From Massilia sp. PAMC28688 (GTDB lineage: Bacteria > Pseudomonadota > Gammaproteobacteria > Burkholderiales > Burkholderiaceae_D), in the NCBI RefSeq assembly GCF_019443445.1, contig NZ_CP080378.1, forward strand, positions 3,782,001-3,846,000: a stretch of DNA of 64,000 nt, read 5' to 3'. The position numbers and the translations under genes were made by a program. Shown here one piece after another: positions 1-64,000 of the stretch; the stretch's first letter is position 1; every line of letters starts with the position of its first letter. Under the pieces are notes generated by a model that saw only the letters and a list, made by a program, of their open reading frames with translations, made no database searches and was not told the DNA's origin.

Positions 1-302
1 TCAAGGCCAAGCGCTTTGGCGTGTTCAAGGATCCGGTACTGGGCACCGTGCCGGTCAACTTCCTGTCCAGCGCGGACACCACCGGCGGCAACTCGGGTTC
101 GGCCGTGATGAACAAGCGCGGCGAACTGGTGGGCCTGAACTTTGACTCGACCTATGAGTCGATCACCAAGGACTGGTACTTCGACAGCGCCATCACGCGC
201 GCCATTCACGTCGACATCCGCTACATGCTGTGGGTGATGAAGGAAGTCGACCAGGCCGACAACCTGCTCAAGGAAATGACCATCAAGTACCCGCGCAAGT
301 AG
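1..302 (+). CDS. S46 family serine peptidase (dipeptidyl-peptidase 7/11 type), C-terminal fragment
   Basis: Only the last ~100 codons lie in the window; the gene enters from the left edge in the frame beginning at base 3. The fragment carries TGGNSGS, which contains the nucleophile Ser of the chymotrypsin-like S46 fold, followed by the conserved GELVGLNFD stretch and the terminal RAIHVDIRYMLWVMKEVD block that is diagnostic of DPP7/DPP11. Family members are periplasmic or exported exopeptidases that release dipeptides from the N-terminus of peptides. An in-frame ATG at 21 is internal, not the start. Substrate preference (hydrophobic versus Asp/Glu at P1) cannot be judged from this part. A strong terminator follows the stop. 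Confidence 0.88.
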   Translation, partial: KAKRFGVFKDPVLGTVPVNFLSSADTTGGNSGSAVMNKRGELVGLNFDSTYESITKDWYFDSAITRAIHVDIRYMLWVMKEVDQADNLLKEMTIKYPRK

Positions 303-336
303 GTCACTGGACCGGTAGCTACGCCTACCGACCGAC

Positions 337-377
337 AACGCCGCCTCGCGCAAATTGCCGGGGCGGCGTTTTTTTTG
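337..377 (+). terminator. Rho-independent terminator after the S46 peptidase gene
   Basis: AACGCCGCC (337-345) pairs perfectly with GGCGGCGTT (362-370), and the second arm runs into a tract of eight T (369-376). It ends the peptidase transcript before the pnuC-nadR pair. Confidence 0.9.
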
Positions 378-422
378 TTGTCGCTTCCGTTACAATAGCT
401 GGCCCCAGCCTTCAGGAATCCC

Positions 423-1019
423 ATGAACGACCCGATCGACCTTTTCGGCATCACCACGTCCTCCCTCGAACTGATCTCGTTCGTGCTGGCCGTCATCACG
501 GTGGTGCTCAACATCCGCCGCGTGCATTGGGCGTGGCTGTTTTCGATCGTGTCGTCGGCTACCTACGGCGTCGTGTTCTATCAGTCGCTCCTGTATGGCG
601 GCGCGGCCCTGCAGGTGGTGTTCATCGTGGTGTCGGTATGGGGCTGGCACCAGTGGCTGCACGGCGGCGACAAGCATGACCTGCTGCCGGTTACCCGTTC
701 AAGCAAGCAGGTGCTGCTGTGGGCGGGCGCTGCGTGGGCGGTGGGCTTTGTGCTGATTGCCGGCTTCCTGGACCACTATACCGATACCGATGTGCCGTAT
801 CCGGAAGGATTCCTGACGGCGGGCAGCCTGGTTGGGCAGCTGCTGCTGGCGCGTAAAAAGGTGGAAAACTGGATCGTCTGGATCATCGTGGACGTGCTGT
901 ACGTGGGCCTGTTTGTGTTCAAGGGCCTCAACCTGACCGCGGTGCTGTATGCCGTCTTCGTGGTGCTGGCCTCGATTGGCCTGTCAACCTGGTACCGTCA
1001 CTCCAGCGACAAACCATGA
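423..1019 (+). CDS. pnuC: PnuC-family nicotinamide riboside/NMN transporter
   Basis: This 198-residue, highly hydrophobic protein has about seven membrane segments, which is the PnuC size and topology. Recognisable family features are the N-terminal SFVLAVITVVLNIRR, the WGWHQW stretch in the middle and the late NWIVWIIVDVLYVGLF helix; aromatic residues in these helices line the substrate site in known PnuC structures. PnuC imports nicotinamide riboside by facilitated diffusion, and a cytoplasmic kinase then traps the substrate. The stop overlaps the start of the next gene (ATGA at 1016-1019), and that gene encodes just such a kinase, so the pair is a two-gene salvage operon. A weak TACAAT -10 lies at 391-396. 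Confidence 0.93.
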   Translation: MNDPIDLFGITTSSLELISFVLAVITVVLNIRRVHWAWLFSIVSSATYGVVFYQSLLYGGAALQVVFIVVSVWGWHQWLHGGDKHDLLPVTRSSKQVLLWAGAAWAVGFVLIAGFLDHYTDTDVPYPEGFLTAGSLVGQLLLARKKVENWIVWIIVDVLYVGLFVFKGLNLTAVLYAVFVVLASIGLSTWYRHSSDKP

Positions 1020-1534
1020 GCGCTGTCGCGCGGGTAGCGATCCTGGGCGCGGAATCGTCGGGCAAATCCACGCTGGCCGAGGCGCTGGCCAGGCGCTACG
1101 ACACGCTGTGGGTGCCCGAATACCTGCGCGAGTTCGTCGACCGCGAGGGCCGGGTACCGTTCGAGCAGGACCAGTACGGCATTGCGCGGGTCCAGATGGA
1201 GCGCGAGGACGCGGCCGCGGCGCACGCCAATCGCTTCCTGTTCTGCGACACCACGCCGCTGATGACGGCGCTGTACAGCCGCTGGTACTGGGGGCGGGTC
1301 GATGACGAGCTGGCGCAGCTGGCGCTGCGCCACGACTACGCCTATACGCTGGTGACGGCGCCCGACACCCCATGGCAGGCCGACGGCCTGCAGCGCGAAT
1401 CGGAGCAGGTGCGGCAACAGGTCCACGAGCAGGTGATCGAGCGGCTGGCCGAGCGCGGCATCGCGTACCAGCTCGTCGGCGGCAGCCTGCCGGAGCGCAT
1501 CCTGCAGGCCGGGCGCTACATCCGGGCAGACTGA
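1016..1534 (+). CDS. NadR-like AAA-family ATPase (ribosylnicotinamide kinase domain)
   Basis: This 172-residue protein matches only the C-terminal kinase domain of NadR. Walker A is GAESSGKST at residues 11-19. The VPEYLREFV and FEQDQYGIAR stretches, and the FCDTTPLMTALYSRWYWG block with its Walker-B-like Asp, are typical of nicotinamide riboside kinase. The expected reaction is phosphorylation of nicotinamide riboside to NMN with ATP. The N-terminal helix-turn-helix and the NMN adenylyltransferase domain of enterobacterial NadR are absent, so it is a stand-alone kinase. Overlap with pnuC supports coupled uptake and phosphorylation. It ends 14 bases from the convergent TonB receptor gene. Confidence 0.88.
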   Translation: MSAVARVAILGAESSGKSTLAEALARRYDTLWVPEYLREFVDREGRVPFEQDQYGIARVQMEREDAAAAHANRFLFCDTTPLMTALYSRWYWGRVDDELAQLALRHDYAYTLVTAPDTPWQADGLQRESEQVRQQVHEQVIERLAERGIAYQLVGGSLPERILQAGRYIRAD

Positions 1535-1548
1535 CGCCGCCCGGCGCC

Positions 1549-3663
1549 TTAGAAGTCGACCTGGGCCGACAGGCGTGCGCGGCGTGGCGCGCCCGGCAGC
1601 AGGTAGCCGCCCAGTTCCGGCGTGGCGTCGCGCCAGTAGAACTTGTCGGCCACGTTTTCCACGTGGGCGCGCAGCGTGGTGCGGTAGCCGCCGATGCGGG
1701 TGGCGTAGGCCGCGCCCAGGTCGATCACGTGGTAGCTCGGTACGAATACCAGGTTTTCGTCGTCAAACGCCTTTTTGCCGGCGTACTGCAGTACGCCCGT
1801 GAGCTTGAGGCCACTGACCGCGGGCACGGAATATTCCAGCAATGCGGTGCCCTTGAACGCCGGGACGTTGGCGGTGCGCTTGCCATCGAACAGGGCGCTG
1901 CCCGAACCGCTGGTGCGGGTGTGCAGCGCCATGGCCGATACGCTGTAGTAGAGATCGCGCGTGGCCTTGCCCTGGGCCGCCAGCTCGATGCCGCGGTGGG
2001 TCTGTTCACCGGCGCGGACATAGTAATTGTCGGCGTTGGTCAGCTCCTTGCCGCGCTTGAGTTCGAACAGGGCGCCGGTCAGGGTCACGTTGTCGTTGAC
2101 GACGCCCTTCATGCCCAGTTCCAGCTGCTTGGAGCGGCTGGGTGCCAGCACACCTTGCGCGGTGCGATAGTTCAGGGTGCCAAACGGCGCTTCGCCGCCG
2201 TACTCCATGCCATGGGCAACGGTGCCGTACACGATCCAGTCGGTTGCCGGACTGTACACCACCGACAGGTTGGGCAGGGTGAAGCTGGCCTTGTAGTCCG
2301 GGCCGCGCTTGATCGTCACGTGGCGCGCGCCGGCATGCACCGTCAGTTCCGGCGTGAGTGTCATCACGTCCTGCACGAAGGCGGCGCGCTCGGTGTCGTG
2401 GCGCTGTTCGATGACGTCGCCGGTGCGGGGATTGCCAGGCGCCGGTGGCACGATGCGGTTGCGGTAGATGTTGCTGGCGCCGGCGTAGTCGTACACATAG
2501 TCGCCGTAGTACTCGCGCCGTTCCATGTCGGCATAGCCAAATGCCAGTTCATGCTTGATGCCGCCGCTGCGCACGGTACCCTGCACGAGTGCCTGGCTCC
2601 CGAACGGCGTCTTGCGCTCGCCTTCGCTCTGGTAGTCGTACACGTCGTAGTCGCCATTGCTGCAGTACCCGGGATAGAAGCCGTCCCCTTCTTCCGAGCA
2701 GCCGTAGGGGAAGGCAGTGTAGTCATCGCGCTTGAACTCGTGGCGGTTGGCTGCCACGGTGGCGCGCCAGGCATCGCTGATCCTGTACTCAAAGCGCAGG
2801 CCGATATTGGAGCTGATGGTCTCCACCGGACGGGTCCAGGGCTGGTCATTGAGCAGCGTGGCGGCCGACACGTTCGATGGCAGCGCCACGTTGCGAATCA
2901 GCTGGTAGCCGGGCGCGGTGATCTGGGACTTGTCCTGGTAGTCCATGTCCAGCTGCACCAGCGCCCGGTCCGACACCTGCCAGTCGAATGCCGCCGAGGC
3001 AAAGGTGCGCTCGCCGTCGGCACCCTTGACGTAAGGGCGCAGTTTTTCCGCCGCCGCGTTGAAGCGATAGCCGAAGCGCTTGTCGTCGAATCGTCCGCCC
3101 ACATCCACCGTGCCAAGCACGGTGCCGCGTTCGCGTACCTCGACGGTGACGGAACGCAGGTCGCTTCTGGTGGGCCGCTTGACGGCGTAATTGATGATGC
3201 CTCCCGGCCCCGTGACCCCGGCCTGCATGCCGGCCAGGCCCTTGAGGATTTCGATGCGCTCCTTGTTCTCGAGCGGGATCTGGGTGTCGTTGGAGATGGC
3301 GAAACCATCCTTGCGGTAGCTGGTGTTGTTATCGAGCTTGAAGCCGCGGATCGAAAACATCTCGGCATAGCCGACCGCGTTGTACGAGTCGCTCACGCTC
3401 GCTTCAAAACGGCTGGCGTCGCTGGTGTTGCGGATGTTCAGGTCCTGCATCTGCTCGCGCCCGATCGACAGGATCGAGGCCGGCGTCTTGAGCAGGGGGA
3501 CATCGGAAAAGCTGCCCACGCTGGCGCGGTCGGCGGCGATCCACTGACCGGTCACCACCACTTCCGTCATCGGCTGTTCGGTGGTCTGCGCCTGGGCGCA
3601 TGAAGAGAAAGCCTGGAAAACGGCCAGGGCGATGACGGTGTGCTGCAGTGATGGCGATGACAT
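1549..3663 (-). CDS. TonB-dependent outer-membrane receptor of the siderophore-receptor class, TPP-riboswitch controlled
   Basis: This is a 704-residue outer-membrane receptor. A signal peptide ends near AQAQT, a TonB-box-like TEVVVTG follows, then a plug domain (LLKTPASILSIGREQM, LAGMQAG, GPGGIINYAVKRPT), a 22-strand barrel and a terminal aromatic residue (AQVDF). By sequence it groups with ferric-siderophore receptors (FpvA/FhuE type). The leader, however, carries a TPP riboswitch at 3761-3842, so transport of thiamine or a thiamine precursor is the better functional guess. I chose the ATG at 3663 (MSSPSLQHT): it directly precedes the hydrophobic signal and has AAAGAG upstream. An in-frame start 13 codons earlier would lie in a hairpin and add a charged, non-signal extension. 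Confidence 0.9.
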   Translation of the reverse strand: MSSPSLQHTVIALAVFQAFSSCAQAQTTEQPMTEVVVTGQWIAADRASVGSFSDVPLLKTPASILSIGREQMQDLNIRNTSDASRFEASVSDSYNAVGYAEMFSIRGFKLDNNTSYRKDGFAISNDTQIPLENKERIEILKGLAGMQAGVTGPGGIINYAVKRPTRSDLRSVTVEVRERGTVLGTVDVGGRFDDKRFGYRFNAAAEKLRPYVKGADGERTFASAAFDWQVSDRALVQLDMDYQDKSQITAPGYQLIRNVALPSNVSAATLLNDQPWTRPVETISSNIGLRFEYRISDAWRATVAANRHEFKRDDYTAFPYGCSEEGDGFYPGYCSNGDYDVYDYQSEGERKTPFGSQALVQGTVRSGGIKHELAFGYADMERREYYGDYVYDYAGASNIYRNRIVPPAPGNPRTGDVIEQRHDTERAAFVQDVMTLTPELTVHAGARHVTIKRGPDYKASFTLPNLSVVYSPATDWIVYGTVAHGMEYGGEAPFGTLNYRTAQGVLAPSRSKQLELGMKGVVNDNVTLTGALFELKRGKELTNADNYYVRAGEQTHRGIELAAQGKATRDLYYSVSAMALHTRTSGSGSALFDGKRTANVPAFKGTALLEYSVPAVSGLKLTGVLQYAGKKAFDDENLVFVPSYHVIDLGAAYATRIGGYRTTLRAHVENVADKFYWRDATPELGGYLLPGAPRRARLSAQVDF

Positions 3664-3682
3664 AGTGTGCTCTTTTGGTCCC

Positions 3683-3700
3683 GCACCGGCGTGCCGGTGC
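3683..3700 (-). promoter_or_regulatory. GC-rich hairpin between riboswitch and receptor start
   Basis: The 18-base stretch is nearly self-complementary: GCACCGGC and GCCGGTGC separated by two bases. It sits 20 bases upstream of the receptor ATG and about 60 bases after the aptamer. No U-tract follows, so it is not a simple terminator. It could be part of the expression platform or affect access to the ribosome-binding site; that role is inference. Confidence 0.5.
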
Positions 3701-3760
3701 AATGCTTGAAAACAGCTGGGGCCAGACGGGGGAGGCGGTCAAAGGAGGGGAACTACTTTG

Positions 3761-3842
3761 CGCTTTCCTTCGCTGGCATTATCCAGATCAGGTACGAAGG
3801 GTATCTCTCACCCGGAAAAAACGTGTTCCAGGACCCCTAGCG
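3761..3842 (-). promoter_or_regulatory. TPP (thiamine pyrophosphate) riboswitch aptamer
   Basis: Read on the minus strand, the segment contains the THI-box landmarks in order: a GGGGTCC start, GGGTGAGA, ACCCTTCG, then ACCTGATCTGGATAATGCC and AGCGAAGG. The outer helix closes with CGCT (3842-3839) pairing AGCG (3764-3761). In known TPP riboswitches, ligand binding lowers expression of thiamine synthesis or uptake genes. The only gene downstream is the TonB receptor starting at 3663. A TAAAAT -10 candidate (3855-3850, minus strand) lies just before the aptamer. Confidence 0.93.
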
Positions 3843-3896
3843 AATGCAAATTTTATCACATGCGGGCAGCATGGCGCCGCCCGCCGCGCGGCGGCC

Positions 3897-5054
3897 CTAC
3901 AGGCTCGCCTCCAGCACCTTGCGGCTGACCTCGAGCGACACGTCGCGGTGTTCGCCCAGCTTGGTGTAGCGGTGCTTTTCAAGGTTGCCCAGCACCGCAT
4001 CGAGATGGCCGGCGCCGAGCTGGTAGTCGGCCAGGCGGGTCTTGACGCCCATTTGCTCGAAAAATGCCTGCATGCGCGCGATGGCGGCCTCGATGCGCTC
4101 GTCCTCGCTGCCGTCGCGAATGTCCCACACCCGCTCGGCGAACTGCAGCAGTTTGGCGCGCTTGGCGTCCTTGCGCTGGCGCAGCATGCTGGGCATGACG
4201 ACGGCCAGGGTCTGGGCGTGATCGAGGTTGTACAGGGCGGTCAGTTCGTGGCCAATCATGTGGGTGGCCCAGTCCTGCGGCACACCGGCGCCAATCAGGC
4301 CGTTCAGGGCCAGGGTGGCGCACCACATGACGTTGGCGCGTACCTGGTAGTCGTCGGGCGCGGACAGGGCCCTGGGGCCTTCTTCGATCAGCGTGAGCAG
4401 GATGCCTTCGGCAAAGCGGTCCTGCACCTTGGCGCCCACCGGATAGGTCATGTACTGCTCCATCACGTGGGCAAAGGCATCAACCACGCCATTGCCGACC
4501 TGGCGCGCGGGCAGCGAATAGGTCTTGCTGGGGTCGAGGATGGCAAACTTCGGGAACACCTTGCGGCTCATGAAGGCAAACTTTTCCTGGGTCGACTTGC
4601 GGGTGACGACACTGGAAGCATTCGTTTCCGATCCCGTCGCCGGCAGCGTGAGGATCACACCCAGGTCCATGGCCTCGCTCACGTTGCTGCCGTATTTTTC
4701 AAGAATGGTCCAGGGGTCGTCGGCCAGCAGGGCGCCGGCGGCGATGAACTTGGCGCCGTCAATCACGGAGCCGCCGCCGACGGCCAGCAGGAAGTCGATC
4801 TTTTCGGCCTTGACCTGTTCGATGGCGCGCATCAGCGTTTCGTAGCTGGGATTCGGTTCAACGCCGGAAAATTCGCTCACGTGGTGGCCCGCAAGCGCCG
4901 CCAGCACTTCGCTGTAGACGCCGTTTTGCTTGATGCTGCCGCCGCCGTAGACCAGCAGCACGCGCGCATTAGCCGGGACCAGCTTGGAGAGCGCGGCGAT
5001 CTGGCCCTGGCCAAACAGCACCTGGGTGGGATTGTAGAAGTCGAAATTGAGCAC
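3897..5054 (-). CDS. yqhD: Iron-containing (group III) alcohol dehydrogenase, YqhD type
   Basis: This 385-residue protein is almost exactly the size of E. coli YqhD and is alignable from the FDFYNPTQVLFG N-terminus on. The nucleotide-binding GGGS motif is at VGGGSVIDGAK. The metal-site region is visible as VVDAFAHVMEQY (Asp and His) and the later HMIGHELTALYNLDHAQ (two His). YqhD-type enzymes are NADPH-dependent aldehyde reductases that remove short-chain and lipid-peroxidation aldehydes in the cytoplasm. The gene is alone: the riboswitch leader of the receptor gene begins 55 bases downstream, and a SRPBCC gene lies upstream on the same strand. In enterobacteria YqhD is controlled by an adjacent AraC regulator; none is next to it here. 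Confidence 0.9.
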   Translation of the reverse strand: MLNFDFYNPTQVLFGQGQIAALSKLVPANARVLLVYGGGSIKQNGVYSEVLAALAGHHVSEFSGVEPNPSYETLMRAIEQVKAEKIDFLLAVGGGSVIDGAKFIAAGALLADDPWTILEKYGSNVSEAMDLGVILTLPATGSETNASSVVTRKSTQEKFAFMSRKVFPKFAILDPSKTYSLPARQVGNGVVDAFAHVMEQYMTYPVGAKVQDRFAEGILLTLIEEGPRALSAPDDYQVRANVMWCATLALNGLIGAGVPQDWATHMIGHELTALYNLDHAQTLAVVMPSMLRQRKDAKRAKLLQFAERVWDIRDGSEDERIEAAIARMQAFFEQMGVKTRLADYQLGAGHLDAVLGNLEKHRYTKLGEHRDVSLEVSRKVLEASL

Positions 5055-5128
5055 GGCGGATCCTTATGCGAGAGACGTAAGGCATCGATTATCGCTCAAT
5101 CGCGCGCGCACTGCCGGCGCCGGCGCCG

Positions 5129-5656
5129 CTAGCGCTCGGCAGCTGTCTTGAGCCGGACCAGGCCACGCTCGAAGTCGCGCCCGATCAGGGTATCCATGCT
5201 CATGAAAACGCTCATGACCTTGGAGACGAAGGGCATGGGCCCGGACATGGTCCAGACTACCTCGGTGCTGCCGTTGGCGCCATGCATGGCAAAGGTGGTC
5301 ATGTTCGTCACTGCCATGGGCTCCTTGAATGCGAGCTCGATCACGGCTCTCGAGGGCGGCGCGAATTCAATAATTTCCATCCGCCCGCGCCCGACATCGG
5401 AATTGCCGCTCCATTCATAGATGGCGCCCTTGCCGCTGGCCGGGCCGGCAAAGGTGCGCTGCATGGCCGGGTCGAGCTGTTCCCACGGCGACCAGCTTTG
5501 CCAGTTGCGAAAGTCGGCCACCAGGGCCATGATTTTTTCCGGTGGGGCATTGACGATAATGCGGCGTTCGACAGTGAAGCTGTCCGGCCTGGTGAGGGCA
5601 AGCGCCACGATCAGCGTCAATATCAGCACCAGCGCGATGGCGATCTTTTTCAGCAT
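5129..5656 (-). CDS. SRPBCC (START/Bet v 1-like) family protein with N-terminal membrane anchor
   Basis: This protein has 175 residues when begun at the ATG at 5656, which has AGGGG a few bases upstream; an earlier in-frame ATG lacks this. Residues 5-21 form one hydrophobic segment (IAIALVLILTLIVALAL) and likely anchor the protein. The rest has the polyketide-cyclase-like pattern: VERRIIVNAPPEKIMALVADFRNW near the start, then the WSPWEQLDP segment. The fold binds hydrophobic ligands, but family functions are diverse and the ligand here is unknown. It is followed downstream on the same strand by yqhD (75-base gap), so the two may share a transcript. Confidence 0.8.
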   Translation of the reverse strand: MLKKIAIALVLILTLIVALALTRPDSFTVERRIIVNAPPEKIMALVADFRNWQSWSPWEQLDPAMQRTFAGPASGKGAIYEWSGNSDVGRGRMEIIEFAPPSRAVIELAFKEPMAVTNMTTFAMHGANGSTEVVWTMSGPMPFVSKVMSVFMSMDTLIGRDFERGLVRLKTAAER

Positions 5657-5819
5657 GGTTGACCCCTGTGTTGTGTCGGAAAGCGCTGGCGTCCTACGCC
5701 ATGCGTGCCAATGAAGCGCCAAAGATTAGCACAGCGCCCCGGCGAACTGCGATCCGTGCGTTGCTTTGCCGCCGATTTGGAGTACGCTTGACGTATTCGT
5801 AACAAGCGCAGGAGATTGT

Positions 5820-6137
5820 ATGTCCAAACCCTATTCTGTCGAGCAGCCGGAACGCAGCGCCGTTGATGCCATGGACGGCATTGTTGCCCTGGAATTTGGC
5901 GCCGACTGGTGCGGCCACTGCAAGGCGGCACAGCCCCTGATCCAGGCGGCCCTGGGCGCTTACCCTTCCGTGCAGCATATCAAGGTGGAAGATGGGAGCG
6001 GACGCAAGCTGGGACGCTCCCTGCGGGTGAAACTTTGGCCCACCGTCGTGGTCTTACGCCAGGGACAGGAGCTGGCCCGTGTCGTGCGTCCGGCCGATGA
6101 AGAAGAAGTCCGGCGCGCGCTGGCAACGGCCGACTAG
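5820..6137 (+). CDS. Thioredoxin-family protein (CGHC active site)
   Basis: This 105-residue cytoplasmic thioredoxin-fold protein has the redox motif W30-C-G-H-C34-K, within EFGADWCGHCK. The cis-proline segment is KLWPTVVVL near residue 77. The CGHC dipeptide is typical of disulfide isomerases and many bacterial thioredoxin-like reductases rather than canonical CGPC thioredoxin. The ATG at 5820 is preceded by AGGAGA and is preferred over an in-frame ATG 18 codons upstream, which would add a poorly matching extension. No signal peptide is visible. The specific partner is unknown. Confidence 0.85.
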   Translation: MSKPYSVEQPERSAVDAMDGIVALEFGADWCGHCKAAQPLIQAALGAYPSVQHIKVEDGSGRKLGRSLRVKLWPTVVVLRQGQELARVVRPADEEEVRRALATAD

Positions 6138-6385
6138 GGTCCCCTGCAGCGGCCGCCGAGCTGACCCGGACTGCTCTCAAGCCCTGCGAGCCCGCTCCGG
6201 CTTGCGGCTGGCGCAATACGTGCAGCGCCACGTCGTGGCAAGGTGTGCCAAGGCCCGTGCTGGTAAGTAAACACTGGATTTCGCTGTCCAAAAAATACTA
6301 ACAGTGTCAGTACGCCATTTTATGTTACTCTTCGGAAAGTTGACTTTGCGGTACCCGACAGATAACAAGCCCCAGGGATGCCATT

Positions 6386-6709
6386 ATGATTTTTGCCGCT
6401 GACACAGAAGAACGCACCTTGCATGTGTTCCCCGATTCGCTCACTGCCGCCTCCTACTGCGACGGTCTCGATGCCGAAGGCATGCTGTTCTGGGACGACC
6501 GGGGCCAGCCCCTGGAACCGGAATTCGATGTCCCCAACAGGCACGGCCTGTTCACCTCCAAGAGCGGGGTCTACCACCTGGTGCCGGCCACCAGTGCCGA
6601 CCTGGCGCCCCTGGCCGAGGTGCTTGACGAGGTCAGGCAGGTGGTGGGCGAGATTCCCTACAATACAATCGCGGGCGTGCAGCAGTACCTGCGCTCCCCG
6701 CCGCCTTAG
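6386..6709 (+). CDS. Hypothetical acidic protein
   Basis: This 107-residue soluble, acidic protein has no motif I recognise. It begins MIFAADTEERTLHVFPD, contains FWDDRGQPLEPEF and YHLVPATSADLAPLAEVLDEV, and ends in a proline-rich tail. Its codon use is like its neighbours and it has a plausible GGG-containing ribosome site, so it is probably a real gene. The 248 bases before it (6138-6385) hold no gene I can support. It lies directly upstream of the monooxygenase gene (29-base gap), but a functional link is not evident. Confidence 0.6.
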   Translation: MIFAADTEERTLHVFPDSLTAASYCDGLDAEGMLFWDDRGQPLEPEFDVPNRHGLFTSKSGVYHLVPATSADLAPLAEVLDEVRQVVGEIPYNTIAGVQQYLRSPPP

Positions 6710-6738
6710 TCCGCTCCCGCCGTGACTTGCGCGGGTTC

Positions 6739-8202
6739 ATGACGGGGGCAGCGGCCAAGGCTCGCCAGGGCCAGTACGACGTCGTGATCGTGGGCAGCGG
6801 CTTTGCCGGGCTGTGCATGGGCGTGCGCCTCAAGCAGGCCGGCATCGACAATTTTGTCATCCTCGAGCGCGACGCGGCGTTTGGCGGCACCTGGCGCGCC
6901 AACCACTATCCCGGCTGCGCAGTCGACATTCCCAGCCACCTGTACTCCTTTTCGTTCGCACAGAACGCGCAGTGGACGCGCCGCTATGCACGGCGCGAGG
7001 AACTGCTGGCCTATACCCGACAGGTCGCCCGTGATTTTGACCTTGAGCGCCACATCATTACAGGCGCCGCACTGCATAGCGCACGCTATGTGGAGCAAGA
7101 CCATGGCTGGCGTCTGGAGACGGCGGCGGGCGCAATGAACGCCCGGTGCGTGGTGGCGGCAACGGGATCGCTGAACCGTCCTGCCATTCCGCCCCTGCCA
7201 GGGCTCGATAGCTTTGCCGGTACGGCCTTCCATTCCGCGCGCTGGAACCACGCCGCCGACTTGCGCGGCAAGCGCGTGGCGGTGATCGGCACCGGTGCCA
7301 GTGCCGTCCAGTTCATCCCCGAGATCGTGGGCCAGGTTGCGCGGCTGGACCTGTACCAGCGCAGCGCCCCATGGGTGCTGCCGCGGCCCGACCGCGCCAT
7401 CAGCGCCCTTGAGCAGCGCCTGCTGGCGCGCTCGCCCCTGCTGCAGCGCTTCTACCGCCTGCTGGTGTACCTGCACCACGAGTCGCGCGCCGCCTGGTAT
7501 GTACACGCGCCGTGGATGCTCAAGGCAGCCCAGTCGATGGCGCGGCGCCACCTGCACGCACAGGTGCGCGATCCGGCGCTGCGCGCGCGCCTGACGCCCA
7601 ACTATGCGCTCGGCTGCAAGCGGGTGCTGCTGATGAATACCTACTACCCGGCCCTGGCGCAGGCGCATGTGAACGTCATCACCGATCCCATCGCGCAGGT
7701 GCGTACGCACAGCATCGTCAGCGGCGGCCGGGTGCGCGACGTCGATGTCATCATCTTCGGCACAGGCTTTGATGTCGAGCAGGCTGCCACGCCGGCGCAG
7801 GTGCAGGGACGGGGCGGTACGTTGTTGTCTGAAGGCGGCAAGCAGGCTTACAAGGGCTGCACCGTGGCCGGCTTTCCCAACTTTTTCCTGATCGCGGGGC
7901 CCAACACGGGCCTGGGCCACAATTCGATGATCTACATGATCGAGTCGGGGGCCCATTACGTGCTGCAGGCACTGCTGCACATGCGCGCGCGCGGCCTGCA
8001 GTCTGTGGAAGTGAAGGAAGCGGCGCAGCGCCGCTACAACCAGCAGTTGCAGCAGCGCCTGAAAGGCACCGTATGGAGCAGTGGCTGCCGCAGCTGGTAC
8101 CTGGACAAGGAAGGCCGCAACTTTACGCTGTGGCCCGGTTTCACGTTCACCTATCGGCGCCTGACGCGGCGCTTCGACGCGGACAATTACGACGTGACGT
8201 AG
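6739..8202 (+). CDS. Flavin-dependent monooxygenase, Baeyer-Villiger type
   Basis: This 487-residue FAD/NADPH enzyme has a first Rossmann motif GSGFAG at residues 19-24, then AFGGTW, and a second Rossmann motif GTGASA. The signature FxGxxxHxxxW is present as FAGTAFHSARW (residues 159-169), the fingerprint that separates Baeyer-Villiger monooxygenases from other FMOs. Such enzymes insert oxygen next to ketones to form esters or lactones, or oxidise N/S groups. The start is uncertain: I took ATG 6739, which puts the first strand close to the N-terminus; TTG 6727 is possible. Neither has a strong ribosome site. No degradative genes accompany it, so the substrate is unknown. Confidence 0.87.
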   Translation: MTGAAAKARQGQYDVVIVGSGFAGLCMGVRLKQAGIDNFVILERDAAFGGTWRANHYPGCAVDIPSHLYSFSFAQNAQWTRRYARREELLAYTRQVARDFDLERHIITGAALHSARYVEQDHGWRLETAAGAMNARCVVAATGSLNRPAIPPLPGLDSFAGTAFHSARWNHAADLRGKRVAVIGTGASAVQFIPEIVGQVARLDLYQRSAPWVLPRPDRAISALEQRLLARSPLLQRFYRLLVYLHHESRAAWYVHAPWMLKAAQSMARRHLHAQVRDPALRARLTPNYALGCKRVLLMNTYYPALAQAHVNVITDPIAQVRTHSIVSGGRVRDVDVIIFGTGFDVEQAATPAQVQGRGGTLLSEGGKQAYKGCTVAGFPNFFLIAGPNTGLGHNSMIYMIESGAHYVLQALLHMRARGLQSVEVKEAAQRRYNQQLQQRLKGTVWSSGCRSWYLDKEGRNFTLWPGFTFTYRRLTRRFDADNYDVT

Positions 8203-8223
8203 CGGGGCGGCGCTGCGCTGCTC

Positions 8224-9180
8224 TTACGCCACCAGGCGGGCAAAGGTGGCCAGGTCCACATTGCCGCCGCTGATCAGGATGCCCACGCGCTTGCGCCCGA
8301 CCGGGGCCACGCCATGCAGCGCGGCCGCAGCAGCCAGGCAGCCGGTTGGCTCGACGATCATCTTCATGCGCTCGGCGAAAAACTTCATGGTTTCCACCAG
8401 CTGGGAATCCGATACAGTGACAACGTCATCCACGTGGCGCTGTATCACGTCGAAATTGTGGCGGCCAAGGTGCAGGGTCTGGGCGCCGTCGGCGATGGTT
8501 TTTGGCACGCCGATGGTCACGATCTCGCCCTTGCGCAGCGATTGCTGGCCATCGTTGCCCGCTTCCGGCTCCACGCCGATCACCCGGCACGCGGGCGACA
8601 GCGCCGCCGCGGCCAGCGCGCACCCCGCCAGCAGGCCGCCCCCGCCCAGGCACACCAGCAGCACATCAAGTTCGCCCGCTTCCTCGAACAATTCTTTCGC
8701 GGCCGTGCCCTGGCCCGCAATCACGTCCGGATGGTCGTAGGGAGGAATCAAGGTCATGCCACGTTCGCGCGCCAGACGCTGGCCGATTTCCTCGCGGTCT
8801 TCCGTGTAGCGGTCGTAGCCGATGACTTCCGCGCCATAGCCTTTGGTGGCCGCCACTTTCAGCGCCGGTGCATCGTGCGGCATGATGATGGCCGACCGGA
8901 TGCCCAGCAGGCTGGCCGACAGCGCGATCGCCTGCGCGTGGTTGCCCGAAGAGTAGGTCAACACCCCCGCGCGCCGCTGCGCTTCCGAAAAGCGCGAAAT
9001 GGCGTTGTAGGCACCGCGGAACTTGAACGCGCCCATGCGCTGGAAGTTCTCGCACTTGAAAAACAGCTGCGCGCCGCAGCGCTCGTCGGCAGTGCGCGAG
9101 GTCAGGACCGGCGTGCGGTGGGCCACCCCTGCAATGCGCTGCGCGGCAGCTTCGATATCGCGGTATTCGATCATGGTCAT
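8224..9180 (-). CDS. PLP-dependent threonine dehydratase/serine racemase-family enzyme (threo-3-hydroxyaspartate ammonia-lyase like)
   Basis: This 318-residue fold-type II PLP enzyme has the cofactor lysine at K53 in GAFKFRGA, the phosphate-binding loop GGGGLLAG, and the SSGNHAQ motif that binds the substrate carboxylate. It lacks the C-terminal ACT regulatory domains of biosynthetic IlvA, so it is a catabolic-type dehydratase. The pattern KCENFQRMGAFKFRGAYNA is shared by serine racemases and hydroxyaspartate dehydratases. The exact substrate (Ser, Thr or 3-hydroxy-Asp) is not decided by sequence alone. It is 18 bases from the sensor kinase gene on the same strand but unrelated in function. 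Confidence 0.88.
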   Translation of the reverse strand: MTMIEYRDIEAAAQRIAGVAHRTPVLTSRTADERCGAQLFFKCENFQRMGAFKFRGAYNAISRFSEAQRRAGVLTYSSGNHAQAIALSASLLGIRSAIIMPHDAPALKVAATKGYGAEVIGYDRYTEDREEIGQRLARERGMTLIPPYDHPDVIAGQGTAAKELFEEAGELDVLLVCLGGGGLLAGCALAAAALSPACRVIGVEPEAGNDGQQSLRKGEIVTIGVPKTIADGAQTLHLGRHNFDVIQRHVDDVVTVSDSQLVETMKFFAERMKMIVEPTGCLAAAAALHGVAPVGRKRVGILISGGNVDLATFARLVA

Positions 9181-9198
9181 CCTGGAGTAGGTGCGTGG

Positions 9199-10581
9199 TC
9201 AGGCGAGTGGCATCACGATCTGGATGCGCAGGCCGCCGCCATCGCGGTTGCTGACATTGAGTTCGGCATGGTGGCGCGTGACCACCCGCTGCACGATGGC
9301 CAGGCCAAGGCCCGCGCCATTGGCCTGGCCGCGCGCTGAATCCATGCGTGTGAAAGGCTTGAGCAGCTGTTCGATCATCTCCGGCGGCACCCCGGCGCCA
9401 TGGTCCTGCATGTCGATGACGGCGCGCTCGCCGTCGGCGCCGGGGGCAGTCTTGCAGCAGATGTCGATGTCGGTGATGTCCTGGCCCTCGGTCTTGCCGT
9501 AGCGGCGCGCGTTTTCAATGACGTTGTTGAAGACGCGCCGCAGGTCGATGGCATTGCCCATCACGTGCACGCCGGGCGCAATGTCGGTGCTGACCCGCAC
9601 GTCGGCAATGCGTTCGGCCTCGCGCGCCACGTCCTGCAGCAGTTCGCTGATATCCACCGGCACGAAGGTGGCCGCCTCGGTCGGCTTGGCGTAGTCGAGG
9701 AACTGGCCAATGATGGCATCCATTTGCGCGATATCGGACTGCAAGCCTTCACGCGCGTCCTGACTCAGGTTGGCCATCTCCAGTTCCAGCTGCATGCGCG
9801 CCAGCGGCGTGCGCAGGTCGTGCGAAATGCCGGCCAGGATCACGGCGCGGTCCGATTCCACGCGCTGCAGATCGTCCACCATCTGGTTGAAGCTGCGATT
9901 GGCCTCGCGCACCTCCTTGGGTCCTTTTTCCGGCAGCGGGGCAGGGCGCTTGCCCTGGGCCATGGCGCGCGAGGCACCCGACAGGCGCGCCAGCGGCTGG
10001 TTGACGAGGCTGGAAATAAAGGCCGCGCCCAGCAGCGAGAGCACGCCGACCACGCCGGCCCAGCCCAGCCACTGCACGCCGGTCAGGCCTTCGAGGCGTT
10101 CGCGTTCGAGCATGAGCCAGTACTTGTCGTCATCGATGTTGAAGCTGACCCAGAAGCCGGGCGAGCCGTCCACGCGGCTGGAAAAACGTGTGTCCTGTCC
10201 CAGCCGCTCCTTCACAATCCTTTCGATGTCGGGCATCAACGGGTTGTCGGGCGGCGGGTCGACCACCTGGTAGTCTTCGAGCGAGAGGATGCGGATGCCT
10301 TCATTGCTGAACAGTTCGAACAGCAGCTGGTCGCGCAGTTCGGGCGCCGAATTGATCAGGGCCGTCTTGGTGATGGTGACCACCGACACCACCAGGGCCG
10401 CGGTCTGCTGCGCCTGCGGTCCGCGGTGGACGTAGTTGATCATGCCGATCCAGGACGCCATGGAGGTGGCGGTCAGGATGCCAAGCAGCAGGAAGGTGCG
10501 CCAGAACAGCCCGCTCCTGAACCAGGCAAGGCGGTTGCGGCGGGGCGGCCTGGCGGGGCGCGGCGGGTGAGCCGGTACCAC
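9199..10581 (-). CDS. envZ: EnvZ-like sensor histidine kinase
   Basis: This 460-residue inner-membrane kinase has a first membrane segment near residues 27-49, a periplasmic domain of about 120 residues, a second segment near 170-192, a HAMP linker (VNQPLARLSGASRAMAQG), the phospho-acceptor H254 in GISHDLRTPL, and a C-terminal ATPase with the ENARRYG N-box and GAGLGLAIV G-box. It starts with GTG directly overlapping the stop of the response-regulator gene (TAGTG at 10583-10579), so translation is coupled. The pair matches EnvZ/OmpR of betaproteobacteria, which adjusts envelope genes to osmolarity; the exact stimulus is inferred by homology. Confidence 0.9.
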   Translation of the reverse strand: MVPAHPPRPARPPRRNRLAWFRSGLFWRTFLLLGILTATSMASWIGMINYVHRGPQAQQTAALVVSVVTITKTALINSAPELRDQLLFELFSNEGIRILSLEDYQVVDPPPDNPLMPDIERIVKERLGQDTRFSSRVDGSPGFWVSFNIDDDKYWLMLERERLEGLTGVQWLGWAGVVGVLSLLGAAFISSLVNQPLARLSGASRAMAQGKRPAPLPEKGPKEVREANRSFNQMVDDLQRVESDRAVILAGISHDLRTPLARMQLELEMANLSQDAREGLQSDIAQMDAIIGQFLDYAKPTEAATFVPVDISELLQDVAREAERIADVRVSTDIAPGVHVMGNAIDLRRVFNNVIENARRYGKTEGQDITDIDICCKTAPGADGERAVIDMQDHGAGVPPEMIEQLLKPFTRMDSARGQANGAGLGLAIVQRVVTRHHAELNVSNRDGGGLRIQIVMPLA

Positions 10582-11357
10582 TAGCGCGGCTGTCCCTCAG
10601 GGATGAACACGTAGCCCAGGCCCCACACCGTCTGGATGTACAGGGGCGAGGAGGGATCCGGTTCGATCAGCTTGCGCAGGCGTGAAATCTGTACGTCCAG
10701 GCTGCGGTCAAAGACTTCATATTCGCGGCCCCGCGCCAGTTCCATGAGCTTTTCGCGCGACAGCGGCTGGCGCGCGTGGCGCGCGAACACCTTGAGGACG
10801 GAAAATTCGCCCGTGGTCAAAGGCACGGTTTCGCCATTTTTTTTCAGCGTGCGGGTGCCCAGGTCCAGCACGAACTGGCCGAATTCAAACGTTTGCGGCG
10901 TCTCGGACGGGGCACCGGGGATTTCGTCCGGACCCTTGCGGCGCAGGACGGCGCCGATGCGCGCCACCAGCTCGCGTGGGTTGAATGGCTTGGGCAGGTA
11001 GTCGTCGGCGCCCATCTCGAGGCCGACGATGCGATCCACATCCTCGCCTTTGGCGGTGAGCATGATGATGGGCGTCTGGTCGCCGGCCCCGCGCAGGCGG
11101 CGGCAGATTGACAGGCCATCTTCGCCGGGCAGCATCAGATCCAGCACCAGCAGGTCGTAACGTTCGCGCAGCCACAGCTTGTTCATGGCCGGCGCGCTTT
11201 CGGCCGTGACCACGGCGAAGCCCTGTTCGGTCAGATAGCGGCGCAGCAGGTCACGCAGGCGCACATCGTCGTCCACTACCATAATTTTGGCAGTAGGGCC
11301 ATTGCTGGCTGCCGGCGTTGTATTGTTGCCTGAATTCTGGGTCGATTGTGGATTCAT
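10581..11357 (-). CDS. ompR: OmpR-family response regulator
   Basis: This 258-residue regulator has a receiver domain at residues 23-140, the phosphorylated Asp at D73 (VLDLMLPGEDG), acidic pocket D29-D30 and KPF switch lysine. A winged-helix DNA-binding domain follows (LTTGEFSVLKVFARHARQPLSREKL, then DVQISRLRKLIEPDP and TVWGLGYVF). A disordered Asn/Ser/Thr-rich N-terminus of about 20 residues precedes the receiver. It is the first gene of the two-component operon, transcribed away from the exported repeat protein gene at 11553, so the 195-base divergent spacer may hold sites for its own product. Confidence 0.93.
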   Translation of the reverse strand: MNPQSTQNSGNNTTPAASNGPTAKIMVVDDDVRLRDLLRRYLTEQGFAVVTAESAPAMNKLWLRERYDLLVLDLMLPGEDGLSICRRLRGAGDQTPIIMLTAKGEDVDRIVGLEMGADDYLPKPFNPRELVARIGAVLRRKGPDEIPGAPSETPQTFEFGQFVLDLGTRTLKKNGETVPLTTGEFSVLKVFARHARQPLSREKLMELARGREYEVFDRSLDVQISRLRKLIEPDPSSPLYIQTVWGLGYVFIPEGQPR

Positions 11358-11552
11358 GTCGCTGTCAAATTTGTCATATTGATGTTGCTATGGTAACGTC
11401 TTATCGCCCGATGCGACGCACCAGCTCAAAGGCATTACAAATTATTACAATCTTTACCCAATTCGGCTTATACCAAAAACTGATTGGACATACACTGGGG
11501 TCAAGCGGAATCTAGCTTATCTGTTTATAAGGCATCGCGGAAGAGGAATACC

Positions 11553-11981
11553 ATGAATATCGCGCACATGAAAAGCATTGCAGCAGGCGGCAACCGGACA
11601 AACCGGCGTGCACTGGTGCGTCCGCTCGTTCGTGCGGCGGCCGCAGGCCTGCTTGGCCTGGCATTGATCGCACCAGCCGCAGGCGCCATGGAGCAGCGCC
11701 AGTTTGACGAGGGCCAGACGCGCCAGTTCGAGGACCGCCAGCAGCGCCAGTTCGATGATCGCCAGCAGCGCCAGTACGAAGACCGGCGCCAGCGCGAAGA
11801 CCAGGACCGCGCCTTCCAGCAGCGTGCCGAAGACCAGCGCCGCCGCCTGCAGGAGCAGCAGCAGTCGCAGCACCAGGAAGGGCGCCGCAGCGGGCGCCTG
11901 ACCCCGGATGAGCGGCGTGACCTGCGGCGCCAGATCAACGAAGCCGGTGCCGATATCTATTACAGGCAGCGCCGCCGCTGA
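11553..11981 (+). CDS. Exported Gln/Arg/Asp-rich repeat protein, function unknown
   Basis: This 142-residue protein has an N-terminal signal (LVRAAAAGLLGLALIAPAAGA) followed by a very charged region. The mature part begins with octapeptide repeats of the form RQFEDRQQ (four copies, encoded at 11697-11792) and runs into a Gln/Arg-rich, probably helical stretch. The C-terminal segment LTPDERRDLRRQINEAGADIYY looks like a conserved tail, and I have the impression of similar tails in other Oxalobacteraceae proteins. ATG 11553 has AGAGG upstream and places the signal correctly. Divergent orientation next to ompR suggests, without proof, envelope-stress-linked regulation. Confidence 0.7.
   Translation: MNIAHMKSIAAGGNRTNRRALVRPLVRAAAAGLLGLALIAPAAGAMEQRQFDEGQTRQFEDRQQRQFDDRQQRQYEDRRQREDQDRAFQQRAEDQRRRLQEQQQSQHQEGRRSGRLTPDERRDLRRQINEAGADIYYRQRRR
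11697..11792 (+). repeat. Four tandem 24-bp coding repeats
   Basis: Four consecutive 24-base units start at 11697, 11721, 11745 and 11769, each beginning CGCCAGT and encoding an eight-residue RQ(F/Y)(E/D)(D/E)-type unit. The middle two are nearly identical in DNA. Because the unit is a multiple of three, gain or loss of copies would keep the reading frame. Confidence 0.85.
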
Positions 11982-12001
11982 CGCGGTGCGGGCAGGCAGG
12001 G

Positions 12002-12024
12002 AAGCGGGCTACGGCCCGCTTTTT
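12002..12024 (+). terminator. Rho-independent terminator after the exported repeat protein
   Basis: AAGCGGGC (12002-12009) pairs with GCCCGCTT (12014-12021) across a four-base loop, followed by T residues to 12024. The remaining bases up to 12179 form the upstream region of the FapA gene; I see no gene in them. Confidence 0.85.
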
Positions 12025-12179
12025 GCATCCGTTGCAACAAGATTGTCATTAACGCGTATCTCGCAAGCACCTTTGTTGGCGTAATCGCCATTTGCAGTAG
12101 CACATGCAGGCCGCATCATGTTACGCTACATAAACTTATTTGCCGTTCACCAGCGGGGGGCGGCGATAAGCTTTCAGCG

Positions 12180-14072
12180 ATGGAGTCACCAGTGTCGATC
12201 GAGCCTTCAGCGGTCAGTTCAGAGCGTCCCGCCGCCGGCGTGCCCGGCCCGGGCGTGGCCAACTGCATGGTGCAGCGCGCCGACGGCGTGTATGCGGACG
12301 CCAGCGTCCTCGGTACCACCATTGCCGCCGCCGTCGACAGCGTGTTTGCGGGCGAGCGCTATTTTGCCGGCCTCGATTACGCCATCTTGCTCAAGCTGAT
12401 CTACAACCATGGCCCGGACCTGAAGGCGACGGGCGAAGTCATGGTGCGCCTGGCCGACGACATTGTCCCGTTCGACCCTGAAAGGCGCCAGCTGTACCGG
12501 GCCGTCAAGCTCAGTGACGGCAAGGCCGAATACCAGTTCGAGCCGGTGGTCATCGTGGACAAGGCCGACCCGTATGGCGCCGGCACCCCGGCCCGGCTCG
12601 ACATGGATGAATTCATTGCCGACATGTGGAGCAAGGGTATCCGCTTCGGCATCGACATCGCCGCCCTGGGCGCCGCGATCGCTTCCGGCAAGACCGAGCG
12701 CGTGACGGTGGCACGGCGCCTCGATCCCGTGCCCGGCATCGACGCCCATATCATTGAAGTGTCGAGTGATCTGCATCGCAGCGACGCCCCGCGCCAGCTG
12801 GCCAATGGCAAGCTCGACCTGATGGCGTTCCAGAACCGCTTCCCCCAGATCAAGGAGGGCGTGCGCCTGCTGAAAAAGGTCGCGCGCCAGGAGGGCAAGA
12901 CCGGGTTCCAGCTGTCGGGCATTGCCATCGAACCGCCGATCCCGAAGGATATCGAACTGTCGCCCATGGCAGGTCCCGGCACCGCCATCGAGATCGGCGC
13001 CGAGGGCGAATTTCTGGTCTCCACCCAGAGCGGCTTTCTCAATGCAGACAGCAAGACGCACCAGCTGTCGGTGGGCGACAAGATCGTCAGCCGCGATGGG
13101 GTGAGCTCGCGCACCACGGGCAACCTGCAGCTGACGGGCGACTATGAAGAGTTTGGCGAGGTCCAGGAAAAGCGCGTGATCGAAGGCGAAAGCGTCACCA
13201 TCCACGCCGACGTGTTTGGCAATATCATTTCGCGCGGCGGCACCATCCTGCTCAACCATAATCTGGTGGGCGGCTCGGCCCACAATGCGCGCGGCGACAT
13301 CCGCATCAAGGGAGTGGCCTCGGGATCGGTGATGCAAACCAGCGTGGGTGAGGTGCACGTGCAGCGCGCCGAGTCGTGCATCATTTCCGGGACCCGGGTC
13401 GTGATCGACTATGCGGCCAACTGTGAAATCATGGCCGATGAAGTCATCATTGCCCAGGCCGAGGGCTGCGCCATTGCCGCGCGCAGGATCGAGATTGAAA
13501 CGGCCGGCCCCCGCAAGCAGGCCGAGATGCAGCTGTTCGTGCTCGAACCGGACAGCGCACGGCTCGACGAGGCCATTGCCGCCGTCGGCGCCAAGGCCAG
13601 CGAATTCGGCGCCGCCGCCGAGCGCAGCCGGGCCGAAATGGAGGCGCTCACGAGCGAGCCGGAAGTGCGCAAATACGTGATGCTGGCCTCGAAGATCCGC
13701 AAGAATGAGCTCACGCTCACGCCGGAACAGGCGCCGCAGTTCCAGAAAATGGCGGCCAGCGTGGCGCCGGCGCTCAAGGCCATCGCCAAGGTCTCGCTCG
13801 AGGTCAAGGCAGCCGAAACGGAGCAGAACGCGGCCATGGAGCTGGTCGAGCAGCTGGTGCAGCAGCGCAAGGAGTACCAGGGGCTGTCCCAGGTCAGCGT
13901 GGCCATGTTGTCGGGCGACACGGCGCTGCGGTCCATGACGTTCAATCCCGACGGCAGCACCCTGTATGACTTGCCGGCCAAGGAAATCAAATCCCGCCTG
14001 CGCGGCAACACCTTGCCAAGCGAACCCATCATTAGCCAAAGTTCCGGAAAGATTGTGTGGCAAAGCAAATAG
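12180..14072 (+). CDS. fapA: FapA-family protein (DUF342; polymerising beta-helix protein)
   Basis: This 630-residue cytoplasmic protein has the FapA/DUF342 architecture: a mixed N-terminal region, a central right-handed beta-helix-like stretch with regular short strands (SVTIHADVFGNIISRGGTI, RGDIRIKGVASGSV, ANCEIMADEVIIAQAEGC), and a C-terminal coiled-coil region rich in Ala/Glu from about residue 450. In some gammaproteobacteria this family is tied to FlhF-dependent polar flagellar placement and motor output. Here the gene is far from flhDC and che and sits beside c-di-GMP and HDOD genes, so a motility role is inference. The start at ATG 12180 is plausible; a GTG four codons later is possible. 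Confidence 0.8.
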   Translation: MESPVSIEPSAVSSERPAAGVPGPGVANCMVQRADGVYADASVLGTTIAAAVDSVFAGERYFAGLDYAILLKLIYNHGPDLKATGEVMVRLADDIVPFDPERRQLYRAVKLSDGKAEYQFEPVVIVDKADPYGAGTPARLDMDEFIADMWSKGIRFGIDIAALGAAIASGKTERVTVARRLDPVPGIDAHIIEVSSDLHRSDAPRQLANGKLDLMAFQNRFPQIKEGVRLLKKVARQEGKTGFQLSGIAIEPPIPKDIELSPMAGPGTAIEIGAEGEFLVSTQSGFLNADSKTHQLSVGDKIVSRDGVSSRTTGNLQLTGDYEEFGEVQEKRVIEGESVTIHADVFGNIISRGGTILLNHNLVGGSAHNARGDIRIKGVASGSVMQTSVGEVHVQRAESCIISGTRVVIDYAANCEIMADEVIIAQAEGCAIAARRIEIETAGPRKQAEMQLFVLEPDSARLDEAIAAVGAKASEFGAAAERSRAEMEALTSEPEVRKYVMLASKIRKNELTLTPEQAPQFQKMAASVAPALKAIAKVSLEVKAAETEQNAAMELVEQLVQQRKEYQGLSQVSVAMLSGDTALRSMTFNPDGSTLYDLPAKEIKSRLRGNTLPSEPIISQSSGKIVWQSK

Positions 14073-14126
14073 CTATGCATGCAGCACCGCATTTGCTACA
14101 GTAATGCCAACGCGACCGGGATTCCC

Positions 14127-15347
14127 ATGGCTCAGACACCTGACACATTTGCGCCCCTGGCGGCGCAGGCATCGACTCCCACCGATGAGCTGATCCGCTG
14201 CGCCGTTGGTCTGGCGCGCACCTGCCTCGGCATGGAAGTGGGCTTCGTGACGGAGTTTCGCAACGGTGTGCGCATCTTCCGGCATGTTGAATCGGTCGAA
14301 GGGTATGTGCCGGTCAAGGCGGGCGACTATGATCCGCTGGACCAGAGCTATTGCCAGCGCATCGTCGACGGCAGCATACCGGCGCTGGTCGAAGATACCC
14401 ACGCCTATCCCGAACTGCTGGCCATGCCCATCACCGCCGCCCTTGGCATTCGCGCCCACGCGGGCGTGCCGATCTGCTTTAGCGACGGCGCCGTGTTCGG
14501 CACCTTTTGCTGCTACAGCCGGGACCCGGCGGTGTCGCTGGGAGCGTTCGACGCGGCCACGCTGCGCAAGTTCGCCGCCCTCATTGGCGAGCTGCTCGAG
14601 GCGCGGGTCAAGGGTGAGCGGGCCCACGCCCAGGTGGTCGAGCGGCTCATGATGGTGATCGCGGGCAGCCGCCTGAAGGTGGTGTACCAGCCGGTGCGCG
14701 ACGTGGCGTCCGACACCGTGGTCGGCTACGAGGCGCTGGCGCGTTTCATGACCGAACCGGTGCGCACGCCCGACGTCTGGTTCGACGAAGCCCATACCGT
14801 CGCGCTCGGGCATCGGCTGGAAGTACTGGCCATTGAAAAGGCGCTGCAGGGGCTGGCCCAGATCCCGGCCGACGCCTACCTGGCCCTGAATGTCTCGCCC
14901 CAGACCATCCTGTCCGGCGCGCTCGAGGCCGTGCTGCAGGGCGCGCCGCTGGGCCGCCTGATGCTGGAAGTGACGGAGCACGAGTCGATTGCCGACTACA
15001 CCATCATTTCCGCCAGCCTGGGGCGCATGCGCACCGACGGGCTGCGCCTGGCGGTCGATGACGCAGGATCGGGCTACGCGAGCTTTCGCCACATCCTCAA
15101 GCTCAAGCCGGATGTGATCAAGCTCGATCAAAGCCTGATCCGCGATATCGACCACGAGCCCGGGGCGCGTGCGCTGGCAGCGGCCATCATCACCTTCGCT
15201 GCCGCCACCGGCAGTACCGTGGTGGCGGAAGGTATCGAAACGCCGGATGAAATGGAAGCGCTGCGCGAGCTCGGGGTCACGCGCATGCAGGGCTATCTGC
15301 TGGGGCGGCCCGCGCCGCTGCCGGGGGGCGAGCAGGCTACTCGCTGA
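14127..15347 (+). CDS. GAF-EAL cyclic-di-GMP phosphodiesterase
   Basis: This 406-residue cytoplasmic protein has an N-terminal GAF-like sensor (residues ~20-165, with YCQRIVDG, FCCYSRDP) and a complete EAL domain. The catalytic set is present: EALAR, NVSP, LEVTEHE, VDDAGSGYASF, IKLDQSLI, VVAEGIET and QGYLLGRP. This predicts active hydrolysis of c-di-GMP to pGpG. No GGDEF or membrane segment is present. ATG 14127 is preferred over an in-frame ATG 16 codons earlier because the extension is unrelated to the fold. The 3' end overlaps the convergent arfB gene by 11 bases. Confidence 0.9.
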   Translation: MAQTPDTFAPLAAQASTPTDELIRCAVGLARTCLGMEVGFVTEFRNGVRIFRHVESVEGYVPVKAGDYDPLDQSYCQRIVDGSIPALVEDTHAYPELLAMPITAALGIRAHAGVPICFSDGAVFGTFCCYSRDPAVSLGAFDAATLRKFAALIGELLEARVKGERAHAQVVERLMMVIAGSRLKVVYQPVRDVASDTVVGYEALARFMTEPVRTPDVWFDEAHTVALGHRLEVLAIEKALQGLAQIPADAYLALNVSPQTILSGALEAVLQGAPLGRLMLEVTEHESIADYTIISASLGRMRTDGLRLAVDDAGSGYASFRHILKLKPDVIKLDQSLIRDIDHEPGARALAAAIITFAAATGSTVVAEGIETPDEMEALRELGVTRMQGYLLGRPAPLPGGEQATR

Positions 15348-15747
15348 CCTTGCCGCGCAGCGCCTTGGTCTGCCCGCTGCGGCTCTTGCTGTCGAGCCGG
15401 CGCGTCTGCGAGCCGCGCGTGGGACGGGTGGGGCGGCGCACGGCCGGCAGCACGGCCACGCCATCGACCAGTTCCTGCAGGCGCCGGAAGGCATCTTCCT
15501 TGTTCTGTTCCAGGCTGCGCGACTGCTGCGCCTTGAGCACCACCACGCCTTCCTGGGTGATGCGCTGGTCGCGCAGCGCCAGCAGGCGTTCCTTGATGTG
15601 CAGCGGGAGCGACGAGGCGGCAATGTCAAAGCGCAGGTGGACCGCGCATGACACCTTGTTGACGTTCTGGCCGCCGGGACCCTGGGCCCGGATGGCGGTC
15701 AGTTCGGCTTCCTCGCGGTTGACCTGGGGCGTGGCTGCCTGAATCAC
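15337..15747 (-). CDS. arfB: Alternative ribosome-rescue factor ArfB (YaeJ)
   Basis: This 136-residue peptidyl-tRNA hydrolase has the catalytic GGQ motif at residues 25-27 (RAQGPGGQNVNK), the class-I release-factor domain 3 signature, and the basic Lys/Arg-rich C-terminal tail that enters the empty mRNA channel of stalled ribosomes. The length matches E. coli ArfB (140). It lacks the codon-recognition domains of PrfA/PrfB, which separates it from true release factors. The start overlaps the HDOD gene stop by four bases, so both come from one transcript. Confidence 0.93.
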   Translation of the reverse strand: MIQAATPQVNREEAELTAIRAQGPGGQNVNKVSCAVHLRFDIAASSLPLHIKERLLALRDQRITQEGVVVLKAQQSRSLEQNKEDAFRRLQELVDGVAVLPAVRRPTRPTRGSQTRRLDSKSRSGQTKALRGKVSE

Positions 15748-16829
15748 TGCTGGGCCAGCGGCGCCGCGGCCACGTCCGGCAGCTCGTCGGGAATGGCGTG
15801 CAGCTTGTGGTAGCAGGCCTGGGCACTGGCCGACAGGCCGCGGAACAGGGCCGGGTCAGTGCTGTCGGCCTGGCCATGTTCGGCCAGGATGCGCACCTTG
15901 GCCAGGTAGTCCGACTGCGCCAGCAGCTGGCCCATGGGCGACACCTGCACGCCCTTGCGCGCCCCGGCCTGCTCGGCAATTGCCTGAACGACCGTGTCGG
16001 GAAAATGCCATTCGCGCCCGATGCTGCAGCTTAAGGTACGCGCATCGCGCAGCAGGCTGGCGCAGAACATGGCCGAACCGAGCTGGGTGCCATCCTTGTC
16101 GGCCTGGTCCATGATGCGCAGCGTGACGATCAGGCCCACGTACTGCACCAGGCCGGCCAGGAAGGCTTCGAACGGGTCAATGCCCATTTCCTCGGCCAGC
16201 ATGCGGTTGGCCACGGCGCAGCGCTCGCACTGGTCCCAGATGCGCGGGGCCAGGGCACGCGTGTAGTGACCGGAATGCATGTCGATGATGGGACGGAAGG
16301 CCACGCTGGTGATCAGGTGGCGCAGGCCCTCGGTCCCGATCAGCATGACGGCATGCTCCACGCTGGTGATGGTGGTGCCGTAGCTGAGCGAGGAACTGTT
16401 GGCCAGCCGGATCACGGCCGCCACCAGCACCAGGTCGCTGGAAATGGTGCGTGACAGCTGGGCGCCTGAAAAATTATCGGTGCGCAGGCTTTGCAGCAGC
16501 TGCGGGATCAGTCCCGGCATGCGGCGCACCAGGGCGGCGCCGGACTGCTGCGACTTGACGATGGCCGATACCGCGTCCAGCACCTGGGTTTCTGCCGCCG
16601 TCAGGTCGAGCGCGGAATCGCTCTCGGTGCCGAACAGCCAGTTGTGATACACGGTGTTGAGGTCATCGCGCTGGTCGAAAGAGGGACCAAAACCGGATGG
16701 CGCCGTGCCTGCCGCCGGACGCGGGGGCGGCGCGGGAGGAGGCGCTTCAGCCGTGGCGGAACCGGGCTGCGCGGAGGGCGCCGGCTGCGAGGCGGGGGGT
16801 GAAAAGAGCTGCTGCATCCACTTGAACAT
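15744..16829 (-). CDS. HDOD-domain signalling protein
   Basis: This 361-residue cytoplasmic protein starts with a Pro/Ala-rich disordered stretch (residues ~12-48) and then carries one HDOD domain (residues ~100-300). The domain core is visible in LIPQLLQSLRTDNFSGAQLSRTISSD, LVLVAAVIRLANS, VEHAVMLIGTEGLRHL and the late helix with IGREWHFPDTVVQAIAEQ. HDOD proteins resemble HD phosphohydrolases but usually lack the metal-binding HD pair and act as scaffolds in motility, c-di-GMP and stress pathways. A second HDOD-containing protein starts at 63242. It is the first gene of the operon with arfB. Confidence 0.85.
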   Translation of the reverse strand: MFKWMQQLFSPPASQPAPSAQPGSATAEAPPPAPPPRPAAGTAPSGFGPSFDQRDDLNTVYHNWLFGTESDSALDLTAAETQVLDAVSAIVKSQQSGAALVRRMPGLIPQLLQSLRTDNFSGAQLSRTISSDLVLVAAVIRLANSSSLSYGTTITSVEHAVMLIGTEGLRHLITSVAFRPIIDMHSGHYTRALAPRIWDQCERCAVANRMLAEEMGIDPFEAFLAGLVQYVGLIVTLRIMDQADKDGTQLGSAMFCASLLRDARTLSCSIGREWHFPDTVVQAIAEQAGARKGVQVSPMGQLLAQSDYLAKVRILAEHGQADSTDPALFRGLSASAQACYHKLHAIPDELPDVAAAPLAQQ

Positions 16830-17009
16830 ACGTCCTCACATTGTCTGTCTTGCCCACGCTGCATTGCCGTTCCATTGTAATGGGTTGGCCATGCATTGCA
16901 AGCGCATATGTTCGTATGGAAATATTGACCACACTCAATGCTTGCCACTCGTCATCGGATTAGCATGGGTTTCGACAGCCGCGCCCCCGCCCGAGACGAA
17001 AGGACAGAC

Positions 17010-17498
17010 ATGTACAGCAGCGATGCAATAGCCGCGCACAGTGGCAAGATGGATTTCCTCAGCTTCCAGCTTGGCGGCCTCGATTATGGCGTGGAGTTCC
17101 GCAAGGTCAAGGAGCTGCGCACGCTCAAGTCGCTCGAACGCTTCGCCTCGGACGGCACCCTGGTCAAGGGGGTGGCCGTCTCGCGCGGCGTGATCATGCC
17201 GCTGGTGGACATGCGCATGGCCTTTAGCGGCCGCAGTGCGCCGCCACGGGGATCGACCGATGTCATCGTCCTGCAGCTGGCAAACTGCGTGGTGGGCATG
17301 GTGGTGGACGGGGTGACGGACGTGGTCGGGATGTATCCGGACCAGATCTCGCAGATCCCCGGCGCCGAGGGCGAAGGGGAGTGCGACTACCTGCTCGGAC
17401 TGGGCGAGGCGGGCGGCAGACGCCTGATCCTGGTGGACATCGACCGGCTCATGTCGATCCGGCGCGACAGCCCGTGCGCCGAGCAGAAGGTGGCCTGA
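17010..17498 (+). CDS. CheW-like chemotaxis adaptor (solitary)
   Basis: This 162-residue CheW-domain protein has the typical pattern DFLSFQLGGLDYGVEFRKVKELR, VKGVAVSRGVIMPLVDMRMAF and MVVDGVTDVVGM. CheW links receptors to CheA. This copy is encoded about 40 kb from the main che operon and alone, and it is more divergent than the operon CheW at 57086 (for example, SRGVIMPLVD replaces [10 protein letters not shown]). It may serve a second signalling complex or act as a receptor-array modulator. ATG 17010 has AAAGGA upstream and gives a normal-length protein; in-frame ATGs further upstream lack this. Confidence 0.85.
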   Translation: MYSSDAIAAHSGKMDFLSFQLGGLDYGVEFRKVKELRTLKSLERFASDGTLVKGVAVSRGVIMPLVDMRMAFSGRSAPPRGSTDVIVLQLANCVVGMVVDGVTDVVGMYPDQISQIPGAEGEGECDYLLGLGEAGGRRLILVDIDRLMSIRRDSPCAEQKVA

Positions 17499-17514
17499 GC
17501 GGGCGCTGTGGTGG

Positions 17515-19521
<2,007 letters not shown>

Positions 19522-19552
19522 GAAGTGCTTTGTATGGTGAGGGTGAAGGTGC

Positions 19553-20443
19553 TTACTGCGCCCGGAGCTGCTCGGCGGTCAGCAGAAATACCATGTCGTC
19601 GCCCGCGCTGGTGGTCAGCCAGGTCAGGCCAAGGTGGCCAAAGGCCGCTTCGGCGTATTCGGCCTCGTTGCCGATTTCGACCATCAGGATGCCCTGTGGC
19701 GTGAGGCGCTCGGCGGCGCCGGCCACGATCTTGCGCACCAGGTCCATGCCATCTTCACCGCCGGCCAGGGCAATCTGCGGCTCGCGCAGGTATTCGGGCG
19801 GCAGGCGGCTCATGGAGGCGGAATTGACGTACGGCGGGTTGGTGATGATCATGTCGTATTTCTTGGCCGGCACGTTCTGGTACAGGTCCGAGAGAATCGG
19901 GTTGACGCGGCCTTCGAGCTTGTAGTCGGCGATATTGCGCTCGGCCACGGCGATGGCGTCGGCAGAGATGTCGATGGCATCGACCACGCTGCTGGGGAAG
20001 GCGTCGGCCATCATGATGGCCAGGCACCCGGAGCCGGTGCACAGTTCCAGGATGTTGTCGACGGCGAACGGGTCTTCCACCCAGGGCGAAAACTGCTGGG
20101 CAATGAGTTCGTGAATAAAGGAGCGCGGCACCAGCACGCGCTCGTCGACGTAAAAGGCATAGGTGCCCAGCCAGGCTTCATTGGTGATGTAGGCGGCCGG
20201 CACGCGCTCGCTGGCGCGGCGCTCGATCACCTGCAGTACCTGCTGCACTTCTTCCGGCAGCAGGCGGGCATCGAGGAAAGGATCGAGCTTGTCAAGCGGG
20301 AGCTTGAGCGTGTGCAGGATCAGGTAGGCAGCTTCATCGAGCGCTTCGGCGCTGCCGTGGCCGAAAAACAGCTTGGCCGTGTTGAAGCGGGTGATGGCAT
20401 AGCGCAGCAGGTCGCGCGGCGTGGTAAACAGGGTCGTGGTCAT
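19553..20443 (-). CDS. prmB: Ribosomal protein L3 N5-glutamine methyltransferase PrmB
   Basis: This 296-residue SAM-dependent methyltransferase has the cofactor motif ELCTGSGC (133-140) and the glutamine-modifying NPPY at 202-205. The N-terminal helical domain begins TPRDLLRYAITRFNTAKLFFGHG, which is characteristic of PrmB and separates it from PrmC/HemK. The enzyme methylates a glutamine in ribosomal protein L3 during 50S assembly. It sits 10 bases downstream of dapE, the usual neighbour order in betaproteobacteria, and probably shares the dapE transcript. Confidence 0.93.
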   Translation of the reverse strand: MTTTLFTTPRDLLRYAITRFNTAKLFFGHGSAEALDEAAYLILHTLKLPLDKLDPFLDARLLPEEVQQVLQVIERRASERVPAAYITNEAWLGTYAFYVDERVLVPRSFIHELIAQQFSPWVEDPFAVDNILELCTGSGCLAIMMADAFPSSVVDAIDISADAIAVAERNIADYKLEGRVNPILSDLYQNVPAKKYDMIITNPPYVNSASMSRLPPEYLREPQIALAGGEDGMDLVRKIVAGAAERLTPQGILMVEIGNEAEYAEAAFGHLGLTWLTTSAGDDMVFLLTAEQLRAQ

Positions 20444-20453
20444 GGGCGTTCCT

Positions 20454-21943
<1,490 letters not shown>

Positions 21944-22076
21944 GAATAGCGGTGTGAAGATCGGATAAGCGTGAGCGCGTAGCGGCCCGGGTGCAGCGCA
22001 CCAGGACCATCAGACACTGTTTTTACAATGCGGGGGAAGCCGACAGGATACCACAGGGCGCCGATGGCGCCGACGC

Positions 22077-22676
22077 TCAGGGCTGGGGACGGAAGGTGAC
22101 GACCCGGTAGAGGTAGGTGGCAACGATGATCAGGAGGACCGACTTGGCAATCGGGTCCATGTAATGGCCTACCTGGGCATACTTGTCTTCCAGAAGATAG
22201 CCGGCGGCGGTCAGCAGGCAGTTCCAGGCAAACGAGCCGATCGTCGACAGGGCCAGGAAGGGCAGCAGGCGCATCTCGACCAGCCCGGCGGGAATGGAAA
22301 TGAAGGTGCGGATGGCGGGTACCATGCGTCCGAACAACACGGCTTTGCGGCCGTGTTCATTGAATTTTTCAACGGCGTGATCGAGTTCGTCACCGGACAG
22401 GGTGAACCAGCGCCCATGCGCGCTGGCGAATTTCTTGAGCCTGGCGTGGCCGAACTGCTTGCCTGCGTAATACCACGGCAACGCACCGGCAACCGAGCCG
22501 AAGGTGCCGGCAAGCAGGACGGCGGCGAGCGACAGGTCCCCCTTGGCAGCGTTGTAGCCGGCCAGCGGCATGATCATTTCGGAAGGAATGGGTGGGAAGA
22601 TGCTCTCCAGCGCCATCAGCGCGGCAATGGCCAGCGCGCCGTGGGTTGCGACAAATTCGATCAGCCAGTCAATCAT
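22077..22676 (-). CDS. DedA-family membrane protein
   Basis: This 199-residue inner-membrane protein has the DedA/SNARE-associated signature: FPPIPSEMIMPLAGYNAAKG, the G-S-x-x-G-x-x-x-W-Y-Y-A-G-K segment, and FGRMVPAIRTFISIPAGLVEM, which carries the conserved Arg residues of reentrant loops. DedA proteins act in lipid carrier recycling (undecaprenyl phosphate) and membrane homeostasis; the precise role of each paralogue varies. ATG 22676 is preceded by AGGAAAGG and starts directly at the conserved N-terminal helix, so the in-frame upstream ATG is rejected. Confidence 0.9.
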   Translation of the reverse strand: MIDWLIEFVATHGALAIAALMALESIFPPIPSEMIMPLAGYNAAKGDLSLAAVLLAGTFGSVAGALPWYYAGKQFGHARLKKFASAHGRWFTLSGDELDHAVEKFNEHGRKAVLFGRMVPAIRTFISIPAGLVEMRLLPFLALSTIGSFAWNCLLTAAGYLLEDKYAQVGHYMDPIAKSVLLIIVATYLYRVVTFRPQP

Positions 22677-22935
22677 GGTCACCTTTCCTGTTAGCGGGCA
22701 GCGCAGTCCGTACTTGCGCAAGCCGTTAATGTCAACTCGTCAAGTTGCAGAGTGTAGCAGCGAACTGAGGCGTCCCATATGTGCCGTGCGGCACGGCAGA
22801 CGGGGATTTCTTGTAGGAGAGATGCGCAAGCGCATTCTATAAGTGAACTGGTTCACATACATGGTCTTTCCGCGGGCGTATAACGTACTTACGGGCGACA
22901 CTTCATGTATCGCCTCACTTGAAAGGAGCCTCAAA

Positions 22936-23025
22936 ATGAAACTGAAAACTCATGAAAGTGCGTGGATCGGGGGCGTGTCACTTGCAGCGCTGGTTTTGTT
23001 GATGGTCTCGTCCGCACTCGGCTAG
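22936..23025 (+). CDS. Small single-pass membrane peptide (29 aa)
   Basis: The short reading frame begins with ATG 22936, preceded by a near-perfect ribosome site (AAAGGAG, eight bases of spacing). The product starts MKLKTHESAWIGG and then has one hydrophobic helix (VSLAALVLLMVSSALG). It fits the pattern of small membrane regulators that modulate larger membrane complexes. I cannot name a homologue; support comes from the ribosome site, the charge-then-helix arrangement and a clean stop. Confidence 0.5.
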   Translation: MKLKTHESAWIGGVSLAALVLLMVSSALG

Positions 23026-23172
23026 AAAGCTCCGTCGCGAAGTGCAGGCATTGCCTGCCGCTACCAAAGCGAGAATACTGGACGTTGTCATGATGCCCAG
23101 GTTCTTGCTGCGGTTCCCAGAAGCCGTCACCCTCCATCGCTGCGACCCTGGCGGCGTATCATAAAGGTTCCC
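23026..23172. other. Spacer between two small membrane-peptide genes
   Basis: I see no additional gene, terminator or repeat here. The wider interval from 22677 to 23464 contains only the two short peptides at 22936 and 23173, a terminator at 23420, and otherwise non-coding sequence. Confidence 0.5.
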
Positions 23173-23271
23173 ATGTTTTTCTTTTTTTCAAACAAGCTCG
23201 GCTGCCTTGGGTCGATCGTCATTTCCGCTGTCCTGACGCTGCTGGTGCTGCTTTTCTTTGGCGTGTTGTGA
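23173..23271 (+). CDS. Small hydrophobic membrane peptide (32 aa)
   Basis: ATG 23173 follows AAAGG and opens a 32-codon frame ending TGA at 23269-23271. The product begins MFFFFSNKLGCLGSI and continues as one transmembrane helix (SAVLTLLVLLFFGVL). The Phe-rich start followed by a conserved-looking NKLGCLGS motif looks selected rather than random, and I have the impression of similar peptides in other proteobacteria, which I cannot check here. Function is unknown. Confidence 0.55.
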   Translation: MFFFFSNKLGCLGSIVISAVLTLLVLLFFGVL

Positions 23272-23419
23272 ACGCTCAGTCAAGCCTTAAGTCAAGCAGC
23301 TTGAACGCGCCTGTCTTCTGCGGGTATCCAAGATGTGATTGCGCGAAACGAACGCGTGATGAGGCCGAATCAGCAGGATTTAGAATTGTCATGTTGCCTG
23401 GTAATTTCGGGATGTGACG

Positions 23420-23448
23420 AAAAAAACGGGCCATGCTGGCCCGTTTTA
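23420..23448 (-). terminator. Rho-independent terminator after the PilU-type gene
   Basis: AACGGGCC (23425-23432) pairs with GGCCCGTT (23438-23445) over a five-base loop. On the minus strand the hairpin is followed by a run of T (the A run at 23419-23426 on the plus strand), right after the pilU stop at 23465. A shorter T run on the other side could also make it work for plus-strand transcripts. Confidence 0.88.
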
Positions 23449-23464
23449 ATTGCAGAAACGCGGA

Positions 23465-24604
23465 TCAGGTATTGAGTGTGAATTCCGTGAAATTCGCGCC
23501 TTCTTCGTCTTTCTTTTCTTTCTCGTCCTTTTCCTGGGCGCTGTCGGGGCCATTGTTCAACAGCCACAACAGGTTGGTGGCGGAGTCTGCATTGGCCAGG
23601 GCTTCTTCCTGCGTCACCAGGCCACTTTTCACCAGCTGGAACAGGGCCGATTCAAATGATTGCGAACCGGGCGAGAGCGACTTTTCCATCGCTTCCTTGA
23701 TCTGGCTGATCTCGCCCTTTTCAATCAGGTCTGAAATATAGCGCGTATTGACCATGATTTCGACGGCGGCCTGGCGGGTGCCGCCGGCCGCCGAGCGCAC
23801 CAGGCGCTGCGAGACGATGGCCTTGACGGCCGACGACAAGTCCTGCAGCAGCGCGGCGCGGTTTTCAATCGGATAAAAACTGATGATCCGGTTGAGCGCG
23901 TTGTAGCTGTTATTGGCGTGCAGGGTGGCCAGCACCAGGTGGCCGGACTGCGCATACGCCAGCGCCGCGGCCATGGTTTCCTTGTCGCGGATTTCGCCGA
24001 TCAGGATGCAGTCCGGCGCCTGGCGCATGGAATTGCGCAGCGCCGTATAAAAGCTGCTGGCATCGCTGCCAATCTCGCGCTGATTGACAATCGATTTCTT
24101 GTTCTTGAACAGGTATTCAATCGGGTCTTCCAGCGTGAGAATATGCCCGGCGCGCAGTTCATTGCGGTGGTCGAGCATGGACGCAATGGTGGTCGACTTG
24201 CCGGAACCGGTGGCGCCCACCAGCAGCAGCAGGCCGCGCTTTTCCATGATCAGATCAGCCAGTACCGGCGGCAGTCCGAGGTCGCCCAATTGCGGAATAA
24301 TGGCCGGCACAAAGCGAAATACCGCCGAAATGGTGCCGCGCTGACGAAAGGCCGACAAGCGGAAGCGTCCCAGATTGGGTACCGAAATACCCATATTCAG
24401 TTCGTTATCCCGGCGCAGCTCGGCCATCTGCTCCTTCGATGCGATTTCGCTGAGCAAGGCGTCGATATTTTCCGGATCGAGCTTTTGCTGGTTAATCGGA
24501 ATCAGGTTGCCGTTGATTTTGATGTGGACTGGCGAATTGACTGCGAAGAACATATCCGACGCGTTTTTTTCTTTCATCAGCTGGAACAAACGGTCCATAG
24601 CCAT
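23465..24604 (-). CDS. PilT/PilU-family type IV pilus retraction ATPase
   Basis: This 379-residue hexameric secretion ATPase has Walker A GATGSGKST (residues 130-138), the Asp box (TLEDPIEYLF), Walker B (DCILIGEIRDKETM) and the His box (GHLVLATLHANN). Length and the acidic Lys/Glu tail favour PilU, the accessory retraction motor, over PilT. These proteins act at the inner-membrane base of type IV pili to power retraction and twitching. ATG 24604 is preceded by GAGGAG; an earlier in-frame ATG adds a non-homologous 29-residue leader. It is the only type IV pilus gene in the window, placed directly after dapD. Confidence 0.88.
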   Translation of the reverse strand: MAMDRLFQLMKEKNASDMFFAVNSPVHIKINGNLIPINQQKLDPENIDALLSEIASKEQMAELRRDNELNMGISVPNLGRFRLSAFRQRGTISAVFRFVPAIIPQLGDLGLPPVLADLIMEKRGLLLLVGATGSGKSTTIASMLDHRNELRAGHILTLEDPIEYLFKNKKSIVNQREIGSDASSFYTALRNSMRQAPDCILIGEIRDKETMAAALAYAQSGHLVLATLHANNSYNALNRIISFYPIENRAALLQDLSSAVKAIVSQRLVRSAAGGTRQAAVEIMVNTRYISDLIEKGEISQIKEAMEKSLSPGSQSFESALFQLVKSGLVTQEEALANADSATNLLWLLNNGPDSAQEKDEKEKKDEEGANFTEFTLNT

Positions 24605-24638
24605 GATGGTCTCCTCGGATCTCGTGAATCGACTTCTG

Positions 24639-25466
24639 TTAAATGCCGCGCAGCAGTTCGTTGATACCGGTCTTGGCGCGGGTCTTGGCATCCACCCGCT
24701 TGACGATCACTGCGCAGTACAGGCTGTATTTCCCGTCGTCCGATGGCAGGTTGCCCGACACGACGACCGATCCCGCCGGCACCCGGCCGTAGCTGACCTC
24801 GCCCGTGGCGCGGTCATAGATCTTGGTCGACTGGCCGATGTACACGCCCATCGAAATGACGGAATTTTCTTCGACAATAACACCTTCAACGATTTCCGAG
24901 CGTGCGCCAATGAAACAATTGTCTTCAATGATGGTGGGGTTGGCCTGCATGGGTTCGAGCACGCCGCCAATGCCGACGCCGCCCGACAGATGCACATTCT
25001 TGCCGATCTGGGCACAGGAGCCGACCGTGGCCCAGGTGTCAACCATGGCGCCTTCATCCACGTAGGCACCGATATTGACGTAAGAAGGCATCAAAACCAC
25101 ATTTTTTGCAATGAAACTGCCGCGGCGCGCCACTGCCGGCGGCACCACGCGAAAGCCCCCTTTGGCGAAGTCGTCAGCCGTGTAACTGGCAAACTTGGTC
25201 GGCACCTTGTCATAAAACTGCATGGTGCCATCCGAGGTCATGACACTGTTGTTTTCCAGTCGGAACGACAGCAGGACGGCCTTCTTGATCCACTGGTTCA
25301 CTACCCAGTCGCTGCCGCTTTTCTGGGCAACGCGCAGGCTGCCGTCGTCAAGGCCGGCGATGACGTGGGAAACGGCGTCGCGCAGTTCGGCGCTGCCATT
25401 GGCTGGGGTGATGTCGGCGCGCTGTTCCCAGGCGGTGTCGATGATGTTCTGGAGTTGTTGGGTCAT
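24639..25466 (-). CDS. dapD: Tetrahydrodipicolinate N-succinyltransferase
   Basis: This 275-residue acyltransferase contains left-handed beta-helix hexapeptide repeats ([35 protein letters not shown]), as in all DapD enzymes. It transfers succinyl from succinyl-CoA to tetrahydrodipicolinate, the first step of the succinylase branch of lysine/DAP synthesis. Length matches E. coli DapD (274). The gene follows dapC with an 18-base gap, so the two form an operon; the pilU-type gene follows after 34 bases. Confidence 0.95.
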
Positions 25467-25484
25467 GTTCGGTAGGGTTGGTTT

Positions 25485-26705
25485 TCAGGAGTGCTTCAAG
25501 GCATTACAAAACTGGACGATCCGCTGGGCCGCTTCCACGCCCTCATCGACCTCGGCCACAAGCGCCATGCGAATGCGGTTGGTGCCCGGGTTGGCGCCAT
25601 GGGCTTCGCGCGCGAGGTAGCTTCCGGGCAACACAGTGACATTATAATCAACATGCAGGCGGCGGGCGAATTCGGTATCGGTCAGGCCCGTGCGGCGCAT
25701 GTCGGCCCACAGGTAGAAGCCGGCGTCGGGCAAGGCGACATCCATGACCTGTTGCAGCAAGGGGGTGACGAGGTTGAACTTTTCGCGGTATTTGGCGCGG
25801 TTGTCCTGCACATGGGTTTCGTCGCCCCAGGCGGCAATCGAGGCCGCCTGCACGGGCGGGGCCATGGCGCCGCCGCAATAGGTACGGTAGAGCAGGAACT
25901 TCTTGATGATGTGCGGGTCGCCTGCCACGAAACCGGAGCGCATGCCCGGCACATTGGAGCGCTTGGACAGACTGGAAAACACGATCAGGTTGGCATAGGG
26001 ACGCGCGCCGCCGCTGCGGCCGAGCTGGTGCGCCGCTTCCAGCGCGCCCAGCGGCGCGTTGCTGGTGTGGTAAATCTCGGAATAGCACTCGTCGGCGGCG
26101 ATGACGAAGCCGTGCTCGTCGGCGAGGGCAAACAGCAGTTTCCAGTCGTCCAGCGGCATGGTGGCGCCGGTCGGGTTGCCTGGCGAACACAGGTACAGCA
26201 GCTGGACGTGGTGCCAGATTTCCGGCGGCACGCTGGCGTAGTCGCAGCCAAAGTTGCGGGCCGGGTCGGAATTGACAAAATACGGTTCGGCCCCCGCCAG
26301 AAACGCCGCGCCCTCATAGATCTGGTAGAAGGGGTTGGGGCACACCACCAGCGGCGTGGGCTGGGAGGCATCGACCACGCAGTGGGCAATGCCGAACAGC
26401 GCCTCGCGCGAGCCATTGACGGGCAAGACCTGGGTGGCGGCATCGAGCGGGGGCAGGCCGTAGCGGTGTTCGAGCCAGTGGGCGATGGCGCTGCGCAGGG
26501 CATCGCTGCCGACCGTGGTCGGATAGTTGGCCAGGCCCTGCATATTGTGCGACAGCGCCTTCTGGATAAAGGCCGGGGTGGGGTGCTTGGGCTCACCGAT
26601 GCCAAGGCTGATGGGCGGGTAGTCGGAATTGGGGGTGGTGCCGGCGAACAGTTGACGCAGCTTTTCGAAGGGGTAGGGGTGGAGCTTGTCGAGGTGTGGA
26701 TTCAC
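25485..26705 (-). CDS. dapC: Succinyldiaminopimelate transaminase
   Basis: This 406-residue fold-type I aminotransferase begins MNPHLDKLHPYPFEKLRQL, with a SLGIGEPKHPTP segment typical of the DapC subgroup in beta- and gammaproteobacteria. The PLP lysine lies in FSSLSKRSNVPGMRSGFVAGD, and the NPTGAT and YPTTVGS motifs are present. It converts N-succinyl-2-amino-6-oxopimelate to N-succinyl-LL-DAP using glutamate. Position directly upstream of dapD, and dapE nearby, confirms the pathway assignment over generic aspartate aminotransferase. Confidence 0.93.
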   Translation of the reverse strand: MNPHLDKLHPYPFEKLRQLFAGTTPNSDYPPISLGIGEPKHPTPAFIQKALSHNMQGLANYPTTVGSDALRSAIAHWLEHRYGLPPLDAATQVLPVNGSREALFGIAHCVVDASQPTPLVVCPNPFYQIYEGAAFLAGAEPYFVNSDPARNFGCDYASVPPEIWHHVQLLYLCSPGNPTGATMPLDDWKLLFALADEHGFVIAADECYSEIYHTSNAPLGALEAAHQLGRSGGARPYANLIVFSSLSKRSNVPGMRSGFVAGDPHIIKKFLLYRTYCGGAMAPPVQAASIAAWGDETHVQDNRAKYREKFNLVTPLLQQVMDVALPDAGFYLWADMRRTGLTDTEFARRLHVDYNVTVLPGSYLAREAHGANPGTNRIRMALVAEVDEGVEAAQRIVQFCNALKHS

Positions 26706-26755
26706 GTCAGTACCAGGTTGTCAGGTCGCGGTTCAGGGCACGGGATTGAATCTCA

Positions 26756-27784
26756 TTATAGGCGACATTGGGCGCCTTCGCGCCAGGCGCCCGGGTTCAC
26801 CCCGGCCCACTCCTTGAACGCATGGGTGAAGGCGCTTTGCTCCTGGTAGCCGAGCAAAAACGAGATGTCCACCAGCGACAGGCTGTCCTGGCGCAGGTAG
26901 TCGGTGGCCAGGGCAAAACGGGCCTGGTCCAGCACTTGCTGAAAGCTCGCTCCCGCTTCATTGAGCTTGCGCTGCAGGGTGCGCGGCGACAGGTTCAGTT
27001 CTTCGGCAATCGAGGACAGGCGCACCCGGTCGTGGGCCAGGTTTTTGATGATGGCTGCGTGGACCTGGGCGGCGATGCCCTGGTCGCTGCGGCTGCGCTC
27101 CTGCAGCAGCGTTTCGGCATGCTGCTGCAGCACCGGGTACAGGCCCACGTCGGCATTGGGCACCGGCCAGGAAAGCAGCTGGGCATGGAAGTGGACGGCG
27201 TTGACCGGCTCGCCGAACAGGGGCAGGTCGCCGAAGATGCGCAGGTATTCCTCGCTGCCTGCGTCGCGCGCATGCATGAACTGGATGCGCGAGGACGGCA
27301 GGGCCACGCCGGCCAGCCAGGTGGAAAAGACGCGGATGCCCGCGTACACGCTCTCGACCAGGTGGCGGCTCGCGCCCGGGTAGTTGGAAATCCACTGGTA
27401 CTGCGCCTCGTCCCCGTCCACCACCAGGGCCGAGCGTCCCAGGTCGTGGGCCAGCTGCTCGTAGCGCATGGTTTGCTGCAGGACCTGGCCAAAGTCGCGG
27501 CACGACAGCAGGATCAGGCCATACACGCTGTAGGTGCCCAGCTTGACCCGTTCGCCCACGTGCAGGCCGAAGTGCGGGTCGCCGGCCAGCTCGGCGCCCA
27601 CGGCCAAAAGACGCACGTAATCGGTGGCGGCCAGCGAATCGGGCAGGGTGCCCTGGGCCAGGGCCGGCACCGCGGCGGCGGCGGCCAGCTGCGCGGCATT
27701 GACCCCGCGCGCCTGCGCCGCTTCCAGCAAAGGCTGGAGATAGGAGCCGGTCACACGGCGCGTGTCAGTGCGAAGCGCTGGCAT
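26756..27784 (-). CDS. AraC-family transcriptional regulator
   Basis: This 342-residue regulator has an OruR/ArgR-like N-terminal sensing domain (residues ~20-210, FGLHVGERVKLGTYSVYGLILLS) and a C-terminal AraC DNA-binding domain with two helix-turn-helix motifs (VRLSSIAEELNLSPRTLQRKL and LSLVDISFLLGYQEQSAFTHAFKEWAG). It is transcribed divergently from the AGPS-like/GlpD/kinase operon across a 99-base gap, the usual arrangement for an activator of the adjacent operon. The ligand is unknown; a glycerol- or lipid-derived metabolite is a reasonable guess from the neighbours. Confidence 0.9.
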   Translation of the reverse strand: MPALRTDTRRVTGSYLQPLLEAAQARGVNAAQLAAAAAVPALAQGTLPDSLAATDYVRLLAVGAELAGDPHFGLHVGERVKLGTYSVYGLILLSCRDFGQVLQQTMRYEQLAHDLGRSALVVDGDEAQYQWISNYPGASRHLVESVYAGIRVFSTWLAGVALPSSRIQFMHARDAGSEEYLRIFGDLPLFGEPVNAVHFHAQLLSWPVPNADVGLYPVLQQHAETLLQERSRSDQGIAAQVHAAIIKNLAHDRVRLSSIAEELNLSPRTLQRKLNEAGASFQQVLDQARFALATDYLRQDSLSLVDISFLLGYQEQSAFTHAFKEWAGVNPGAWREGAQCRL

Positions 27785-27883
27785 GTTTAAGCAAAGATGT
27801 TGTCATAAAAGCGCAATACAGAGAGGCGTCCCGGCGGTAACCTTCCCGCCATGGTAACAGGTCAAGTATAACGGGAAAATTTG
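27785..27883 (+). promoter_or_regulatory. Divergent control region between AraC regulator and AGPS-like operon
   Basis: A TATAAC -10 candidate (27867-27872) lies just ahead of the operon, but no reasonable -35 lies 16-18 bases upstream, as expected for an activator-dependent promoter. GGTAAC occurs twice as a direct repeat (27836 and 27853, 17 bases apart), a possible pair of AraC half-sites. This is inference from spacing only. Confidence 0.4.
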
Positions 27884-29479
27884 ATGAGACGGTGGAACGG
27901 TTGGGGGGACGATGGCATCGATTTTGCCCTGAATGACGAGGCGCTGGCCTTTTTGCAGCAGCGGATCGGCTCTGGCATTACCAGCAGCGACGCCACCCAC
28001 GCCCAGGCCTGCGCCCAGCTCAAACACACACGGCTGCCGTGGCACCCGCTGGTGAGCGTGGCCCCCTCCGTGCGCCTGGCCAGTGCGCTGGGACAGAGCC
28101 TGCCGGACTGGCTGCGCATGCGCCACGGCCGCATCGATACCGCGCCCGACGGCGTGGCCTTTCCTGAAAGCGCGGACCAGGTGTGCGAGCTGCTTGCCTA
28201 CGCGCGCGCCAATGGCGCGCTGGTGATCCCGTGCGGCGGGGCCACCAGCGTGGCCGGCCATCTCACGGTGCCGCAGGGCCAGGCCCCGGTCTTGAGCATC
28301 AACATGACGCGCATGCGGGCCATGCTCAACCTCGATGTACAAGCGCAGCTGGCCACGTTTGAAGCGGGCGTGCTGGGGCCGGACCTGGAAGCGCAGCTGC
28401 GCGCGCACGGTTTCACGCTGGGCCACTTTCCGCAGTCGTTTGAGTATTCGACCCTGGGCGGCTGGGTGGTGACGCGCTCGTCCGGCCAGCAGTCGCTGCG
28501 CTACGGGCGCATCGAGCAGCTGTTCGCGGGCGGCCGGGTTGAAACCCCTTCCGGGCGCCTGGAGCTGCCCACCTTTCCCGCCTCCGCCGCCGGCATTGAT
28601 CTGCGCGAGATGGTGCTCGGTTCCGAAGGGCGCCTGGGCATTCTGACCGAGGCCACGGTGCGCATTTCGCCGCTGCCGGAACAGGAAGCGTTTCACGCCG
28701 TATTCTTCCCGAACTGGGAAGCCGCGGTGCAGGCCACGCGCGCCATCGCCCAGGCGCGCCTGCCGCTGTCAATGCTGCGCCTGTCCAATGCCGTGGAAAC
28801 GGTGACGATGCTGACGCTGGCCGGACACAAACGCCTGATCGGCATGCTGGAAGGCTGGCTGCGCCTGCGCGGCTGCGGCGAGGGGAAATGCATGCTGATG
28901 GTGGGCGCCAGTGGCAGCAAGGCGGCCGTGCGCGCGGCCATTGCCGGCGCGCTGGCGCTCGCGCGCGCGCAGCGGGGCATCCACGTGGGACGCAAGATGG
29001 GCGAAAAATGGAAGCAGAACCGGTTTCGCAATGTCTACCTGCGCAACACGGCGTGGGAGCACGGCTACGCCATCGATACCGTGGAAACGGCGGTTGACTG
29101 GCCTGGCGTGACGGCCATGATGCACGCGGTGGAGGATGCTGCGACCCAGGCCATGGCTGCGCGCGGCGAGCGCCTGCATGTCTACACCCACCTGTCGCAC
29201 CTGTATGCGCAGGGCGCCAGCGTGTACACCACCTTTGTGTACCGCTTGAGCGGCAGCTTTGATGGCGACCTGGCGCGCTGGCGCGCACTCAAGGGCGCGG
29301 TGTCGGAAGCGATTGTGGCCAACGGCGGCACCATCAGCCACCAGCACGGCGTGGGCAGCGACCATGCGCCTTACCTGGAGGCGGAAAAAGGCGCGCTCGG
29401 GATGGGCGCCATGGATGCGCTGTTCCGCCATTTTGACGCCGAGCAGCGCATGAACCCGGGCAAGCTGGTGGCCGCATGA
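27884..29479 (+). CDS. FAD-binding oxidase of the alkyl-dihydroxyacetonephosphate synthase (AGPS) family
   Basis: This 531-residue VAO/PCMH-fold flavoprotein has an FAD-binding half (residues ~90-290) with PCGGATSVAGHL and the AGPS-like FPQSFEYSTLGGWVVTRSSGQQS stretch. The C-terminal cap ends with ISHQHGVGSDHAPYL, corresponding to the HHHG catalytic segment of AGPS. Classical AGPS exchanges the acyl chain of acyl-DHAP for a fatty alcohol to make ether lipids; related bacterial enzymes may oxidise other hydroxy acids. No signal peptide is present. The start is ATG 27884. The stop overlaps the next gene's start (ATGA), tying it to a glycerol-3-phosphate dehydrogenase and a kinase. Confidence 0.85.
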   Translation: MRRWNGWGDDGIDFALNDEALAFLQQRIGSGITSSDATHAQACAQLKHTRLPWHPLVSVAPSVRLASALGQSLPDWLRMRHGRIDTAPDGVAFPESADQVCELLAYARANGALVIPCGGATSVAGHLTVPQGQAPVLSINMTRMRAMLNLDVQAQLATFEAGVLGPDLEAQLRAHGFTLGHFPQSFEYSTLGGWVVTRSSGQQSLRYGRIEQLFAGGRVETPSGRLELPTFPASAAGIDLREMVLGSEGRLGILTEATVRISPLPEQEAFHAVFFPNWEAAVQATRAIAQARLPLSMLRLSNAVETVTMLTLAGHKRLIGMLEGWLRLRGCGEGKCMLMVGASGSKAAVRAAIAGALALARAQRGIHVGRKMGEKWKQNRFRNVYLRNTAWEHGYAIDTVETAVDWPGVTAMMHAVEDAATQAMAARGERLHVYTHLSHLYAQGASVYTTFVYRLSGSFDGDLARWRALKGAVSEAIVANGGTISHQHGVGSDHAPYLEAEKGALGMGAMDALFRHFDAEQRMNPGKLVAA

Positions 29480-31050
29480 ACGGCGGCTGGGCGCGCGGCT
29501 GGCGTGCCGGCATCCCGGCGCTGGCCGAACGCGAATGGGACCTGCTCATCATCGGCGGCGGCATTACCGGCGCCGGCATCCTGCTGGAAGCGGCGCGCCG
29601 GGGCCTGCGGGCGGTGCTGGTGGAGCAGCGCGATTTTGCCTGGGGCACCTCCTCGCGTTCTTCCAAACTGGTGCATGGCGGCCTGCGCTACCTGAAACAG
29701 GGGCGCTTCGGGCTCACGCGCGAATCGGTCCGCGAACGCAATGCCCTGATGCGCGAAGCATGCGGCCTGGTGGAGCCGCAAAGCTTTGCCTTTGGCGACT
29801 ACCACGGCGCCAGGCCCGGGCGCCGCATGTTCCTGCTGGGGCTTGCCATCTACGACCTGCTCTCGGGACGGCGCGAGCGGCATTACAGCAGCGTCACTGA
29901 TTTTCTGATGCTGGCGCCGAACGTGGGACGCGCCGGCCTGCAAGGCGGCATGTCGTACACCGACGCCAAGACCGATGACGCGCGCCTGGTGCTGCGCGTG
30001 CTGCAGGAGGCGCGCAGCCATGGCGGCGTGGCTGTCAACTACATGGCGGCCCGCACCCTGATCAGGGAGGGCGAACGGGTGGTGGGGGCGCGTCTCGAGG
30101 ACGGCATCGACGGCGCTGCGATCGATATCCGCGCGCAGGTGGTGGTCAGCGCCACCGGCGCGTGGGCCGACCAGCTGCGCGGCCAGACCGGCGCCGGCAA
30201 GAAGATCCGCCCCCTGCGCGGCAGCCACCTGATTTTTCCTGCCTGGCGCCTGCCGCTGGCGCAGGCGGTAAGCCTGATGCATCCGGCCGACGGGCGCCCC
30301 GTGTTTGCCTATCCGTGGGAAGGCGTCACGCTGGTGGGCACCACCGATGTCGACCACAGTGCTTCGCTGGCCACGGAAGCGGCCATCACGCGCGCCGAAG
30401 TGGACTACCTGATGCTGGCGCTGGAGTGCCAGTTCCCGCAGCAGGGACTGGGCGACGGCGACATCCTGGCCACGTTCGCCGGGGTGCGGCCGGTGATCGA
30501 CAGCGGCCAGGCGGATCCGTCCAAGGAAGGGCGCGACCATGCGGTGTGGATGGACCAGGGGCTGCTGACCGTCACCGGGGGCAAGCTGACCACCTTCCGC
30601 GTGATTGCGCTCGACGCGCTGCGCCACGCCAGGTCGCAGCTGCCGCACTGGCGCGACGACCTGGCCCCGTGCCCCGTGTTCGCGCCCAGCCCCTGGCACA
30701 GCATGCGCGTGCGCGGGACGCAGCGCCAGCGCCTGGAAGGACGCCATGGCGCGGCGGCAGCGGCACTGGTGGCCGCGGCACTGCCGGGCGAGCTGGAACC
30801 GATTCCCGGCACCCAGACCCTGTGGGCCGAACTGCGCTGGGCCGCGCGCTGCGAAGCGGTGATGCACCTGGAAGACCTGCTGCTCAGGCGCACGCGCCTT
30901 GGCCTGCAGCTGCGCGGCGGGGGCGTGGACCTGCTGCCGCGCATCCGCGCCACCTGCCAGGGCGAACTTGGATGGAGCGATGCGCAGTGGGAGACCAGCC
31001 AGGCCGCCTATCTGGCATTATGGAATGCAAACTACAGCCTGCCGACATGA
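29476..31050 (+). CDS. FAD-dependent glycerol-3-phosphate dehydrogenase/oxidase (GlpD family)
   Basis: This 524-residue DAO-fold flavoprotein has the dinucleotide motif GGGITGAG near residues 27-34, followed by the GlpD fingerprint WGTSSRSSKLVHGGLRYL and the later TVTGGKLTTFRVIA. The C-terminal helical domain of GlpD follows. The reaction is oxidation of glycerol-3-phosphate to DHAP with electrons passed to quinone, at the inner membrane. The product DHAP is the backbone used by AGPS-type chemistry, which fits the neighbour. It overlaps both flanking genes by four bases. A housekeeping glpD may exist elsewhere; this copy is operon-specific. Confidence 0.88.
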   Translation: MNGGWARGWRAGIPALAEREWDLLIIGGGITGAGILLEAARRGLRAVLVEQRDFAWGTSSRSSKLVHGGLRYLKQGRFGLTRESVRERNALMREACGLVEPQSFAFGDYHGARPGRRMFLLGLAIYDLLSGRRERHYSSVTDFLMLAPNVGRAGLQGGMSYTDAKTDDARLVLRVLQEARSHGGVAVNYMAARTLIREGERVVGARLEDGIDGAAIDIRAQVVVSATGAWADQLRGQTGAGKKIRPLRGSHLIFPAWRLPLAQAVSLMHPADGRPVFAYPWEGVTLVGTTDVDHSASLATEAAITRAEVDYLMLALECQFPQQGLGDGDILATFAGVRPVIDSGQADPSKEGRDHAVWMDQGLLTVTGGKLTTFRVIALDALRHARSQLPHWRDDLAPCPVFAPSPWHSMRVRGTQRQRLEGRHGAAAAALVAAALPGELEPIPGTQTLWAELRWAARCEAVMHLEDLLLRRTRLGLQLRGGGVDLLPRIRATCQGELGWSDAQWETSQAAYLALWNANYSLPT

Positions 31051-32609
31051 CCCACAAGACCATCCTCTCCATCGACAACGGCACCCAGAGCGTGCGCGCG
31101 ATCTTGTTCGACCTGCAGGGGAACATCGTGGCCAAGTCGCAGGTGCATCTGCAGGCGTATTTTTCGGACCAGCCGGGATGGGCCGAGCATGATGCCCAAG
31201 GCTACTGGCATGCCGTGTGCCGCGCGTGCCAGGGCCTGTGGCAGGAGAGCGGCGCCGACGTGACCAGCGTACAGGGCGTGGCCGTCACCACGCAGCGCGG
31301 AACGGTGGTCAACCTGGACGCCGATGGCAAGCCGCTGCGCCCGGCCATCACCTGGCTTGACCAGCGCCGCACCGACACCGTGCCGCCGGTCAGCCGCTGG
31401 TGGGCGCTGGCGTTTCGCATCGCCCGCGTCAAGGCGACGGTGGACTACTTCCGGGGCGAGGCCGAGATCAACTGGATCAAGGTCCACCAGCCGGACATCT
31501 GGGCGCGCACCGACAAGTTCCTGCTGCTGTCGGGCTACCTCAACTACCAGCTGTGCGGCCGCTTTGCCGACTCCACCGGTTCGCAAGTGGCCTACATGCC
31601 CTTCGATTACCGGCGCCAGCGCTGGGCCAGGAAAAGCGACTGGCGCTGGCAGGCGCTGGCGGTGCTGCCGCACATGCTGCCGGAACTGGTGGCGCCGGGC
31701 GCGCGCATCGGCGTCATTCATGCCGCGGCGGCCGCCGCGACCGGCATCCCGGAGGGTACGCCGCTGATGGCGGCCGCCGCCGACAAGGCGTGCGAAGTCA
31801 TCGGCGCCGGCTGCCAGGAGCCGCATGTGGGGTGCCTGAGCTATGGCACCACGGCCACCGTCAACACCACCACCACGCGCTACGTGGAGGTGACGCCCTT
31901 CATCCCGCCGTATCCCGCCGCCATTCCCCATGCCTACAGCACGGAAGTGCAGATCTTTCGCGGCTACTGGATGGTGAACTGGTTCAAGGAGCAGTTCGGG
32001 CACCCGGAGCAGGCGCGCGCGCTGGCCGAGGACATCGCGCCCGAAAGGCTGTTTGACGACCTGGTGGAGGCCGTGCCGGCCGGTTCCATGGGCCTGATGC
32101 TTCAGCCTTACTGGACGCCCGGGATCCGGGTGCCGGGGCCGGAAGCGAAGGGCGCGATCATCGGGTTTGGCGATGTCCACACGCGCGCCCACGTGTACCG
32201 GGCGATCCTGGAAGGACTGGCTTACGCCCTGCGCGAGGGCAAGGAGCGCATTGAACGGCGCAGCGGGGTGGCAATCACGGAACTGCGGGTGTCAGGGGGC
32301 GGCTCGCAGAGCGACGCGGCCATGCAGCTGACGGCCGACATCTTTGGCCTGCCCACGGCGCGGCCGCACATCTATGAAACCTCGGGACTGGGCGCGGCCA
32401 TTGACGCGGCGGTGGGACTGGGCCTGTATCCGGACTTTGCCACGGCCATTGGCGCCATGACGCGGGTGGGCAAGGTGTTCTATCCGATTGCAGCCAACCA
32501 GGCCATGTACGACCAGCTCTATCGCAGGGTGTACCGCAAGATGTATGCGCGATTGCAGCCAATGTACGGGGAAATTGCGGAAATCACGGGCTACCCGCAG
32601 CAGCGCTGA
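31047..32609 (+). CDS. FGGY-family carbohydrate kinase
   Basis: This 520-residue ASKHA-fold kinase has the phosphate-1 motif SIDNGTQSVRAILFD at the N-terminus, the WLDQRR segment, and the C-terminal FGGY signature region around RVSGGGSQSDAAMQLTADIFGLP. It resembles glycerol, xylulose and erythritol kinases; the substrate is not determined by these motifs. A glycerol-like polyol would fit, giving a phosphorylated product for the preceding GlpD-type dehydrogenase. ATG 31047 overlaps the preceding stop (ATGA); a much longer in-frame opening upstream is antisense-like filler inside the GlpD gene. Confidence 0.87.
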   Translation: MTHKTILSIDNGTQSVRAILFDLQGNIVAKSQVHLQAYFSDQPGWAEHDAQGYWHAVCRACQGLWQESGADVTSVQGVAVTTQRGTVVNLDADGKPLRPAITWLDQRRTDTVPPVSRWWALAFRIARVKATVDYFRGEAEINWIKVHQPDIWARTDKFLLLSGYLNYQLCGRFADSTGSQVAYMPFDYRRQRWARKSDWRWQALAVLPHMLPELVAPGARIGVIHAAAAAATGIPEGTPLMAAAADKACEVIGAGCQEPHVGCLSYGTTATVNTTTTRYVEVTPFIPPYPAAIPHAYSTEVQIFRGYWMVNWFKEQFGHPEQARALAEDIAPERLFDDLVEAVPAGSMGLMLQPYWTPGIRVPGPEAKGAIIGFGDVHTRAHVYRAILEGLAYALREGKERIERRSGVAITELRVSGGGSQSDAAMQLTADIFGLPTARPHIYETSGLGAAIDAAVGLGLYPDFATAIGAMTRVGKVFYPIAANQAMYDQLYRRVYRKMYARLQPMYGEIAEITGYPQQR

Positions 32610-32642
32610 CAGCCGCGGGCACTGGCCCGCGGCAGGGCGCAA

Positions 32643-33836
32643 TTACAGCTGGGCGGCGATCAGCCTGGCCAGGATGCCGACGCCTTCGCGGATGCGCTCG
32701 GGCGGCACGGTGACGAACGACAGGCGCAGGGTATTGGTTTCCGGCTCGTTGGCGTAGAACGGCGAGCCTGGCACGAACGCCACCTTCGCCGCGATGGCCT
32801 GGTCAAGCAGCTTCATGGCATCGATATGCTTGGGCAGGGTGACCCAGATGAACATGCCGCCTTCAGGCCGGGTCCAGGTGACGCCGGCCGGGAACGATTC
32901 GGCCATGGCGTCGAGCATGACCTGGCACTGGTTGGCGTACAGGGCGCGGATCTTGGGGATGTGCTGCTCGAGGAAGCCATCCTTGACCACGTCGTACACC
33001 ACCATCTGGGTCAGCTGCGCCGTGTGCAGGTCGGCGGCCTGCTTGGCCAGCTCCAGGCGGCGCACCAGCGGCAGCGGGGCGACCACATAGCCAAGGCGGA
33101 TGCCGGGGGTCAGCACCTTGGAGAAGGAACCCATGTAGATCACGCCATCCGGATTCATGTTGAGCATCTTGGGGAAGGGCTCGCCCTTGTAGCTCAGGGC
33201 GCCATACGGATCGTCCTCGATGAGGGGAATGCCAAGGCGGGCGCAGGTCTCGACCAGTTCGCGGCGCCGTTCGATGGACAGGCTGCGGCCGGTCGGGTTC
33301 TGGAAGTTGGGCAGGGCGTACAGCATGCGCGCGCCTTCGGCCACGGCCTCGATGGACGAGGGCACCAGGCCATCATCGTCGGTGGCAACGGACTTGAATT
33401 CGGGGCGGTAGACGGAAAACGCCTGCAGGGCACCCAGGTAGCTCGGGGTTTCCACCAGCACGCGGCTGCCTTCGTCAATCAAGACCTTGCCGATCAGGTC
33501 AAGCGCCTGCTGCGAGCCGGAGGTCATCAGGACCTGTTCCGGCAAAATCTTGCACGTGTCGGTGGACAGCGAATTGGCAATCCATTCGCGCAGCAGCGGG
33601 TAGCCGTCGGTGGGGCCGTATTGCAGGGCGACCTTGCCGTTTTCGGACAGGACCTTGTCAAAGGCGGCCTTCATGTGCTCGACCGGGAAGGTGGCAGGCG
33701 AAGGCAGGCCGCCGGCAAAGGAAATGATTTCCGGACGCTGCGTGATTTTCAGGATTTCACGAATGAACGAGCTTTGCAGCTGGCTGGCGCGTTCCGAAAA
33801 ACGCCATTCGATCAGTTTTGGATTGTCAATTTTCAT
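32643..33836 (-). CDS. PLP-dependent aminotransferase, 2-aminoadipate/LysN-type class
   Basis: This 397-residue fold-type I aminotransferase has no N-terminal HTH. The PLP lysine is K240 in GSFSKVLTPGIRLGYV; PNFQNPTGRS and the ISFAGGLPSPATFP N-terminal region match the LysN/kynurenine-aminotransferase-II class. Typical substrates are 2-aminoadipate, aromatic or branched amino acids. ATG 33836 begins the recognisable MKIDNPKLIEWRFSERASQL start. The RidA gene lies 106 bases upstream on the same strand, hinting at a shared role in amino-acid turnover. Confidence 0.87.
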   Translation of the reverse strand: MKIDNPKLIEWRFSERASQLQSSFIREILKITQRPEIISFAGGLPSPATFPVEHMKAAFDKVLSENGKVALQYGPTDGYPLLREWIANSLSTDTCKILPEQVLMTSGSQQALDLIGKVLIDEGSRVLVETPSYLGALQAFSVYRPEFKSVATDDDGLVPSSIEAVAEGARMLYALPNFQNPTGRSLSIERRRELVETCARLGIPLIEDDPYGALSYKGEPFPKMLNMNPDGVIYMGSFSKVLTPGIRLGYVVAPLPLVRRLELAKQAADLHTAQLTQMVVYDVVKDGFLEQHIPKIRALYANQCQVMLDAMAESFPAGVTWTRPEGGMFIWVTLPKHIDAMKLLDQAIAAKVAFVPGSPFYANEPETNTLRLSFVTVPPERIREGVGILARLIAAQL

Positions 33837-33942
33837 GCTGTTCTCACAGGGAAGGGGCCGAAGCATACCCGGCCATTATAGAGGACGCTGGATAAGCGCC
33901 CTGATGTGAGCGGCGCCGGGTAAGCGCCGCCCGGATCGGTCA

Positions 33943-34404
33943 TCAGGCCAGCTCGGCCACCATTTCAATTTCAATGCAGGCGCCCAGCGGATTTTGCATC
34001 ACGCCAAAGGCGGCGCGGGCGTGCTTGCCGGCATCACCAAACACTTCGCCGAGCAGGCTCGACGCGCCGTTGGTGACGATGTGCTGCTCGGTAAATTCCG
34101 GCGTGGAATTGACCAGGCTGGTGAGCTTGACGATGCGCTTGACACGGGCAAGGTCGCCGCCGCAGGCTTCCTGCAGGGTGCCGAGCAAGTCGATGACGAC
34201 GGCGCGCGCGGCCTGCTGGCCTTGTTCGGTGGTGACATTGGCGCCCAGCTTGCCGGCGATGACGCTGCCATCGGCATTCTTGGAAATGTGGCCGGACAGG
34301 AACACGAGGTTGCCGCTCTGAACGTACATGACATAGGCGCCAACCGGTGCGGCCGGCGCTTTGAGGGTGATATCGAGCGCTTTGATTTTTTCGTAAACGG
34401 ACAT
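33943..34404 (-). CDS. RidA-family (YjgF/UK114) enamine/imine deaminase-like protein
   Basis: This 153-residue protein has the RidA trimer fold pattern: VQSGNLVFLSGHIS, TTEQGQQAARAVVIDLLGTLQEACGGDLARVKRIVKLTSLVNS and the late GVMQNPLGACIEIEMVAELA. RidA hydrolyses reactive 2-aminoacrylate and related enamines released by PLP-dependent dehydratases. Such an enzyme is encoded just upstream (34532-35500), which makes the pairing chemically sensible. The family is split into subgroups and this one is longer than canonical RidA, so the activity is inferred. ATG 34404 is chosen because sequence upstream in frame lacks coding character. Confidence 0.85.
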   Translation of the reverse strand: MSVYEKIKALDITLKAPAAPVGAYVMYVQSGNLVFLSGHISKNADGSVIAGKLGANVTTEQGQQAARAVVIDLLGTLQEACGGDLARVKRIVKLTSLVNSTPEFTEQHIVTNGASSLLGEVFGDAGKHARAAFGVMQNPLGACIEIEMVAELA

Positions 34405-34531
34405 GGGACTCTCAAGGTTTGTGGGTAGACAAGCTGGCATTGTACGTCGGTCGCGGCGGCACTGCCAGCCGCAGCCGCAGGGCGGCGCCTGGCGCCGGCA
34501 ACGCCCGGGGCCGGCAACATGGTGATCCGGT

Positions 34532-35500
34532 TCACGGCCCCAGCAAAATCTGTCCAAACACGCTGGCGTCCACATTGCCACCGGTCAGCGGCAGTCCCAG
34601 CCTGCGCTGGCCCAGGGTGCCGGCCTCGCTGAGCTGCATGGCCGCCGCCACTGCCGCCGCGCCGGCCCCTTCTGCCAGGTTGTGCGTGGCGCGATAGATA
34701 AGGCGCATGGCACGGGCCACTTCATCGTCGGTCACGGCCAGCACATCATCGGCGTAGGCGAGGATGGCCGGGAGCGAGGCAGGATCGGGCTGGCGGCAGG
34801 CCAGGCCGTCGGCCAGCACGGTGCTCACGGGCGCCTCCACGCTGTGGCCGGCGCGAAACGCGCGCTGGTAGGCGGGGGCATGGTGCGACACCACGCCCAC
34901 GATTTTCACCCTGGAGCGCAGAGCCTGGCGGGCGGCAATGGCGGCGCAGATGCCCGAGCCCTGGCCTATGGGTACCAGCAGCAGATCGAGGTCGGGCTGG
35001 GCGCGCAGCAGTTCCAGGTAGCCGGAAGCGACGCCGGCCACCAGGTCCGGGTGCCAGGATGGCACCATGTGCCAGCCTTCGCTGGCGGCCACTTGCTGCG
35101 CATGCTGGCGGCACGCCTGGAAGTCGTGACCGACTTCGGTCAGGCGCGCGCCCAGGCTGCGCATGGCCGCGTTCTTCTCCACACTGTTGCCGAAGGGGAC
35201 GAAGATGCGCGCCTCCAGGCCGTGGCGGCGGGCTGCAAATGCCACCGACTGTCCATGGTTGCCGCGGGTGGCCGCCACCACGGTGCGCACGCCCGGTTCG
35301 CGCGCGGCCAGGCGCTGCAGGTAGACCAGGCCCCCGCGTGCCTTGAAGGCCCCCAGCGGCGTGTGGTTTTCGTGCTTGAGCCAGGCTTCGGTGCCCAGCG
35401 CCGCATTGAGCAGGGGCCAGCTGTACTGGGGCGTGGGCGGCATGGCGGCATACACGGTGGCGGCGGCGGCATCGAGTTCGGCAAGGTCGGGCAGGTACAT
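34532..35500 (-). CDS. PLP-dependent threonine/serine dehydratase-family enzyme
   Basis: This 322-residue fold-type II PLP enzyme has K53 in GAFKARGG as the Schiff-base lysine, ATRGNHGQ as the carboxylate-binding loop, and a phosphate loop seen as IGQGSGICAA, which departs from the usual GGGG. There is no ACT domain. It differs from the dehydratase at 8224, and the modified loop suggests another substrate. It is divergent from a MocR regulator, which in this class often controls an adjacent PLP or amino-acid gene, and it sits before RidA, which would detoxify its enamine product. Confidence 0.84.
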   Translation of the reverse strand: MYLPDLAELDAAAATVYAAMPPTPQYSWPLLNAALGTEAWLKHENHTPLGAFKARGGLVYLQRLAAREPGVRTVVAATRGNHGQSVAFAARRHGLEARIFVPFGNSVEKNAAMRSLGARLTEVGHDFQACRQHAQQVAASEGWHMVPSWHPDLVAGVASGYLELLRAQPDLDLLLVPIGQGSGICAAIAARQALRSRVKIVGVVSHHAPAYQRAFRAGHSVEAPVSTVLADGLACRQPDPASLPAILAYADDVLAVTDDEVARAMRLIYRATHNLAEGAGAAAVAAAMQLSEAGTLGQRRLGLPLTGGNVDASVFGQILLGP

Positions 35501-35544
35501 GGGGCGCTTTCAGGGAACAGTCGGTGTATCCTAGACTTAAAAAC

Positions 35545-35562
35545 AAGTACAGTCCAAGTACA
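35545..35562 (+). promoter_or_regulatory. Candidate MocR operator (direct repeats)
   Basis: AAGTACA occurs twice as a direct repeat (35545-35551 and 35556-35562, 11 bases apart, one helical turn) in the spacer between the PLP dehydratase and the MocR gene. PdxR/MocR regulators bind direct repeats in such divergent regions, so this is the best operator candidate. There is no experimental support. Confidence 0.5.
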
Positions 35563-35597
35563 CTTTTCCAACTACTTTCATTTACTGTAGCGGTGAC

Positions 35598-37052
35598 ATG
35601 ACCAATACACACCCGGCCCACGCCCTGGCGCCCTGGCTCTCGCGTGATTCAGGGGAAACCCTGATTGACCAGATTGTCCGGTCGGTGGCCGCCCGCATCG
35701 ACGACAAGCTGCTGCGCGCCGGCGCCCGCATGCCGTCGATCCGCCGCTTTGCCGCCAGCCATGGGGTGTCCCCGTTCACGGTCGTGGCCAGCTACGACAA
35801 GCTGGTGGCCATGGGCTATGTGGAGTCGCGCCGCGGCGCCGGCTTCTTTGTGCGCGAGCGTTCGCCCTTAAATACCGGGCAGCGCTCGGCGCCGGGGGAG
35901 AACGAGGCGGCAAGCGAAGCGCACCAGCCGCTGGACGTGGTCTGGCTGATTCGCAACATGTTCCGCGCCACGGCAGAGCAGCGCTCGCCCGGTTCCGGTG
36001 TGCTGCCGGCCGCCTGGCTCGATGCGCCGCTGGTGGCCAATGCCTTGCGCGCCGTCACGCGCCAGGGTGCGGCGCCCTTGCTCAGCTATGGCACGCCGCA
36101 GGGCTTGCCGGCGCTGCGCCAGCAGTTGCAGCGCAAGCTCGCGGAACTGGAAATTGCGGCCGATCCCGCGCAGATCGTGACCACGGTGGGCGTGACGCAG
36201 GCGCTGGACCTGGTGGCGCGCGAATTCACGCGCCCGGGCGACACGGTATTTGTGGACGACCCCGCGTGGTTCCTCATGTTCGGCTCCTTTGCCGCGCTGG
36301 GGCTGAAAGTGGTGGGCATTCCCCGTCTGGCAGACGGCCCGGATATCGCGCACCTGGCCGCCATGGCGCAGCTGCACCGGCCCAAGCTGTATGTGATCAA
36401 TTCCGTGCTGCACAACCCCAGTTCCACGTCGCTGTCGGCGGCCAAGGCATTCCAGGTGCTGCGCCTGGCCGGCCAGCACGGCTTTGCCATCGTGGAAGAC
36501 GATATCTATTGCGACCTGCACCCGGGCAGCGCGGTCCAGCCGGCCACGCGGCTGGCCGCGCTGGACCAGCTCAGCCACGTGATTTACCTGGGCGGCTTTT
36601 CCAAGGTGCTCGCGCCCAGCCTGCGGGTGGGCTTTATTGCCACCTCGCGCGACTGGGCGCAGCGCCTGTGCGACCGCAAGATGCTGACCACCCTCACCAC
36701 CAGCGAAATCGGGGAGCGGGTGGTGCACAAGATCCTGTCCGAAGGGCTGTACCGCAAGCATGCCGACCGGCTGCGTACCCGCCTCGATGCAGTGCGGGCG
36801 CGCACCGTGCGCCAGATGGAACAGGCCGGCCTCAGGGTGGGACAGGCGCCGCCGGCCGGCATGTTCCTGTGGGCCGATGCCGGGGTGGACACCAATGTGC
36901 TGGCCGAGCGGGCCATGGGACAGGGCTTGCTGCTGGCGCCGGGCAGCCTGTTTTCACCGAGCCAGCTGCCGTCAAGCTTCATGCGCATGAATGTGGCGGC
37001 GATGCAGGAGCCAGCCGTGTGGGAATTTTTGCGCCAGGAGCTGGGGCACTGA
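35598..37052 (+). CDS. MocR/PdxR-type GntR regulator with aminotransferase domain
   Basis: This 484-residue protein has a GntR winged helix at residues ~20-90 (DQIVRSVAARIDDKLLRAG, MPSIRRFAASHGVSPFTVVASYDKL), a linker, and a fold-type I aminotransferase-like domain to the end. K336 in GGFSKVLAPSLRVGF is the PLP lysine, so cofactor binding is likely retained. MocR proteins sense PLP or PLP-amino-acid adducts and regulate neighbouring genes. Divergence from the PLP dehydratase gene points to that gene (and perhaps ridA) as its target. Confidence 0.9.
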   Translation: MTNTHPAHALAPWLSRDSGETLIDQIVRSVAARIDDKLLRAGARMPSIRRFAASHGVSPFTVVASYDKLVAMGYVESRRGAGFFVRERSPLNTGQRSAPGENEAASEAHQPLDVVWLIRNMFRATAEQRSPGSGVLPAAWLDAPLVANALRAVTRQGAAPLLSYGTPQGLPALRQQLQRKLAELEIAADPAQIVTTVGVTQALDLVAREFTRPGDTVFVDDPAWFLMFGSFAALGLKVVGIPRLADGPDIAHLAAMAQLHRPKLYVINSVLHNPSSTSLSAAKAFQVLRLAGQHGFAIVEDDIYCDLHPGSAVQPATRLAALDQLSHVIYLGGFSKVLAPSLRVGFIATSRDWAQRLCDRKMLTTLTTSEIGERVVHKILSEGLYRKHADRLRTRLDAVRARTVRQMEQAGLRVGQAPPAGMFLWADAGVDTNVLAERAMGQGLLLAPGSLFSPSQLPSSFMRMNVAAMQEPAVWEFLRQELGH

Positions 37053-37377
37053 AGCCGTTGCCTTGCAATAACATCCCTCAACGCCCATAAACATCGCGTA
37101 TTGACTGGTATCGCCCGATGGCATTTCCGTGTTCCGGATCTGGCCAGGGGCGCCCGATGCTATCACCGTTTGTCGGTCACACGAGCTGATCTATACAAGT
37201 CTTTCAACAGTTTACGGAACAAACAACAAAAGTTGTCTATTTTTGTGAATAAATTGATTCTTGAAAATTTTCAAATACACTCGCTTCACTTGCCGGCCCA
37301 CCAGGCTGGCAAGAAATTGTACGCAGGCCAAAAGAGACTTGCGGCAAATTGGAAACTATCATTTCTTGGAGAAATAC
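37053..37377 (+). promoter_or_regulatory. Upstream region of the subtilase gene with promoter and palindrome
   Basis: This 325-base gap holds no gene I can support. It becomes markedly AT-rich after 37180. A plausible promoter is TTGATT (37254-37259), 16 bases, TACACT (37276-37281). Its spacer contains the perfect 14-base palindrome TTGAAAATTTTCAA (37261-37274), placed where a repressor would block RNA polymerase. Confidence 0.55.
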
Positions 37378-38577
37378 ATGATGCAAAGTACCTCGATCGC
37401 CAAGGCGGTCAAGCTGTTGGTTGCCACCGTTGCAGTTGGTGTCATGGGCAGTGCCGCAGCAGCAGAAGGCACCACCCGCGTGATCGTCAAGTTCAAGGAT
37501 GGCCACGGTAACGCCAGCATGAAGTCCGCCGTCAGCGCCATGAAGGGCACGGTCAAGCATGAAATCTTTGGCATGAATGCCATGGCCATTGAAGTGCCGC
37601 AGCAGGCGCTCAAGGGCTTGAAGAACAATCCGAATGTGGAATACGTGGAAGAAGACCACAAGCGCTATCCGTCCGCGCTGACCAGCCCGTCGACCGGCAA
37701 CCCCTACCTGCTTGGCCAGGCCGTACCGTACGGCATCAAGCTGGTCCAGGCTGACCTGCTGCCCGACACCAACGCCGGCAATCGCAGGGTGTGCATCATC
37801 GACTCGGGCATCGACCGCGCCCATCCAGACCTCAACGGCAACAGCGCCAACATGACGGGCGTCTACGATTCGGGCACCGGCAACTGGTATACCGACCAGA
37901 ATTCGCACGGCACCCATGTGGCAGGCACCATCGCCGCTGTCAACAACAGCAATGTGGGCGTGGTGGGTGTGAACAGCAACCGCCGCCTGAAGCTGCACAT
38001 CGTCAAGGTGTTCGGCGCAAACGGCTGGGCCTATTCGTCGACCCTGGCCTCGGCGGCCAACCAGTGCGCATCGTACGGTGCCAATGTGATTTCGATGTCG
38101 CTGGGCGGCCCGTCGTACAACTCGACCGAAAACAGCACCTTTGCCAACCTGGCTTCGCGCGGCATTCTCAATATCGCTGCCGCGGGCAATGCCGGCAATA
38201 CGGCGATCTCCTATCCTGCCGGCTACACCAGCGTGATGAGCGTGGGCGCCGTGAACGAATACAAGCAGTGGGCGTCGTTCTCCCAGTACAACAGCAAGGT
38301 GGAAATCGCTGGCCCGGGCGTGGGCGTGCGCTCGACGGTACCGGGCGGCGGGTATGCCAACTTCGACGGCACCTCGATGGCAACCCCGCACGTGGCAGGC
38401 GTGGCGGCGCTGGTCTGGAGCTACTTCCCGACCTGCACCGGTGCGCAGATCCGTACCTCGCTCGGCAAGAGCGCCCAGGATCTGGGTACGGCCGGCCGCG
38501 ACACCAGGTATGGCTTTGGCCTGGTGCAGGCGCGCGCTGCCTATGACCGCATCCGCAACTATGGCTGCGGCGTGTAA
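37378..38577 (+). CDS. Secreted S8-family subtilisin-like serine protease
   Basis: This 399-residue precursor has a signal peptide (residues 1-29, ending GSAAAA), an inhibitor-I9-like propeptide (about 30-105, with VIVKFKDGHG and NPNVEYVEEDH), and a catalytic domain. The triad is D142 (IIDSGID), H177 (NSHGTHVAGT) and S333 (GTSMATPHVAGV), with the oxyanion Asn in AAAGNAGN. There is no C-terminal pre-peptidase domain, so it is a compact subtilase. The product is probably released and degrades external protein. ATG 37378 follows TTGGAGA and starts directly at the signal peptide; an upstream in-frame ATG is not signal-like. Confidence 0.93.
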   Translation: MMQSTSIAKAVKLLVATVAVGVMGSAAAAEGTTRVIVKFKDGHGNASMKSAVSAMKGTVKHEIFGMNAMAIEVPQQALKGLKNNPNVEYVEEDHKRYPSALTSPSTGNPYLLGQAVPYGIKLVQADLLPDTNAGNRRVCIIDSGIDRAHPDLNGNSANMTGVYDSGTGNWYTDQNSHGTHVAGTIAAVNNSNVGVVGVNSNRRLKLHIVKVFGANGWAYSSTLASAANQCASYGANVISMSLGGPSYNSTENSTFANLASRGILNIAAAGNAGNTAISYPAGYTSVMSVGAVNEYKQWASFSQYNSKVEIAGPGVGVRSTVPGGGYANFDGTSMATPHVAGVAALVWSYFPTCTGAQIRTSLGKSAQDLGTAGRDTRYGFGLVQARAAYDRIRNYGCGV

Positions 38578-38586
38578 GGTCTGTTA

Positions 38587-38654
38587 GAGGGGCGGCGCCT
38601 GCGGCGCCCCTTGGCCGCTCCAGGGGTCCCCTCGCTTGCGCGAGCGGACCCCTG
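38587..38654. other. Two adjacent GC-rich inverted repeats downstream of the subtilase gene
   Basis: Two hairpins follow the stop. The first, near 38587-38610, is imperfect. The second (38621-38654) has CAGGGGTCC pairing with GGACCCCTG outside and CTCGC with GCGAG inside, leaving a TTGC loop. No T-tract follows, so they are not classic terminators; they could stabilise the mRNA 3' end, act as Rho-type termination helpers, or be REP-like repeats. Confidence 0.6.
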
Positions 38655-38722
38655 TCTCGTATGGGCATCGAACATGTTTTCGAGAATGCCCGTTCCCTGT
38701 GATGAAAAATGCATGCGAACAT

Positions 38723-38751
38723 CTTGAAATCGGCGGGGGGCGGCCGCATAT
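38723..38751 (+). promoter_or_regulatory. Sigma-32 (heat-shock) promoter of htpG
   Basis: CTTGAAA (38723-38729), a 14-base spacer and CCGCATAT (38744-38751) match the RpoH consensus CTTGAAA/CCCCATNT with one mismatch. It lies 42 bases before the htpG start, which is exactly where heat-shock control of HtpG is expected. Confidence 0.82.
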
Positions 38752-38793
38752 CGCCTCCATCCGTTCAACCTGTCTCATACGAGGACTTACAAT

Positions 38794-40716
38794 ATGGCTG
38801 TTGCCGAAAAAGAAACTCTTGGTTTTCAAGCAGAAGTGAAGCAGTTGCTACAACTGATGATCCATTCCTTGTATTCCAACAAGGAAATTTTCCTGCGCGA
38901 GTTGATTTCCAATGCATCCGATGCGGCCGACAAGCTGCGGTTCGAGGCGATCAACAACGATGCGCTGTACGGCAATGATCACGAACTGAAAATCAAGGTC
39001 TCCTTCGACAAGGAAGCAAAGACCATCACCATTTCCGACAATGGCATCGGGATGAACCGCGAAGAAGTCATTTCGCACCTGGGCACTATTGCCAAGTCGG
39101 GCACCAAGGAATTTTTCGGCAAGCTCTCGGGCGACCAGCAGGCTGACGCCGCGCTGATCGGCCAGTTTGGCGTGGGTTTTTATTCGGGCTTCATCGTGGC
39201 CGACCGCATCACCGTGGAAACGCGCCGCGCGGGCGCGGCAGCCGATGAGGCGGTGCGCTGGGAGTCGGGCGGCGAGGGTGACTACAGCGTCGAAGCGATC
39301 GAGAAGGTCAACCGCGGCACCGACGTGATCCTGCACCTGCGCGAAGGCGAAGAAGAACTGCTGTCGGGCTGGAAGCTCAAGTCCATCATCCGCAAGTATT
39401 CGGATCATATTTCGCTGCCCATCGTGATGCAGAAGGAAGAGTGGGACGAAGAGAAAAAGGCAACCGTCGCCAAGGATGAGGTCGAGACCATCAACCAGGC
39501 CAGCGCCCTGTGGGCGCGCGCCAAGTCCGACGTCACGCCGGAGCAGTACGCTGAATTCTACAAGCATGTGTCGCACGACTTCCAGGCGCCGCTGACCTAC
39601 ACCCATAACCGGGTGGAAGGGCGCAGCGAATACACCCAGCTGCTGTACGTGCCGGCCCATGCCCCGTTCGACCTGTGGGACCGCAACAAGCGCGGCGGCA
39701 TCAAGCTGTACGTCAAGCGCGTGTTCATCATGGACGACGCCGAGCAGCTGATGCCGGCCTACCTGCGCTTCATCAAGGGCGTGATCGACTCGAACGACCT
39801 GCCGCTGAACGTGTCGCGCGAAATCCTGCAGGAGTCGCGCGACGTCAAGGTGATCCGCGAAGGCTCGACCAAGCGCGTGCTGGGCATGCTGGAAGAGCTG
39901 GCCAACGCCGAGGAGCAGGAAAAGAAGGACAAGTACGCCACGTTCTGGAAAGAGTTCGGCCAGGTGCTCAAGGAAGGCATTGGCGAAGACGCGACCAACA
40001 AGGACCGCATCGCCAAGCTGCTGCGCTTTGCTTCCACCAGCGGCGAGAACGAAGAGCAGGGCACTTCGCTGGCAGACTACATCGGGCGCATGAAGGAAGG
40101 CCAGGAAAAGATTTATTACGTGGCCGGCGAAACCTTTGCCGCGGCCAAGAACAGCCCGCACCTTGAAATCTTCCGCAAGAAGGGCGTGGAAGTGCTGATC
40201 ATGACTGACCGCGTGGACGAGTGGATGCTGTCATTTTTGACCGAGTTCGAGGGCAAGGAGCTGGTATCGGTGGCCAAGGGTGGACTGGACCTGGGCAAGC
40301 TGGAAGACGAAGCGGAGAAGAAGGAACACGAAGAGACCGAAACGGCCTATAAGGAACTGGTCGAGCGCATGAAGGCGGCGCTGGGCGAGAAGGCCAAGGA
40401 TGTGCGCGTCACGTTCCGCCTGACCGATTCGCCGGCCTGCCTGGTGGCGGACGAAAACGAGTTGTCGGGCAACCTGCTGCGCATGCTCAAGGCAGCTGGC
40501 CAGAATGCGCCTGACTCCAAGCCGATTTTGGAAATTAATCCCAACCACCCGCTGGTGACGCGCCTGAAGTACGAAAGTGCCGACAGCGCCCAGTTTGGCG
40601 ACTGGTCGCATATCCTGTTCGATCAGGCATTGCTGGCCGAAGGCGGGTCGCTGGCCGATCCGGCCACCTTCGTCAGGCGTCTCAACGACATGCTGCTCGC
40701 CTCGAGCGCCAGGTAA
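38794..40716 (+). CDS. htpG: Molecular chaperone HtpG (Hsp90)
   Basis: This 640-residue cytoplasmic Hsp90 has the GHKL ATPase signatures: [26 protein letters not shown], and [11 protein letters not shown]. The middle domain ([39 protein letters not shown]) and dimerisation domain follow without gaps. Length is close to E. coli HtpG (624). It assists folding and activation of client proteins under stress. A clear sigma-32 promoter precedes it and a terminator follows, so it is a single-gene heat-shock unit. Confidence 0.97.
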
Positions 40717-40739
40717 TTCCGGCACCTGCAGGGCTGACA

Positions 40740-40765
40740 GGAGGGGGCCGCGCGGCCCCCTTTTC
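40740..40765 (+). terminator. Rho-independent terminator after htpG
   Basis: GGGGGCCG and its complement CGGCCCCC (40743-40760) form a tight hairpin followed by TTTT (40761-40764). It lies between the convergent htpG and hydrolase genes. Confidence 0.85.
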
Positions 40766-40777
40766 ACGTGCGGCGGG

Positions 40778-41338
40778 TCAGTCCCGCCCGGGCCCGTGGC
40801 CGAGATGCCGGCAGAATGCTTCGAGCAGCTGGTAGCCCTGGTCCCACTGTCCAAGGCCGCTGTCGCCGTTGACATGGCCCTGGCGGCCGATGTCGGTAAA
40901 GGCACTGCCCCAGGCATCGGCAAACTGGCGCGCCCGCGCCGCATCGACAAACGGGTCGTCGGCGCTGGCCACGACATGGGTCGGGAAGGGCAGGCGCTCC
41001 ATGGGGATGGGGGTGAAGCCATTCTTGTCGACCGGGTAGGAGGCGGCCGCCACATCGGCCGGCGCCACCAGGAAGGCACCGGCGACCTGCAGCTGCGAGC
41101 CCGAGCTGGCCCAGTGCGCCACGGTGATGCAGCCAAGGCTGTGCGCCACCAGCAGGGGCGGACCCTCGCAGCGGGCGATGGCAGCGTCAAGTTCGGCCAC
41201 CCATTCGGCGCGTTCGGGATTGTTCCAGTCGCGATGCGCCACCCGCACCCATTCGGGGTGGCGCTGTTCCCACAGGCTTTGCCAGTGCTGGGGGCCCGAA
41301 TTCCACAGCCCCGGTACGGTCAATACATTGCACTCCAT
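40778..41338 (-). CDS. RBBP9/YdeN-family alpha/beta hydrolase
   Basis: This 186-residue protein has the RBBP9-like N-terminus VPGLWNSGPQHWQSLWE, the nucleophile S67 in VAHSLGC, an acid in ASADDPFVD and the terminal His in GHVNGDSGLGQW. All three catalytic positions are present. Members are small serine hydrolases with poorly known natural substrates; some bacterial ones release p-nitrophenyl esters in assays. It is a single gene facing htpG. Confidence 0.87.
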   Translation of the reverse strand: MECNVLTVPGLWNSGPQHWQSLWEQRHPEWVRVAHRDWNNPERAEWVAELDAAIARCEGPPLLVAHSLGCITVAHWASSGSQLQVAGAFLVAPADVAAASYPVDKNGFTPIPMERLPFPTHVVASADDPFVDAARARQFADAWGSAFTDIGRQGHVNGDSGLGQWDQGYQLLEAFCRHLGHGPGRD

Positions 41339-41497
41339 CTGTTCTCCTGATTGCTGCCAAGTTGTTGGCCCATTCTACGGCCTCTCGAATATTTGAGCCG
41401 CCGGGGATTAATTTTGAATCCACAAACGTTTTCTATTCGTAAATGGAGACTTGGAGTTGGCGAAACGTCACTTTCTGCGCACTAAAGACTTTGCATT

Positions 41498-41503
41498 TAT
41501 AAT
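41498..41503 (+). promoter_or_regulatory. -10 element upstream of the receiver/YaiO/HEAT/glycosyltransferase operon
   Basis: A perfect TATAAT (41498-41503) lies 43 bases before the regulator start inside a distinctly AT-rich stretch (about 41480-41540). No convincing -35 is at the right distance, so an activator or an extended element may be needed. Confidence 0.5.
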
Positions 41504-41545
41504 CTTTTTCATAAAAATTGTGCTTTTCATTAAGCTTTTGCACCC

Positions 41546-41938
41546 ATGACCGACGCCGCCAGAACGCGTTCCATCCTCATCGTTGAAGACGACGAGAACA
41601 TTGCCGAGCTGCTTAAGTTCCTGATGGAGCGCCAGGGCTACGAGGTGCACCTGCGCACCGATGGCCACACGGCCCGCACGTTCGTGGAAACGGGAACGGC
41701 ATTGCCGTGCCTGGTCCTGCTCGACGTGATGCTGCCGTTTATCGATGGCTTTGAACTGGTCAAGCTGATACGTCGGCGCGAAGGCTGGGGCGCGGTGCCG
41801 ATTGTGATGTTGACTGCCAAGACCATGGAAGCCGACATCGTGCGGGCGCTCGATGCGGGTGCGAATGACTACATCGTCAAGCCCTTTCAACCCAATGAAT
41901 TGATGGCGCGTGTACGGCGCTATCTGAAAGCAGCATGA
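41546..41938 (+). CDS. Single-domain response regulator (receiver only)
   Basis: This 130-residue CheY-like receiver has no output domain. The phosphorylated Asp is D60 (LVLLDVMLPFIDGFELV), the acid pocket is E14-D15-D16 region (ILIVEDDENIAELL), and the switch residues are the Thr of VMLTAKT and the Lys of YIVKPFQPNE. It resembles OmpR-type receivers more than chemotaxis CheY. The stop overlaps the YaiO gene start (ATGATG at 41935), making it the first gene of a tightly coupled operon ending with a glycosyltransferase; it may control that machinery by direct binding. No cognate kinase is adjacent. Confidence 0.9.
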   Translation: MTDAARTRSILIVEDDENIAELLKFLMERQGYEVHLRTDGHTARTFVETGTALPCLVLLDVMLPFIDGFELVKLIRRREGWGAVPIVMLTAKTMEADIVRALDAGANDYIVKPFQPNELMARVRRYLKAA

Positions 41939-42705
41939 TGCGAACTTTTCTTGCGGCAGCCGCCGCCTTGTCATTATCTTTGTCCGCGCTGGCGGGCGAG
42001 CCGGGGCGCGGCACCGGCGGCAGTACCACCGTGGGCGTCGGCCTCTCCGGTGAAACCCTGGGTGACGGTGTATCGGACTGGAGCGAGCGCTCGGTGCGCG
42101 TGCGGCGCGACTTCGAGCGGCGCAAGCTGGTGGAAGCGGGGGTGGCCAGTACGCGCCGCTTTGGCCTGTCGGACCGCCAGGTCAACGGCACCGCCGTGTG
42201 GCCCATGGGTGAACGGTTCACCGGCAGCGTGGACGCGTCCTACAGCGGGACCCATCGTATCCTGCCGCGCCATGCCGTTGGCGCGGCCCTGCAGTATGAA
42301 TTCAGGCCGGCCTGGCTGGTGCGCGGCGGGGCCCGGACCACGCGCTACGCCGAAGCGCGCGTCAACCAGGCATCGCTGGCGCTGGAACACTACTTCAGCG
42401 ACTACGGCATGACCGTGTCCTGGCTGCCGACGCATGTTTTCGGCGTGACCGCGCACAGTTACGCGCTCCAGGGCGCGTGGTACTACGGTGACCGCGACGC
42501 GGTCAGCCTGACCCTGGCGACGGGCCGCGAAGCGAGCACGATCGAGCGCGGCATCGTGGTGCTGGGAAAGGTGGAATCGCTCGGTATAGGCGGGCGCCAC
42601 GTGCTCTCGCCGGCCTGGTCGGCCAACTACGGCATCAGCTACACGCGCCAGGCCGGCCTGTATACCCGCAAAGGATTGAGTATTGGCCTGGCTTACACAT
42701 ACTGA
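41935..42705 (+). CDS. YaiO-family outer-membrane beta-barrel protein
   Basis: This 256-residue protein has a signal peptide (MMRTFLAAAAALSLSLSALAG) followed by alternating beta strands ending in LSIGLAYTY, an outer-membrane C-terminus with terminal aromatic. The strand pattern (WSERSVRVRRDFERRKLVEAGVA, RFTGSVDASYSGTHRILPRHAVG) fits the YaiO beta-barrel family. In E. coli, yaiO sits beside the putative glucosyltransferase gene yaiP; the pairing is repeated here with a glycosyltransferase two genes downstream. It could be a polysaccharide export or assembly pore; that role is inference. Confidence 0.83.
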   Translation: MMRTFLAAAAALSLSLSALAGEPGRGTGGSTTVGVGLSGETLGDGVSDWSERSVRVRRDFERRKLVEAGVASTRRFGLSDRQVNGTAVWPMGERFTGSVDASYSGTHRILPRHAVGAALQYEFRPAWLVRGGARTTRYAEARVNQASLALEHYFSDYGMTVSWLPTHVFGVTAHSYALQGAWYYGDRDAVSLTLATGREASTIERGIVVLGKVESLGIGGRHVLSPAWSANYGISYTRQAGLYTRKGLSIGLAYTY

Positions 42706-43738
42706 TCCCTTCCTGCGCGCTGCGCTGTGGATCGGGCTGGCGGCGACCGGCCTGATCGCGCTGCTGATACTGCAGATTGCCCTCCTGCGCCTGCGCCTGC
42801 TGTCGCGCCGGCGGCGCAGCGCGCAGGTGGTGGCACGCTGGCGGCCCGTGGTCAATGCGGTGCTCTCCGGTGAACGTCCACGCGATCTGCCCGGGCTGGA
42901 GCGCGCCGAGGAGGCCGATTTTTTCAAGCTATGGCTGCACTTCCAGGCCAGCCTGCGCGGCGAGGCGCGCGCTGCGCTCAACTGGCTGGCCACGGACTTG
43001 GGCTGCGAACAGATCGCACTGCGCCTGCTGGCGCGGGGCGATCGCGGCGAGCGCCTGCTGGCAATCCTGGTGCTGGGTCACCTGGGCCGCGCGGGAGCCG
43101 GGCTGCGGCTGCAGGAAACGGCCTTGTCTAGCGACCGGCTGCTGGCGGTCCACGCCTCGCTGGCGCTGGTGCAGATCGATCCTGCGCTGGCAGCGGCATC
43201 GATGGCGCCGGGACTGGTGCACAACCCGGCATGGCCCGTGCGCGAAGTGGTGACGGTGCTGCAGGGAGCGCGCGAACAGTGCGCGTCGGTCATGCATGCG
43301 TTGTTGGCGCGCTGCGACGCCAGCGCTTTGCCGCGCCTGCTGCAGGTAATGGAAGGCTTGCGCGTCGCGGTGCCGGGCAAGGACCTGCAACGGCTGCTGG
43401 CGCATGAGTCGGTGGAAGTGCAGATTGCAGTGCTGCGCATGGTGTCGGAACCCGCCGCGCGCGAGCCGGTGCTGTCGATGCTGGGCCACCAGGACTGGCG
43501 CGTGCGCATGCATGCGGCCAAGGCGCTGGGCCGGGTCGGGAGGCGCGAAGATGTGGCGGCGCTCACGCAGCTGCTGTCTGACCGTGAATGGTGGGTGCGC
43601 TACCGAAGTGCCCAGGTGATTGCGGGCCTGCCGTTTGTGCAGCCGGACGACATGCGCCAATTGGCGCAGGCCGCGACCGACCGCTTTGCCGGCGACATGC
43701 TGCGCCAGGTCATGGCGGAAGGCGCGATGGCCGCATGA
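42683..43738 (+). CDS. Membrane-anchored HEAT-repeat protein
   Basis: This 351-residue protein has one N-terminal membrane helix (residues ~12-36) and a cytoplasmic alpha-helical solenoid with HEAT-like repeats, clearest in ESVEVQIAVLRMVSEPAA, DWRVRMHAAKALGRVGRREDVAALTQLL and EWWVRYRSAQVIAGL. It likely starts at TTG 42683: AAGGA lies seven bases upstream and later starts would remove the membrane helix. The start overlaps the YaiO gene by 23 bases and the stop overlaps the glycosyltransferase start. A scaffold between the regulator, barrel and glycosyltransferase is a reasonable hypothesis; no enzyme motif is seen. Confidence 0.82.
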   Translation: MAWLTHTDPFLRAALWIGLAATGLIALLILQIALLRLRLLSRRRRSAQVVARWRPVVNAVLSGERPRDLPGLERAEEADFFKLWLHFQASLRGEARAALNWLATDLGCEQIALRLLARGDRGERLLAILVLGHLGRAGAGLRLQETALSSDRLLAVHASLALVQIDPALAAASMAPGLVHNPAWPVREVVTVLQGAREQCASVMHALLARCDASALPRLLQVMEGLRVAVPGKDLQRLLAHESVEVQIAVLRMVSEPAAREPVLSMLGHQDWRVRMHAAKALGRVGRREDVAALTQLLSDREWWVRYRSAQVIAGLPFVQPDDMRQLAQAATDRFAGDMLRQVMAEGAMAA

Positions 43739-45144
43739 ATAACAGCCTCATCGTCGATGTCGTTACCTGGTTTGTCTTCGCTTATTTCATTGTTCTGAAT
43801 GGCGGCTACCTGACGCTTAATCTGCTGTCGATCCTGTCGCTGCGCCGCAGTGAGCACAGGCGGGTGCTTGACGAACTGCCGCAGGCCTATTCGGCGCTTG
43901 AAATCCCGATCAGCATCCTGGTACCTGCTTATAACGAGGCCGAGACCATTGCCGCCTCGGTGCGTTCGCTGCTGCAGCTGTCGTATTCGGAATTCGAGAT
44001 CGTGGTCATCAACGATGGCTCCAGGGATGGCACGCTTGACGCACTGAAGGCGGAATTTTCGCTGCAGGCGTTCCCGGAAGCGCTGCGGGTGCAGATTCCG
44101 ACGCAGGCGGTCAAGGCGGTGTACCAGTCGGCCGATTACCCCAATCTGCGCGTGATCGACAAGCACAATGGCGGCAAGGCCGATGCGCTGAACGCCGGTG
44201 TGAATGCGTCGCGCTATCCGCTGTTTTGCGGAGTCGATGCCGATTCTATCCTGCAGCGTGACAGCCTCCAGCGCGTGGTGCGCCCCTTCCTGGACGACAG
44301 TACCATGGTGGCCTCGGGCGGTACCATTCGCATTGCCAATGGCTGCCAGGTGACAGGCGGCTACCTGACCCAGGTGGGCCTGCCGTCCAATCCCTGGGCG
44401 CTGTTCCAGGTCGTGGAGTACCTGCGCGCGTTTCTGTTCGGACGCCTGGGCTGGTCGGCCATTTCGGGGATGCTGATCATCTCCGGCGCCTTTGGCCTGT
44501 TCCGCAAGGACGTGGTGGTCATGCTGGGCGGGTACCGGCCCAATACCATTGGCGAGGATATGGAGCTGGTGGTGCGCATGCATCGCGTGCTGCGCGCGAG
44601 GAAGCAGCCCTACAAGATCGAGTTCGTGGCCGATCCGGTTTGCTGGACCGAGGCGCCGGAAGACCGCCACGTGCTCCGTGCGCAGCGGGTGCGCTGGCAG
44701 CGCGGGCTGTCGGAAAGCCTGACCTCCAACTGGGGGCTCATGTTCAGCCGCAATGGCGGCGTGCCGGGGTGGGTGGCGTTTCCGTTCATGGTGCTGTTCG
44801 AGTGGCTGGGGCCCATCGTGGAACTGGGGGGCTACATCTTCATGGTGTTCGCGGTCTGGTTTGGACTGGTGTCGTGGGATGCGTTTGCGCTCTTTTTGTT
44901 TGTGGCCATCGGGCTGGGGATTTTGCTGTCGGTGTCGGGGTTGCTGCTCGAAGAGATGTCGTTTCATATTTATCCGAGCGGGCGCCATCTGCTGCGCCTT
45001 GGCGTGGCCGTGGTGCTGGAAAACTTTGGCTATCGCCAGCTCAATAGCTGGTGGCGGCTGGTGGGCCTGTACAAATGGGCTGCGCAGACTGAATCAACAT
45101 GGGGCACCATGACGCGCAAGGGAAGCTGGCAGAACAGGCAGTAG
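43735..45144 (+). CDS. Family 2 membrane glycosyltransferase (processive polysaccharide synthase type)
   Basis: This 469-residue inner-membrane GT-A enzyme has one helix at the N-terminus (~8-33) and several at the C-terminus (~345-425). Synthase motifs are complete: ILVPAYNEA, DKHNGGKADALN, the DxD-type D168-A-D170, GED (273-275, catalytic base) and QRVRW (317-321). This arrangement is that of PgaC/HasA/BcsA-like enzymes that make and extrude a linear polymer. There is no PilZ domain, so c-di-GMP would have to act through another protein. The polymer cannot be predicted. ATG 43735 overlaps the HEAT-gene stop. Confidence 0.9.
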   Translation: MNNSLIVDVVTWFVFAYFIVLNGGYLTLNLLSILSLRRSEHRRVLDELPQAYSALEIPISILVPAYNEAETIAASVRSLLQLSYSEFEIVVINDGSRDGTLDALKAEFSLQAFPEALRVQIPTQAVKAVYQSADYPNLRVIDKHNGGKADALNAGVNASRYPLFCGVDADSILQRDSLQRVVRPFLDDSTMVASGGTIRIANGCQVTGGYLTQVGLPSNPWALFQVVEYLRAFLFGRLGWSAISGMLIISGAFGLFRKDVVVMLGGYRPNTIGEDMELVVRMHRVLRARKQPYKIEFVADPVCWTEAPEDRHVLRAQRVRWQRGLSESLTSNWGLMFSRNGGVPGWVAFPFMVLFEWLGPIVELGGYIFMVFAVWFGLVSWDAFALFLFVAIGLGILLSVSGLLLEEMSFHIYPSGRHLLRLGVAVVLENFGYRQLNSWWRLVGLYKWAAQTESTWGTMTRKGSWQNRQ

Positions 45145-45215
45145 TTGCTGGCGGTAGCGGGGTGCGGGCAACTGGCGGGGGACGCCTTGCTGGCCGCGTT
45201 TGGCCGCTAACCACT

Positions 45216-45745
45216 GGCTGCCACTGGCTGCGAACCACTGGCTGGGAACAGCTGCCGCGAACAGCTGACTCGAGCACAGCCCGCTCGGATAATTGGCTCA
45301 ACGAATTGGCTCAACCAATTGGCTCAATAAACGGGCTCGAACAACTGGCTGCGAGACTGGCCGCGAAATTGGCTTGGAAACCGGTTGTCAATACTCGCTG
45401 CGAACACGGGCTGCGAACGCAGGCAGCGAACACTTGCGAATACTCTTTGCGATCACTGGTTGCGATCACTGGTTGGGATCACTTGCGGCGATTACTGGCC
45501 GCGAACACCGGTTGCGGACATTGGTCAGGAACATAGTCCGCGAAAATTGACTTTGAATCTTCTGAGAACATCCGGCTGAATAGCAATGGCCGAAGAAAGC
45601 AATTGAGTGGGAACCAATCGGCTGAAAACAATCGGCTGAAAACAAGTGGCTGAAAACAAGTGGCTGAAAACAAGTGGCTGAAAACAAGTGGCTGATGAGA
45701 TTTGGCCGATAACAATCGGATGCCATCATATGGCTCGCTACAGAT
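45216..45745. repeat. Degenerate 13/14-bp minisatellite, about 40 units
   Basis: From about 45216 to 45535 the sequence is a head-to-tail array of 12-14 base units like GGCTGCGAACACT; unit starts fall at 45295, 45308, 45321, 45334, 45347, 45359, 45371, 45383, 45396, 45409 and 45422, and again from 45458 to 45523 every 13 bases. From 45620 to 45745 the period becomes 14 (starts 45620, 45634, 45648, 45662, 45676, 45690, 45704, 45718, 45732), with four nearly identical GGCTGAAAACAAGT units. It lies between the glycosyltransferase and the RAMA-like gene and does not look coding. The remaining flanks, 45145-45215 and 45746-45962, hold nothing I can support. Confidence 0.9.
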
Positions 45746-45962
45746 GAGCCGTCCTAATCTCCCTGCCGCAATTTGTTCCCGCTTCTGCAAGTTTTTACTG
45801 GCAGCAGCGGTATCGGCAAAATGCTGCAGGTCCTTGGACTCGTTTTTGCTCGTGCGGCGAGATTCCTGCTGAGCCTGTTCGTACAGCGGAACCCTTGCGC
45901 CACCATCCGGTCCAACATGTAGTTCTGGTAGTCCCGCATCCTCATATTCACGGGAGACGAGC

Positions 45963-47201
45963 ATGTTTGAGCCCAAGCTCTTATACATCGAACCAAACAC
46001 CCGCGCTGCGGTGTTGCGCATGCTAAAGGCGCGTCGCGATAACCGCAGTCTGGCAGAAGTGGTCGAGGAAACCCTGCAAGCATGGCTGGAACGGGCCAGC
46101 TGCCAAGACCCGCCCGCCGCCCAGGAAGCGGCGCGCGGCTACCAGTGGAAAAGCCTGTTCCTCCCCAACGGTACGCTGGTGCGCTTCGACTATCGGCGCC
46201 AGACCTACAACGCCGAAGTACGCGGCGACAGGCTGATGTACATGGGCAGGTCCTATTCGCCGCGCGCGCTGCTGCTTCACGTTACCGGCACCGTGCGCAA
46301 TGCCTGGCGCGAGCTCTGGCTGCGCGGTCCTGATGATTTTCGCTGGCATCTGGCGGACACGCGGCGCTATCTCCTGCGTCGCACGCCAACGGGACGCCGA
46401 CCGCGCGGCGTGGACGCTGCGAGCTATTACTTGAAGCACATCTTGGGATCGCGCGGGCGCACACTAGATACTTCAGCATCAGAATGCCATGATGCCAATG
46501 AAAGTGGCCCTGGCGATTTGGGAGCTGCGGCCGTATTCGAGGATGCCGATTTTCCTGAAGATGGCAGCAGCTGCACCAATCCGGATCAACCGGGCAGCAG
46601 TCTCTGCGGCACCGAAAAAAAATCGTGCAGCAGCCCGCTGGACCAACATGAAGACCGCATCGGCCAGGCACACGGCACGGCCGCCCAGAGCCCTGTCCAA
46701 CCTCGGCGCTCCGAAATGACTCCCGCGCCTGGGTCGCCGCTGCGCTCTGGAATGCTGGTCATGGGAGGTCCATGGGAAAACAATTCCCGCGCAGGCAGGC
46801 TGGGTTCATTCCTGTATCGGGACGACATCGTAAGAAAGGACCAGCCGGACCTCACCTGGAACCGGGGCGGCGGTTGGCATGCCCACGCAGGCCGGGCCGG
46901 GCCGCGCGACCGACGCCATTGCAATTACCTCAATGGATTGATGCAATCAAGGACAGCGCCGATCGCCAGTCCCACATCTGGTCCCGGTCCGGAGCCTGGT
47001 CCCGGTCCTGTTCAAGGTGCTGGTCATGACGCGGGACCGGAAGCCAGGCTCGGGCTGGGTCCGAGTTCTAGTCCTGGTGCCTATCCCGATGCTGGTGCTG
47101 GTTCTGGTTCTGGTCCTGGTCCTGGTTCTGGTCCTGGTCCTGGTGCTGGTACTGATTCCGATACCGATTCCGATACCGATACTGGCTGGTGCTGGTCCTG
47201 A
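45963..47201 (+). CDS. RHH-like plus RAMA-like domain protein with low-complexity tail
   Basis: This is a 412-codon frame whose first ~150 residues look like a real protein. Residues 5-44 have a strand-helix-helix pattern (LLYIEPNTRAAVLRMLKAR, SLAEVVEETLQAWLER) suggesting a ribbon-helix-helix-like DNA-binding unit. Residues ~60-130 (PNGTLVRFDYRRQTYNAEV, MYMGRSYSPRALLLHVTG, NAWRELWLRGPDD) follow the RAMA pattern seen in restriction/modification-associated proteins. After about residue 165 the composition changes to Gly/Pro/Ser/Asp filler ending in GP and SD repeats, so the tail may be a read-through extension or a frameshifted remnant. ATG 45963 follows GGGAGA. Function is unknown. Confidence 0.55.
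   Translation: MFEPKLLYIEPNTRAAVLRMLKARRDNRSLAEVVEETLQAWLERASCQDPPAAQEAARGYQWKSLFLPNGTLVRFDYRRQTYNAEVRGDRLMYMGRSYSPRALLLHVTGTVRNAWRELWLRGPDDFRWHLADTRRYLLRRTPTGRRPRGVDAASYYLKHILGSRGRTLDTSASECHDANESGPGDLGAAAVFEDADFPEDGSSCTNPDQPGSSLCGTEKKSCSSPLDQHEDRIGQAHGTAAQSPVQPRRSEMTPAPGSPLRSGMLVMGGPWENNSRAGRLGSFLYRDDIVRKDQPDLTWNRGGGWHAHAGRAGPRDRRHCNYLNGLMQSRTAPIASPTSGPGPEPGPGPVQGAGHDAGPEARLGLGPSSSPGAYPDAGAGSGSGPGPGSGPGPGAGTDSDTDSDTDTGWCWS
47091..47182 (+). repeat. Hexanucleotide microsatellite in the 3' end of the RAMA-like gene
   Basis: Units of the form GGTNCT repeat from about 47091 to 47152 and encode Gly-Pro/Gly-Ser/Gly-Ala pairs; they are followed by a 12-base GATTCCGATACC-type repeat (47154-47182) encoding Asp-Ser-Asp-Thr. 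Both periods are multiples of three, so copy change would alter tail length but not frame. Confidence 0.88.
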
Positions 47202-47256
47202 CGCCGTTCCCAATACAAACCCAATCACGATCCCGGCGCCAGCCCCTGCGACCGCG

Positions 47257-48099
47257 CTACAGCGCTGTGCGTAACGCGAACAGTTCCGGGAACAACACCA
47301 CGTCGAGCATCTTGCGCAGGTAGCTCACGCCCGCCGTGCCACCCGTGCCGGTCTTGAAGCCAATGATGCGCTCCACGGTCGTCACATGCCGGAAGCGCCA
47401 GAAGCGGAAGGCGGTCTCCAGGTCCACCAGCTTTTCGGCCAGCTCGTACAATGCCCAGTGCTGCGTCGGGTCCTGGTACACGCCAAGCCACGCGGCCTTA
47501 ACCGATTCGTCGTGGCGGGTGGGCTGTGTCCAGTCGCCATTGAGGCGTTCCGGCGCAATCGCAAAGCCGCTGCGTGACAGCAGCATGACTGCCTCGTCAT
47601 ACACCGACGGCGCATTGAGTTCACGCTCCAGAATCGCATGGGCTTCCGGAGCTGTGGAGTGAACGGTGAGCAGGGAAGGGTTTTTATTCCCTAAGATGAA
47701 TTCCAGTTCGCGGTACTGATACGACTGGAAGCCCGACGACGCCCCCAGAAACGGTCGGATCGCCGTGTACTCCGGCGGCGTCATGGTCGCCAGCACGTCC
47801 CAGGCATGCACCAGCTGGTCCATGATGCGTGCCACGCGCGCGAGCATCTTGAAAGCCGGGGGCAGCTCGCCCGCGCGCAGGTTCACGCGCACGGCCTGCA
47901 TTTCATGCAGCATCAGCTTGAGCCACAGTTCACTGGTCTGGTGCTGGATGATAAAGAGCATCTCGTTGTGATTGGGCGAGCGCGGATGCTGGGCATTGAG
48001 GATCTGCTCCAGGCCCAGGTAGTCGCCATAGCTCATCGCCTCGCTGAAATCCATCTTGGCGCCGTGCCAGCTCATTGGGCACTTCTGTTCGTCGGACAT
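47257..48099 (-). CDS. kynA: Tryptophan 2,3-dioxygenase
   Basis: This 280-residue heme enzyme opens the indole ring of L-tryptophan to give N-formylkynurenine. Family landmarks: [36 protein letters not shown] (substrate region), [16 protein letters not shown], and [25 protein letters not shown], which contains the proximal heme His. ATG 48099 starts at [14 protein letters not shown]; sequence upstream in frame belongs antisense to kynU and is not part of the gene. It is 11 bases downstream of kynU. It is close to the 279-residue size typical of bacterial TDO. Confidence 0.95.
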
Positions 48100-48110
48100 G
48101 GGTTTGCCTT

Positions 48111-49355
48111 TCAAGTAACGGCGCTGCGCTGCGCGGTCACATCGTAATCCTGGTGGTCGAGGATGTGCTGGAGGATCTCCACGGCGTCCCATACATCGGC
48201 AAAGCTGGTGTACAGGGGTGTGAAGCCGAAACGCATGATGGCCGGCTCGCGGTAGTCGCCAATCACGCCGCGTGCGATCAGCGCCCGCATCACTGCGTAG
48301 CCATGCGGGTGGGTGAAGCTGACCTGGCTGCCGCGCCGTGCATGCTCGCGCGGGGTCACCAGCGCCAGAGGATGGCCGCCGCAGCGCGCCTCCACCAGCG
48401 TGATGAATAGGTCGGTCAGGGCCAGCGACTTGGCGCGAATGGCGTGCATGCTGGTCTTCTCGAATATCTCCAGCCCGCACTCGACCATCGCCAGCGACAC
48501 CACCGGCTGCGTGCCGCACTGGGCGCGCCCTATGCCCTCACACGGCGCGTACTGAGGCGCCATCGCAAACGGTGTGGCGTGACTCCACCAGCCCCACAGC
48601 GGCTGGTGAAACCGATGCTGGTGCCGTGCAGGCACCCAGATAAACGCGGGCGCACCGGGGCCGCCATTCAAATACTTGTATGTGCAGCCAACGGCCATGT
48701 CGGCGCCGGCCGCATGCAGGTCCAGCGGCACGGCGCCGGCTGAATGGGCCAGGTCCCACACTATCAGCGCACCCTGGGCATGGGCGTGGGCCGACATGGC
48801 AGCCATGTCATGCTGGTAGCCGGTGCGGTAGTTGACATGGGTGAGCATGACCAGCGCGGTCTCGCTGTTAATGGCAGATGTCAGCTCGTCCACCGAGTCG
48901 ACCAGGCGCACCGTGTAGCCGCGGTCGAGCCATGTGGCCAGTCCCTCTGCCATGTAGATGTCGGTCGGGAAGTTGCTGCGCTCGGTGACGATCACACGCC
49001 GGCCAGCGTGCTCGCCCGCCGCCTGCATGTGCAGCGCCGCCGCCAGCGCCTTGAACAGATTCAGCGAGGTGGTGTCGCCCACCACCACTTCCCCAGCTTG
49101 TGCGCCCAGCAGGGGAGCGAGGCGGTCACCGAGCCGCTTGGGCATGTCGAACCAGCCGGCGCTGTTCCAGCTGCGGATCAGGTCCGTGCCCCACTCCTGG
49201 GCGATGACTTGCTGGGCGCGCGGCAGGGCAGCACGGGGCATCGCGCCCAGGGAGTTGCCATCGAGGTAGATGACGCCCTCGGGCAGGGCAAACAGCTGGC
49301 GCAGGGGTGCAAGCGCGTCGTCGGCGTCACGCGCCAGACAGTCGTTACGGGTCAT
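48111..49355 (-). CDS. kynU: Kynureninase
   Basis: This 414-residue PLP enzyme cleaves kynurenine to anthranilate and alanine. It has [11 protein letters not shown] near the N-terminus, [15 protein letters not shown], and the PLP lysine in [16 protein letters not shown], followed by [10 protein letters not shown] typical of kynureninases. ATG 49355 has AAGG six bases upstream; ATGs at 49358 and 49370 are alternatives. It is the first gene of a kynU-kynA operon. kynB (kynurenine formamidase), usually the third gene of this operon in pseudomonads and Burkholderiales, is not in this window, nor is kynR. Confidence 0.94.
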
Positions 49356-49378
49356 CATGGGCCTTAACATACTTGAAG

Positions 49379-49394
49379 CCTCAAATACTTGAGG
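49379..49394 (-). promoter_or_regulatory. Candidate operator of the kynU-kynA operon
   Basis: CCTCAA and TTGAGG form a perfect inverted repeat around ATAC (49379-49394), 24 bases upstream of the kynU start. An overlapping direct repeat, ATACTTGA, occurs at 49369 and 49385. Lrp/AsnC-type KynR regulators bind upstream of kyn operons in other proteobacteria, so this could be the site; no kynR gene is adjacent. Confidence 0.5.
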
Positions 49395-49444
49395 GAAGGG
49401 CAGCAGTTTAACAAGTTTTCACCTGACAGTGACAGGATAGGCGC

Positions 49445-49484
49445 CATCATCAGGGTGCAGGTCGAATCCCTGTCTGAAATGATG
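49445..49484. other. Structured element with tRNA T-arm-like hairpin
   Basis: CATCAT (49445-49450) pairs with ATGATG (49479-49484), and CAGGG (49451-49455) pairs with CCCTG (49468-49472). Inside, GCAGG-TCGAATC-CCTGT can alternatively fold as a tRNA T-arm-like stem and loop. No complete tRNA can be drawn around it. It may be a remnant or a small structured RNA in the kynU-flhD spacer. Confidence 0.35.
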
Positions 49485-49538
49485 TCTGCTTTGTAAGCAA
49501 TGCCGCCCACAGTCCGCGCCCGAATTTTTTCTAAATTT

Positions 49539-49641
49539 TTTTGAAAAGTGCCCTAAAGTTTTCGCCACCCGCACCGTTACCGATTCAGACAGGCGGAGAA
49601 GGGCTTCAAAAATATTTTGAAATTACCCTCAAGTTCTCCGA
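49539..49641 (+). promoter_or_regulatory. Two related direct repeats upstream of flhD, each with a sigma-28-like element
   Basis: The blocks starting at 49539 and 49615 align: TTTTGAAA, then CCCTAAAGTT or CCCTCAAGTT, then 15 bases after the T(A/C)AA core a box ACCGTTAC or GACGTAAC. This resembles the FliA layout TAAA-N15-GCCGATAA with several mismatches. The second copy is preceded by an inverted repeat TTCAAAA/TTTTGAA (49605-49621). The rest of the 564-base spacer (49371-49934) has no gene. Confidence 0.4.
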
Positions 49642-49771
49642 AAGTTTGACGTAACCGGTACAGGACGACGAAAAAGCCACTATTTTTTCCGTGCGTGCCG
49701 GCGTAGTTCCTACAGAAAATCATCGCTCATTCCGCCCTGTTATCATAGGGGCGCGACAATGATCCGTCAGG

Positions 49772-49786
49772 GTTTGTCAGACAAAC
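49772..49786. promoter_or_regulatory. Perfect inverted repeat in the flhDC leader region
   Basis: GTTTGTC-A-GACAAAC is a perfect 15-base palindrome, extendable outward by AGG/CCT with one unpaired base. It lies about 150 bases before flhD and could be an operator or an mRNA hairpin acting on the master-regulator transcript. Confidence 0.45.
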
Positions 49787-49934
49787 TCCTACGGCGCTAT
49801 CTCGTTTACTCGTACCTGAAATACAGCCGGCGACCTATTCCTGATTTGTTGCCTCAGGTCCAGAATGTATCTCATCGGCAATAGGACACGGCGTCCGGAA
49901 CGGTGCCGACACTAACGGATTCTAGGAGATGGAC

Positions 49935-50252
49935 ATGACTGCGAACGATATGATGGCTGAAATTCGGGATGCCAACCTCAGCTACCTGATGCTTGCGCAA
50001 CAGATGATTCGTGCTGACAAGGTCACTGCGATTTTCCGTCTTGGCATCGGCGCCGAAATTGCCGACCTGATCGAAAACATGAGCAATGCCCAGATCCTCA
50101 AGCTCGCCGGCGGCAACATGATGCTGGCCCGCTTCCGCTTTGACGACGGCGCCATCCTCTCCATGCTGACCAATTACAACAAGGACCGGGTGCTGGCCCA
50201 GTCCCACGCCGCCATCCTCATGGCTGGCCAGCCAGTCGAAGAAATTGCTTAA
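49935..50252 (+). CDS. flhD: Flagellar master regulator subunit FlhD
   Basis: This 105-residue protein aligns with FlhD throughout: EIRDANLSYLMLAQQMIRADK, FRLGIGAEIADLIENMS, and LKLAGGNMMLARFRFDD. FlhD binds FlhC to form the FlhD4C2 activator of class II flagellar operons. ATG 49935 has AGGAG six bases upstream, whereas ATG 49929 would leave almost no spacing, so the later start is chosen. flhC follows after 91 bases. Confidence 0.95.
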   Translation: MTANDMMAEIRDANLSYLMLAQQMIRADKVTAIFRLGIGAEIADLIENMSNAQILKLAGGNMMLARFRFDDGAILSMLTNYNKDRVLAQSHAAILMAGQPVEEIA

Positions 50253-50343
50253 ACGGACATCGCTCAGGTTGTCCCTGGCGGGGCAGCGTGCATAATCAGG
50301 GCCATCGATCCTTAACGAAGCGCCAGCGACGGAGAGCGCGTTC

Positions 50344-50895
50344 ATGAGCAAAAAAAGTGTGGTGACGGAAGCGCAGGAAATTCAGCTGGCGATCGAACTG
50401 ATCCAGCTTGGCGCCCGCCTCCAGCTGCTCGAAACCGAAGTGTCCCTGTCGCGCGAACGCTTGATCAAGCTGTACAAGGAACTCAAGGGCGCCTCGCCGC
50501 CCAAGGGCATGCTGCCGTTTTCCACCGACTGGTTCCTGACGTGGCAGCCCAATATCCATGCTTCACTGTTCATCAATATCCATAAATTCCTGGTCGACCA
50601 TGCCGGTGCCACCGGTATCGAAGCGGTCATGAAAGCCTACAAGCTGTACCTCGAACAGATGCCGCCCGAGCCGGGCGAGGAGCCGCTCCTGTCGCTCACG
50701 CGCGCCTGGACCCTGGTGCGCTTTTTCCACAGCAAGATGCTGGCCATGGCCACTTGCAAGAAATGCCAGGGCAAGTTCGTGGTCAATTGCATGGACCTCA
50801 ATGCCGACTACCTGTGCGGCCTGTGCCACATGCCTTCCCGCGCCGGCAAGACCAAGAAGTCGCGCGATGCGGCCGCGGCGGGCAACGACGCGTGA
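50344..50895 (+). CDS. flhC: Flagellar master regulator subunit FlhC
   Basis: This 183-residue zinc protein is the DNA-contacting partner of FlhD. The four zinc cysteines are C138 and C141 (CKKC) and C158 and C161 (CGLC), one position off the E. coli numbering. The N-terminal [22 protein letters not shown] helix and [17 protein letters not shown] are typical. A short Lys/Ala-rich tail ends the protein. The downstream methyltransferase gene starts only 34 bases later and may share the transcript. Confidence 0.96.
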
Positions 50896-50929
50896 GGCGC
50901 CTCCCGGTTCCCATGCGCGAGGGCAGGGC

Positions 50930-51703
50930 GTGAGCCTTGCCCTTTTTCGTATCTGGCGCGCCCCTGCCGTGCAGGCGCTGCTGCTGCAGTGCGCCGCCTT
51001 TCCGCTGACCCTGCTGTGCGTGTATGCGCTGGCGCGCGCGGGACTGCCGGTCGGCGACGTGACGGTGGCACTCGTGCAAGGGGGGCTTGCCGCTTCGCTC
51101 ACGCGCTGGCGCGGCCTGGCCGTGTGGTGGATCGGCATCGAGCTGGTGTTTCCCCTGGCGCTGGTGCAGGCACTGACCCTGGCCATCCCGCCGGCCGTAT
51201 TCCTTGGCCTGTTCCTGTTCCTGCTGGTCGTGTACTGGTCCACTTTCCGCACCCAGGTGCCGTATTACCCGTCCGGGCGCCGCGTGTGGGACGAGGTGGC
51301 GCAGCTCTTGCCCGCTGGGCGCCCGGTGCGCGCCATCGACATTGGCAGCGGCCTCGGCGGGCTGGTGCTGGAACTGGCGCGCCGCCGCCCCGATGCCCGC
51401 GTCGACGGGATCGAACTGGCACCCCTGCCGTGGCTGATCGCGCGCCTGCGTGCGCTTGCCATGCCTGGAAAACGGGTCCGTTTTCTGCTTGGCGATTATG
51501 AAGCATTGGACTTTGGCCAATACGATCTGGTGTTCGCCTACCTGTCGCCGGCAGCCATGAGCGCCCTGTGGCACAAGGCGGCGCGCGAAATGAAAACAGG
51601 CAGCATATTGGCCAGTTATGAATTCTTGATAACGGAAAAAACGCCGGATCTTAGCATTGTGCCAAAGGGCCGGGGACCATCGCTTTATGTATGGCACTTT
51701 TAG
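50930..51703 (+). CDS. Membrane-anchored class I SAM-dependent methyltransferase
   Basis: This 257-residue protein has three to four hydrophobic helices in its first ~105 residues (PLTLLCVYALARAGL, WWIGIELVFPLALVQALTL, AVFLGLFLFLLVVYW) and then a Rossmann methyltransferase domain with motif I AIDIGSGLGGLVLELA (135-150) and the acidic VDGIELAPLPWL. GTG 50930 follows AGGG; sequence further upstream in the frame overlaps flhC and is not convincing. Its position between flhC and motA suggests co-expression with the flagellar regulon. The substrate is unknown; membrane placement might suit a lipid, quinone or membrane-protein target. Confidence 0.78.
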   Translation: MSLALFRIWRAPAVQALLLQCAAFPLTLLCVYALARAGLPVGDVTVALVQGGLAASLTRWRGLAVWWIGIELVFPLALVQALTLAIPPAVFLGLFLFLLVVYWSTFRTQVPYYPSGRRVWDEVAQLLPAGRPVRAIDIGSGLGGLVLELARRRPDARVDGIELAPLPWLIARLRALAMPGKRVRFLLGDYEALDFGQYDLVFAYLSPAAMSALWHKAAREMKTGSILASYEFLITEKTPDLSIVPKGRGPSLYVWHF

Positions 51704-51877
51704 GCGACAAACCCGGCGTTTTCCCTTGCCCGGCACGCATTTGCAAGCTATTGTAGTTACCGTACGTAAATTAATTGCGCCCGTCGTTGCCGATCTTTTG
51801 GCATTTTGCATACCTTGTTTTCAGTATGAAAATGTTGATCGGGCACCGGGCCGTTTTCACTTGGGGAGTCAGCGCTT

Positions 51878-52738
51878 TTGTTAGTCATTGTCGGATACAT
51901 CATCGTGTGTGTGTCGGTGTTCGGCGGCTTCGCATTAGCCGGCGGCCACCTGGCCACGCTGTTCCAGCCCATCGAATTGCTCATGATTGGCGGCGCGGCG
52001 CTGGGCGCATTTTTCGTCGGTAACAACGGCAAGGCAATCAAGGCAACGATGAAGGCTTTGCCTTCGCTGTTCAAGGGCTCGCGCCACACCCGGGAACTGT
52101 ACATGGAAATGATGTCGCTGCTGTTCGACGTCCTGTCCAAGGTGCGCAAGGAAGGCTTGATGTCGATCGAAGGCGATATTGAAAAGCCCGAAGACAGCCC
52201 CGTGTTTTCCAAGTATCCGGGCGTGCTAGCCGACCACCACATCGTCGAATTCATGACCGACTACCTGCGCCTGATGGTGTCCGGGAACATGGATGCCTTC
52301 CAGATCGAAAACCTGATGGACAATGAAATCGAGACCCACCACCACGAAGGCGCCGTGCCGGCCCACGTGATCGCCAAGCTGGGCGACGGCCTGCCGGCAT
52401 TTGGCATCGTGGCCGCGGTGATGGGCGTGGTGCACACGATGGAATCGGTGGGCATTCCCCCGGCCGAACTGGGCATCCTGATCGCCAAGGCGCTGGTGGG
52501 CACCTTCCTCGGCATTTTGCTGGCCTATGGCTTTGTCGGCCCGCTGGCCAACCTGCTGGAACAGAAGCTGGAAGAAGAAGCGAAGATGTTCCAGTGCGTG
52601 AAGGTGACCCTGCTGGCCAGCCTGAACGGCTACGCGCCGGCGCTGGCGGTGGAATTCGGACGCAAGGTCTTGTACTCGACGGAGCGGCCAACCTTCGCCG
52701 AGCTGGAAGACCATATCAAGAAGTCCAAGGCCAAATAA
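51878..52738 (+). CDS. motA: Flagellar motor stator protein MotA
   Basis: This 286-residue protein has four membrane helices and the large cytoplasmic loop that touches FliG. The recognisable pieces are VGYIIVCVSVFGGFALAGGH, IGGAALGAFFVGN, the loop with ETHHHEGAVPAHVIAKLGDGLPAFGIVAAVMGVVHTM, and the C-terminal helix GTFLGILLAYGFVGPLAN, which holds conserved motor prolines nearby. The start is TTG 51878, supported by GGGGAG nine bases upstream and by alignment to MotA starts. It forms the proton-driven stator with MotB, whose gene follows after 119 bases. Confidence 0.95.
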   Translation: MLVIVGYIIVCVSVFGGFALAGGHLATLFQPIELLMIGGAALGAFFVGNNGKAIKATMKALPSLFKGSRHTRELYMEMMSLLFDVLSKVRKEGLMSIEGDIEKPEDSPVFSKYPGVLADHHIVEFMTDYLRLMVSGNMDAFQIENLMDNEIETHHHEGAVPAHVIAKLGDGLPAFGIVAAVMGVVHTMESVGIPPAELGILIAKALVGTFLGILLAYGFVGPLANLLEQKLEEEAKMFQCVKVTLLASLNGYAPALAVEFGRKVLYSTERPTFAELEDHIKKSKAK

Positions 52739-52857
52739 GGTTAAGCAAGGCCGGTTAAACCAGGCCGAGTCGGTACCAGACCAAGAACGAGCACGCAAGA
52801 AAAGAGCGAAGGTGCAAGCCATGAACAATCCACGCACGATGCGCTGCCGGGGTGCCT

Positions 52858-53814
52858 ATGTCCGATGAGGGAATGCGCCCGATTATCGTCAAGCGCATCA
52901 AGAAGGGCGGCGGCGGCCACCATGGCGGCGCCTGGAAGATCGCGTACGCCGACTTCGTCACGGCCATGATGGCCTTCTTCCTGCTCATGTGGCTGCTCGG
53001 CTCGACCAGCAAGGGTGACTTGCAAGGCATCGCCGAATATTTCGACAATCCGCTCAAGGTGGCCATGTCGGGCGGCTCGGGCAGCGGCGACAGTTCGTCC
53101 GTGATCCAGGGGGGCGGCGCGGACCTGTCGCGCCGCAACGGCCAGGTAAAAAAGGGCGACACGGCGCCGGAAAAGAAAACCTACGACCTCAAGGCGGCCA
53201 AGGCCCTGCTCGAGGCCGAGGAAGCGGGCCGCCTGAAGGCACTCAAGGCCAGGATCGAGGCGACCATCCAGGCCAACCCGCTGCTGCGCAAATATGAAAA
53301 GCAGCTGCTGCTCGATATCACCAGTGAAGGCTTGCGCATCCAGATTGTCGATGAACAGAACCGTCCCATGTTCGCCACCGGCAGCGCCAGGCTCAATGAT
53401 TACACGGCCGAGATCTTGCACGTGATCGGGATGGTGCTCAATGAAGTGCCGAACCGGGTCGGCCTGTCGGGCCATACCGATTCAACGCCCTACATGACCG
53501 ACACCGGCTACAGCAACTGGGAACTGTCGGCCGACCGCGCCAACGCGTCGCGCCGGGCGCTCGTCATCGGCGGCATGAGCGACGCCAAGATCCTGCGCGT
53601 GGTCGGTCTGGCATCGGCCGCGCACCTGGACCGCAAGGACCCGTTCAATGCCATCAACCGCCGCATCAGCATTATCGTGATGAACAAGCGCACCGAGGAA
53701 GCGGTGCTGCGCGATGGCGCCTCGCTTGACGTGCCGGGCGAACCGGCGGCCGCGGCCCAGGCGCTGGCGCCGCTGGCCCCGGGCAAGCCCGGCGCGCCAG
53801 AGGCGCAGCCCTGA
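52858..53814 (+). CDS. motB: Flagellar motor stator protein MotB
   Basis: This 318-residue protein has a single membrane helix with the proton-binding D32 (WKIAYADFVTAMMAFFLLMWLL), the same number as in E. coli MotB. The plug/linker follows and then an OmpA-like peptidoglycan-binding domain (ATGSARLNDYTAEIL, LSGHTDSTPY, NWELSADRANASRRAL, NRRISIIV). The Pro/Ala tail is disordered. ATG 52858 is chosen over an in-frame GTG two codons earlier. D32 is intact, so the stator should be functional. Confidence 0.95.
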   Translation: MSDEGMRPIIVKRIKKGGGGHHGGAWKIAYADFVTAMMAFFLLMWLLGSTSKGDLQGIAEYFDNPLKVAMSGGSGSGDSSSVIQGGGADLSRRNGQVKKGDTAPEKKTYDLKAAKALLEAEEAGRLKALKARIEATIQANPLLRKYEKQLLLDITSEGLRIQIVDEQNRPMFATGSARLNDYTAEILHVIGMVLNEVPNRVGLSGHTDSTPYMTDTGYSNWELSADRANASRRALVIGGMSDAKILRVVGLASAAHLDRKDPFNAINRRISIIVMNKRTEEAVLRDGASLDVPGEPAAAAQALAPLAPGKPGAPEAQP

Positions 53815-53837
53815 ACGGCGCTTATTGGAGAACCCGC

Positions 53838-54386
53838 ATGACCAGAAAAAAAATCCTCGGTTCGCATGTCAAGCGCCTGCTGTCGGGCGTCTCGGACCAC
53901 GGCAAGCGCCATCTGACCGAGGTCGAGACCGACCTGGTACAGACCGAGCTGCTGCTCGAGGAAGCCATCGACAAGCTCACCACCAGCTTCATGGCCATCC
54001 ATGCCGCCGTCGGCGAACGCCAGGAAGCGATCGACCTGCTGCTGGCCGGCGGCACGCCCAGCGCGCAGCAATGTGCGCACCTGGGCGCCATGGCGGGCGA
54101 AGTGGGCGCGCACGTGAACACGGCCATCACGAGCATGCAGTTCCAGGACATGACGAGCCAGCTGATCGACCGCACCATCAAGCGCGTGACCGGCCTGCGC
54201 GCCTTTCTCGGTACCCTCGGCGCCCATGGCGCTGCGGTGGCTCCCGAGAGCGACAGCGAGGAAATCGTGGAGCTGCTGGGCAAAGTCAGCATGGCGCTGG
54301 CGATCCAGTCGCTCGAACTGCGCAGCGTGCTGCGCAAGGCAGTGACCCAGCAGCACATGGAAAGCGGCGACATCGAACTGTTCTGA
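53838..54386 (+). CDS. CheZ-like chemotaxis protein without the CheY-binding tail
   Basis: This 182-residue helical protein carries the phosphatase-type motif QFQDMTSQ, with D104 and Q108 spaced like the catalytic Asp and Gln of CheZ. It ends in DIELF and lacks the flexible linker and DDLLDSLGF peptide by which CheZ grips CheY, which the second homologue (62511-63179) has. It could dephosphorylate a different CheY, act as a partner of CheZ, or have lost activity. It lies 23 bases after motB and 76 bases before the first cheY. Confidence 0.75.
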   Translation: MTRKKILGSHVKRLLSGVSDHGKRHLTEVETDLVQTELLLEEAIDKLTTSFMAIHAAVGERQEAIDLLLAGGTPSAQQCAHLGAMAGEVGAHVNTAITSMQFQDMTSQLIDRTIKRVTGLRAFLGTLGAHGAAVAPESDSEEIVELLGKVSMALAIQSLELRSVLRKAVTQQHMESGDIELF

Positions 54387-54462
54387 CGGCGCCCATGGTC
54401 GCAGCGTCAGTCCACTTATTAACAAGGGCATGTGCCCGGAACTACCCCAAGCAGGAGCAATG

Positions 54463-54828
54463 ATGGCTAAAACAATACTCGCAGTCGACGATTCCAGTTC
54501 CTTGCGCCAGATGGTCGCCTTCAGCCTCAAGGCCGCCGGATATCTGGTGGTGGAAGCGGTCGACGGCCAGGATGGCCTGGAAAAGGCAAAGCTGCAGTCG
54601 GTCGACCTGGTGCTCACCGACCAGAACATGCCGCGCATGGACGGCCTGACGCTGATCAAGCATCTGCGCACGCTGCCGACCTATGAAAAGACCCCGATCC
54701 TGATGCTCACCACCGAGTCGTCCGACGAAATGAAGAACAAGGGCCGGGCGGCCGGCGCCAACGGCTGGCTGGTCAAGCCTTTCGACCCGCAGCGCCTGAT
54801 CGAAGTGGTCAAGAAGGTCATCGGCTAA
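54463..54828 (+). CDS. cheY: Chemotaxis response regulator CheY (first copy)
   Basis: This 121-residue receiver has D9-D10, phospho-acceptor D53 (LVLTDQNMPRMDGL), a TTESS switch Thr region and K in WLVKPFDP. It resembles the CheY subgroup placed before cheA in many betaproteobacteria (long che operons). It differs clearly from the second CheY at 62111, so the two probably divide roles, such as motor binding versus phosphate sink. ATG 54463 has AGGAG five bases upstream; ATG 54460 is directly adjacent. Confidence 0.92.
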   Translation: MAKTILAVDDSSSLRQMVAFSLKAAGYLVVEAVDGQDGLEKAKLQSVDLVLTDQNMPRMDGLTLIKHLRTLPTYEKTPILMLTTESSDEMKNKGRAAGANGWLVKPFDPQRLIEVVKKVIG

Positions 54829-54873
54829 GTGCCGGGAGCACGAGATGCATCGAGAAATTGACGGAGCCCCATC

Positions 54874-57036
54874 ATGACGATCGATATTAGCCAGTTCTTT
54901 CAGGTCTTCTTCGATGAAGCCGAAGAGCTGCTGGCTGAAATGGAGCGGCTGCTGCTGGCGGTCGATGTGAGCGCCCCCGACGCCGAAGACTTGAACGCCG
55001 TGTTTCGCACCGCGCATTCGGTCAAGGGCGGCGCCTCCACCTTCGGCCTGACCGACATGAGCGACGTCACCCACGTGCTCGAGTCGCTGCTCGACCGCAT
55101 CCGCAAGGGGGAGATGGCGCTCACCGGCGAACACGTCGATGCCTTCCTGGCGGCCAAGGACATTCTCAAGATGCAGCTCGACGGCCACCGCAACGGCGCC
55201 CCCGTGGACCAGGATGCCGTTGCCAACGTGCGCATGATGCTGCAGGAGCTGTCGCAGGACGTGGTGCCGGTGGCAGCGCCGGCGCCATCGTTCGTGCAGG
55301 CTGCCCCGCGCGCCAGCGTGGGCCCGGGCGGACGGCGCTACCGGGTCGAACTGCCGCCGCTGCCGCAGCGCGACATCAATGCCCTGGTGGCCGAACTGGG
55401 CCTGCTGGGGCGCGTGTCGCTGGTGCCCATGGGCGGCGAGCGCCACGCCATCATCGTCACCACCCACGAGTCGCTCGACGACATCGTGGCCATCTGCTCG
55501 TTCGTGCTCGACCCGGCCGACCTGAAAATGTTCGAGGCCCCCGCGCTCACGCCCGAACAGCGGGCCATCGAAGACCAGGCCCGCGCCAAGGTGGAGAACG
55601 AGCAGGGGTATGGCTTTTTCGACGCCGTCGACGAAGCGCTCTCGCCCGAACCGAGCGACGAGGACCGCGGCTACGGCTTCTTCCAGCCGATCGAGATGAT
55701 CCGCGCCGCCGCCGGCATCGTCGATGCGGCGCCGGCCGACCCCCGCCCGGCTGCCGCCGCGCCGCGCATCGAGCCGCTGGAAATGAACGAGCCGCTGCTT
55801 GACAGGAAGGGCGGCAAGAAGGATGACAAGGCCGCCGCCAATGCCGAATCGTCCTCGATCCGGGTGTCGATTGAAAAGGTCGACCAGCTGATCAACCTGA
55901 TTGGCGAACTGGTGATCACCCAGGCCATGATCGAGCAGCGCAGCGACGGGCTTGACCCGATGGTGCACGAGCGGCTGCTGGCCAGCGTGAGCCAGCTGAC
56001 CAGAAATACGCGCGATCTGCAGGAAGCGGTCATGTCGATCCGCATGATGCCGATGGATTTTGTATTCTCGCGCTTTCCGCGCATGGTGCGCGACCTGGCG
56101 ACCAAGCTTGGCAAGAAGGTTGACTTCATCACCCACGGCGCGGCCACGGAACTGGACAAGGGCCTGATCGAACGCATCGTCGACCCGCTGACCCACCTGG
56201 TACGCAACAGTATCGACCATGGCATCGAGCTGCCGAACGCCCGCGTGGCCGCCGGCAAGACCGAGGCCGGGCGCCTGTTCCTGTCGGCCGGCCATCAGGG
56301 TGGCAATATCGTCATTGAAGTATCGGACGACGGCGCTGGCCTGAACCGCGAGCGGATTCTGGCCAAGGCGGCCCAGAACGGCTTGCCGGTGGCCGACACC
56401 ATGAGCGACAGCGAAGTATGGCAGCTCATTTTCGCGCCCGGCTTTTCGACCGCGGAAACCGTGACCGATGTCTCCGGGCGCGGGGTCGGCATGGATGTGG
56501 TCAAGCGCAATATCACGGCCATGGGCGGGTCGGTGGAAATCCGCTCGGCCAAGGGCTTTGGCACCACCATTTCCATCTCGCTGCCGCTCACCCTGGCCAT
56601 CCTCGATGGCATGTCGATCCGCTGCGGCGATGAAATCTACATCCTGCCGCTCGGCTTCGTGGTCGAATCGCTGCAGCCGGCGCCAGAAGACATCAAGGAA
56701 GTCGCCGGCCGCGGCCGCGTGATCAAGGTGCGCGGCGACTACCTGCCGCTGGTGCCGCTGCACCAGATGTTTGGCATCGTGCCGCGCCACACCAATCCCT
56801 GCGACGGCATTGTCGTCATCCTCGAGTCGGACGGGCGCAAGTGCGGCCTGTTCATCGATGAACTGGTGGGGCAGCAGCAGGTGGTGGTCAAGAACCTCGA
56901 ATCGAATTACCGCAAGGTGACCGGCATTTCCGGCGCCACCATCCTCGGCGACGGCGGCGTGTCGCTGATCCTCGATGTGTCGGCCCTCATGCGCTCGTCG
57001 CGCCAGCTGGCCGACGACGCCGTTTCCTTACCCTAG
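54874..57036 (+). CDS. cheA: Chemotaxis histidine kinase CheA
   Basis: This 720-residue kinase contains P1 with H48 (FRTAHSVKGGASTFGL), a long middle region that includes an acidic/Ala-rich linker, P3 dimerisation (SIRVSIEKVDQLINLIGELVITQ), the P4 ATPase (LVRNSIDHGIE, DDGAGLNRERIL, GRGVGMDVVKRNI) and a CheW-like P5 (IYILPLGFVVESLQP). All catalytic boxes are present. It autophosphorylates in response to receptors through CheW and passes phosphate to CheY and CheB. It is the central gene of the che operon. Confidence 0.96.
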   Translation: MTIDISQFFQVFFDEAEELLAEMERLLLAVDVSAPDAEDLNAVFRTAHSVKGGASTFGLTDMSDVTHVLESLLDRIRKGEMALTGEHVDAFLAAKDILKMQLDGHRNGAPVDQDAVANVRMMLQELSQDVVPVAAPAPSFVQAAPRASVGPGGRRYRVELPPLPQRDINALVAELGLLGRVSLVPMGGERHAIIVTTHESLDDIVAICSFVLDPADLKMFEAPALTPEQRAIEDQARAKVENEQGYGFFDAVDEALSPEPSDEDRGYGFFQPIEMIRAAAGIVDAAPADPRPAAAAPRIEPLEMNEPLLDRKGGKKDDKAAANAESSSIRVSIEKVDQLINLIGELVITQAMIEQRSDGLDPMVHERLLASVSQLTRNTRDLQEAVMSIRMMPMDFVFSRFPRMVRDLATKLGKKVDFITHGAATELDKGLIERIVDPLTHLVRNSIDHGIELPNARVAAGKTEAGRLFLSAGHQGGNIVIEVSDDGAGLNRERILAKAAQNGLPVADTMSDSEVWQLIFAPGFSTAETVTDVSGRGVGMDVVKRNITAMGGSVEIRSAKGFGTTISISLPLTLAILDGMSIRCGDEIYILPLGFVVESLQPAPEDIKEVAGRGRVIKVRGDYLPLVPLHQMFGIVPRHTNPCDGIVVILESDGRKCGLFIDELVGQQQVVVKNLESNYRKVTGISGATILGDGGVSLILDVSALMRSSRQLADDAVSLP

Positions 57037-57085
57037 CTCCCAGGTATTACGCAACACTTCACTCATTATTGAATAGGATTTCATC

Positions 57086-57586
57086 ATGTCCATGACCATG
57101 CAATCGTCCAAGTCCGGTGACGCCAAAGAAGGCGCCGGCAGCGAATTTCTGGCCTTTACGCTCGGCTCGGAAGAGTACGGGATCGATATTCTCAAGGTGC
57201 AGGAAATCCGCGGTTACGAAGCCGTGACCCGCATTGCCAACGCCCCGGAATTCATCAAGGGCGTGATCAACCTGCGCGGCATCATCATTCCCGTGGTAGA
57301 CATGCGCATCAAGTTCAAGCTGGGCACGCCCGTGTACGACCAGTTCACGGTTGTGATCATCCTGAACATCGGTGGCCGCATCATGGGCATGGTGGTCGAC
57401 AGCGTCTCGGACGTGACCACGCTCACGCCCGACCAGGTCAAGCCGGCCCCGGAAATGGGAACCGCCTTCAATTCCGACTATCTGGTGGGACTGGGCACGG
57501 TCGATGAGCGCATGCTCATCCTGATTGATATCGACAAACTGATGTCCTCAGGCGAAATGGGCCTGATCGACAAGATCGCTGCCTGA
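57086..57586 (+). CDS. cheW: Chemotaxis adaptor CheW
   Basis: This 166-residue CheW has [25 protein letters not shown] and the highly conserved [16 protein letters not shown], then [23 protein letters not shown]. It bridges the MCP array and CheA. It is encoded between cheA and the MCP with short gaps, as expected for a primary chemotaxis CheW, and is more canonical than the solitary copy at 17010. Confidence 0.96.
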
Positions 57587-57615
57587 ACGGGGCGGCAGGC
57601 GAAGCAGGAGAAAAC

Positions 57616-59340
57616 ATGAACTTGCGCAACTTTAAGATCGGCACCCGGCTGGCCATCGGCTTTGGCAGCATCCTATTGATCCTGGTGGCGATGGTGGTGC
57701 TGACCAACGTCCTCAATTCCCGGAACAAGAGCAATCTGCTCGAGCGCCTGAACGAAGCGACGGTCCAGAACCAGCAGGTGGGCGCCATGAAAAGCGCGAT
57801 GCTCGAGAGCGGGATCGCCATGCGCAACATCGGCTTGCAGTCGGACATGGAGCTGATGCAGAAGGAACAGGACAAGGTCAAGGCCCAGGCCCGCCGCTAC
57901 GCAGAAGCGCGCTCCAGGCTGCAGGCCATGCCGCTCGACGAGAACGAGAAAAAGGTGCTGGCCGATATCGCCGCCGTCGACCGCCAGCTCGACACCGCCT
58001 TCCAGGAAGCCAGTGCCCAGGTACTGGCCTTCAATACCGAAGGCGCGACCAAGATCATCTCTAGCCGCATCGACCCGCTCAACAGCCAGGCGCTGGCCCA
58101 TCTGAACCGGCTCGAGCAGCTGGCCGACAGCGCCACCCGCGCCACGCTGGCCGAATCGGTGCGCGCCGACCGCCAGCTCCAGAGCGTGCTGTATGCCCTC
58201 GGCCTGGCCGCCGTGGTCCTGGGCGTGGTGCTGGCGCTGGTCATCACCCGCACCATTGTCGCCCCCCTGCATGGCGCGGTGAAGGTGGCCAAGAAAGTGG
58301 CCTCGGGCGAACTGACGTCCCAGGTCCAGGTACAGGGCAGGGATGAGACGAGCGAACTGCTGCAGGCGCTCAAGGACATGAACGAGAGCCTGTCGCGCAC
58401 CGTGGGCGAGGTGCGCACCGGGACCGACCTGATCACCACTGCCTCGCAGGAAATCGCCTCCGGCAACGCCGACCTGTCGGCCCGTACCGAGACCCAGGCC
58501 AGTTCGCTGGAAGAAACGGCCAGTTCAATGGAAGAGCTGACCAGCACCGTCAAGCAGAATGCCGACAATGCGCGCCAGGCCAATCAGCTGGCCGTGTCGG
58601 CCTCCTCGGTGGCGGAAAAGGGCGGCTCGGTGGTGGCCGAAGTGGTCGACACCATGGGCTCGATCAAGGAAAGCTCGCGCAAGATTGTCGACATTATCGG
58701 CGTCATTGACGGCATTGCCTTCCAGACCAATATCCTGGCCCTGAACGCGGCGGTGGAAGCGGCGCGCGCCGGGGAGCAGGGCCGCGGCTTCGCGGTGGTG
58801 GCCTCCGAAGTGCGCAGCCTGGCGCAGCGCTCGGCCGGCGCGGCCAAGGAAATCAAGGCCCTGATCGGCGACTCGGTCGACAAGGTTGATGCCGGCAGCA
58901 AGCTGGTGGACGAAGCCGGCCAGACCATGGACCTGATTGTCACCTCGATCCGCCAGGTGGCCGACATCATGGGCGAAATCACGGCCGCCACCCAGGAGCA
59001 GAGCAACGGCATTGAAGAAGTCAACCGTGCCATCACCCAGATGGACGAAATGACCCAGCAAAACGCCGCGCTGGTGGAGCAGGCCGCCGCTGCCGCCGAG
59101 AGCATGCAGGAGCAGTCCGGCAAGCTGGCGACTGCCGTGAGCATTTTCAAGTTAAATGGCGATGAACAGCGCCAGGCAGCGCCGGTGCGGCCTGCCGCGA
59201 CGGCGCCGGTGCGTCCGCCCGCGCGTGCGCGCAGGGTGGCCCAGGCCGGGCCGGCGCCGTCGGCGCCGCCGGCTCCTGCCACCGCCCGCCCCAAGAAGCT
59301 GGCAGCGGCAGCACCGGCGGACGACTGGGAAGAGTTCTGA
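57616..59340 (+). CDS. Methyl-accepting chemotaxis protein
   Basis: This 574-residue Tar/Tsr-type receptor has a first membrane helix ~15-31, a periplasmic four-helix-bundle-like domain, a second membrane helix ~190-212, HAMP, and a signalling domain with the hairpin tip [33 protein letters not shown]. Glutamate/glutamine methylation sites occur in the flanking helices. An Ala/Pro-rich linker leads to a C-terminal DDWEEF, which resembles the NWETF pentapeptide that tethers CheR and CheB. The ligand is not predictable. Confidence 0.95.
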
Positions 59341-59443
59341 CCAGTGTTTTACCTGGCTCCGGCCCGGCCACGGCCCGGCGCTGCAGGGCAGGCAGCGCTG
59401 TGGCCCCGGGCCACGCTCGATCAACACAACAAGGTACCCGCAA

Positions 59444-60295
59444 TTGAAATCTGAAACGGTCAAGGAATTCGACTTCACCCGGGGTGACTTCGAACGCGTG
59501 CGCGTGCTGATTTACCAGCGCGCCGGCATCTCTCTGGCTGACAGCAAGCAGGAAATGGTCTACAGCCGCCTGGCGCGGCGTCTGCGCGCCACCGGGATTG
59601 CCAGCTTCGAGCGCTACCTCAACGAACTCGAAGGCGGGCGCCTGGGCGAAGAATGGGAGTCGTTCACCAACGCCCTGACCACCAACCTGACCTCGTTCTT
59701 TCGCGAGGCCCATCATTTTCCCCTGCTGGCCGAGCATGTGCGCGCCAGGCGCGACGAGCCGCTCACCATCTGGTGCTCGGCCAGTTCGACGGGCGAAGAG
59801 CCGTATTCGATCGCCATGACGGTGTGCGAAGCGTTCAACACCCTCACGCCCAAAGTGGAGATCATTGCCACCGACATCGACACCAATGTGCTGGCGGTGG
59901 GCGAGCGCGGCGTGTACGCCATCGACCGCATCGACAAGATGGCGCCCGAACGGGCGCGCCGTTTTTTCTTGCGCGGCAAGGGCGAGCAGGAAGGCATGGT
60001 GCGGGTGCGCCCGGAACTGCGCCAGCTCGTCACCTTCAAGCACCTGAACCTGCTGGCCGACAAATGGCCGCTGACGGGCCCTTTCGACGTCATCTTTTGC
60101 CGCAACGTGATGATCTATTTCGACAAGGCCACCCAGCGCAAGATCCTGTCGCGCTTTGTGCCGCTGATGAAGCCTGATGCCCTGCTGTTTGCGGGCCACT
60201 CCGAGAACTTCCTGTACGTGTCCGACGCGCTCAAATTGCGTGGCAAGACAGTGTACGAACTCGATCCGCGCCGTGTGCCGCGCGACAGGCAGTGA
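59444..60295 (+). CDS. cheR: Chemotaxis protein methyltransferase CheR
   Basis: This 283-residue SAM-dependent enzyme methylates receptor glutamates. It has the helical N-terminal domain (FTRGDFERVRVLIYQRAGISL), TTNLTSFFREAHHFPLL, motif I IWCSASSTGEEPYSIAM, and DVIFCRNVMIYFD. The start is TTG 59444, with AAGG eight bases upstream; a longer opening in the same frame runs antisense-like through the MCP 3' end and is not credible. The 103-base gap after the MCP has no gene. Confidence 0.93.
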   Translation: MKSETVKEFDFTRGDFERVRVLIYQRAGISLADSKQEMVYSRLARRLRATGIASFERYLNELEGGRLGEEWESFTNALTTNLTSFFREAHHFPLLAEHVRARRDEPLTIWCSASSTGEEPYSIAMTVCEAFNTLTPKVEIIATDIDTNVLAVGERGVYAIDRIDKMAPERARRFFLRGKGEQEGMVRVRPELRQLVTFKHLNLLADKWPLTGPFDVIFCRNVMIYFDKATQRKILSRFVPLMKPDALLFAGHSENFLYVSDALKLRGKTVYELDPRRVPRDRQ

Positions 60296-60306
60296 AAGGA
60301 TCGACC

Positions 60307-60915
60307 ATGGCTCTCGACGCTAAAGAACACTTCGCCACCAACATCTATTACGACCGCACCTTTGACTGCGACGCGGCCAAGATCCTGCCGGGCGAGTACT
60401 ACTACACGGCCAAGGACATGCTGATCGTGACGGTGCTCGGTTCCTGCGTGTCGGCCTGCATCCGCGACCGCGTCACGGGCCTGGGCGGCATGAACCATTT
60501 CATGCTGCCCGATGGCGGCAACGACACCAACAGTCCGGTGTCGGCCTCGATGCGCTACGGGACCTTTGCCATGGAAGTGCTGATCAACGACCTGCTCAAG
60601 TCAGGCGCCCGGCGCGAGAACATGGAAGCGAAGGTATTTGGCGGCGGCGCCGTGCTGCGCGGCTTCACCGCCATCAACGTTGGCGAGCGCAATGCGGCGT
60701 TTGTGATGAATTACCTGAAGACTGAAAAGATCCGCGTGATGGCCGAAGACCTGAACGATGTCCATCCGCGCAAGGTGTATTTTTTCCCGCGCACCGGCAA
60801 GGTGCTGGTCAAAAAGCTCATGCAGGCCCACAACGACACGCTGGCGCGGCGCGAACTCGATTACGCCAGCCGCCTCAAGGTCGAGCCGGTGGGCGGCGCG
60901 ATCGACCTGTTCTGA
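60307..60915 (+). CDS. cheD: Chemoreceptor glutamine deamidase CheD
   Basis: This 202-residue protein has the CheD catalytic pair C47 (LGSCVSACI) and H64 (GMNHFMLP), plus [18 protein letters not shown] and AKVFGGGAV. CheD deamidates receptor glutamines to glutamates and can aid CheC-type phosphatases; here CheZ is used instead of CheC. ATG 60307 follows GAAAGGA; a GTG at 60292 overlapping the cheR stop is the alternative. Confidence 0.95.
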
Positions 60916-60925
60916 AAGACTGAAG

Positions 60926-61993
60926 ATGACTATCAAGGTACTGATCGTGGACGATTCGGCGCTCATTCGCAGCGTCATGAACGAGATCATTTCGCGCCAG
61001 CCGGACATGGAAGTGGTGGGCGTGGCGCCCGACCCGCTGGTGGCGCGCGAGCTGATCAAGCAGACCAACCCGGACGTGCTCACGCTTGACGTCGAGATGC
61101 CCAAGATGGATGGCCTGGATTTTCTCGAAAAGCTCATGCGCCTGCGGCCCATGCCGGTGGTGATGGTGTCCTCGCTGACCGAGCGCGGCTCGGAAATCAC
61201 CATGCGCGCGCTGGAACTGGGGGCCGTGGAATTCGTCACCAAGCCCAAGATATCGATCCAGAGCGGCATGCGCGAATACGCCGACCTGATCGCCGACAAG
61301 ATCCGCGCCGCGTCCAAGGCGCGCATCAAGCCGCGCACCATCGCCAGCGGACAGCATGTGGCCAGCGCGCTGCCGCAGCTGCGCAATCCCCTGACCTCGT
61401 CGGAAAAGCTGATCATCATTGGCGCCTCGACCGGCGGCACCGAAGCGATCCGCGAGTTTCTCATGCAGATGCCGTCGGACTGCCCCGGCATCCTGATCGC
61501 CCAGCACATGCCGGAAGGCTTCACCACCTCGTTCGCGCGCCGCCTCGATTCGCTGTGCAAGATCAGCGTGCGCGAAGCGGCCGGCGAGGAGCGCGTGCTG
61601 CCCGGGCATGCCTACATTGCGCCGGGCCACTCGCACCTGCTGCTGGGCCGTTCCGGCGCCAACTATGTGACCCGGATCGAACAGAGCGAACCGGTCAACC
61701 GGCACCGCCCGGCGGTGGACGTGCTGTTTCGCTCCGCGGCCCAGGCGGCAGGCAAGAATGCCGTGGGCGTGATCCTGACCGGCATGGGCAAGGATGGGGC
61801 GGCCGGCATGCTCGACATGAAGCAGGCCGGGGCCTACAACTTCGCCCAGGATGAAGCCTCGTGCGTCGTGTTTGGCATGCCGCGCGAAGCCATCGCCGTG
61901 GGCGGGGTGCACGAAATTGGCGCGCTGACCGATCTGCCTGGCATGGTCCTTGGCTATCTGGCAACGCAAGGCAGCCGGGCGTTGCGTGTTTGA
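60926..61993 (+). CDS. cheB: Chemotaxis methylesterase CheB
   Basis: This 355-residue protein has an N-terminal receiver with D55 ([13 protein letters not shown]) and a C-terminal methylesterase with catalytic S168 ([10 protein letters not shown]), H194 (AQHMPEGFT) and D290 ([11 protein letters not shown]). It removes receptor methyl groups and deamidates glutamines when phosphorylated by CheA. The gene begins 10 bases after cheD; upstream in-frame sequence overlaps cheD and is ignored. Confidence 0.97.
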
Positions 61994-62110
61994 ACGGATT
62001 CACGTGATTTCACCGGCGCTTTGTTCGCTCTGCAGCAACAAAAATGCTATCCTTAAGTCTGCTTGTGCAGTCTATCAATAACCACAGTAAGAGAATCAAC
62101 GGAGTAATTC

Positions 62111-62509
62111 ATGGCTGATCCAAAGATGCGTTTTTTAGTGGTTGACGATTTCTCAACGATGCGCCGCATCGTCCGCAACCTGTTGAAGGAACTGGGCTAC
62201 TCCAACGTCGATGAAGCTGAAGATGGCGTCATGGCTTTGCAAAAGCTGCGCAGCGAGCCATTCGATTTCGTGGTGTCGGACTGGAACATGCCGAACATGG
62301 ATGGCCTGACCATGCTGCAGAACATCCGGGCCGACCCCGCCCTGGCCAAGCTGCCGGTGCTGATGGTGACGGCGGAAGCGAAAAAAGAGAACATCATCGC
62401 CGCGGCCCAGGCCGGCGCCAACGGCTACGTGGTCAAGCCCTTCACGGCCGCCACGCTGGACGAAAAGCTCAACAAGATTTTCGAGAAACTCGAAAAAGTC
62501 GGAGCGTAA
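62111..62509 (+). CDS. cheY: Chemotaxis response regulator CheY (second copy)
   Basis: This 132-residue receiver has D12-D13, phospho-acceptor D57 ([17 protein letters not shown]), the MVTAEA switch Thr and the Lys of [10 protein letters not shown], matching E. coli CheY position by position. This is the more likely motor-binding CheY. It is preceded by a 117-base gap that may carry its own promoter and followed immediately by cheZ. Confidence 0.95.
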
Positions 62510-62510
62510 G

Positions 62511-63179
62511 GTGGGCGCTGCGAGCACCGGCGCGACCGCCTTGCCGGAGGAGTCGGCGGTGGACATGGCCACGCACGACGAATTCCTGAGCCGCATCGGC
62601 CACATGACGCGGGCGCTGCACGAAAGCCTGCGCGGCCTGGGACTCGACAAGCTCATCGAAAAGGCTGCCAGCGACATCCCCGACGCCCGCGACCGGCTCG
62701 ATTACGTTGCCCGCCTGTCGGAGCAGGCCGCCCAGAAGGTGCTCAATGCCACCGACGCGGCCGCGCCCCTGCAGGACCGTATCGAAAGCGGCTCGGCCGA
62801 TCTGGCGCAGTCGTGGCAAGCCTTGCTCGATGCGCCCGCCGGCGACGAGCAGGCCTGGCGCGCACTGGCCGCACGCACGGTGGCCTCGATGCAGCAGACG
62901 CGCGCCGACACGGCCCAGACCAGGGCCTACCTCATGGACATCATGATGGCCCAGGATTTCCAGGACTTGACGGGGCAGGTGATCACCAAGGTCACCACCA
63001 TTGCCCAGGACCTGGAAAAGCAGCTGGTGCAGATGCTGGTGGACTACGCGCCGGCCCAGGTCAAGCGCGAGCTTGACAATGGCTTGCTCAATGGCCCGCA
63101 GATCAATCCGGTGGGCAACCATGACGTTGTCTCCAACCAGGGCCAGGTCGACGATTTGCTCGACAGCCTGGGTTTCTAA
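62511..63179 (+). CDS. cheZ: CheY-phosphate phosphatase CheZ
   Basis: This 222-residue four-helix-bundle protein has catalytic D152 and Q156 in FQDLTGQ and the C-terminal CheY-binding peptide VDDLLDSLGF, nearly identical to the E. coli tail. It accelerates dephosphorylation of CheY-P. The start is GTG 62511, with GGAG six bases upstream and one base after the cheY stop, indicating coupled translation. Compare the tail-less homologue at 53838. Confidence 0.94.
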   Translation: MGAASTGATALPEESAVDMATHDEFLSRIGHMTRALHESLRGLGLDKLIEKAASDIPDARDRLDYVARLSEQAAQKVLNATDAAAPLQDRIESGSADLAQSWQALLDAPAGDEQAWRALAARTVASMQQTRADTAQTRAYLMDIMMAQDFQDLTGQVITKVTTIAQDLEKQLVQMLVDYAPAQVKRELDNGLLNGPQINPVGNHDVVSNQGQVDDLLDSLGF

Positions 63180-63241
63180 CGGCGCCGCCGGCGTGATTAC
63201 ACGCTGGCAGCGGCAGCGATATTACTTAGCGATTTTAGACA

Positions 63242-64000
63242 ATGCACGAAACAAATTTTATCGTCCGCGAACCGCTTCTCGATCCCAAACAGCGTGTGAT
63301 CGGTTATGAACTGTCGTGGCAGCAACAACAGAACCAGCAAGTGACCGATGCCGACCTGGAAGCCCTGATCGGCTTCGTGGCGGAAAACGTCAATCATGAA
63401 GAGCATGGCTGGCTGTTGCGTGACAAAAAACTCTTTCTCGACGCGGTACCGGACATGCTCTCCACGGACGCCCTGTTCGCCATGCCGCCGGAAAAAACCG
63501 TCCTGACCATGAAAGCGTCGGACCTGGCCGATCCGGACACCCTGTCTGCCGTGCAAGGCTTGCGCGCCGGCGGCGTGGGCATTTCCATCCGCGATGGTGA
63601 CTTGAAGCACCTGGGTGCGAATCTGGCCATGAGCGCCTCGCACATTGAAGTGCGCTTTGCCGGCGCCGACGTGGCTGGCCAGGCGCGCAGCCACGCGGGC
63701 GCCCAGCAAAATGGCGTACGCATGGTGGGCCGCCCGGTTGAAACCTGGGAAGACTTCGACGCCTGCGCCGCGCTCGGCTATGACGCCTTTGTCGGCAAGC
63801 TGCACCTGACGCCGCGTCCCGGGGCGCCCGTCAAGGGCATGAATCCGGCCCAGACCATCATCTTGCAGCTGATGCAGATGGTGCAAAAGAACGAAGACAT
63901 TCCCAAGATCGAGGCCGTGCTCAAGCGCGACCCGGCGCTGTCGTACAAGATGCTGCGCTTCATCAACTCGGCCGGTTTCGGCGCCACGCGCGAGATCCAG
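63242..64000 (+). CDS. Degenerate EAL plus HDOD signalling protein (YuxH-like), N-terminal part
   Basis: The frame opens at ATG 63242 and runs past the right edge; 253 codons are visible. It starts MHETNFIVREPLLDPKQRVIGYELSW, where the catalytic EAL triad has become ELS, and later active-site residues are also missing, so it should not hydrolyse c-di-GMP. From about residue 200 an HDOD domain begins (NPAQTIILQLMQMVQKNEDI, LKRDPALSYKMLRFINSAG). Such EAL-HDOD proteins act as non-enzymatic signalling hubs. Position after cheZ suggests a link to motility. Confidence 0.82.
   Translation, partial: MHETNFIVREPLLDPKQRVIGYELSWQQQQNQQVTDADLEALIGFVAENVNHEEHGWLLRDKKLFLDAVPDMLSTDALFAMPPEKTVLTMKASDLADPDTLSAVQGLRAGGVGISIRDGDLKHLGANLAMSASHIEVRFAGADVAGQARSHAGAQQNGVRMVGRPVETWEDFDACAALGYDAFVGKLHLTPRPGAPVKGMNPAQTIILQLMQMVQKNEDIPKIEAVLKRDPALSYKMLRFINSAGFGATREIQ

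Follow-up and report, generated by a model that had tools for sequence, protein, structure and literature searches.

Most of what is known of synthase-dependent polysaccharide systems concerns gating by c-di-GMP. QxxRW is taken as the mark of their processive synthases, and PgaD, BcsB and Alg44 hold the place of co-polymerase or scaffold beside the synthase in different systems. In PgaABCD, the PNAG system, the GT2 is PgaC, while PgaB is said to be a hydrolase. TPRs followed by an outer-membrane barrel are the general architecture of PgaA (PMC9384988). In Myxococcus xanthus, the lone receiver EpsW activates EPS synthesis, and PMC12802240 describes this single-domain receiver as controlling the polysaccharide pathway post-translationally through EpsZ, a phosphoglycosyl transferase of a Wzx/Wzy pathway. 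The Rubrivivax EmbRS system was also considered and set aside; the passages of PMC3684757 considered describe a LuxR-type regulator with large polysaccharide clusters and give no sign of the cassette described here. An earlier note on this DNA knew of no characterised system built from these four parts, and we likewise found no paper on a receiver-YaiO-HEAT-GT2 set in the literature covered, which leaves out most subscription journals.

The window, a stretch of 64,000 nucleotides from Massilia sp. PAMC28688, carries the four genes between positions 41546 and 45144:

41546..41938, plus strand: receiver, 130 aa (Response_reg, 5.5e-29, Pfam)
41935..42705, plus strand: YaiO barrel, 256 aa (PF19413, 2e-18, Pfam; TIGR04390, 2e-34, NCBIfam)
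42683..43738, plus strand: HEAT-repeat protein, 351 aa, TTG start (HEAT_2, 1.2e-13)
43735..45144, plus strand: GT2 synthase, 469 aa counted from the ATG at 43735

Gene calls bore out these coordinates and the overlaps of 4 (receiver/YaiO), 23 (YaiO/HEAT) and 4 bases (HEAT/GT2) given in the earlier note, and Pfam, NCBIfam and Kyte-Doolittle profiles agreed with its naming of a receiver, a YaiO barrel, a membrane HEAT protein and a GT2. For the GT2, a longer in-frame reading frame from 43588 is also open in the ORF list. A consensus scan of 41200-45800 returned a single sigma-70-like site, at 45265, against 1.1 expected, and none 5' of the receiver. From the gene overlaps, we infer that the four genes are probably read on a single transcript. 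A tract of degenerate tandem repeats, 12-14 bases each, follows directly 3' of the operon, in the place where relatives have hydrolase-like and kinase genes.

The E. coli yaiS-yaiP-yaiX-yaiO group resembles this arrangement in that a GT2 gene (yaiP) lies close to one for a YaiO barrel, as the earlier note had pointed out. Unlike the window, it contains an acyltransferase pseudogene and a putative deacetylase, and no receiver or HEAT gene is annotated in the 11-kb stretch. The likeness stops at gene neighbourhood: YaiP matches the window GT2 at 25% over 243 aligned columns and E. coli YaiO gave no meaningful BLASTP match to the window YaiO (best E 0.56). This lack of close similarity in either protein rules out a close counterpart.

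The window GT2 carries NDGS at 93, GGKAD at 146, DADS at 168, GED (in IGEDM) at 272 and QRVRW at 317, which places the DxD, GED and QxxRW motifs that had been noted before. Kyte-Doolittle profiles put hydrophobic segments near residues 5-36, 238-264, 358-379 and 386-404, and the protein is a membrane GT2 with processive motifs, as in synthase-dependent systems. Across 81 aligned rows (the window and 80 loci, the best 80 of 160 matches), ND, the K and D of GGKAD, DAD, ED and QR-RW were invariant, and the first G of GGKAD was kept in 80. The best-scoring curated family in NCBIfam was PgaC/IcaA (TIGR03937), although at 125.7 bits the protein falls far below the equivalog cut-off of 422.3 bits and is not assigned to it.

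The distribution of the set was examined from both ends of the HEAT-GT2 pair. Contigs were scanned with an eight-sequence GT2 alignment, and the best 80 of 160 confirmed matches, which were used, came from Oxalobacteraceae, Comamonadaceae, other betaproteobacteria and some MAGs labelled gamma- or deltaproteobacterial, with one cyanobacterium and one MAG labelled Syntrophomonadaceae also among them. Gene order was scored in the 76 loci whose contigs reach over 2.7 kb 5' of the GT2 gene; L054, L055, L058 and L064 were left out because their contigs end within that distance. Genes were typed with HMMs built from the loci themselves, and reading frames were taken from the first possible start, so that some ORF lengths are overestimated. 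The exact order receiver-YaiO-HEAT-GT2 was found in 48 of the 76 loci, answering the earlier proposal of a search for conserved co-occurrence with an order that extends beyond this strain. A further 26 carried receiver-HEAT-GT2 with no in-line YaiO, L072 had all four genes with YaiO on the opposite strand between HEAT and GT2, and L081 (Cyanosarcina) had HEAT-GT2 only. The receiver was present in 75 of 76.

A first search of relatives with the single HEAT sequence matched 6 of 60 genomes, two of them weakly (E 3e-5 and 5.6e-5), one of the weak pair being L086, an 826-aa HEAT protein with no GT2 in its flank; in the same search, the host genus gave one match among its 16 other genomes. With a HEAT profile, 28 of 195 family genomes (E up to 1e-30) and 10 of 398 phylum genomes (E up to 1e-15) matched, host included in each, and a GT2 gene lay next to HEAT in 28/28 and 10/10, respectively. 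The 28 family loci comprised 15 with receiver and YaiO, 3 with the receiver only and 10 with neither within a 1.5-kb flank, nine of these belonging to one genus, labelled g250. At phylum level, YaiO was present in 8 of 10 loci, and a receiver was encoded in the same orientation in 7 and in the reverse one in 1. The GT2- and HEAT-anchored surveys together rule out a strain-specific accident. Plasmid carriage was also considered and set aside; tblastn of HEAT against plasmids returned one weak partial match, in Paenibacillus. The distribution is patchy, with genes tightly packed where the system occurs, and the constant core is HEAT-GT2, to which receiver and YaiO are add-ons. The four-part set proposed earlier holds as a conserved cassette in 48/76 loci and gives way in the 26 loci without YaiO and the genus without an adjacent receiver.

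The window YaiO protein belongs to its family by both curated models (PF19413, 67.4 bits against a cut-off of 23.9; TIGR04390, 119.5 against 32), begins with a signal-like helix and is the sole match to itself in the single-contig host genome of 5.46 Mb (E up to 1e-3). Its structure model (pLDDT 91.9) is a predicted membrane beta-barrel of 14 long strands by count that resembles OmpG, CymA, FadL and Omp33; a 14-strand barrel alone does not show polymer passage. Compared with PgaABCD, this modelled 14-strand barrel is the window's candidate exporter. The window protein had no TPR match in Pfam and is barrel only, whereas N-terminal TPRs preceded the YaiO domain in 6/6 long YaiO proteins scanned, all from distant loci (L061, L072, L071, L076, L079 and L080), and the likeness to PgaA lies with these. 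Such TPR-YaiO proteins in six distant members, together with a GH18-fold, PgaB-like protein in 33/76 loci, are consistent with the synthesis-export system that the earlier note had envisaged. In-line YaiO was missing from 28 of 76 loci (including L072, L075 and L081), and on the GT2 tree the label for these 28 rows requires 6 changes, at least 4 of which are forced by well-supported branches, with gains and losses not distinguished. Among 14 genomes examined with YaiO-less receiver-HEAT-GT2 loci, 11 had no YaiO match elsewhere (2/2 positive controls matched) and the remaining three had a distant one. With 26 receiver-HEAT-GT2 loci lacking it, and these 11 genomes lacking it altogether, YaiO cannot be an obligate exporter.

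This coming and going of in-line YaiO, its absence from 11 of 14 genomes and the S13-family D-Ala-D-Ala carboxypeptidase gene found near HEAT-GT2 in g250 (one scanned) would all suit a GT2 that modifies lipid, LPS or peptidoglycan of the envelope and makes no exported chain, YaiO being an unrelated or optional porin. We regard this as unlikely, given that QxxRW and the other usual processive motifs are invariant over 81 rows, that PgaC/IcaA is the best-scoring family, albeit far below cut-off, and that the secreted GH18-fold protein with its CBM-like domain is linked in 33/76 loci. HEAT-GT2 is, with good probability, a synthase plus partner; that the whole set serves polysaccharide secretion is somewhat likely.

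The GH18-fold protein, encoded 3' of GT2, gave no Pfam match in five family members scanned. A histidine kinase of one of two families was found in 43 of 76 loci, six times in the same operon; kinase counts include kinases several kb from the locus, and for some loci both kinase and GH18-fold counts are lower bounds because the fetched flank was 6 kb at most per side. In the host genome, the hydrolase-like family had no match (a search run without a positive control) and the kinase sensor gave only short HAMP-region matches. A kinase for the window copy, if any, is elsewhere, and this copy may be regulated differently from those of its relatives.

The HEAT protein has one hydrophobic segment (17-35, Kyte-Doolittle) with RRRR shortly after, which points to a membrane-anchored protein whose following HEAT repeats are presumably cytoplasmic. 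Where PgaABCD has PgaD and c-di-GMP control, the window operon has this protein and the receiver. In 75 receiver-bearing rows, 64 HEAT positions were conserved at 85% or more, and 62 of these recurred in half or more of 11 rows that lack a receiver. As these positions are kept where no receiver is adjacent, the conserved face looks GT2-facing rather than like a receiver dock, and most likely serves GT2. A receiver-specific face was sought by comparing the 75 and 11 rows; R44 and L316 alone showed a strong difference, and a single genus supplies nine of the 11 rows without a receiver, so we claim no receiver-HEAT interface. The receiver may still dock on a variable surface of HEAT, or on GT2 directly, and a role for HEAT in relaying the receiver signal is rather doubtful.

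The receiver is a single-domain response regulator by Pfam, with D15, D16, phospho-acceptor D60, T90 and K112. In 76 aligned rows (the window and 75 loci), position 60 was Asp in 74 and Glu in L061 and L071, in which the acidic pocket is also altered; position 15 was Asp in 74 and position 16 in 72, and Thr/Ser at 90 and Lys at 112 were kept in all 76. The junctions are also conserved: a 4-nt overlap joined receiver to YaiO in 43/48 loci, HEAT to GT2 in 59/75 and, where in-line YaiO is lacking, receiver to HEAT in 11/26, and YaiO overlapped HEAT by 20 or 23 nt in 29/48, counts biased towards 4- and 1-nt overlaps because the script chose a start codon near each junction and preferred these. Because the same junctions recur in other loci, the window overlaps are not due to chance. 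The 43/48 receiver-YaiO overlaps and the presence of a receiver in 75/76 loci argue against a division of roles in which HEAT-GT2 makes polymer and the receiver, co-transcribed for dosage only, has its action elsewhere and serves the neighbouring kinase as a phosphate sink or relay; the retention of two Glu-site receivers is also easier to reconcile with a binding role than with a sink. That alternative, which we hold to be improbable, gains from HEAT conservation being independent of an adjacent receiver and from the first kinase family occurring without the cassette too (sensor profile in 67/195 family genomes versus HEAT in 28/195). For the preferred reading, in which the receiver controls synthesis, sequence comparison leaves the chances about even.

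Four g250 loci (L167-L170), read over about 14 kb, had no receiver and no YaiO, and YaiO was absent from 9/9 g250 genomes in a search without a positive control there, with a profile that found two known positives elsewhere. A convergent neighbour of approximately 956 aa had a CHASE-PAS-GGDEF-EAL architecture in 3/3 scanned, of the four loci. This suggests, for one genus, that a receiver or a c-di-GMP enzyme can serve the same HEAT-GT2 core; the exchange of regulator may have been a single event. The adjoining enzyme, and c-di-GMP control being frequent in synthase-dependent systems according to PMC12802240, would be expected if c-di-GMP governed the core through HEAT or GT2 binding, with the receiver as a second input. 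No PilZ or GGDEF domain was found in the four window proteins (Pfam, E up to 0.01), however, and we consider this reading very unlikely.

The operon may encode a synthase-dependent polysaccharide secretion system built from modules, with two-component input, a view that could equally prove right or wrong. We infer the polymer itself, YaiO as its way out, receiver phosphorylation as the control and HEAT as a relay. In this scheme, the GT2 synthase and its constant inner-membrane HEAT partner would form the core, HEAT acting as co-polymerase or scaffold in place of PgaD, BcsB or Alg44. Across most of the lineages sampled, the core would be switched after translation by a lone receiver under a histidine kinase, the polymer would cross the outer membrane through the YaiO barrel, which bears TPRs in distant members, and the GH18-fold protein, where present, would trim it. 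Only tentatively do we propose the full form, in which a CHASE or Cache histidine kinase phosphorylates the lone receiver and the receiver then directly gates HEAT-GT2, as part of a widespread synthase-dependent polysaccharide system with a fixed core around which modules for regulation (a receiver or a c-di-GMP enzyme) and for export (YaiO) can be exchanged. Natural variants with no YaiO, no adjacent receiver, an operonic kinase or a Glu phospho-site make the system directly testable.

If true, this would be a second way to switch synthases: post-translational control by a single-domain receiver, near the logic of EpsW, but with a HEAT-partnered GT2 synthase as the candidate target. YaiO barrels, treated mostly as a PCR marker among the literature matches listed, would then gain a function, as would the secreted GH18-fold family.

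Directly 3' of the polysaccharide synthase (GT2) gene, degenerate tandem repeats occupy the place of the hydrolase-like or histidine kinase gene of relatives, and a second field lies close to the 3' part of a hypothetical ORF (45963-47201):

window 45209-45695, degenerate tandem-repeat field, unit 12-14 bp
window 45620-45695, repeat example within this field, 5.4 copies of GGCTGAAAACAAGT
window 47092-47180, short tandem-repeat field, CTGGTC unit

Loci from other genomes differed in the signaling proteins accompanying HEAT-GT2. Two cassette receivers carried Glu in place of the phospho-acceptor Asp, with the acidic pocket likewise altered. HEAT-GT2 pairs convergent with a CHASE-PAS-GGDEF-EAL gene (genus g250) had no adjacent receiver. 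The HEAT-GT2 pair of a MAG that bears the label Syntrophomonadaceae lay between the gene of a protein ending in a receiver domain, upstream, and that of a receiver-Hpt protein, downstream, a possible phosphorelay variant of the locus:

L061:1615-2025, Glu-bearing receiver
L071:3078-3476, Glu-bearing receiver
L167:2311-5184, CHASE-PAS-GGDEF-EAL enzyme
L168:2931-5798, CHASE-PAS-GGDEF-EAL enzyme
L170:8947-11820, CHASE-PAS-GGDEF-EAL enzyme
L075:3697-8232, HEAT-GT2 locus flanked by receiver proteins

Members of the secreted hydrolase-like family include:

L003:5415-7070, secreted protein
L022:7400-9196, secreted protein
L061:5631-7358, secreted protein

Further members exist besides these. Pfam matches were absent in all five members scanned, and structure models predicted a CBM29-like sandwich with a GH18/PgaB-like TIM barrel. 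These secreted proteins possibly constitute an undescribed glycoside hydrolase family.
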